A stretch of DNA of 35,082 bases from Clostridiaceae bacterium (GTDB taxonomy: Bacteria; Bacillota; Clostridia; Saccharofermentanales; UBA5734): NCBI GenBank assembly GCA_012520975.1, contig JAAYNF010000085.1:1-35082 (forward strand). The letters are read 5' to 3'. Shown one piece after another: positions 1 through 35,082 of the stretch (position 1 is its first letter; each line of letters opens with the position of its first letter). The position numbers and the translations under genes are program-made. The notes under the pieces are model-generated. The model was not told the DNA's origin. It did not search any database and saw only the letters and a list, made by a program, of their open reading frames with translations.

Positions 1-2
1 TC

Positions 3-395
3 ATGAAAAATATCAGCAGCGGCCTGATCGTATATCCGGAGGTTATTCAGCGCCATCTGACAGCCGAATTACCGTTTATGGCAACGGAAAACATCTTGAT
101 GGCTGCTGTTCGGCGTGGCGGTGACCGTCAGGTTCTCCACGAGAAAATCCGTAAGCACAGCATGGACGCCGGCAATCGCGTGAAGCTGGAAGGTGCGGAG
201 AATGATCTCCTGCAGCGCATCGCAGCAGATCCATCCTTTGATTTGGCTCAAGAAGAGTTGGCCGAATTGCTGGATGCCGGTCTATACATCGGCCGGGCAC
301 CGCAACAGGTGGAAGAATACCTGGAACAGGTCGTTTACCCCTTGCTAAAAGCCAATCCGGTTCAAATTGAAACCGAGGAGCCGCTCAGGGTCTGA
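3..395 (+). CDS. purB: Adenylosuccinate lyase, C-terminal fragment (5' part lies outside the window)
   Basis: [32 protein letters not shown]...[16 protein letters not shown] resembles the C-terminal part of the longer PurB type; the frame is open to the window edge. Confidence 0.85.
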
Positions 396-436
396 AATCA
401 AGTTGCGGTCAGGGTGTTGATCGAAAAAGGCAACGC

Positions 437-460
437 CAAAAGGAGTAACAAAAGGAGTAA
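437..460 (+). repeat. Perfect 12-bp tandem direct repeat (caaaaggagtaa x2)
   Basis: Read directly: CAAAAGGAGTAA CAAAAGGAGTAA, upstream of the gntR promoter. Confidence 0.9.
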
Positions 461-475
461 CGGGTTGGTGAAAAC

Positions 476-504
476 TTGGAAATCGGCTATCTTCATGCTA
501 TGAT
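476..504 (+). promoter_or_regulatory. Putative sigma-A promoter of the GntR-family gene
   Basis: TTGGAA (476-481), 17-nt spacer, TATGAT (499-504), about 45 nt before the ATG at 548. Confidence 0.6.
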
Positions 505-547
505 GTAATGACAAGATTAAGCGCCATTCCTTGAAGGAGACCATAAT

Positions 548-1288
548 ATGAAACTGGATAGACGCAGTACAATACCTTTGTATGCTCAACTGAAAGAATT
601 GCTCAGTGATCGGATCCGCGCAGGGGATTATGCTCCGGGCGAAAAAATTCCGTCTGAACTTGCATTTTGCAAGGAGCTGGATTTAAGCCGACCGACCGTG
701 CGTCAGGCCATTTCGGAACTGGTGACCGAAGGCATACTGATTATTGTCAAGGGCAAAGGAACTTTTGTTGCACCGGAGCCGGAAAAAATTGAGTTAAAAG
801 GTTTTAATGCCTTTGCTTTTTCCTTTTTGTCGGCTCGAGAACTGGACGGATTACATGATCTTACCGTTGAAATGGTGGAAGCTGATTCCGAGACCGGCCG
901 ACTCTTTGATACAGCCGGGGGAACCGGTCATGCCGGTTACTGGAAAATACAATGGCAATTGACCGATGAAGACCGTGTTTTTGCTTTATGTCAATCCTTG
1001 ATCCCTGTCTATATGTTCCCGGAACTTGGCAATGATTTAAAACAGAAGCGGCGAATGATCGAAATTACCGCCAACAAATATGCTTATCTGCCTCAAAGGG
1101 CTAATTGTAAAATTGCGGTTCGGCCGGCTGATCATCAGGAAGCTAGGGAATTGGACATCGCCCGTAATTCACCGGTTCTGGTTTCGACGAGTCGTTTGGT
1201 TTCACGCAGTGGCAATGTTTGTGAAGTGGTCAGAGCCGTCATGCGGGCCGATCTTGTCACAATCCGCCTGGATGCCGGAAGGAGCTGA
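548..1288 (+). CDS. GntR-family transcriptional regulator (HutC/UTRA type)
   Basis: N-terminal winged helix IPLYAQLKELLSDRIRAGDYAPGEKIPSELAFCKELDLSRPTVRQAISELVTEGI...GKGTFVA; the C-terminal part fits a UTRA effector domain; RBS gaaggaga. Confidence 0.9.
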   Translation: MKLDRRSTIPLYAQLKELLSDRIRAGDYAPGEKIPSELAFCKELDLSRPTVRQAISELVTEGILIIVKGKGTFVAPEPEKIELKGFNAFAFSFLSARELDGLHDLTVEMVEADSETGRLFDTAGGTGHAGYWKIQWQLTDEDRVFALCQSLIPVYMFPELGNDLKQKRRMIEITANKYAYLPQRANCKIAVRPADHQEARELDIARNSPVLVSTSRLVSRSGNVCEVVRAVMRADLVTIRLDAGRS

Positions 1289-1296
1289 ATCTGGGC

Positions 1297-2439
1297 TTGC
1301 CGATATACCTTGACTATTCTGCCTCCCATCCGGTTTACCCTCAGGTCCGTGATGATTATTTGGCACTTCTGGACCGATACTACGCCAATTCCGCCTCAGT
1401 TCATCCTTTGGGAAGGGAAGCATCGCAGTTCATCGATCAGAGCCGTCGACGGATCGCCCAAGTTTTGGGTTGCCAAGATGACGAAATCATCCTGACATCG
1501 GGAGGGTCCGAGTCAATCAATTTGGCGATCAAGGGTTATGTTGAGGCCAATCCACGACTCAACAAACGGATCATAACCAGCTTGGGAGAACACGCCGCCA
1601 CGACAGAAACCGTTTCTTGGCTGAAAAAACAGGGTTATGACCTTGTCTCATTGTCTCTTCAGTCGGACGGTTGTGTGGATCCGGATGCCTTTGCCGAGGC
1701 ATTGCGGCAGCCGGCCGCTTTGATCAGCCTGATCCATGTCAACAACGAGACCGGGGCGGTCAATCCCATTGAGGAAATTGTCGGGTTGCGCAATCGGTTG
1801 CAACCTCGTACCGCCATACACATTGACGGCGTACAGACCATCGGCCGAATGCCTTTTTGCTTCAAATCCGCCGGCATCGACATGATGTCCGGCAGTGGGC
1901 ATAAAATCGGAGCACCTAAAGGGATCGGCTGGTTGCTGATTCGCCGGGGAATTCACTTGGCTGCACAAATCCACGGTGGCGGTCAGCAACGAGGACTGCG
2001 CTCCGGCACGGAAAATCCGCCGTTGGCCGGAGCTTTGGCTCATGCCTTGCGCTTGGCCACTGAAAAACTATCTGAGCAATGTGTACAGGTGGCAGAACTT
2101 CGATCTCAACTGCTGTCCCATTTGACGGCGCGAAAGGTTGATCATCAGGTTTTGTCGCCGCCGAACGCTGTTCCGCACATTCTTATGGTGGCCTTTCCCG
2201 GCCTGCGCGGAGAGACATTGTTACATGCCTTGTCGGCCAAAGGCATCTATGTGTCAACCGGCGCGGCTTGCTCGTCAAAACGCAGGAAAGACAATCCGGT
2301 CCTCCAAGCGATGGGCATTCCCGCCGAACTGGCCGGATGTGCGGTTCGCATCAGCCTATCTGCACAAAACACATCGGAAGAAATAAGTGAAACGGCGTTG
2401 GCCATTGACGAGAGCTGCCGTCGTTTGATCCAAACATAG
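1297..2439 (+). CDS. Cysteine desulfurase (NifS family, class V aminotransferase), TTG start, likely partner of ThiI
   Basis: YLDYSASHPVYPQV..., TSGGSESINLAIKGY, HIDGVQTIGR, MSGSGHKIGAPKGIGWL (PLP Lys), STGAACSS (catalytic Cys); directly upstream of thiI. Confidence 0.93.
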   Translation: MPIYLDYSASHPVYPQVRDDYLALLDRYYANSASVHPLGREASQFIDQSRRRIAQVLGCQDDEIILTSGGSESINLAIKGYVEANPRLNKRIITSLGEHAATTETVSWLKKQGYDLVSLSLQSDGCVDPDAFAEALRQPAALISLIHVNNETGAVNPIEEIVGLRNRLQPRTAIHIDGVQTIGRMPFCFKSAGIDMMSGSGHKIGAPKGIGWLLIRRGIHLAAQIHGGGQQRGLRSGTENPPLAGALAHALRLATEKLSEQCVQVAELRSQLLSHLTARKVDHQVLSPPNAVPHILMVAFPGLRGETLLHALSAKGIYVSTGAACSSKRRKDNPVLQAMGIPAELAGCAVRISLSAQNTSEEISETALAIDESCRRLIQT

Positions 2440-2447
2440 GAGGTACT

Positions 2448-3641
2448 ATGTTCGATCATCAGGAAATCATCTTGGCCCGGATCGGCGAAATCGCCTTGAA
2501 AGGGCTGAACCGGGGACAATTCGAACGCCGATTGATAGGCAATATCAAACGGCGATTACAAGCTTTCGGCCGTTTTGCCATCGAACAGCGGCAATCAAGA
2601 ATCTGGATTGTACCTTCCGGGGAGATTGCTGATTTTGAACCGATTCTTGCTGCGGTGACTTCGGTTTTCGGCATTGTCTCGGCCAGCCCGGTTTGGTGCT
2701 TTGGCGCCGGGCAACGAGATGATTTTCAGGTTTTAAAGACCAAAGCCGTCGAATTCATCGAGCAGCACCTTAAGGATGGCGGCTCTTTTTCATTTAAAGT
2801 CGAAAGTCGCCGTAGCCATAAGCAATATCCGCTGACCTCACCCGAGATCAATGTATTGCTCGGTGCGCACCTTCTGCAAACCTTTCCTGATCAACTGCGC
2901 GTCGATGTCCACCAACCGGATTTTGTCCTCTACGTTGAGGTGCGAGAACAGCTTTATATCTACAATAGAATCATTCAAGGCCATAAAGGTTTGCCCGTTG
3001 GAACAGGCGGAAAGGGTGTGCTCCTGCTTTCCGGTGGAATTGACAGCCCTGTGGCCGGCTACATGATGGCTTCGCGCGGAATGGAACTTGAGGCGGTTTA
3101 TTTTCACGCTTTTCCTTTTACCAGTGACCAAGCCAAGGAAAAAGTAATTGAACTGGCCAAACAACTGACCGCATATGCCGGACGGCTGCGGCTGCATATT
3201 GTGAATTTTACCGATATTCAACTGACTTTACGTGATCACTGCCCAATGGATATGCTGACCATTGCTATGCGTCGGATGATGATGCGTATCGCGGCCCGAA
3301 TAGCCGAAGAAAATGGATGCCTTGCCTTGATAACCGGTGAAAGTCTCGGCCAGGTGGCCAGTCAAACGCTGGAAGCATTGTGTACAACCGATGTGGTTTC
3401 GCCGATTCCGGTGTTCCGGCCGCTGATCGGCTTAGATAAAGACGACATCACGCAAATGGCGCGTCGTATCGGTACCTATGAAACTTCCATACTTCCATAC
3501 GAGGATTGCTGCACGGTTTTTGTCGCCAAGCATCCCAAGACCAAACCCTCGCTGGCCGACGCTGAGGCCGTAGAGAATGGACTGGACATTGACGCGCTGG
3601 TGGCAAGCGCCTTGGTCGATATCGAGGAGGTTCATTTATGA
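2448..3641 (+). CDS. thiI: tRNA 4-thiouridine sulfurtransferase ThiI (no C-terminal rhodanese domain)
   Basis: THUMP-type N-terminus and PP-loop LLLSGGIDSPVAGYMMASRGMELEAVYFHAFPFTS; ITGESLGQVASQTLEAL; ends shortly after YEDCCTVFVAKHPKTKP. Confidence 0.95.
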   Translation: MFDHQEIILARIGEIALKGLNRGQFERRLIGNIKRRLQAFGRFAIEQRQSRIWIVPSGEIADFEPILAAVTSVFGIVSASPVWCFGAGQRDDFQVLKTKAVEFIEQHLKDGGSFSFKVESRRSHKQYPLTSPEINVLLGAHLLQTFPDQLRVDVHQPDFVLYVEVREQLYIYNRIIQGHKGLPVGTGGKGVLLLSGGIDSPVAGYMMASRGMELEAVYFHAFPFTSDQAKEKVIELAKQLTAYAGRLRLHIVNFTDIQLTLRDHCPMDMLTIAMRRMMMRIAARIAEENGCLALITGESLGQVASQTLEALCTTDVVSPIPVFRPLIGLDKDDITQMARRIGTYETSILPYEDCCTVFVAKHPKTKPSLADAEAVENGLDIDALVASALVDIEEVHL

Positions 3642-4618
3642 GAATCGGAAAATTAAGTAATAGGGATTTACAGCGTTTGGTTTTGGATCGACTGCCAAAA
3701 TCCCATCGCTTTGTTACCAGCGGACCGGCCGTTGGTCAAGATTGTTCAGCCATCCGCTTCGGTGATGGCCAGGTTGTTTTGTCCACAGATCCGATCACAG
3801 GCGCAACATCCGATATCGGCCGTTTGGCTGTATTGGTAAATGTTAACGATATTGCTACCTGTGGAATTCGGCCGACAGCCCTACTGCTCACCATTATTGT
3901 CCCGCCGGATTACACGACCGACGAGTTGCGCCAAGCAATCGACCAGGCAGCCGCCACCGCCGAAAAGTTAAATGTCAGCATCGTCGGCGGTCATACCGAG
4001 GTCAGCGATGCCGTCAACCGCATGATCATCTCCTCAACAGCAATCGGATTTACCTATGGCAATCAGATCATACGATCCTGCGATGCCCTTGCCGATGACA
4101 CCTTGGTTATGACCAAGACCGCCGGCCTTGAGGGGACCGTGATCTTGGCCGCCGATCAGGCTGAACGTTTGCAGGAACATTTGAGCGCAGAGGAGTTTCT
4201 GGAAGCAAACAAACTGCTGGATCAGATCAGTGTCCTTGAGGAGGGAAGTTGCGGCGCCGATCTCGGCGTTCATGCCATGCATGACGCAACAGAAGGAGGC
4301 ATTCTGGGCGCGGTCTGGGAAATGGCCGAAGCCAGTGGACTGGGTTGCATTGTCGAAGCCGACAAGATTCCTGTTCATCCCTTAACTGAAAAAATCTGCC
4401 GAATCCTTGAACTTGACCCTCTACGGCTGATTGCCAGTGGCAGCATGATTATGGCTACGTCTGATCCGGAAATTCTGGTTACCGAATTGACCGTCCGCGG
4501 CATTAATGGCAAGATCATCGGCCGGTTGACCGAGAACCGTGATCGGATCCTGATGCTGGAAGGGAAGGAGCTGGAGTTACCGCCTCCGGGCTCAGATGAA
4601 CTTTACAAAATGCTTTGA
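3638..4618 (+). CDS. AIR synthase-related (PurM/HypE/SelD-like fold) protein of unresolved function
   Basis: GQDCSAIRFGDGQVVLSTDPITGATSDIGRLAVLVNVNDIATCGIRPTALLLTIIVPP and VGGHTEVSDAVNR are AIR-synthase hallmarks; overlaps the thiI stop by 4 nt. Confidence 0.85.
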   Translation: MRIGKLSNRDLQRLVLDRLPKSHRFVTSGPAVGQDCSAIRFGDGQVVLSTDPITGATSDIGRLAVLVNVNDIATCGIRPTALLLTIIVPPDYTTDELRQAIDQAAATAEKLNVSIVGGHTEVSDAVNRMIISSTAIGFTYGNQIIRSCDALADDTLVMTKTAGLEGTVILAADQAERLQEHLSAEEFLEANKLLDQISVLEEGSCGADLGVHAMHDATEGGILGAVWEMAEASGLGCIVEADKIPVHPLTEKICRILELDPLRLIASGSMIMATSDPEILVTELTVRGINGKIIGRLTENRDRILMLEGKELELPPPGSDELYKML

Positions 4619-4674
4619 TTCGTTAAAATAGATTGAAGAAATGTTTGCGCAGCAGTCTGCAGGAAGGATTTATC

Positions 4675-5916
4675 ATGAGTTTTTCACATCTGGCCTCAAC
4701 CGACCCGGAAATTTATCAGGCAATTCAACAAGAAATTCAGCGCCAGCGCGATAAAATCGAATTGATCGCATCGGAAAATTTTGTCAGCCCGGCGATTCTT
4801 GAAGCCGTCGGTTCGCCATTAACCAACAAATATGCTGAGGGTTACCCCGGCAAACGATATTACGGCGGCTGCGAACATGTGGACATTGCCGAAAGCTTGG
4901 CTATTGAGCGGGCCAAAGCTTTGTTTGGCGCGGAGCACGTTAATGTTCAGCCTCATTCCGGCGCCCAAGCCAACAATGCGGTTTATTTTGCTATGTTGGA
5001 GCCCGGTGATAAAATTTTGGGTTTGGATTTAAGCCATGGCGGTCATCTGACCCATGGCATGAGCAGAAATGTCTCGGGCAGAATCTATCAGGCTTCGGCC
5101 TATACCGTCGAGAAAGAAACCAGCATCATCGACTATGACCGCTTGCTGGAAACGGCGCGTTCCGTACATCCGAAGATTATCGTGGCCGGTGCCAGCGCGT
5201 ATCCGCGCACCTTGAACTTCGCCAAATTCCGCGAGATCGCTGATGATGTGGGAGCGCTGCTTTTTGTTGATATGGCGCACATTGCCGGCTTGATCGCCGC
5301 CGGTTTGCATCCCAGTCCGATCCCTTATGCCGACATCGTTACGACCACGACGCACAAAACTTTACGCGGTCCACGCGGCGGCATGATCCTCTGTAAAGAG
5401 CAATATGCCAAAGCTATTGATTCGGCTGTTTTCCCCGGTCAGCAGGGCGGACCTTTGATGCACGTTATCGCCGGCAAGGCAGTGGCCTTAAAAGAAGCTC
5501 TGGAGCCTTCCTTTAAGGTTTATCAACAGCATATTCTGGACAATGCCCAAGCGCTGGCTACAGGTCTCATTCGCCGTGGCTTCAACTTGGTGTCCGGTGG
5601 CACCGATACCCATCTGATGCTTGTCGACCTGCGCGGAACCGGTGTAACCGGCAGGGATATGCAGATCCGATTGGATGATGTGAACATCACCTGCAATAAA
5701 AACGGCATTCCCTATGATCCGGAAAAACCCTTTGTCACCAGCGGGATTCGACTGGGTACGCCGGCGGTAACCACACGTGGCATGACCCCCGACGACATGG
5801 ACGTGATCGCCGATTTAATCACCGCAGCCTTACATGATTTTGACGGTTCGGCTACACAGATCCGTCAACAGGTGGAAAGCATCTGCGCACGCTATCCGCT
5901 CTATCCGTCTCTCTAG
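4675..5916 (+). CDS. glyA: Serine hydroxymethyltransferase
   Basis: [59 protein letters not shown] (PLP Lys). The RBS supports the ATG at 4675 rather than 4633. Confidence 0.97.
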
Positions 5917-5935
5917 GAAACGGAGGACCAAGCTT

Positions 5936-7273
5936 GTGAAATCCAACCGACAAAAGGAACAGCCATTGGCCTATCGAATGGCTCCGCGCACACTGGATGA
6001 GTTTGTCGGCCAGGAACACATTCTTGGGTCGGGGAAAATGTTGCGGCGGATGATCGAGGCAGACCGCTTGTCATCAATTATTTTGTACGGACCACCCGGA
6101 ACCGGCAAAACCTCTTTGGCCCGTGTTATTGCCAACACCACTCAGGTCGGGTATCAAAAGTTAAATGCGGTGATCGCCGGCGTTGCCGACATCAAACGCA
6201 TCATATCCGATACACAAAATCCTTTGCTGAATCCAACGGGCAGAACCGTATTGTTTATTGATGAGATCCACCGGTTTAATAAAGCCCAGCAGGATGCTTT
6301 GTTGCCACAGGTGGAGGACGGCACCCTGATTCTGATCGGCGCGACAACTGAAAATCCTTTTTTTGAGGTCAATAAAGCTTTAATATCTCGTTCCACTGTT
6401 TTTCAGATGCATCCACTGGCCGAAGCCGACATCCGGCAAATCGTTCAGATGGCCCTAGAAGATCAGGAGCGGGGATTGGGGCAATATCCGATCCGAATTG
6501 ACCAGCCTTCTTTGGATCTGATTTGCAACATGTCCAACGGCGATGCACGCATCGCTCTCAATGCTCTGGAGTTGGCCGCCGTGACAACTCCGCCGGAAGC
6601 AGATGGTACAATCCTGATCAATCAGGCGGTTCTTGAGGACTGCATGCAAAAAAGAAGCATTGCCTTTGACCATGATGGCGAGAGCCATTACGACAATATC
6701 AGCGCGTTTATCAAATCCATGCGCGGATCGGATCCCGATGCCACGGCCTTTTATCTGGCCAGAGCACTGCATGGCGGTGAGGACATTGAATTTTTAGCCA
6801 GACGCATCCTGATTTGCGCGGCCGAGGATGTCGGTTTGGCCAATCCGCAGATGTTATCTTTGGCAATGGCTGCCTATCAGGGTGTAATGTCGGTCGGCAT
6901 GCCTGAGGCCAGAATTATCTTGGCCGAAGCAGCATTGGCAATTGCGACCAGTCCAAAATCCAATTCGGCAATTAAAGCCATCGACAGCGCCATGCAGGAT
7001 GTTGCCAGCCGCAGAACCGGAGAGGTTCCGTTGCATCTTCGCAACGCACCGGTTCCGGGTATGGCAGATCTCGGTTACGCCCAAGGATATAAATATGCTC
7101 ACGACTATCCGCGCCATATCGTCGATCAGGAATACCTTCCGGAAGAAATCCGTGGAACCATTTACTTTGAGCCCAGTTCGAATGGTTATGAGGGACGAAT
7201 TAAGGAATGGATCGACCAACGCCGGGCTCATAAAACCGCTAAAGATCAAGCAAAAAGCAAAAACTCGACTTAA
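5936..7273 (+). CDS. rarA: Replication-associated recombination AAA+ ATPase RarA/MgsA
   Basis: APRTLDEFVGQEHILG...ILYGPPGTGKTSLARVIA (Walker A), VLFIDEIHRFNKAQQDALLPQVEDGTLILIGATTENPFFEVN. GTG start at 5936 preceded by cggagg. Confidence 0.95.
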   Translation: MKSNRQKEQPLAYRMAPRTLDEFVGQEHILGSGKMLRRMIEADRLSSIILYGPPGTGKTSLARVIANTTQVGYQKLNAVIAGVADIKRIISDTQNPLLNPTGRTVLFIDEIHRFNKAQQDALLPQVEDGTLILIGATTENPFFEVNKALISRSTVFQMHPLAEADIRQIVQMALEDQERGLGQYPIRIDQPSLDLICNMSNGDARIALNALELAAVTTPPEADGTILINQAVLEDCMQKRSIAFDHDGESHYDNISAFIKSMRGSDPDATAFYLARALHGGEDIEFLARRILICAAEDVGLANPQMLSLAMAAYQGVMSVGMPEARIILAEAALAIATSPKSNSAIKAIDSAMQDVASRRTGEVPLHLRNAPVPGMADLGYAQGYKYAHDYPRHIVDQEYLPEEIRGTIYFEPSSNGYEGRIKEWIDQRRAHKTAKDQAKSKNST

Positions 7274-7379
7274 TTCATATTAATTATCTATGAATTAAAG
7301 AGTAGCGTAACCTTTGTTACAACATACAAGCCGAGCAAGGCATAAAGTATCAATGAAACTTTATGCAGGAGATGACAAT

Positions 7380-8570
7380 ATGCATCAAGTCAAAAGAATT
7401 TATTTGGATCATGCCGCGACCACACCGGTCAGACCGGAGGTTTTGTCGGCGATGATGCCTGCCTTTACCACCGTGTTCGGCAATCCGTCCTCTCTTTATC
7501 AAAGCGGGTTGCAAGCCCATCAACTAATGGAAAATGCCAGAGCCAAGATTGCCGACTGCATCGGTGCTGATAGCACGGAAATTTATTTCACATCCTGCGG
7601 AACCGAGTCGGACAACTGGGCCATTAAAGGAGCGGCCCAATCCCATCAAGGCAAGGGAAGACATATGGTCACCTCGGCAATTGAGCACCATGCCGTCCTC
7701 CACGCATTCGATGCTTTGGCAAAACAGGGCTTTGAGATCACCAAACTGCCGGTGGACGCGGATGGCTTGTTGGATCCGGAAGCGGTTCGCTCGGCCATTC
7801 GTGATGATACCATTTTGGTCTCGGTCATGATGGCCAATAACGAGATCGGCGTGATCCAGCCGATCGAAGAAATCGCCGCCATCTGCCGTAGCAACCAAGT
7901 GCTTTTTCACACCGACGCCGTGCAGGCCGGTGGAGCTTTGCCCATTGATGCACATCGTATGGGCGTTGATTTGATGTCTTTTTCCGGACATAAGCTTTAC
8001 GCGCCCAAAGGAGTCGGTGCTTTGTATATTCGTCGGGGAGTACGGATCGCCAATTTTTTCGACGGCGGTGCTCAGGAGCGAAATCGACGGGGCGGTACCG
8101 AGAATGTACCGGCAATCACTGGTTTTGCCCGAGCCTTTGAGCTGGCGATTCAGGAAATGGAGGAAAACAGCCGGCAACTGATCGAGTTGCGCGATGCTTT
8201 GATCGACGGTATTCTTACACGCATTCCACATACCAGACTTAATGGTCATCCAACTCGACGTTTGCCGAACAATGTCAATGTTTCCATTGAATTCATCGAA
8301 GGCGAGGCCATTTTGCTCATGTTGGATCAGCTCGGTTATGAATGCTCAAGCGGATCGGCCTGCACCTCGGGGGCACTCGATCCTTCCCATGTCCTGCTGG
8401 CGCTTGGATTGCCCCATGAAATCGCACACGGCTCTTTGCGTGTAACTTTTGGACGTTCCAATACCATGGATGATGTGAATCGGCTGATTGACGATCTGGA
8501 AATCGTTGTCCGCCGTCTGCGCGAGATGTCACCTCTGTACAATGAAAATATTTTTAGTGTTCAAAACTGA
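7380..8570 (+). CDS. iscS: Cysteine desulfurase (IscS/NifS)
   Basis: RIYLDHAATTPVRPEVLSAM, HTDAVQAGGALPIDAHRMGVDLMSFSGHKLYAPKGVGALYIRRG, ECSSGSACTSG; followed by iscU and mnmA; RBS aggaga before the ATG at 7380. Confidence 0.95.
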   Translation: MHQVKRIYLDHAATTPVRPEVLSAMMPAFTTVFGNPSSLYQSGLQAHQLMENARAKIADCIGADSTEIYFTSCGTESDNWAIKGAAQSHQGKGRHMVTSAIEHHAVLHAFDALAKQGFEITKLPVDADGLLDPEAVRSAIRDDTILVSVMMANNEIGVIQPIEEIAAICRSNQVLFHTDAVQAGGALPIDAHRMGVDLMSFSGHKLYAPKGVGALYIRRGVRIANFFDGGAQERNRRGGTENVPAITGFARAFELAIQEMEENSRQLIELRDALIDGILTRIPHTRLNGHPTRRLPNNVNVSIEFIEGEAILLMLDQLGYECSSGSACTSGALDPSHVLLALGLPHEIAHGSLRVTFGRSNTMDDVNRLIDDLEIVVRRLREMSPLYNENIFSVQN

Positions 8571-8611
8571 CCCGGCCGCCGGGCAGATCGTATCGGAAAG
8601 TGAGATTAAAT

Positions 8612-9046
8612 ATGCAATACAGTGATCGTGTCATGGACCATTTCATGAATCCACGTAATGTCGGTGAAATCGAGGACGCGGAGGCCACAGGACTGATCGG
8701 CAACGCCAAATGCGGTGATATCATGAAGATGTTTTTGAAAATAGAAGACGGAATCATTGTCGATGCCAAGTTTAAGACCTTTGGCTGTGGAGCCGCGATC
8801 GCAACAAGCAGCATGGCAACCGAAATGATCAAGGGAAAGACCTTGGATGAGGCATTGCAGCTGACCAACAAGGCGGTGGCCGAGGCGCTCGGTGGTTTGC
8901 CCCCTGTTAAGATGCATTGTTCCTTGTTGGCTGAACAAGCGGTAAAATCAGCCTTGAAAGAGTACTATGAAAAACATGATCTGATCAACGATGACAACCG
9001 CCATCTTTTTGACAAGCTCAATGAGGATGCCCATGACCATGCCTAA
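8612..9046 (+). CDS. iscU: Fe-S cluster assembly scaffold, IscU/NifU N-terminal type
   Basis: YSDRVMDHFMNPRNVGEIEDAEATGLIGNAKCGDIMKMFLKI...TFGCGAAIATSSMATEMIKGKTLDEA...HCSLLAEQAVKSAL; three conserved Cys. Confidence 0.95.
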   Translation: MQYSDRVMDHFMNPRNVGEIEDAEATGLIGNAKCGDIMKMFLKIEDGIIVDAKFKTFGCGAAIATSSMATEMIKGKTLDEALQLTNKAVAEALGGLPPVKMHCSLLAEQAVKSALKEYYEKHDLINDDNRHLFDKLNEDAHDHA

Positions 9047-10136
9047 TCAATCTGCCAATCCCGGACGGGTTCTTCTTGGGATGAGCGGCGGGGTGGACAG
9101 CTCCGCCGCGGCTTTTTTGTTACAGTCAAAAGGTTGGGAGGTCTTGGGTTTGACCTTGATCACTCACGATCAATCCGAAGAGAACCTGGAGGATGTTCAA
9201 GCTGTCGCCCGCCGTTTGGGGATATCCTGGCAGCCCTGTGATGTTCGGCAGCTCTTTCAAAAAATCGTCATTGATGATTTTGTCGAAAACTACACAAACG
9301 GCCGTACACCCAACCCCTGCGTGATCTGCAACCCTCTGGTTAAATTCAAAATGCTGTCTGAAATAGCCGCACATCTTGAAGTTCCGACCATTGCTACCGG
9401 ACATTACGCAAAAATTCACCGCCTTGACAATGGTCGTTATTGTTTGGGCAAAAGCTGTGATGTCAGTAAAGATCAAAGTTATTTCATGTATCGGCTGTCG
9501 CAGAAACAACTGTCACAATTAATTTTCCCCCTTGGGGATTTTAGCAAGATCTCGGTACGCAAAGTGGCACAGGAAGCCGATTTAAAGTCGGCTGCCGGCG
9601 TTGTTCTGGCCGACAAACCTGACAGCCAGGACTGTTGCTTTATCACCAAGGGGAGTTATCCGGATTTTATCAGGCAATGCTTCATTGAACGTGGTCAAGA
9701 TGTTTCGAGATCACCCTTTTCGCCTGGACCTGTTGTCGATACGTCAGGGCATCAGGTTGGTACGCACAAAGGATTGATCCACTATACCATTGGTCAACGG
9801 AAAGGATTTCAGGTGCAAACTACGCAACGGCTTTTCGTTACGGGATTTGATCCGGTCAATAATGCTCTGATTGTCGCTCCATTCGATACCGTTCTTAAAA
9901 AGGAAATTAAGGTAACCGAGCCTGTTTACTCCGGCATGTCCCAACTACAGGAAGGTGAACGGCTGACCGCCCGTATTCGTTATTCGGCAGGCGAGACGCC
10001 TTGCCGGGTTTATCCGCTGGATAATGACAACTGGCGCGTTGTCTTTGATGAACCGGTTGCCGCACCGACACCCGGTCAATCCTGTGTTTTATATCGAGAT
10101 AGCATGATTATGGCCGGCGGATTTATATCTTTGTGA
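9033..10136 (+). CDS. mnmA: tRNA-specific 2-thiouridylase MnmA
   Basis: RVLLGMSGGVDSSAAAFLL (PP-loop), NPCVICNPLVKF, ATGHYAKI, DQSYFMYRLSQ, SQDCCFI, IGQRKGFQV. Confidence 0.96.
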   Translation: MTMPNQSANPGRVLLGMSGGVDSSAAAFLLQSKGWEVLGLTLITHDQSEENLEDVQAVARRLGISWQPCDVRQLFQKIVIDDFVENYTNGRTPNPCVICNPLVKFKMLSEIAAHLEVPTIATGHYAKIHRLDNGRYCLGKSCDVSKDQSYFMYRLSQKQLSQLIFPLGDFSKISVRKVAQEADLKSAAGVVLADKPDSQDCCFITKGSYPDFIRQCFIERGQDVSRSPFSPGPVVDTSGHQVGTHKGLIHYTIGQRKGFQVQTTQRLFVTGFDPVNNALIVAPFDTVLKKEIKVTEPVYSGMSQLQEGERLTARIRYSAGETPCRVYPLDNDNWRVVFDEPVAAPTPGQSCVLYRDSMIMAGGFISL

Positions 10137-10944
10137 AAACAGGTTGACGCCGGACAAAATGAACCACTTCCCGACAGCCGAGCTGCCTTAGCCAGGCTGT
10201 GGTCTCGGTAAAAAGATTCCCGGCTTCATCCGGATTGTGCGCGTCGCTTCCCAGGCTGATCCATCCGCCCAACTCGAGTTGTCGCTTGACAATCATCGGA
10301 TCCGGCCAAGCATCAAAGTCCTGATAGCCGCCTGATTGCAATCTGACGATGGAACGCGAATTAATCTCCAGTGCCTTGCCATGCTCGGCAAGAAAACCAA
10401 GCAGCTGCTCAAACTCCGACGGGAAATGATCATAGTGCATCTTAAGATCTGAAACAGGAGCATAACGGCTGATATAGTCAAAATGTCCTAGAATATCGAA
10501 ATCCGGGCATTGATGGATCATATCGATCAATGCTGTCAAATAACGACGGTAGACCGTCTCTGAACCGGCCTGGTAAAGATCAGAAGTAAAATAAGGATCT
10601 TTTCCATCCAAAATGTGAATGGAGAGAATAACACAGTCAAAGGGATGATCACGAGTCAGAGCCGAATAAAAATCGTCCAGATGAGGCAGATATCCCAGCT
10701 CGATCCCGATCAAAAGCTCCGGCGCGGTTTCCGGCAAGGTTGCTTTTATGGCCGTTAAATCGGCAAAATAGCGTGTAAGATCAAAAATATCTTCACGACC
10801 ATTGTAAAAAAGGTCTTTTTCGTAATGATCGGTTATACAGACCGCGGATAGGTTGTTTTGAGCCGCGCAAGCGAGCAATTCGTCAATCGTTTGCTTGGCA
10901 TCATGTGAATAGGCGGCAAGATGAGTATGGGTATCACAAAGCAT
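10123..10944 (-). CDS. PHP-domain histidinol-phosphatase-like phosphoesterase
   Basis: MLCDTHTHLAAYSHDAKQTIDELLACAAQNNLSAVCITDHYEKD; GIELGYLP; ILGHFDYISRYAP; ISLGSDAHNPDEAG. Confidence 0.88.
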   Translation of the reverse strand: MLCDTHTHLAAYSHDAKQTIDELLACAAQNNLSAVCITDHYEKDLFYNGREDIFDLTRYFADLTAIKATLPETAPELLIGIELGYLPHLDDFYSALTRDHPFDCVILSIHILDGKDPYFTSDLYQAGSETVYRRYLTALIDMIHQCPDFDILGHFDYISRYAPVSDLKMHYDHFPSEFEQLLGFLAEHGKALEINSRSIVRLQSGGYQDFDAWPDPMIVKRQLELGGWISLGSDAHNPDEAGNLFTETTAWLRQLGCREVVHFVRRQPVFTKI

Positions 10945-10995
10945 GGTTTACCTCTGATGGTGTTACTGATAAAATGAGATCTGCTGACCGTTCCG

Positions 10996-11024
10996 ATTAT
11001 ACCGACATCGTCAGTGAAATACAA
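10996..11024 (-). promoter_or_regulatory. Putative promoter of the PHP phosphatase gene
   Basis: Minus strand: TTGTAT, 17 nt, TATAAT (+ coordinates 10996-11001 for the -10, 11019-11024 for the -35). Confidence 0.45.
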
Positions 11025-11073
11025 ATCATCCGGCGACAATTTTAATAGAAAATAACAAAATGGAGGATCAAGA

Positions 11074-12540
11074 ATGATGATCAAGAATGAAAAATCAGAC
11101 AAAGTCATAAAAGAACAGTCCGACGATCAAAGCCAAACCGGCAAGGCCTTGAAGAAAAAACTTCAGGTAGAGTACCCAAATCTTTGGGATGTATCCGAGC
11201 CGGCTGATCGGGATGCGGCTTTTGCCTTTGCCGAGGAATACAAAATCTTTCTTGATTTGGCAAAAACAGAGCGGGAATTTGTAACCGTTGCGGTCGAGAC
11301 GCTGGAAAGCCTAGGTTTCTCAGATCTGAATCAAACCTCATCACTGACGGCAGGGGATAAGGTCTACAAAAATATTCGCGGCAAAGGATTGGTCGCGGCG
11401 GTAATCGGTGTTCAACCGATCCAAACCGGCTGTAATTTAATTGGAGCCCATATCGATTCCCCCCGTTTGGACCTAAAGCCCAATCCGCTCTATGAAGACG
11501 CTGATTTGACATTCTTGAAGACACACTACTATGGTGGAATAAAAAAATACCAATGGCCCGCCATTCCCTTGGCCTTGCATGGCGTTGTTTTCCGCGCCGA
11601 CGGATCGCCGTTGGTACTGAATATCGGTGAAAACGATCAGGATCCGGTGTTGACCATTACCGACCTGTTGCCGCATCTTGGCGCCGAGCAGATGAGCAGG
11701 AAATCGACCGAGTTGATTAAAGGTGAAGAATTAAATGTCTTGGTAGGCGGGCTGCCATATCCGGATCCCGAATTGGCCGGACGGTTCAAATTAAATTTGC
11801 TTCAGCTTCTGAATGAGCAGTATGGACTGGTTGAAAAAGATCTGGTAACAGCGGAAATAGAAATCGTGCCGGCGGGTAAAGCTCGTGATGTCGGTTTAGA
11901 TCGCAGCATGATCGGTGCCTACGGACAGGATGATCGGGCCTGCGCTTTTCCGGCTTTGGCGGCCTTGACCGATCTGGAGAAACCCGAACGAACCTCGGTC
12001 TGTATGTTTTTTGACAAAGAGGAAACCGGTAGTGACGGCAATACAGGTGCTCAATCAAGATCTTATGAAAATGTGCTGCTCCAACTCCTCTTTTTGCAAA
12101 AACCCGATGCCAACGTGATTGAACAGGCCAAGATGATGGAAAATTGCCGAATGCTTTCAGCCGATGTCAGCAATGCTTTTGATCCTACTTTTGCCTCGGT
12201 CTCGGATCCACGCAATAATAGTTACCTAGGTCGTGGAATCAGCTTGGTAAAATACACCGGCTCACGGGGAAAAGGCGGTACCAGCGATGCCAATGCCGAA
12301 TTTTTCGCCCGGATCGTCCGGCTTTTCGATGCGGAAAAGATTCCTTGGCAAACAGGAGAATTGGGTAAAGTCGATGCCGGCGGCGGAGGTACGATCGCCA
12401 AATATCTCGCCAATACCGGAATGGATGTGATCGATTGCGGGATACCGGTCCTATCGATGCATTCGCCCTTCGAAATCGCCAGCAAAATCGACCTGTATTT
12501 TACTTATTTGGCCTATAAGACATTTCTGACCAAAATGTAA
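11074..12540 (+). CDS. M18-family (aspartyl/leucyl) aminopeptidase
   Basis: LIGAHIDSPRLDLKPNPLYE...LKTHYYGGIKKYQWPAIPLALHGV; GAYGQDDRACAFPALAAL; FFDKEETGSDGNTGAQS; SDANAEFFARI; metal-ligand motifs of M18 present. Confidence 0.93.
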   Translation: MMIKNEKSDKVIKEQSDDQSQTGKALKKKLQVEYPNLWDVSEPADRDAAFAFAEEYKIFLDLAKTEREFVTVAVETLESLGFSDLNQTSSLTAGDKVYKNIRGKGLVAAVIGVQPIQTGCNLIGAHIDSPRLDLKPNPLYEDADLTFLKTHYYGGIKKYQWPAIPLALHGVVFRADGSPLVLNIGENDQDPVLTITDLLPHLGAEQMSRKSTELIKGEELNVLVGGLPYPDPELAGRFKLNLLQLLNEQYGLVEKDLVTAEIEIVPAGKARDVGLDRSMIGAYGQDDRACAFPALAALTDLEKPERTSVCMFFDKEETGSDGNTGAQSRSYENVLLQLLFLQKPDANVIEQAKMMENCRMLSADVSNAFDPTFASVSDPRNNSYLGRGISLVKYTGSRGKGGTSDANAEFFARIVRLFDAEKIPWQTGELGKVDAGGGGTIAKYLANTGMDVIDCGIPVLSMHSPFEIASKIDLYFTYLAYKTFLTKM

Positions 12541-12587
12541 TCGAATTGGTGCTGCGTCAACTCAAAAATTGATGTCAGCGAAACATC

Positions 12588-13616
12588 TTATTCGTAAGAT
12601 TCCTCTTCGTCCTGATCTGAATCGGGGAGGGGGGAGGTGGCTGATTGCCGCGGCCGAATCGCACTTAACGGATTTTGCTCGACCGCATGATGCAAGGACT
12701 CATTATCCACATGGGTGTAAATTTCCGTTGTGGACACACTGACATGGCCGAGAATAACCTGCAAGGCCCGGATGTCGACTTTTCCATATTTATACATCAA
12801 GGTTGCCGCCGTGTGGCGAAGCTTGTGAACAGAGTAGCGGGCCGGATCCAGGCCGGCTGATCGGATATATTTTTTGATCAGGTATTGGACGGTCTTCGGG
12901 CTGATGCGTCTGCCGAGCCGACTGATAAACAGGGCTTCCGGATCCTTCAGTCCGGTTTTTGGTCTTTGCTCCAGATAGGCATCAAGGGCCGCCATACAGG
13001 CACCATTGAGGTAAATGGTTCGCTCCCTGCCACCCTTGCCGATGACGGTCAGAATATCACCGCGGATGTTGGTCAAATTGATACCGCAAAGCTCAGCCAA
13101 ACGGAGTCCGCAGTTTAAAAACAAAGTCAAAATGCAGTAATCGCGCACCGTCAGTTCGCTGGCGCCTGCTTCTACGGTTTCAAGCAATTTTTGACTCTCA
13201 TCAAGAGATAGGTAGCGAGGTAGTTTTTTCAGAATTTTGGGGGATTCCAGCTCAGCCGCAACATTCTCATCAAGAATAAAAGCCTTGTTTTTCAAATATG
13301 AGAAGAAAGCCCTCAGTGCCGCGATTTTTCTGGCACGTGTCGCCGGCGCGCAGCGTCGTTCCTGGCTCAGCCATGTGATATAGGCATACAGATCAACCAG
13401 TTTGATCGAGCGCAGCAGGTCATTGTCGAAATTGGCTATTGATATTTCATTAAAAGCTTGATCGGGCTTGACCAGACCTCGCCGCAGCAAAATATAACGA
13501 GAAAAAAGAATCAGATCATAACGATATTCGCGGATGGTTAAAGGGGAGCGGGCCTTTATAGCCTGAAAGTATCCAAGAAATCGTTCCAGCGCATCATAAA
13601 GCTCAACTTCAGCCAT
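12588..13616 (-). CDS. Tyrosine recombinase (XerC/XerD-like integrase family)
   Basis: LTLFLNCGLRLAELCGI (Arg I), HKLRHTAATLMYKYGKVDIRALQVILGHVSVSTTEIYTHV (H-x-x-R...H...Y). Confidence 0.92.
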   Translation of the reverse strand: MAEVELYDALERFLGYFQAIKARSPLTIREYRYDLILFSRYILLRRGLVKPDQAFNEISIANFDNDLLRSIKLVDLYAYITWLSQERRCAPATRARKIAALRAFFSYLKNKAFILDENVAAELESPKILKKLPRYLSLDESQKLLETVEAGASELTVRDYCILTLFLNCGLRLAELCGINLTNIRGDILTVIGKGGRERTIYLNGACMAALDAYLEQRPKTGLKDPEALFISRLGRRISPKTVQYLIKKYIRSAGLDPARYSVHKLRHTAATLMYKYGKVDIRALQVILGHVSVSTTEIYTHVDNESLHHAVEQNPLSAIRPRQSATSPLPDSDQDEEESYE

Positions 13617-13667
13617 TTTCCCACTCCTTTTTGTGATTGTTGCTGTGATTATTATAACGATGACCTA

Positions 13668-13695
13668 TAATAAAGGCAAAATAATAAAGGCAAAA
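13668..13695 (+). repeat. Perfect 14-bp tandem direct repeat (taataaaggcaaaa x2)
   Basis: Read directly; lies between the divergent recombinase and asd, just upstream of the putative asd promoter. Confidence 0.9.
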
Positions 13696-13706
13696 ATGAT
13701 CTATTA

Positions 13707-13735
13707 TTGAAATATCAGACAAAGTGTGCTAGAAT
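13707..13735 (+). promoter_or_regulatory. Putative sigma-A promoter of asd
   Basis: TTGAAA (13707-13712), 17-nt spacer, TAGAAT (13730-13735), 63 nt upstream of the ATG at 13799. Confidence 0.65.
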
Positions 13736-13798
13736 TCTCCGAACAAACACAAATGTCCACGAGTCAAGGACGTTTTGAAATGGAGCAAGAGAAGAGAG

Positions 13799-14884
13799 AT
13801 GAACAAAAAATTAAAAGTCGGTATCATCGGTTCCACAGGGTATGTTGGCCAGCGTTTTGTCAATCTTTTGGCGGATCATCCTTGGTTTGAAGTTGTGGCG
13901 ATAGCCGCATCGCCGCGGTCGGCCGGCAAAACTTATGCCGAGGCGGTTGAGGGACGCTGGAAACTTGATGTAGCTTTGCCCGGTAATATAGCCCAAATGA
14001 CGGTTTTGGCAACGGATCGCCTTGCGGCTGTCTGTAATCAGGTGGATTTCGTTTTTTGCGCCGTAGATATGGAAAAAGCTGCTTTACAGGCCTTGGAAGA
14101 GCAGATCGCCGGTTTTGAAACACCTGTTGTGTCCAATAATTCAGCTCATCGTTGGACTCCGGATGTCCCCATGATTATTCCCGAGATCAATCCCGAACAT
14201 CTGGATCTGATTCCGATACAGCGCAAACGGCTTGGCACCCGTAACGGATTTATCGTGACAAAACCGAATTGCTCGATTCAAAGTTATGTGCCAGCTTTGA
14301 CGCCGCTTTTAGACTTTGAACCGGAACTGGTTAGTGTCTGTACCTATCAAGCCATTTCCGGCGCCGGCAAGACCTTTGCCGACTGGCCGGAAATGATCGG
14401 CAATATGATTCCTTATATTGGTGGAGAAGAGGAAAAAAGTCAACAAGAGCCGCTTAAGATTTGGGGACGGTTAACCGATGACAAAACCGCAATGGCCACG
14501 GCTCCGATCATCTCCGCCCAGTGCTATCGCGTTGCTGTTCAGGACGGACATACGGCAGCGGTCTCGGTCAAATTCAAAAAGAAGCCCCCACAAGATGAGA
14601 TTCTGGCTCGCTGGACCGCGTTTCAGGGCATTCCGCAAAAGGCTGGTTTTCCATCTGCTCCGATTCCTTTTCTACGCTATCTGGAGGATAATAATCGACC
14701 ACAGCCGGCCCTTGATGCCATGACCGGAAATGGAATGGCGGTCACCATCGGACGTTTGCGTGAGGATAATATTTTTGATTACAAATTTACCTGCCTGTCT
14801 CACAATACATTGCGCGGAGCAGCAGGAGGAGCTGTTTTAACCGCCGAACTGCTGGTTCACCAAGGTTATTTAAAAGCGAAATAG
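13799..14884 (+). CDS. asd: Aspartate-semialdehyde dehydrogenase
   Basis: [54 protein letters not shown] (catalytic Cys); [10 protein letters not shown]. Confidence 0.96.
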
Positions 14885-14911
14885 ACCTTGATTTTGGTCA
14901 GGAGGAGACTG

Positions 14912-15865
14912 ATGGAGCTTTATTTACCGTTGCAATTTTCATCGGCAACCGGTACCGGAATGATACAAGGCAGATTGTATCGGCCGGCCCCAAATGTCGA
15001 AGCCAGCGGGCTGATCGTTCAAATCGTGCATGGCATGGCAGAGCATCAGCAGCGCTATGAATCCTTTTGTCTTTTTTTGACAAGTCACGGCCACGCGGTT
15101 TGCAGTATGGATTTGCCAGGACACGGCTACTCCGTCAGTTCGGAGGAATATTTGGGATATTTCGGAGCTACGGACGGAACCGATCTTGTACTTGCCGATA
15201 TCGATCGGTTGGCCGATCTGGCAATCCAAGAGCTCTTGCCTCAACAAGGCGCGGTTCGGCGTGTCATTTTGGGTCACAGCATGGGATCATTTATCAGTCG
15301 GTTGGCCTGTACGGGATCCGAACGATCCATTGCGGCTGCAATTTTCTCCGGAACCTCAGGCAACAACCCGGCAGCAAAACTAGGGGTTTTACTGGCAGAA
15401 ATCTCAATTAAACGAAACGGACCCTTGTATAAGGATAAATTTCTTGCTCGTCTGTCATCGGTGGGTAACCTCAAACGAATCGCCAAGCCGCGGACACCGA
15501 TTGATTGGCTGAGTCGCGATCAGGAAGTCGTGGATGCGTATCTGGCTGATCCGCTATGCGGATTCACATTTACCGCAGCCGGATATCGCGATCTGTTCCG
15601 CTGGCTGGTCGCTGTGTCCGAAAGAAAATGGGCGCAACAGGTCAAGCCGGGCCTTCCGATCCTTCTTATATCAGGCTCCGACGATCCAATCGGTCAATTC
15701 GGCAAGGGCCCCCGTCAGATCTATGATCAACTCAAAAAGGCCGGCCACCCGGTTGCACTGAAATTATATGAAGGAGCAAGACACGAGGTGTTGAATGAAA
15801 CCAACCGGTCGGAGGTTTGGAATGACATCCTATCTTGGCTTGATGATTTTAGCAAGTTGTCTTGA
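14912..15865 (+). CDS. Alpha/beta hydrolase (lysophospholipase / monoacylglycerol lipase-like)
   Basis: IVQIVHGMAEHQQRYESFCLFLTSHGHAVCSMDLPGHGYS; VILGHSMGSFISRL (nucleophile elbow GHSMG); ISGSDDPIGQFG; GARHEVLNE. RBS ggaggag before the ATG at 14912. Confidence 0.9.
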   Translation: MELYLPLQFSSATGTGMIQGRLYRPAPNVEASGLIVQIVHGMAEHQQRYESFCLFLTSHGHAVCSMDLPGHGYSVSSEEYLGYFGATDGTDLVLADIDRLADLAIQELLPQQGAVRRVILGHSMGSFISRLACTGSERSIAAAIFSGTSGNNPAAKLGVLLAEISIKRNGPLYKDKFLARLSSVGNLKRIAKPRTPIDWLSRDQEVVDAYLADPLCGFTFTAAGYRDLFRWLVAVSERKWAQQVKPGLPILLISGSDDPIGQFGKGPRQIYDQLKKAGHPVALKLYEGARHEVLNETNRSEVWNDILSWLDDFSKLS

Positions 15866-15890
15866 CGTCAATTTTCTTTTGTGATAGAGT
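15862..15890 (+). promoter_or_regulatory. Putative sigma-A promoter of the T-box/leuA transcript
   Basis: TTGACG (15862-15867), 17-nt spacer, TAGAGT (15885-15890); the -35 overlaps the hydrolase stop codon. Confidence 0.65.
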
Positions 15891-15949
15891 ACAAAAAATG
15901 AATCTGCACAAATAAATATGAGCATTATGAGCACAAAGAATGGGATCAG

Positions 15950-16200
15950 TAAACTTGCCCAATGAGATCAGAGAGCCGTTGGTTGGTGTGAAACGGCGTC
16001 ACTTAAGCAGTTGAACTCGCCCAGGAGTGTATATCGCTGAAAGCGCTGTCAGTAGGTGATTTCGGAGGTCGACCGTTATAGCGACAGGATATCGGGCATA
16101 CCTGTATCCGGTGAGTGCATCGCGCAGGCGATGAAGTGGAGTGGTACCGCGGGAGGAATAGCGCCTTTCGTCTCTGACAATGAGACGAAAGGCGTTTTGT
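15950..16200 (+). promoter_or_regulatory. T-box riboswitch leader of leuA, leucine (CUC) specifier proposed at 16016-16018; approximate boundaries
   Basis: Stem I pieces agagagccgttGGTTGGTGTGAAACggc, specifier-type context ttGAACTCg, antiterminator core GTGGAGTGGTACCGCGGG (about 16136-16153), then a terminator hairpin. Confidence 0.93.
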
Positions 16201-16204
16201 TTTT
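16162..16204 (+). terminator. T-box intrinsic terminator
   Basis: cgcctttcgtctc tgacaat gagacgaaaggcg (16162-16194), a 13-bp stem followed by ttttgttttt. Confidence 0.93.
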
Positions 16205-16235
16205 CCGAGCAGTCGGGAAGAGGGAGGATTTAAGC

Positions 16236-17900
16236 ATGAAAAATACACAAAAATACAAGCCGTATCCCACGATCGGTCTACCGGACCGACAGTGGCCGAA
16301 TCGCACCATCAAGGAGGCGCCGCAATGGTGTAGTGTGGACCTGCGCGATGGCAATCAGGCGCTGGAAATTCCGATGACCTTGGAACAAAAACTTGTCTAC
16401 TACAATAAATTGCTTGAAATCGGCTTTAAAACGATCGAGATCGGTTTCCCGGCAGCGTCGGATACAGAATATGAATTTACCCGATATCTGATCGATAATC
16501 ATCTGATACCAGATGATGTGTACATTCAGGTGTTGACTCAGTCACGACGGCATATTATTGAAAAAACATTTGAAGCTGTCCGCGGGTGCAAAAATGTCGT
16601 TATTCATCTGTATAACTCAACATCAACCCTGCAGCGGGAGGTTGTTTTTCAGATGGATCGCGCTCAGATTATCGATCTGGCTGTTTCGGGAGCAGGTTTG
16701 ATTCGTGAGATCGCCGCTCAAGACACCACCGGAACCAATTTTGTCTATGAGTATTCTCCGGAGAGCTTCACCGGTACCGAAATGGATTTTGCCGTTGAGA
16801 TTTGTGATGCGGTTTGTGATGTCTGGCAGCCGACTCCACAAAAAAAGGTGATCATTAATCTGCCTGCTACGGTCGAAATGTCAACGCCCAATATATATGC
16901 CGATCAAATCGAATATTTTTCTCGCCACACGCGCTATCGGGATTCGATCCTGATCAGTTTACATCCCCACAACGACAGAGGAACAGCCGTTGCCGCTGCG
17001 GAATTAGGCCTCATGGCCGGTGCCGATCGGGTTGAAGGAACACTGTTTGGCAACGGTGAGCGAACCGGAAATGCCGATCTGGTCACGTTGGCACTAAACC
17101 TCTATACCCATGGAATCGATCCCAAGCTTGATCTTTCGGATATCAATAGTTTGATTGCTATTTATGAGGAAAACAACCGTATTCCGGTCCATCCGAGACA
17201 TCCTTATGCCGGAAAGCTGGTTTATACCGCTTTTTCCGGTTCTCATCAGGATGCCATTAAAAAAGGCATGGCGGCCATGAAAAAGCATCCGGATTATTGG
17301 GCGGTTCCTTATTTACCCATTGATCCGAAGGATGTGGGGCGCAGTTATGATCCGATCATTCGAATTAACAGTCAATCCGGAAAGGGCGGTGTAGCCTATG
17401 TCTTGGAGCAGTTTTATGGACTTATTTTGCCCCGGCCGGTCCAACAGGCTTTCAGCCTTGAAGTCACCCGTGTTTCCGAAGAACGCAACAGCGATCTCGG
17501 CCCGGATGAAATCTATCAGTTGTTCATTGACACTTATGCCAACAAAGTTTCACCTTTGAAACTTCTGACTTATCAAGAAAACATGATCAACGAGCAAAAT
17601 TTTACAATCTCGGCTTTGATCGAATATCAAGGAGAAGAGTATACCGTGAACGGTTCGGGAAATGGTCTGCTGGATGCTTTTTGCCAAGCCATGCAGAATT
17701 TCCTGAATCGTGAATTTGAAATTACAACCTATCAGGAACACGCATTGAATCGTGGGTCGAGCTCCAAAGCTATCACATATGTACAAATTCAAAACGGAGA
17801 TCATCAAACCCATATCGGTTGCGGCATCAGCAGCAGCATCAGCAAGTCATCCTTGCGGGCGGTGGTTAGTTCAATCAACCGAATGCTTGATTTGTCGTGA
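16236..17900 (+). CDS. leuA: 2-isopropylmalate synthase
   Basis: PQWCSVDLRDGNQALEIPMTLEQKLVYYNKLLEIGFKTIEIGFPAAS; SLHPHNDRGTAVAAAELGLMAGADRVEGTLFGNGERTGNADLVT; longer actinobacterial/fungal-like LeuA form; RBS gggagg before the ATG at 16236. Confidence 0.95.
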   Translation: MKNTQKYKPYPTIGLPDRQWPNRTIKEAPQWCSVDLRDGNQALEIPMTLEQKLVYYNKLLEIGFKTIEIGFPAASDTEYEFTRYLIDNHLIPDDVYIQVLTQSRRHIIEKTFEAVRGCKNVVIHLYNSTSTLQREVVFQMDRAQIIDLAVSGAGLIREIAAQDTTGTNFVYEYSPESFTGTEMDFAVEICDAVCDVWQPTPQKKVIINLPATVEMSTPNIYADQIEYFSRHTRYRDSILISLHPHNDRGTAVAAAELGLMAGADRVEGTLFGNGERTGNADLVTLALNLYTHGIDPKLDLSDINSLIAIYEENNRIPVHPRHPYAGKLVYTAFSGSHQDAIKKGMAAMKKHPDYWAVPYLPIDPKDVGRSYDPIIRINSQSGKGGVAYVLEQFYGLILPRPVQQAFSLEVTRVSEERNSDLGPDEIYQLFIDTYANKVSPLKLLTYQENMINEQNFTISALIEYQGEEYTVNGSGNGLLDAFCQAMQNFLNREFEITTYQEHALNRGSSSKAITYVQIQNGDHQTHIGCGISSSISKSSLRAVVSSINRMLDLS

Positions 17901-17958
17901 TTCCGTGAGCAAGGACTCCAAGAAAGGCTCCAAGATGAAAAAGCTGGGTTTTTCCTCC

Positions 17959-17996
17959 TCCCAATTAGACAAAATTTTTATTTTGTCTAATTGGGG
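17959..17996. repeat. Long AT-rich perfect inverted repeat (hairpin) in the convergent intergenic region
   Basis: cccaattagacaaaat tttt attttgtctaattggg (17960-17995), about 16 contiguous bp around a 4-nt loop, extendable by a G-T pair; no T-tract on either side. Confidence 0.92.
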
Positions 17997-18073
17997 ATCA
18001 AAAATTCGCTGCGCAAAAAGACCGGAATCTCCGCTCACCTGCTTGGAAAATGTCTCTGGGAGCAGCAACGAAC

Positions 18074-18886
18074 CTATTCGGATGTTGATGGGTCGCCTAA
18101 AGTTGTTGTCGGTTTTGTTGTTGATGTTGTAGAAATTGGGATTGCTGTCGTTGTTTTTTGTCCGCCCAAGAGATCACTCAGATCTTGAATGCCTAAAATG
18201 CGATACCATTCAGATAAATTCTGAATCGGATTATAAAGCTTGGCCAATAAAATAATAACCAAAACAACAATCACAAAAAACAATAGACGGCGCAAAACAT
18301 TTTGTTGTCTTTCGGATTGGCGTTTGCGATTGACCTTGGCAACCGTGGTATACCCTTTCAGGCGATAAACCCGTTCGCGACTTCGGCGACGGATCGGTTT
18401 GCTCTTGGGTAATTTTCGCAGCACGATGCGCGCCGTTGTCTGATTAAGCAGATCGGTCGCCGGAGAAACTCGTTTTGATCTTGGCTGTGCAGGCGTCGAT
18501 TTTTTCGATTTCAACAAGGATTTTTCGCGACGTCGAGCGCGCAAGCCTTCAAGGCAGATTTTAGCGTTCCGATAAAGCTTTCGGCTCCGGCTGCTTATGC
18601 GTCTACCCAACTCCTTGGACAACTGTTTGACATTGACAGCGATTTTACGAATCATCTGCAGGATCTTTTGCATGATCTTTTGGACAGAATTGCCGATTTT
18701 ATTCATGTCGATTCGAGCGCGCAAACCTTCAAGGTAGGTTTTAGCGTTCCGATAAAGCTTTTGACTCCGGCTGCTTATACGTCTACCCAACTCCTTGGAC
18801 AACTGTTTGACATTGACGGCAATCTTGCGAACCGTCTGTATGATCTTTTGCATGATCTTTTGGGCAGAATTGCCGATTTTATCCAT
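18074..18886 (-). CDS. Hypothetical single-pass membrane protein with duplicated 60-aa basic N-terminal repeat and Thr/Ser-rich C-terminus
   Basis: Two copies of M(D/N)KIGNSxQKIMQKIxQxxRKIAVNVKQLSKELGRRISSRSxKLYRNAKxxLEGLRAR; TM segment LLFFVIVVLVIILLAKLY; tail TTTAIPISTTSTTKPTTTLGDPSTSE. Confidence 0.75.
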   Translation of the reverse strand: MDKIGNSAQKIMQKIIQTVRKIAVNVKQLSKELGRRISSRSQKLYRNAKTYLEGLRARIDMNKIGNSVQKIMQKILQMIRKIAVNVKQLSKELGRRISSRSRKLYRNAKICLEGLRARRREKSLLKSKKSTPAQPRSKRVSPATDLLNQTTARIVLRKLPKSKPIRRRSRERVYRLKGYTTVAKVNRKRQSERQQNVLRRLLFFVIVVLVIILLAKLYNPIQNLSEWYRILGIQDLSDLLGGQKTTTAIPISTTSTTKPTTTLGDPSTSE

Positions 18887-18892
18887 GCCGAT
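18533..18892. repeat. 180-bp tandem duplication (18533-18712 and 18713-18892)
   Basis: Both units start tcgagcgcgcaa(g/a)ccttcaaggnagnttttagcgttccgataaagctt and run colinear for 180 bp; 50 of the first 58 residues are identical between the encoded repeats. Confidence 0.93.
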
Positions 18893-18942
18893 CAGAATAT
18901 CCTTTCCCCTGCTTCTTGCGAAAATCCGTTAACACCCTTGCG

Positions 18943-18971
18943 ATTATAACCTAAATTCACCTCAATTTCAC
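18943..18971 (-). promoter_or_regulatory. Putative promoter of the repeat membrane protein
   Basis: Minus strand: GTGAAA, 17 nt, TATAAT (+ coordinates 18943-18948 for the -10). Confidence 0.45.
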
Positions 18972-19015
18972 CCATTTCATCGGTCATGGGCGCATCAAGT
19001 TTGAATTGGCCATAT

Positions 19016-19029
19016 CGAACAAAAGTTTG
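19016..19029. promoter_or_regulatory. Candidate LexA/SOS box
   Basis: CGAACAAAAGTTTG matches the Gram-positive CGAAC-N4-GTTCG palindrome with one mismatch; overlaps the lexA -35 element. Confidence 0.7.
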
Positions 19030-19055
19030 ACAATTAAATTTACTTTTGCTAAGAT
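19027..19055 (+). promoter_or_regulatory. Putative sigma-A promoter of lexA
   Basis: TTGACA (19027-19032), 17-nt spacer, TAAGAT (19050-19055). Confidence 0.7.
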
Positions 19056-19085
19056 AAAACCAACATGAAAAAGGAGTGCCGTAAT

Positions 19086-19715
19086 ATGTCTACCTATCGC
19101 TTCACTCGAGCCAATGTGGAAGACACCGTAAATCGCGTATACGACTATATCGTGGAGTATATTCGGCGAGAGGGTTATCCCCCGGCGGTTCGTGACATCT
19201 GTAGCGGTGTTGGCATTCGTTCAACTTCGACCATTCATGGCCATCTAAAGCGATTACAGCAGGCGGGCCGGATCGAATACACCGCCGGTAAGCGCCGGGC
19301 AATAACCATACCCGACAACAGCGGCGAACGTGTTGTGCATCTGCCGGTCGTCGGCCAAGTCACCGCCGGAGTGCCGATTTTGGCCTCCGAGAATATTGAG
19401 CGCGTACTCCCCTTTCCCGCCGGGTTTTTTTCAGAGGATGGGGATGTTTTTGCCCTCAGAGTTCGCGGTGAAAGCATGCGAGACGCAGCCATCCTTGACG
19501 GCGACTTCGTCATTGTTCGCAAACAAAACACGGCCAATCTGGGTGATATTATTGTTGCGCTGATTGATGACGAAGCAACCGTCAAGACCTTGGCAAATAT
19601 AGACGGTAAAATTGTTTTGCGCCCGGAAAACCCGGCGTTTAGTCCGATTCCCTTCGATAGTACCGATTGTCAGGTCTTAGGCAAGGTCTGTGGTGTATTC
19701 CGAGCAACTCTTTAA
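19086..19715 (+). CDS. lexA: LexA repressor / SOS-response S24 peptidase
   Basis: Wing-helix VYDYIVEYIRREGYPPAVRDICSGVGIRSTSTIHGHLKRLQQAGRI; cleavage site VTAGVPI; catalytic GESMRDAAILDGDFVIVRKQ (Ser) and DDEATVKTL (Lys). RBS aaggag before the ATG at 19086. Confidence 0.96.
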   Translation: MSTYRFTRANVEDTVNRVYDYIVEYIRREGYPPAVRDICSGVGIRSTSTIHGHLKRLQQAGRIEYTAGKRRAITIPDNSGERVVHLPVVGQVTAGVPILASENIERVLPFPAGFFSEDGDVFALRVRGESMRDAAILDGDFVIVRKQNTANLGDIIVALIDDEATVKTLANIDGKIVLRPENPAFSPIPFDSTDCQVLGKVCGVFRATL

Positions 19716-20006
19716 AGCATCGTTGCGATAAGATTCATTAAAAATATAGTTAACCTGTTGCTGAGGATTGACCGCAACAACGGCGTTTTTGTATATGAGA
19801 TGTTGTCTCCGCTCTTCCTCCAGAATGATGGAAAGCGTATCAAACCCGACAATCAAACCGTTTTTAATGCTTCTGTCCACCAATTGAATCGAGACGGCGA
19901 TTTTTTCCCGTCGGCAATAATTTAAGAAAACATCTTGCAGTTTCATATCGCGACCCGAATGTTCTCGCTCCGGCCGATGGTTCCTGTTGTTGGCTTGAAA
20001 ATTCAT
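19677..20006 (-). CDS. hfq: Hfq-family RNA chaperone (divergent)
   Basis: LQDVFLNYCRREKIAVSIQLVDRSIKNGLIVGFDTLSIILEEERRQHLIYKNAVVAVNP matches Sm1/Sm2 of Hfq; adjacent to miaA; strong RBS aggagg before the start. Confidence 0.88.
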   Translation of the reverse strand: MNFQANNRNHRPEREHSGRDMKLQDVFLNYCRREKIAVSIQLVDRSIKNGLIVGFDTLSIILEEERRQHLIYKNAVVAVNPQQQVNYIFNESYRNDALKSCSEYTTDLA

Positions 20007-20098
20007 TGATATTATCCTCCTGATTCAATGCTTCTGTAGCATAATACCCATAGCATAAGCATTTCAGAAGGATAAAACAATTGGTTATATGCGTAATT

Positions 20099-21040
20099 TT
20101 AGATATTTTTCAAAATATTTTTTGTATTTTCTTCCGGCGAATGGTTTTTCAGCCAGTAAATGTTTGTAATTTTTTTAAGCCAGGTCATTTGACGCTTGGC
20201 ATAACGTCGCGAAGCTTGACGAATATCATCGGCAACCGATTCCAAGGACTTATCCCCTGCCAAATAAGGTAAGACCTCTTTATAACCGATTGCTTGCAGA
20301 CAAGTGCTGGCCGGATCAAGGCCTCTGGCAAGCAGCTGACGCACCTCATCAATCAAGCCGGCGTCAATCATCTGACCGACACGTTGGTTAATTCGCTCAT
20401 AAAGGATTGCCCGATCATGACTCAGCCCAAAAATACGAAAATCAAAATCCGGTCCTTTTTGCCTTGACAACTGATTCTGCTGACCGATGGTCATACCGGT
20501 CTGGTAATAGATCTCCAAGGCGCGAATGATGCGTTTGCGGTCACCGGGGGCAAGTTTTGCGGCACTTTCGGGATCAACCACAGCCAATTCGCTAAGCATT
20601 TGTTCGATGCCCAATCTCTCGGACCGCTCCATGAGCCGAGCGCGCAAGGAATGATTCGGCGGATGTGGGAAAAAAGAAATGCCTTCAATCACAGCACTCA
20701 AGTACTGTCCGGTTCCGCCACACAGAACCGGTTGTTTGCCTCGCGAAAAAATATCGTAAATTGCTATGGTGGCGTCCTTTTTATATTGGGCAACACTATA
20801 GGGTTCACCTGGCTCACGAATATCCAACAGATGATGTCTGATTAAATTTTGTTCCTGCTTGGTGGCCTTGGCCGTGCCGATATCCATGCCCCGATAAATC
20901 TGCATTGAATCGGCGGAAACGATCTCGCCATCCAGCGCTTGGCAAAGCAAAAGCGCAGTCGCTGTTTTACCACTGGCGGTAGGCCCTGCGATGACCAGAA
21001 CAGGTTTTGGAGTTGATTCGGTTTCCTTGTCGTGGTTCAT
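20099..21040 (-). CDS. miaA: tRNA dimethylallyltransferase
   Basis: VLVIAGPTASGKTATALLLCQALDGEIVSADSMQIYRGMDIGTAK; HHLLDIREPGEPYSVAQY; VLCGGTGQYLSAVI. Confidence 0.96.
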   Translation of the reverse strand: MNHDKETESTPKPVLVIAGPTASGKTATALLLCQALDGEIVSADSMQIYRGMDIGTAKATKQEQNLIRHHLLDIREPGEPYSVAQYKKDATIAIYDIFSRGKQPVLCGGTGQYLSAVIEGISFFPHPPNHSLRARLMERSERLGIEQMLSELAVVDPESAAKLAPGDRKRIIRALEIYYQTGMTIGQQNQLSRQKGPDFDFRIFGLSHDRAILYERINQRVGQMIDAGLIDEVRQLLARGLDPASTCLQAIGYKEVLPYLAGDKSLESVADDIRQASRRYAKRQMTWLKKITNIYWLKNHSPEENTKNILKNI

Positions 21041-22875
21041 TATACGATCCGTTTAAAACGTTTTTCCAATTCATACCGCGTGATGCGAATGATAACCGGC
21101 CGACCATGAGGGCACTGATATGGATTTTCCAATTGTTTCAGATCGTGGAGCAGGCGTTCGATTTCGGCAAATTTTAAATTGTCATGGGCCTTGACCGCGG
21201 CTTTGCAGGCCAGATCAAACAGATTCTCCCCTGCTTCTTCTCCACTTTTGGGCAGGTTTTCGATCAACGTGTCCAAGACCAGCCGAAAAGCCTGCTCCGG
21301 TTGCAAGCGTTCGCCACCGTCATCCGGGCAGCTACGCAAAGCCACAGAGGATTCACCGAAAAAGTCGAAATCAAAGCCAAAAGAAGCCAGTCGTTCTTGT
21401 TCTTGATGCAGCAGTTGCAATTCTCTTTTGCTTAACTCAAGAATAATGGGAACCAGCAAGGTCTGAGTTGCCACCGGGCGATTCTGGCTCAGTGCCTGCT
21501 TACGTCTGGCAAGCAGAGCTTCATAGAGGATTTTTTCATGCGCTGCGTGTTGATCGATTAATAGTAGTTCCTGATCCAGTTCAAGCAACAGAAACGTGTT
21601 AAATAGCTGTCCGATCAGACGGGCCCGGTCAAGATCGTTGATTTTAAGCAGTGACGGCTGTGATTCCAATGGTTGGGTAGCCGATTCTTTAGGCGACGCC
21701 TCCACGACAGACTCAATTGGAAAGGTTGGGTATTCCTGCTCACCGATTGCTCTGTCATCATCTTTTTGATCAGTCGCCATCGGCTGCACGGTTTCACGAA
21801 GCGGAAGTCCGACGGTATCTGTTGTGGTCGGAGTCGGTTCCTGAATCTCCATTTGGCTCTCTTCGGTCGGGAGAACATTGATTCCGGCTTGGCTCATTAA
21901 AAGGCCGCGTAAGGAATGATAGATCATCCGAAATACATCCTGATCATTCCAGAATCGAACCTCCATTTTTTGTGGATGAACATTGACATCCACCAAATTG
22001 GAAGGCAGTTCGAGAAAAAGGACAGCGACGGCATATTTGCCCTTCATTAATAACGTTTGATAAGCCTCATCCAGTGCTGCGGTTATGGTTCTGGAGCGCA
22101 CCAAGCGGCCATTGACAAAAATACTCTGATGGGAACGGCTGTTGCGGCACAGGTCCGGTCGTCCGATTAAACCCTTCAAGGACAGCGGTGGCCGGGTGTT
22201 ATCCACAGCAAGACAGGCAGTAGCGGTCTTTTTACCATAGACCGCGTAAACGGTGCTGATTAAATCATTATTCCCCGGAGTGTGAAGAATCTCTTGGTGA
22301 TTGTTTAATAATCGGAAAGATACATCGGATCTGGCCAATGCCAATCGTTCAATCAGATCAATGATGGCCCCGGCTTCTGTGGTATCCTTGCGCAAAAATT
22401 TAAACCGGGCCGGCACATTATAAAAAAGATTTTCGACAAGAACAGATGTTCCGGTTGGCGAACCGGTCCAGCCGCTGTCCAGCATCTCACCTCCATGAAC
22501 AACGACGTAGGTTGCTTTGTCATCGGTCAGACGCCTGGTTTCCAAACGAACTTTTGAAACCGCCGAGATGCTGGCCAGTGCCTCGCCACGAAAGCCCATC
22601 GTTGTAATTGAATCCAGATCTTCTATCTTGGCGATCTTGCTGGTTGCGTGGCGGGAAAAAGCCAGCACAGCATCGTCCGGACCCATACCTCTGCCATTAT
22701 CGGTGACACGAATCGAAGCAATTCCACCCTGTACAAATTCAACCGTAATAACCGAAGCGCCGGCGTCCAAAGCGTTTTCCACCAATTCCTTGACCACCGA
22801 AGCCGGTCTTTCGACAACCTCGCCGGCCGCAATGCTGTTTGCGGTCTGTTGGTCCAGAATACGAATTTCCATCAT
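21040..22875 (-). CDS. mutL: DNA mismatch repair protein MutL
   Basis: IRILDQQTANSIAAGEVVERPASVVKELVENALDAGAS; TMGFRGEALASISAVS; endonuclease motif DQHAAHEKILYE; CPHGRP near the C-terminus. Confidence 0.97.
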   Translation of the reverse strand: MMEIRILDQQTANSIAAGEVVERPASVVKELVENALDAGASVITVEFVQGGIASIRVTDNGRGMGPDDAVLAFSRHATSKIAKIEDLDSITTMGFRGEALASISAVSKVRLETRRLTDDKATYVVVHGGEMLDSGWTGSPTGTSVLVENLFYNVPARFKFLRKDTTEAGAIIDLIERLALARSDVSFRLLNNHQEILHTPGNNDLISTVYAVYGKKTATACLAVDNTRPPLSLKGLIGRPDLCRNSRSHQSIFVNGRLVRSRTITAALDEAYQTLLMKGKYAVAVLFLELPSNLVDVNVHPQKMEVRFWNDQDVFRMIYHSLRGLLMSQAGINVLPTEESQMEIQEPTPTTTDTVGLPLRETVQPMATDQKDDDRAIGEQEYPTFPIESVVEASPKESATQPLESQPSLLKINDLDRARLIGQLFNTFLLLELDQELLLIDQHAAHEKILYEALLARRKQALSQNRPVATQTLLVPIILELSKRELQLLHQEQERLASFGFDFDFFGESSVALRSCPDDGGERLQPEQAFRLVLDTLIENLPKSGEEAGENLFDLACKAAVKAHDNLKFAEIERLLHDLKQLENPYQCPHGRPVIIRITRYELEKRFKRIV

Positions 22876-25511
22876 CCGGACTTCCCTCCCGTCTTTTTTG
22901 CTTTTTGATGCAGGTCGTAAAGCAGATTAAGTGCGTCCAGTGGCGTCAAAGCTTGGATATCCAGCGTTTTCAGCCGCTCAAGAATAACGTCCGTTTCCTT
23001 TTTTACCGCAGCGGTGGCAAAAAAGTCAAGCTGGCCCTCCATCGGTCGAGCCGAGCGGCGGATCGTCAACCTTTGCCTACCGACATTATCCACTTCCAAC
23101 TGTGTCAGGATTTCTCTGGCGCGAACCACGACCTCATCCGGAATACCGGCCAATCGTGCCACCTCAACACCGTAGCTCTCATCGGAACCGCCCGGTTTGA
23201 TTTTATATAGAAAGACGATTTCTCCATCAGCTTCCCCGACTTCGACATGATTGTTAAAAACACCGGGCAGGACGGATTCCAGATCGACAAGCTCATGGTA
23301 GTGAGTGGCAAACAATGTGCGACAGCCCAGATTTTGTCGATCCAAAACATACTCGATCACAGCCCAAGCTATGGAAAGTCCGTCATAGGTGCTGGTGCCG
23401 CGGCCGATCTCATCAAGGATAAGCAAACTACGGGGTGTGGCATGATCAAGAATCTGAGCCATCTCATTCATTTCAACCATAAATGTGGACTGCCCCGAGG
23501 CCAAGTCGTCCGAGGCACCGACTCTAGTGAAAATTCGGTCAACCAGACCGATCCGGGCCGCCTGGGCCGGCACAAAACTGCCTGCTTGGGCCAAAAGAAC
23601 GATTTGAGCGGTCTGTCGCATATATGTTGATTTGCCGGCCATGTTAGGACCGGTTAGAATCATAATCCGCTTTTTTTTCAAATCCATTTCCAGATCATTG
23701 GGAACGAAGCGCCCCGGTCCCAAGACCTTTTCCACAACAGGATGCCTGCCTTGGGAAATGATGATCTGTTCCGACAAATCAACTTGGGGCCGGCAATAGT
23801 TTTCCCGTTCAGCCAGTTCGGCTAAACCTGCTACAACGTCCAGCGTGGCAAGGGCTTGGGCCGAGCGTTGCAGACTTCGGATTTTCTGTCCGGCCTGCTC
23901 CCGCAGGTCGCAAAAAATCTCATATTCCATCGCTACAGCCTTTTGTTCGGCACCCAAGATCGTATCTTCCATTTCCTTGAGGGCTTGAGTGATATAGCGT
24001 TCACTGTTGGCCAAGGTTTGCTTTCGGACATAGTCTTCGGGAACCAAGGATAAATTGGCTCGGGTGACCTCAATATAGTAGCCAAACACACGATTGTAGC
24101 CGACCTTCAGACTTTTGATGCCGGTTCGTTCACGCTCGGCCGCCTCCAGTTCCAAGATCCAGTTTTTGCCATCACTGGCCGCCCGTCGAAGCAGATCCAG
24201 TTCCGGATGATATCCTTCCCGAATCAAATTGCCTTCCTTGAGCCCAATTGGCGGTTCTTCGGCCAAAGCATCCGTCAATAGCCGACAAAGTTCTGGAAGC
24301 GGGTCGATCTGACCGGCAAGTTCCAGCAGCCAAGCGTCACGCAACGGTTGTATGGTTTGCATCAGCAGTGGAAGCTTTCCCAGCGTATGAGCCAAGGCAA
24401 GCAGATCACGCGCATTGACCGAGGCCAAGGCAATTTTTCCCGCCAAACGTTCAAGATCGTAAAGGCCGTGGAGAAGTTCACGTAATTCCTGCCTGATCAT
24501 GAACTGCACCTTGAGGTCGGCAACCGCCCCTAAACGCTGCTCAATGTCATGGATGTTTAAAAGAGGCTGCTCCAGCCAACGACGCAACAAACGACCGCCC
24601 ATCGCGGTTATGGTCCGGTCGACGGCCCAAAGTAAACTGCCACGGCGACCACCGTCCCGAATGGTCTGGGTTATCTCTAGGTTGCGTCTGGCAACCGGGT
24701 CCAGATTCATAAATTCCGACAGCTGATAAGGTCTGACCGGCTTCATGTGGCCGGGCCGAACACGTTGGGTTTCTTCCAAATATATTAACAACGCAGCCGC
24801 CGCATGAGCCCAAAGAGGCGGTTGTTCATGGTCCTGCGGAATCTGCTTGTCAACAGAAGCCTCTGAAAAGTCGTCATCAGAACGTACTGTCAACATGATG
24901 TCGTATTTGCTTTTTAGGGTTTGACTGACATCGTCGGTCAAAAAAGCTGAATTGCAAATCAATTCCGAAGGAGCATAGCGGACAATCTCATCCAACAGTT
25001 TGTCGTCTGTCCGACCAACAATCAATGACGTTGCCTCGAATATGCCGGTTGTCAGATCAGCTGCCGCCAAACCATAATAGTTGTTAAGACAATAGACCGC
25101 CAACAGAAAATTGTTCCGATGATCATCCAGCATATTGCCGTCCATAACCGTACCCGGCGTGATCACCCGGACCACTTCGCGACGGACAATTCCCTTAGCC
25201 ACTGCAGGATCTTCGACTTGTTCGCAGATGGCGACCTTATAACCCTTGCCGACCAAACGATTGATATAATTATCGGCAGCATGATACGGTACACCACACA
25301 TGGGCGCTCTTTCTGCCTGACCGCAATCCCGACCGGTCAAGGTCAGTTCCAATTCCCGTGAGGCGGTTACGGCATCTTCAAAGAACATTTCATAAAAGTC
25401 ACCCAGCCGGAAGAACAAGATGCAGTCCGGCCACCGTTCCTTCTGTTCGACATATTGTTGCATCATCGGTGTTATTTTAGTCGGATCCAGGTCGCTCAGC
25501 TTCATACTCAT
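22872..25511 (-). CDS. mutS: DNA mismatch repair ATPase MutS
   Basis: TPMMQQYVEQKERWPDCILFFRLGDFYEMFFEDA; ILTGPNMAGKSTYMRQTAQIVLLAQ; LLILDEIGRGTSTYDGLSIAWAV; TLFATHYHEL. Confidence 0.98.
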   Translation of the reverse strand: MSMKLSDLDPTKITPMMQQYVEQKERWPDCILFFRLGDFYEMFFEDAVTASRELELTLTGRDCGQAERAPMCGVPYHAADNYINRLVGKGYKVAICEQVEDPAVAKGIVRREVVRVITPGTVMDGNMLDDHRNNFLLAVYCLNNYYGLAAADLTTGIFEATSLIVGRTDDKLLDEIVRYAPSELICNSAFLTDDVSQTLKSKYDIMLTVRSDDDFSEASVDKQIPQDHEQPPLWAHAAAALLIYLEETQRVRPGHMKPVRPYQLSEFMNLDPVARRNLEITQTIRDGGRRGSLLWAVDRTITAMGGRLLRRWLEQPLLNIHDIEQRLGAVADLKVQFMIRQELRELLHGLYDLERLAGKIALASVNARDLLALAHTLGKLPLLMQTIQPLRDAWLLELAGQIDPLPELCRLLTDALAEEPPIGLKEGNLIREGYHPELDLLRRAASDGKNWILELEAAERERTGIKSLKVGYNRVFGYYIEVTRANLSLVPEDYVRKQTLANSERYITQALKEMEDTILGAEQKAVAMEYEIFCDLREQAGQKIRSLQRSAQALATLDVVAGLAELAERENYCRPQVDLSEQIIISQGRHPVVEKVLGPGRFVPNDLEMDLKKKRIMILTGPNMAGKSTYMRQTAQIVLLAQAGSFVPAQAARIGLVDRIFTRVGASDDLASGQSTFMVEMNEMAQILDHATPRSLLILDEIGRGTSTYDGLSIAWAVIEYVLDRQNLGCRTLFATHYHELVDLESVLPGVFNNHVEVGEADGEIVFLYKIKPGGSDESYGVEVARLAGIPDEVVVRAREILTQLEVDNVGRQRLTIRRSARPMEGQLDFFATAAVKKETDVILERLKTLDIQALTPLDALNLLYDLHQKAKKTGGKSG

Positions 25512-26992
25512 AACAGCAGCATCTCCATCTCCCCTTCAATGGAAAATGTTTTGGCCCGGCACAAATGGACCTTTGCCAGGTGGCCTTCCAGCGCACGACC
25601 ATTCGGTTGATCATTGTTCAAACGATACGGCTCCGGTAACATATTTAAATCCGGAATGCGAAAATTAATCAATTTATTACAGGCGGTGCGACCGCTAAGA
25701 ATTGCGGCGTCGGTTTGGCTTGGACCTTCGATCAAAACCTCAACCTTCCGGCCGATCATGGCTTGATTGGATTCAAGACTGTGTCTGTTTTGTAATTCCA
25801 ACAACCGTCTGAAGCGCTCACTCATAACGGCTTCCGGAATTCGGCCGGGCATCTTGGCGGCCGGAGTGCCGGAACGCTGAGAATATTGGAATGTAAAAGC
25901 GCTGTCGAAACGGACTATATTCATCAAATCCAGCGTTTGGGCAAAATCATCTTCCTGTTCTCCTGGAAAGCCGACAATAATATCGGTGGATATCGTAAGA
26001 CCCGGCCGCAAAGCTCTTGCCCGCTGCACGATATCAATAAATTGCTCTCGGCTATAGTGTCGATTCATCCTTTCAAGAATGCGATTGCTGCCCGATTGGA
26101 TCGGCAAATGCAAATGAGATTCGATGTTTTTATACCGTGCAATGGTTTCCAGCAAACGATTGGAAATGTCCTTTGGATGGGATGTCATAAAGCGAATCCG
26201 ATAAATCCCGGTTTCGGCAACCGCCGCCAGCAACCGGGCAAAATCAGCCGGCCGATCGGATCGGTTCTCCAGATCCTTGCCGTAGGAATTAACATTTTGT
26301 CCCAACAGCATAACTTCTTGATAACCATCGGCGACCGCCGCCCTGACCTCAGCCAGAACCTCTTCCGGCTGTCGGCTGCGTTCCCTGCCACGAGTGTAAG
26401 GAACGATGCAATATGTGCAGTAATTATTACAGCCATACATAATGGAGACCAAAGCCCTGAATTTCCTTGAACGCAGGATCGGCAGGCCTTCGGCCAATGT
26501 ATCTTGATCGCCGACCGAGTAAAGTTTTTTTTGATGATACAAGCATGTATAGAGCATCTCCGGTAATTTATGGATATCCTGCGGGCCGAAAACCAAGTTG
26601 ACAAAAGGATAACTGTGTTTGATTCGCTCCACATGCGCCGATTGTTTCATCATGCAACCGCAGATGGCGATAAGCAGATCCGGATTATCTTTTTTTTGCT
26701 GTTTTAACCGGCCAAGGTTGCCAAACAATCGATTGTCGGCATTTTCTCGGACACTGCAGGTGTTTAAAATGATCAAATTAGCATCCGATAGGGTCTCCGC
26801 CGGCAAAAAACCCATCTGATGTAATTGTCCGGCTAACTTTTCACTGTCATTTTCATTTAACTGACAACCATACGTCCGAATCGAATATCGAATCACCGGA
26901 TTATCACCGGCGTTTTGACTCCTATGATCAAGACGAATCTGTTCGACAAAGTGATTTTGGCGCTCGATTTCTAAACGATCAATGATTTGCAT
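25508..26992 (-). CDS. miaB: tRNA-2-methylthio-N6-dimethylallyladenosine synthase MiaB
   Basis: YSIRTYGCQLNENDSEKLAGQL; IMYGCNNYCTYCIVPYTRGRERSR (radical SAM CxxxCxxC); C-terminal TRAM-like domain; ATGA overlap with mutS. Confidence 0.96.
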   Translation of the reverse strand: MQIIDRLEIERQNHFVEQIRLDHRSQNAGDNPVIRYSIRTYGCQLNENDSEKLAGQLHQMGFLPAETLSDANLIILNTCSVRENADNRLFGNLGRLKQQKKDNPDLLIAICGCMMKQSAHVERIKHSYPFVNLVFGPQDIHKLPEMLYTCLYHQKKLYSVGDQDTLAEGLPILRSRKFRALVSIMYGCNNYCTYCIVPYTRGRERSRQPEEVLAEVRAAVADGYQEVMLLGQNVNSYGKDLENRSDRPADFARLLAAVAETGIYRIRFMTSHPKDISNRLLETIARYKNIESHLHLPIQSGSNRILERMNRHYSREQFIDIVQRARALRPGLTISTDIIVGFPGEQEDDFAQTLDLMNIVRFDSAFTFQYSQRSGTPAAKMPGRIPEAVMSERFRRLLELQNRHSLESNQAMIGRKVEVLIEGPSQTDAAILSGRTACNKLINFRIPDLNMLPEPYRLNNDQPNGRALEGHLAKVHLCRAKTFSIEGEMEMLLL

Positions 26993-27019
26993 TCTTTTTT
27001 ATCCAGTCTTTGACGGAAA

Positions 27020-27649
27020 TTATATCACAGACAATTCGGTCGTGCCATCAGGCCCAAGCAGCCGGATCTTGTCGGTAGGTAAAATGGGATTGGCGAAAAG
27101 TCTGGCGACCAAAGATAAACGCCGGGCGGTAGCCAGAATCAACAAATTCACATCTTTCGTGGGCGAATTAAAAATCATCATGATCAGAGCATGGTTGCGA
27201 CCAGCCGGATCATGTTGATCCATCTTTTCCTGTATATCGGCAAAGGAGAGAGCTTTGCTTAGTTCCAATAAATCAGCCAATAGACCGCCGCTCAGCCTAG
27301 GAACTTGGCGTGAGTTGAGCAGGAGAATTTTTTCTATCGTCGTCAGGGGTATTGACAGCTGGCCATATTCGGTTTCCAGCAACATTTGGCTGTTGGTCAA
27401 AAACAGATTTCCCTCGGTCGCAAATGGCAACGGCACCCCTCCATAATGATAAACATGCAAGCCCCATCTGGCCTGTAGTTGACGTCCGCGACGACGCAGC
27501 ATATCGGAACGCCGCTGATTAATAAAGCCAAGAGCAAAAAGGCCGAACAACCCTCCAAAGGCCAGAGCTACGCAAACCCAAGCAGGAATCGAACCCATAA
27601 AAAACAAGGAAATCGCACAGATTATAATCAGCAAAAACGCCAACGCCAT
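27020..27649 (-). CDS. Uncharacterised protein with two N-terminal TM helices
   Basis: MALAFLLIIICAISLFFMGSIPAWVCVALAFGGLFGLFALGF followed by a soluble domain; immediately upstream of and codirectional with miaB. Confidence 0.7.
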   Translation of the reverse strand: MALAFLLIIICAISLFFMGSIPAWVCVALAFGGLFGLFALGFINQRRSDMLRRRGRQLQARWGLHVYHYGGVPLPFATEGNLFLTNSQMLLETEYGQLSIPLTTIEKILLLNSRQVPRLSGGLLADLLELSKALSFADIQEKMDQHDPAGRNHALIMMIFNSPTKDVNLLILATARRLSLVARLFANPILPTDKIRLLGPDGTTELSVI

Positions 27650-27731
27650 TATTACGCTCCAATTCGATGTTTTATACCCAAAATTCTACCATTTGTTTCA
27701 GGACTTGTAAGCCCATGTGCATACGAGACCT

Positions 27732-28562
27732 TTAGCCGGCATAAAGTTTGGCGATGATCCAGCGCGCCAATCTGACCGGCAGCAGCCTGGCAGCCAACGC
27801 GTAGAGTTTGTATATAAAGCCGCAGGTCACTTGCACAGGAGGATTTCTTCGCAGCATGTGACGAACAATGATGCGGGCAACCTGATCCGAGCTCATCCCG
27901 TTTTGTTCATCCTGCTCCATCCGCAGAAGCGACCGCTCGCATCGCAAGGAATACTCAGATTGCAATGCGCGCTGTGACACGATTCTGGCCTTTGTAAATC
28001 CTGTTTGAGTATCGCCCGGCTGAACGATCATGCAGCGTATACCGTATGGACGAACTTCGTCGTCCAGAGCCAGAGTCAGGCCTGCCAGAGCAGCCTTGCT
28101 GGCCGAGTAATATGCTTGAAACGGAATCGGCAGGAAACCGGCAACCGAACCGATATTGACAACCAGGCCGGAACGCTGCTTTCGCATTTGTTCCAGAACA
28201 ACCGGCAGCAAACTGATCGAACCAAAAAAGTTCGTTTCCATTTGGCTGCGGGCCTCCTCATGGGTTGTGTTCTCGACCGGCCCGGCGATGCCGAATCCGG
28301 CCGCCTGAACCAAGATATCAAGCCGACCCTCTTCCGCCACGATCTTTTCCACGACCCGTTTGCCTTGATCGGGGGAATGCACATCCAACCGTACCGTGCG
28401 CATCCAACGCTCCGGCGCGGTCTTGTCATTGTCAGGATCGTCAAAAAAGTCGGCCAGACTGCGTGACGCCGTGTAAACACGAATGCCGCGCCGCCCCAAT
28501 TCATAGGCGATTGACCTGCCGATCCCTGAACTACCGCCGGTAATCAGTGCGATTGGTATCAT
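27732..28562 (-). CDS. Short-chain dehydrogenase/reductase (SDR)
   Basis: IALITGGSSGIGRSIAYELGRRGIRVYTASR; VQAAGFGIAG; NIGSVAGFLPIPFQAYYSASKAALAGLTLAL (S-Y-K). RBS gggagg supports the ATG at 28562. Confidence 0.93.
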   Translation of the reverse strand: MIPIALITGGSSGIGRSIAYELGRRGIRVYTASRSLADFFDDPDNDKTAPERWMRTVRLDVHSPDQGKRVVEKIVAEEGRLDILVQAAGFGIAGPVENTTHEEARSQMETNFFGSISLLPVVLEQMRKQRSGLVVNIGSVAGFLPIPFQAYYSASKAALAGLTLALDDEVRPYGIRCMIVQPGDTQTGFTKARIVSQRALQSEYSLRCERSLLRMEQDEQNGMSSDQVARIIVRHMLRRNPPVQVTCGFIYKLYALAARLLPVRLARWIIAKLYAG

Positions 28563-28594
28563 GTTTCTTCCTCCCTGCATAACTTCCTAAAATC

Positions 28595-29491
28595 CTATTG
28601 TTTCTGTTTTTGCCCATCTGTTCCACTTTGTCCGGCATATCCTTTTTCTATACAGCGCAAAGCCCTTTCCTTGTTCCGCCCACCAAGAGCAATCTGTTGC
28701 TCGAGAAATGTCGGGTGCTCATGCAGAAAATGGTCCATGAAATCACGGGGACTGGTCATAAAGCGATCGATCATGGCAAACTGGTCGGAACTGATTTGAC
28801 CAGCATTCAGGGCCTGCACAAAAAATCGACGATCGATCTGCACCAATGCCTTTAAGATCACGTTATTTTCGGCCAGCCATTCCCGACCGCCTTGGTTGCG
28901 ATCGATGACCGTCACGGTCTGTTGCATATTCGCACCGGCACGGCGGACAGAAGGCAGCCAAACTCGTTGATAGCTGGACGCTTCGGTTACCAGATCCGCC
29001 ACGTGCAATACTTGACTGCCGGTCAGGACTCCCGCATCGACCAAAAGATTCTTGGTAAAATGATCTTGACTGAGAATCATTGTGCCATTTTTCAAGATGC
29101 TCAAATGAGGTTTGCCCAACAAATTGGCAACCTGGACGGAAAAAAAGAAATCCCGGCGCTCACCGCCGGAGACAATATCAAATGAGTCGGCCGGATAAGA
29201 TCGAGCCAGCAGATCGCAGACTCTTTTAAAGGCCGGAACATGGTTGTATTGTTTTGTGACGGCTAAGCTTATTTGCGGTGGTAAAAAAAGCGGTTCATCC
29301 GCCAGCGATTCAATCAACGCCAGCAGATCATTGGCACTGGTTTCGCTGCCATACAAGAAATGTGTATTGATGTAATATGGCCCCAGCGTCCCCGATGTAT
29401 ACCAAAAAGGCTGACCAGGTGGACAGACTCGGATTGCCTGAGTCTCAAACAACCACCGAATGATTGATTTTTGGTCGGTCACGAAAAACAC
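28595..29491 (-). CDS. Divergent orotate phosphoribosyltransferase-like protein with C-terminal extension (start may be the GTG at 29482)
   Basis: YTSGTLGPYYINTHFLYG, DIVSGGERRDFFFSVQVANLLGKPHLSI, VLHVADLVTEASSY, VTVIDRNQGGREWLAENNVILKALV align in order with PyrE-type PRTases; sits directly downstream of pyrD. Confidence 0.7.
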   Translation of the reverse strand: MFFVTDQKSIIRWLFETQAIRVCPPGQPFWYTSGTLGPYYINTHFLYGSETSANDLLALIESLADEPLFLPPQISLAVTKQYNHVPAFKRVCDLLARSYPADSFDIVSGGERRDFFFSVQVANLLGKPHLSILKNGTMILSQDHFTKNLLVDAGVLTGSQVLHVADLVTEASSYQRVWLPSVRRAGANMQQTVTVIDRNQGGREWLAENNVILKALVQIDRRFFVQALNAGQISSDQFAMIDRFMTSPRDFMDHFLHEHPTFLEQQIALGGRNKERALRCIEKGYAGQSGTDGQKQKQ

Positions 29492-29527
29492 CTCTTATTG
29501 TTCCCATAGTATCAATCTAGCATAGGA

Positions 29528-30445
29528 TCAGCCATTCCACAATTCCAACGTACCTGTGTACTGACCGACCTCGGAGACACCGTCCAGCTCCATGATCGCC
29601 CGAATTTCATCTATGATGTCTTGACATGCAGTCGGCTTGATGAGATTTGCTGTGCCGACCTCAACGGCGGTAGCGCCGGCAATCATAAATTCCAACACAT
29701 CATTGCCGCTCATAATGCCACCCACGCCGACAATGGGGATACTGACCGCTCGGTAAGTTTCGGCAACCATCCGCAAAGCGATCGGTTTGATCGCGGGACC
29801 TGACAAACCACCGATGTTGTTGCGCAGGATCGGCCGACGCAGTTTTCGATCAATCGCTATCCCCAGCAACGTGTTAATCAACACAACGGCGTCAGCGCCC
29901 CCGGACTCAGCTGCTCTGGCCATATCAGCAATGGAGGTTACATTTGGTGTCAATTTTGCCCATAGGGGTTTCTTGGTCACTTGCCGGGCGGCGGCCACCA
30001 GCTTTTCGATCATTTCCGGATTGCTTCCGATCAGCATACAACCTTCCTTAACATTTGGGCAGGATAAATTCAACTCGATGGCGTCGACCGACGTTGCATC
30101 CAAACGACGACACATTTCCAGATATTCCTCGGGATCGTTGCCGGCGATATTGACGATAATTCGGCAGCCCAAATCGATCATAAAGGGTAATTCATTCGCC
30201 AAAAATGAGGTGAAACCGGGATTTTGCAGACCGACACTGTTCAACATACCACTTGCCGTTTCGGCCACGCGAGGCGCGGGATTACCATCTCTGGGCAACA
30301 AGGTCAGACCTTTGGAACAAATTCCGCCGATTCGGCCAAGGTTCTGAAAATTCCGCATCTCGCGTCCGAAACCAAACGTGCCGGAAGCCGCAATTACCGG
30401 ATTGGCAAACGGAATATTGCCTACGCAAACCGTTAAATCTGCCAT
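29528..30445 (-). CDS. pyrD: Dihydroorotate dehydrogenase, NAD-type catalytic subunit (PyrDB)
   Basis: GNIPFANPVIAASGTFGFGREM; VNIAGNDPEEYLEMCRRL; IELNLSCPNVKEGCM; KPLWAKLTPNVTSIADMARA; GVGGIMSGNDVLEFMIAGATAVEVGTAN. Confidence 0.96.
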   Translation of the reverse strand: MADLTVCVGNIPFANPVIAASGTFGFGREMRNFQNLGRIGGICSKGLTLLPRDGNPAPRVAETASGMLNSVGLQNPGFTSFLANELPFMIDLGCRIIVNIAGNDPEEYLEMCRRLDATSVDAIELNLSCPNVKEGCMLIGSNPEMIEKLVAAARQVTKKPLWAKLTPNVTSIADMARAAESGGADAVVLINTLLGIAIDRKLRRPILRNNIGGLSGPAIKPIALRMVAETYRAVSIPIVGVGGIMSGNDVLEFMIAGATAVEVGTANLIKPTACQDIIDEIRAIMELDGVSEVGQYTGTLELWNG

Positions 30446-31236
30446 TCAACCACCTCCGCATTGAAAACCGGTCCTTCGGTACAGCAACGCTGATATTCGG
30501 CTCCTTGCTCATCACCACGTTTGATCTTGCAGGCACAAACCAGACACACCCCAATGCCGCAAGCCATACGTTCTTCCAAGGAAACTTGACACGAAATGCC
30601 GTATTCATCAGCCAGTGCGGCAACAGATGCCATCATTTTTTCCGGTCCGCAGGTCAAAATCCGTGTTTCCGGAACCAACGGCAGTTTCGCAAGCAGATCG
30701 TCAAGCGCCGCCACGGCGTGACCGGAAAAATCCATATCGTCGCCCTCTTCTGAAGCAAATAATGTTTGGCAGGTCAACGCTTTATATTGATCGGTCAGAA
30801 AACTGTCGCCTAGGGACCGGTAACCGCAAACCGCAATCCCCTCGAGATCGCGAGCCTGACAAACTTTTTGGACAAAATACAGAGGAAAAACACCGGTTCC
30901 GCCACCTACGGTAATGACCCGGCGAGCGCCTTCCAGATTAAAGCCTCGGCCAAGAGGACCCAAAAGGGATAAGATGTCGCCTTTTTTTCGCTTGGCGAGA
31001 AAGCGGGTGCCCTCTCCCGCTATCCGTATGCCCAACTGGATACTGCCTCTTGCCGGATCGGCATTCATAATGCCGATGGGCCGGCGGAGAAACTGATTGC
31101 TGGTCAGGTTGACAAATTGACCCGGATAGGCGATTTGAGCGATAGCCGGAGCCTCTAGGGTCAGAACCACCGTCTGGCCGTTTATGCTTTCATGATCAAT
31201 AATCGGACAGTTGAACTCAATTGTTCGCATTTTCAA
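30433..31236 (-). CDS. pyrK: Dihydroorotate dehydrogenase electron-transfer subunit PyrK (FAD/2Fe-2S)
   Basis: PGQFVNLTSNQFLRRPIGI; TVGGGTGVFPLYF; CGPEKMM; 2Fe-2S motif ERMACGIGVCLVCACK...CC. Confidence 0.95.
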   Translation of the reverse strand: MKMRTIEFNCPIIDHESINGQTVVLTLEAPAIAQIAYPGQFVNLTSNQFLRRPIGIMNADPARGSIQLGIRIAGEGTRFLAKRKKGDILSLLGPLGRGFNLEGARRVITVGGGTGVFPLYFVQKVCQARDLEGIAVCGYRSLGDSFLTDQYKALTCQTLFASEEGDDMDFSGHAVAALDDLLAKLPLVPETRILTCGPEKMMASVAALADEYGISCQVSLEERMACGIGVCLVCACKIKRGDEQGAEYQRCCTEGPVFNAEVVEWQI

Positions 31237-31254
31237 CTCCTATTCTGAGATCTG

Positions 31255-32196
31255 TCATTTTGCTCTTTTTTCTAGGGCCTGTCGCAATTTTGCTTTCATC
31301 AACAGGGCTTCTCGCCTGGCGGCTATGGCAAATTCTCCATGAGCCATTTGTTGCGTCTTCCAGGCCAGCATGATGCTGCGGGACGCATTAACAATGGCTC
31401 CGCGACCATCCGAACTAAAACTGCTGATCGCATCATCGGCGCTTGCTCCTTGCGCGCCATAACCGGGCACGAGAATAAAAGACTTCGGCATCAACTTGCG
31501 AAGTTTGGCTGCCTGAAGCGGCCATGTGGCTCCAACCACGGCTCCGACCGACGAGTAACCGCATGCGCCGATCAAATCATCGCCCCACTCTGCTACTTTT
31601 GCCGCCATGGCCTCATAAACAGTCCTGCCGTCCGAAAGGATTAAATCCTGTACATCCCCTGCGGATGGATTGGAAGTGCGTACCAAAACAAAAATGCCTT
31701 TCCCTTTTTTCCGGCAGACCGCAATAAAGGGTTTGATCCCGTCCAGACCAAGATAGGCGTTAACGGTCAGGGCATCCGCGTCAAACATCGGAGCGGAGCT
31801 GTCGTCGGGCAAAAGATTTTCGCCAAGCCAAGCTGAGGCATAAGCATCGGCGGTACTGCCGATGTCGTTCCGTTTACCATCGGCAATCACCAGCATACCC
31901 GCCTTACCGGCATACTGTATGGTCCGTTGCAAAGCTCTCATACCGTGGGAACCGTATTTTTCATAATAGGCAAGCTGCGGCTTAACTGCCGGAACGATAT
32001 CGGCTACATGATCAATTAAACGTTTGTTGAATTCGTAGATCGCCAAGCTGGCGGACAAAACAGGATCATCACATTGTTTGCCGAAATAGTCCACGATATC
32101 TTGAGGAATATATTCCAGTACCGGATCCAATCCGATCACAGTCGGATTGCCGGTCTGGCTAATCTTCTGTTCCAACCGATCTGCGAAATTATTCAT
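31255..32196 (-). CDS. pyrF: Orotidine 5'-phosphate decarboxylase (type 2)
   Basis: NPTVIGLDPVLEYIP; VKPQLAYYEKYGSHGMRALQRTI; VIADGKRNDIGSTADAYASAWLG; LVPGYGAQGASADD. Confidence 0.95.
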   Translation of the reverse strand: MNNFADRLEQKISQTGNPTVIGLDPVLEYIPQDIVDYFGKQCDDPVLSASLAIYEFNKRLIDHVADIVPAVKPQLAYYEKYGSHGMRALQRTIQYAGKAGMLVIADGKRNDIGSTADAYASAWLGENLLPDDSSAPMFDADALTVNAYLGLDGIKPFIAVCRKKGKGIFVLVRTSNPSAGDVQDLILSDGRTVYEAMAAKVAEWGDDLIGACGYSSVGAVVGATWPLQAAKLRKLMPKSFILVPGYGAQGASADDAISSFSSDGRGAIVNASRSIMLAWKTQQMAHGEFAIAARREALLMKAKLRQALEKRAK

Positions 32197-33451
32197 AGGT
32201 AACCCTCCCGTCGCAAATGGTCAGTTGTACCTGTCCGTATAACTCCCACCCGTGAAAAGGCGTATTTCGCGCCTTGGACAGCATGGCGTCGCGATCGAAA
32301 ATAAAAGGATTTTCTAGATCTACCAGGACAAGATCCGCCGGCCGGCCGGGTGTCAGAGTACCTAAATCCGGTTGCAGCAGCTTGGCCGGATTGGTCGTCA
32401 TCGTCGCCAGCCACTGTGGCAATGTTAAAAAACCGGTTCGGACCAAAAAAGTGTATCCGAGCGCCAACGCCGTTTCAAAGCCAACAATGCCGTTGTTGGC
32501 TAAACCGAACTCCAGATCTTTTTCGTCCGAATGGTGAGGCGCATGGTCAGTGGCGATCATGTCAATGGTTCCATCCTGCAGGCCTTTGATAATGGCGTCA
32601 ACATCCTCTTGGGCGCGAAGTGGCGGATTCATTTTGGCATTGGTATCAAAACCTTGGCAGGCCTGATCGGTCAAGGTAAAATAATGCGGGCAGGTTTCAG
32701 CGCTGACCTGCACTCCCCTTGCCTTGGCGGCCCGAATCAAATCTACCGAGGCTCGGGTACTGACATGGGCGATATGGACAGGTAATTCCAAATACTCGGA
32801 CAACAGGCATTCTCGAGCAACCATCATGGATTCCGATACCGTTGGAATGCCACGAAGTCCTAATGTCGTTGACCAGAGACCTTCATTCATGTGCCCGCCC
32901 TCAGCCAATGACAGGTCTTCGCAATGCGAAATGACGGTCAGACCGAAGTGGTTGGCATAGAGCATGCCTTTTCGCATGATATCTGCCCGCTCAACCGGTC
33001 GCCCATCATCCGAAACGGCAACAATCCCTTCGGCGGCCATCAGTCCTATTTCCGCCAGCTCCAGTCCTTTTTGCTCCTTGCTTAGTGCCCCGATCGGTAA
33101 TACACGGGCATAACCTTCTTTTGCGCTCTTTTCTTTGATGAATCTTACCAAGGCCGCATGATCACAGACCGGTACGGTGTTCGGCATGCAGGCGACGGTG
33201 GTAAAGCCCCCCTTGGCTGCGCTTTTTGTTCCGCTGACAATGTCTTCACGATATTCATGTCCCGGTTCACGCAAATGGCAATGCGCATCGATCAGGCCCG
33301 GGAAAACGGCCAGTCCGGTTGCATCGATGATCCGGTCCGGCTGTTCCTCAAATCCATCACTGATTAAGCCGTGTTCAATATACACCGGCCGTACACCGGT
33401 AAAACCGGTGGCCGGGTCGACAACATGACCGTTTTCAACGACCATCCTCAT
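32189..33451 (-). CDS. pyrC: Dihydroorotase
   Basis: VFPGLIDAHCHLREPGHEYREDIVSGTKSAAKGGFTTVACMPNT; IAHVSTRASVDLIR; ATDHAPHHSDEKDLEF. Confidence 0.96.
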   Translation of the reverse strand: MRMVVENGHVVDPATGFTGVRPVYIEHGLISDGFEEQPDRIIDATGLAVFPGLIDAHCHLREPGHEYREDIVSGTKSAAKGGFTTVACMPNTVPVCDHAALVRFIKEKSAKEGYARVLPIGALSKEQKGLELAEIGLMAAEGIVAVSDDGRPVERADIMRKGMLYANHFGLTVISHCEDLSLAEGGHMNEGLWSTTLGLRGIPTVSESMMVARECLLSEYLELPVHIAHVSTRASVDLIRAAKARGVQVSAETCPHYFTLTDQACQGFDTNAKMNPPLRAQEDVDAIIKGLQDGTIDMIATDHAPHHSDEKDLEFGLANNGIVGFETALALGYTFLVRTGFLTLPQWLATMTTNPAKLLQPDLGTLTPGRPADLVLVDLENPFIFDRDAMLSKARNTPFHGWELYGQVQLTICDGRVTYE

Positions 33452-34377
33452 CCTACGTTCCTCCTGGCTTGCAATAGATACATGATGGCCATGCGAACAG
33501 CCACTCCGTTGGTCACCTGTTCATTGATTACCGATTGCGAGCTGTCATAAATATGTGTTGGCATCTCGACACCGTGATTGCATGGGCCAGGATGCATAAT
33601 AATGGCGTCAGGTTTGGCGCTGCGGATAGCGTCGTCATCCAGCGCAAAAAAACGAGCATACTCACTGATTGAAGGAAACATGGCTGTGCGCATCCGCTCC
33701 AGCTGGATTCGAAGCGCCATGATAACATCCGCGCCTTGCACCGCGTCCCGGACAGAGGGGCAGACAACGGCACCCATTTCGGCAAGACCTACCGGCATCA
33801 TGGTCGGCGGAGCTGCCAAACGTACCTCGGCGCCTAATTTAATCAGTCCCCACAAATTGCTGCGGGCAACCCGGCTGTGCAGGACATCACCGATAATGGC
33901 CACCCGCAGGCCTTTGATTCCACCCTTCTTCTGACGCATGGTGAAAAAGTCAAGCAACGCCTGCGTGGGATGCTCGTTCATACCGTCGCCGGCATTGATC
34001 ACAGAGGCTTTGACGCGGGGCGCGATCAGGTGAGGCGCGCCGGATTCTCCGTGCCGCATGATCAAAATATCCGTCGCCATCATATCGATGGTCCTGGCAG
34101 TGTCCACCAAAGACTCGCCTTTGTTGACGCTGCTGCTGGATGTTGCAATGTTGGCCGACGCGGCGCTCATGAATTTACTGGCCATTTCAAAGGACAGTCG
34201 CGTTCGGGTGCTGTTTTCATAAAACAACGTGACAATTGATTTGCCTTGTAAATGCGCGGTCCTTTTACTATTTGCCTGCAAAACCATCTTCATTGTTTCG
34301 GCGGTATCCAGAATCAGATTGATTTCATCTACGGTCAATTGCTGGATTCCTAGAAGATCTTTATGGATAAGCTGCAT
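33448..34377 (-). CDS. pyrB: Aspartate carbamoyltransferase catalytic subunit
   Basis: VTLFYENSTRTRLSFEMASKFM; INAGDGMNEHPTQALLDFFTM; IIGDVLHSRVARSN; MHPGPCNHGVEMP. Confidence 0.96.
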   Translation of the reverse strand: MQLIHKDLLGIQQLTVDEINLILDTAETMKMVLQANSKRTAHLQGKSIVTLFYENSTRTRLSFEMASKFMSAASANIATSSSSVNKGESLVDTARTIDMMATDILIMRHGESGAPHLIAPRVKASVINAGDGMNEHPTQALLDFFTMRQKKGGIKGLRVAIIGDVLHSRVARSNLWGLIKLGAEVRLAAPPTMMPVGLAEMGAVVCPSVRDAVQGADVIMALRIQLERMRTAMFPSISEYARFFALDDDAIRSAKPDAIIMHPGPCNHGVEMPTHIYDSSQSVINEQVTNGVAVRMAIMYLLQARRNVG

Positions 34378-34382
34378 ATGGA

Positions 34383-34997
<615 letters not shown>

Positions 34998-35041
34998 TCA
35001 AGCAAATGTGGTTTTCCCACTTGCATCCGGACAATTTATGG

Positions 35042-35076
35042 AACCCTTCCAGCCTCACAGGACTCGTTAAAAGGTT
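35042..35076 (-). promoter_or_regulatory. PyrR-binding anti-antiterminator hairpin of the pyr operon leader
   Basis: Minus strand: aaccttttaacgAGTCCTGTGAGGCTggaagggtt; the loop AGTCCTGTGAGGCT fits the PyrR-binding consensus ARUCCNGNGAGGYU and is closed by a 7-bp stem. Confidence 0.92.
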
Positions 35077-35082
35077 TTCTCA

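Follow-up and report, generated by a model that had tools for sequence, protein, structure and literature searches.

A diverged protein family at the end of a clostridial pyr operon very probably takes the place of canonical PyrE

Orotate phosphoribosyltransferase (OPRT) catalyses a step that de novo pyrimidine synthesis cannot do without, and 5-FOA/pyrE genetics rests on this enzyme. The window, by which we mean the whole stretch of 35,082 nucleotides analysed here, carries a clostridial pyr operon with no canonical pyrE, which raises the question of what supplies this step. The operon lies on the minus strand, and NCBIfam confirmed the order pyrR-pyrB-pyrC-pyrF-pyrK-pyrD that had been read from the sequence. 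The genes pyrR (34383-34988; NF003549, 247 bits), pyrB for aspartate carbamoyltransferase (33448-34386; TIGR00670, 309 bits), pyrC for dihydroorotase (32189-33451; TIGR00857, 375 bits), pyrF for type 2 OMP decarboxylase (31255-32196; TIGR02127, 285 bits) and pyrD for dihydroorotate dehydrogenase of the PyrDB type (29528-30445; TIGR01037, 341 bits) all scored over the cut-offs of their models. The best match of pyrK (30433-31236), encoding the dihydroorotate dehydrogenase electron-transfer subunit, was NF000799, under its cut-off.

The next gene on the same strand, at 28595-29491, follows the end of pyrD after 36 nt and is the PyrE-like gene studied here; it is codirectional with the operon, as the first-pass annotation had stated. 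It has 298 codons from the first GTG (29491) to the stop at 28595. The real start is probably the second GTG (29482; MTDQKSII...), since AGAGG precedes it by 8 nt, and the protein would then have about 295 aa. The absence of a canonical pyrE from the window was extended by a profile search to the rest of the 96%-complete assembly, where the best matches to PyrE models were APRT (C73), a ComF-like protein (C11), PyrR and a PRPP-synthetase-like protein. Searches of plasmids, phages and PHROGs gave zero matches that would point to a mobile or phage origin of the PyrE-like gene.

Curated models hardly recognise the protein. It scored 29.2 bits against TIGR00336 (cut-off 106.8) and 47.3 bits against the NF001729 PyrE model (cut-off 245) in NCBIfam, and no PyrR model was among its NCBIfam matches. 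Apart from a sub-threshold Xin repeat, no Pfam family matched it, Pribosyltran (PF00156) included. The protein is 85% identical to that of a sister genome, with about 40-54% identity across its family. All 49 family members scanned matched NF001729 weakly, the best E-value to the canonical models (TIGR00336/NF001729) being 2.4e-16; none reached the gathering score of PF00156, and Pfam gave one spurious match among the 49.

More sensitive comparisons placed the protein with OPRTs. A profile search of the PDB found human OPRT (2wns, 4e-9) and Burkholderia OPRT (4ohc, 9e-9), with APRTs just behind, and profile-profile alignment (hhalign) with three canonical PyrE proteins including that of E. coli covered residues 5-250 with E 1e-13. 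The AlphaFold model was confident (pLDDT 92.2, pTM 0.87). Foldseek with this model, a structural comparison with PyrE of the kind suggested at first reading, returned only OPRT or UMP synthase among the top 17 PDB chains, beginning with 4ohc and 9e5g (4ohc E 1e-13). The protein thus has a type I PRT fold whose nearest structures are OPRTs.

The motifs quoted in the first-pass annotation are present, and alignment of the window protein with 48 named relatives gave about 40 invariant positions. Among them are most positions of PFWYTSG.GP..NTHF, GG.RRD.FFS, H129, K134, H163, D166, R198, Q200, G202, R276 and A277. The N-terminal motif on the hood or orotate side, PFWYTSGTLGPYYINTHF (residues 28-45, 29357-29410), contains invariant F29, W30, Y31, S33, G34, G37, P38, N42, T43 and H44, and its T32 occupies the position of E. 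coli PyrE K26. The PPi-side loop SGGERRDFFFS (residues 108-118, 29138-29170) has invariant G109, G110, R112, R113, D114, F116, F117 and S118, with R113 falling on the E. coli K73 position. In the DRxQGG motif (residues 197-202, 28886-28903), R198, Q200 and G202 are invariant; R198 aligns with Arg156 of E. coli and Salmonella PyrE, which binds orotate. Motif order, pathway position and fold are those of canonical PyrE (TIGR00336 and the PRK00455-type NF001729), as are the Lys, Asp and Arg at the K100, D125 and R156 positions.

The same alignments show where the family departs from canonical PyrE. Invariant K134, at the E. coli K100 position, precedes the catalytic (flexible) loop region (residues 135-157, 29021-29089), in which family alignment and hhalign found no conserved Lys or His of a K-x-H-G loop (E. 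coli K103, H105). Some relatives carry extra residues inserted exactly at this position; four members (L167, L168, L169 and L170) have inserts of tens of residues. The PRPP-binding loop HVADLVTEASSY (residues 163-174, 28970-29005) deviates from the motif hhhhDDxxTxG, reading HIADLVTEASSY with the second Asp alone kept: D166, equivalent to E. coli D125, is invariant, while the first is A165, Ala in nearly all members. T169-E170 of this loop is not strictly invariant, one locus (L150) reading LINVASSY. The family alignment therefore has no counterparts of E. coli K103, H105 and D124. The altered PRPP loop and the missing K-x-H-G had been noticed at first reading and taken as degeneracy of this protein; both observations stand, but they are conserved traits of the whole family and not decay of one copy.

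Two further segments are absent from canonical PyrE. A helical insertion of approximately 25 residues lies at about 62-86 (29234-29308), seen as an hhalign gap and as a helix at 67-84 in the AlphaFold model. The helical C-terminal extension (residues ~251-288, 28628-28741) is partly conserved, with F255, P260, R276 and A277. The extra tail had been put at roughly 80 aa; aligned to canonical PyrE from residue ~251 it is about 45 aa, the insertion of ~25 aa lying elsewhere.

The best fold match, Burkholderia cenocepacia OPRT (4OHC, 9E5G), is about 19% identical. Like the family, it has no His in the catalytic loop (KKPKGFGRNAQIEG); its PRPP loop (VEDLTTDSRSK) is related, and the FxxTSG motif is shared. 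It is a shorter protein, however, whose PRPP motif retains E-D, and it has neither the conserved SGGERRDFFFS nor the tail. Thermus-type PyrE (TIGR01367) is another non-classical OPRT type, of about 200 aa and with different motifs; 13 of the 49 family members matched this model, weakly. PyrR and APRT have the same type I PRT fold and are distinct families, both separately present in the source genome.

The distribution of the family was determined in an order sample of 118 genomes and in a class sample, the latter consisting of 196 genomes that are at least 90% complete. In the order sample the family was present in 84 genomes, all of which had PyrD over cut-off, and in none of the 29 genomes without such PyrD (Fisher p 9e-23). 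Canonical PyrE over cut-off was found in three genomes of this sample and a shorter PyrE type (77 bits) in one more (G019), which by eye appears to be Thermus-type; none of these four carries the family. In the class sample, where canonical PyrE was counted at E <= 1e-15, 29 genomes had the family, 144 had canonical PyrE and none had both (Fisher p 9e-21). The genome samples are phylogenetically structured, so both p-values overstate independence; the exclusion was seen repeatedly within several taxonomic families, and in genus g13 some members have the family form and others canonical PyrE. By its co-occurrence with the pathway and its exclusion of PyrE, the family behaves as a genetic replacement of PyrE.

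The exceptions are few. Five order-sample genomes have PyrD and no family member, and three of these (G017, G004, G019) have another PyrE type. In G022 pyrD lies on a 4.4-kb contig, and the absence is possibly an assembly gap; in G111 neither the family nor another PyrE type accounts for the gap. G018 is not among the five, its pyrD being cut by a contig end and scoring under the cut-off. Among the 169 class-sample genomes with PyrB, 26 had the family, 140 had PyrE and three (G201, G232, G269) had neither, which speaks against the OPRT reading. Only three carriers were added by a phylum sample of 399 genomes, among whose matched members the class is thinly represented; all three belong to one taxonomic family. 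Most carriers known from these samples are clostridial.

The gene neighbourhood gave a similar picture. Of 80 named loci, 75 have a codirectional pyrD upstream of the gene; in 58 cases it is no more than 130 bp away, and the full pyrRBCFKD order was found at 41. Two small genomes without a PyrB match, G222 (L150) and G278 (L151), have the PyrE-like gene opposite pyrF-pyrK-pyrD; pyrD of G222 appears frameshifted. Such a module might be able to make UMP from dihydroorotate or orotate, and these organisms possibly grow on imported dihydroorotate or orotate. The arrangement links the gene to the last steps of UMP formation rather than to PyrR regulation.

A link to experimental genetics came from the genus of Acetivibrio mesophilus, in which all six genomes have the family and none has PyrE over cut-off; in one (G313) the gene is apparently split by a frameshift. 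Another of them (G314) is presumably Acetivibrio (Clostridium) thermocellus ATCC 27405, an assignment of ours that draws on its size, its scaffoldin and its pyr gene order. It contains a CipA-like scaffoldin frame of 1853 codons with nine strong cohesins, resembling PDB 1aoh. In this genome the PyrE-like gene lies outside the pyr operon and adjoins miaB, and with no other PyrE-like gene over cut-off, the family member was the only OPRT-like candidate found. 5-FOA passes OPRT before PyrF. The pyr gene order of G314 agrees with Cthe_0949-0954 (PMC3478167), and a pyrF deletion makes C. thermocellum a uracil auxotroph resistant to 5-FOA, both traits being restored by pyrF (PMC5779722; also PMC5429504). 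Because 5-FOA sensitivity depends on pyrF in this way, an OPRT must work in C. thermocellum.

The homology and fold are those of OPRTs, the residues on the PRPP and orotate sides are conserved, and the gene stands at the operon end, co-occurs with PyrD and excludes PyrE. We consider it very probable from these comparisons that the gene encodes the OPRT of the organism and belongs to a diverged family replacing canonical PyrE in many Clostridia. Its enzymatic activity and way of working we infer as follows. The protein would convert orotate and PRPP to OMP and PPi, linking the reactions of PyrD and PyrF. PRPP-Mg and orotate are probably bound by invariant K134, R112/R113, D166 and R198 together with the T169 region. 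In canonical PyrE the K-x-H-G loop closes over the active site of the neighbouring subunit. Since its position is taken here by a stretch without conserved residues, the leaving pyrophosphate would probably be stabilised by invariant residues elsewhere in the protein, for example R112/R113, H44, H129, H163 or R276 of the tail.

Several residues argue against the OPRT reading. In E. coli PyrE, K103 is essential, its acetylation lowering kcat 150-300 fold, and K26 matters too (PMC10087573); neither has a counterpart in the family. The loss of K26 is not disqualifying, because the position is Ala in canonical clostridial PyrE of the same order and Thr in 4ohc. The lost first Asp of the PRPP motif and the imperfect conservation of T169-E170 also weigh against OPRT activity. 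The first-pass annotation had left the choice between a divergent active OPRT and a non-catalytic orotate/PRPP sensor. Such a sensor would regulate the pathway or its operon, and the OPRT reaction would fall to a different protein that has gone unrecognised. The lost catalytic-loop Lys and His and the lost first Asp would fit this, but no sampled carrier has canonical PyrE, so that an otherwise complete pyr pathway would lack any OPRT, which makes a sensor very unlikely. Moreover, the operon already has PyrR, in the genomes lacking PyrB the gene stays with pyrF, pyrK and pyrD alone, and the putative A. thermocellus genome has no other PyrE-like gene over cut-off, yet C. thermocellum shows the PyrF- and 5-FOA-dependent phenotypes (PMC5779722). 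The divergent active OPRT is thus the half of the earlier proposal that received strong support, from PyrE exclusion, PyrD co-occurrence, operon position, fold and A. thermocellus.

Weak matches to APRT models and APRT structures beside the OPRT ones could point to a PRT of other or broader base specificity, for example for orotate and another pyrimidine or purine, that was recruited to the pyr operon. OPRTs outrank APRTs in both structure and profile searches, however, the source genome has its own APRT, and the phyletic pattern tracks PyrD and excludes PyrE, so that we give this reading even less credit than a sensor. A decaying pyrE pseudogene, to which the low similarity to PyrE models might point, was rejected as next to impossible: the ORF is intact, the identity to the sister genome is 85%, and some 40 positions are invariant across the family.

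Beyond the function of the single gene, it seems somewhat more probable than otherwise that the family forms a further major class of bacterial OPRT. In this class the K-x-H-G lid would have given way to another means of transition-state stabilisation, in which invariant residues of the NTH motif, the SGGERRD loop or the C-terminal extension, or of several of these, take part. The class, which curated models miss, would be the only OPRT of a large share of the Clostridia. No relevant description of an alternative PyrE or a missing pyrE in Clostridia was found in the open-access literature, which is weak evidence, and some members may already be named OPRT by automatic annotation elsewhere. A family not recognised by Pfam and NCBIfam could make many Clostridia look pyrimidine-auxotrophic in genome-based metabolic predictions. 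It also poses the mechanistic question of how an OPRT would work without the catalytic-loop Lys and His, and in cellulolytic Clostridia the gene would give a pyrE-like selection marker.

Some other features of the window were observed. An SDR oxidoreductase gene (checked with NCBIfam) starts 14 nt past the stop of the PyrE-like gene, and beyond it lie a 209-aa ORF, miaB (by NCBIfam) and, by reading, mutS, mutL, miaA, hfq and lexA. The 209-aa ORF (27023-27649, minus strand), between miaB and the SDR gene, has membrane segments at its N-terminus and matched nothing in NCBIfam. In the window (25508-29491), as in the putative A. thermocellus genome (L165), miaB is near the PyrE-like gene, which suggests an older neighbourhood. 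The true start of pyrR is probably an internal ATG near 34934, and just upstream of it a strong terminator-like hairpin (34961-34986, minus strand) has 11 pairs and a T run. Judged from its sequence and position, it could be a PyrR attenuator terminator; no Rfam PyrR element was found in the window. The only Rfam match in the window is a T-box leader (RF00230, 108.9 bits) at 15927-16178 on the plus strand. Divergent from lexA, a 270-aa ORF (18074-18886, minus strand) has an internal duplication, with KIGNSxQKIMQKI...KLYRNAK occurring twice, and a C-terminal membrane segment.
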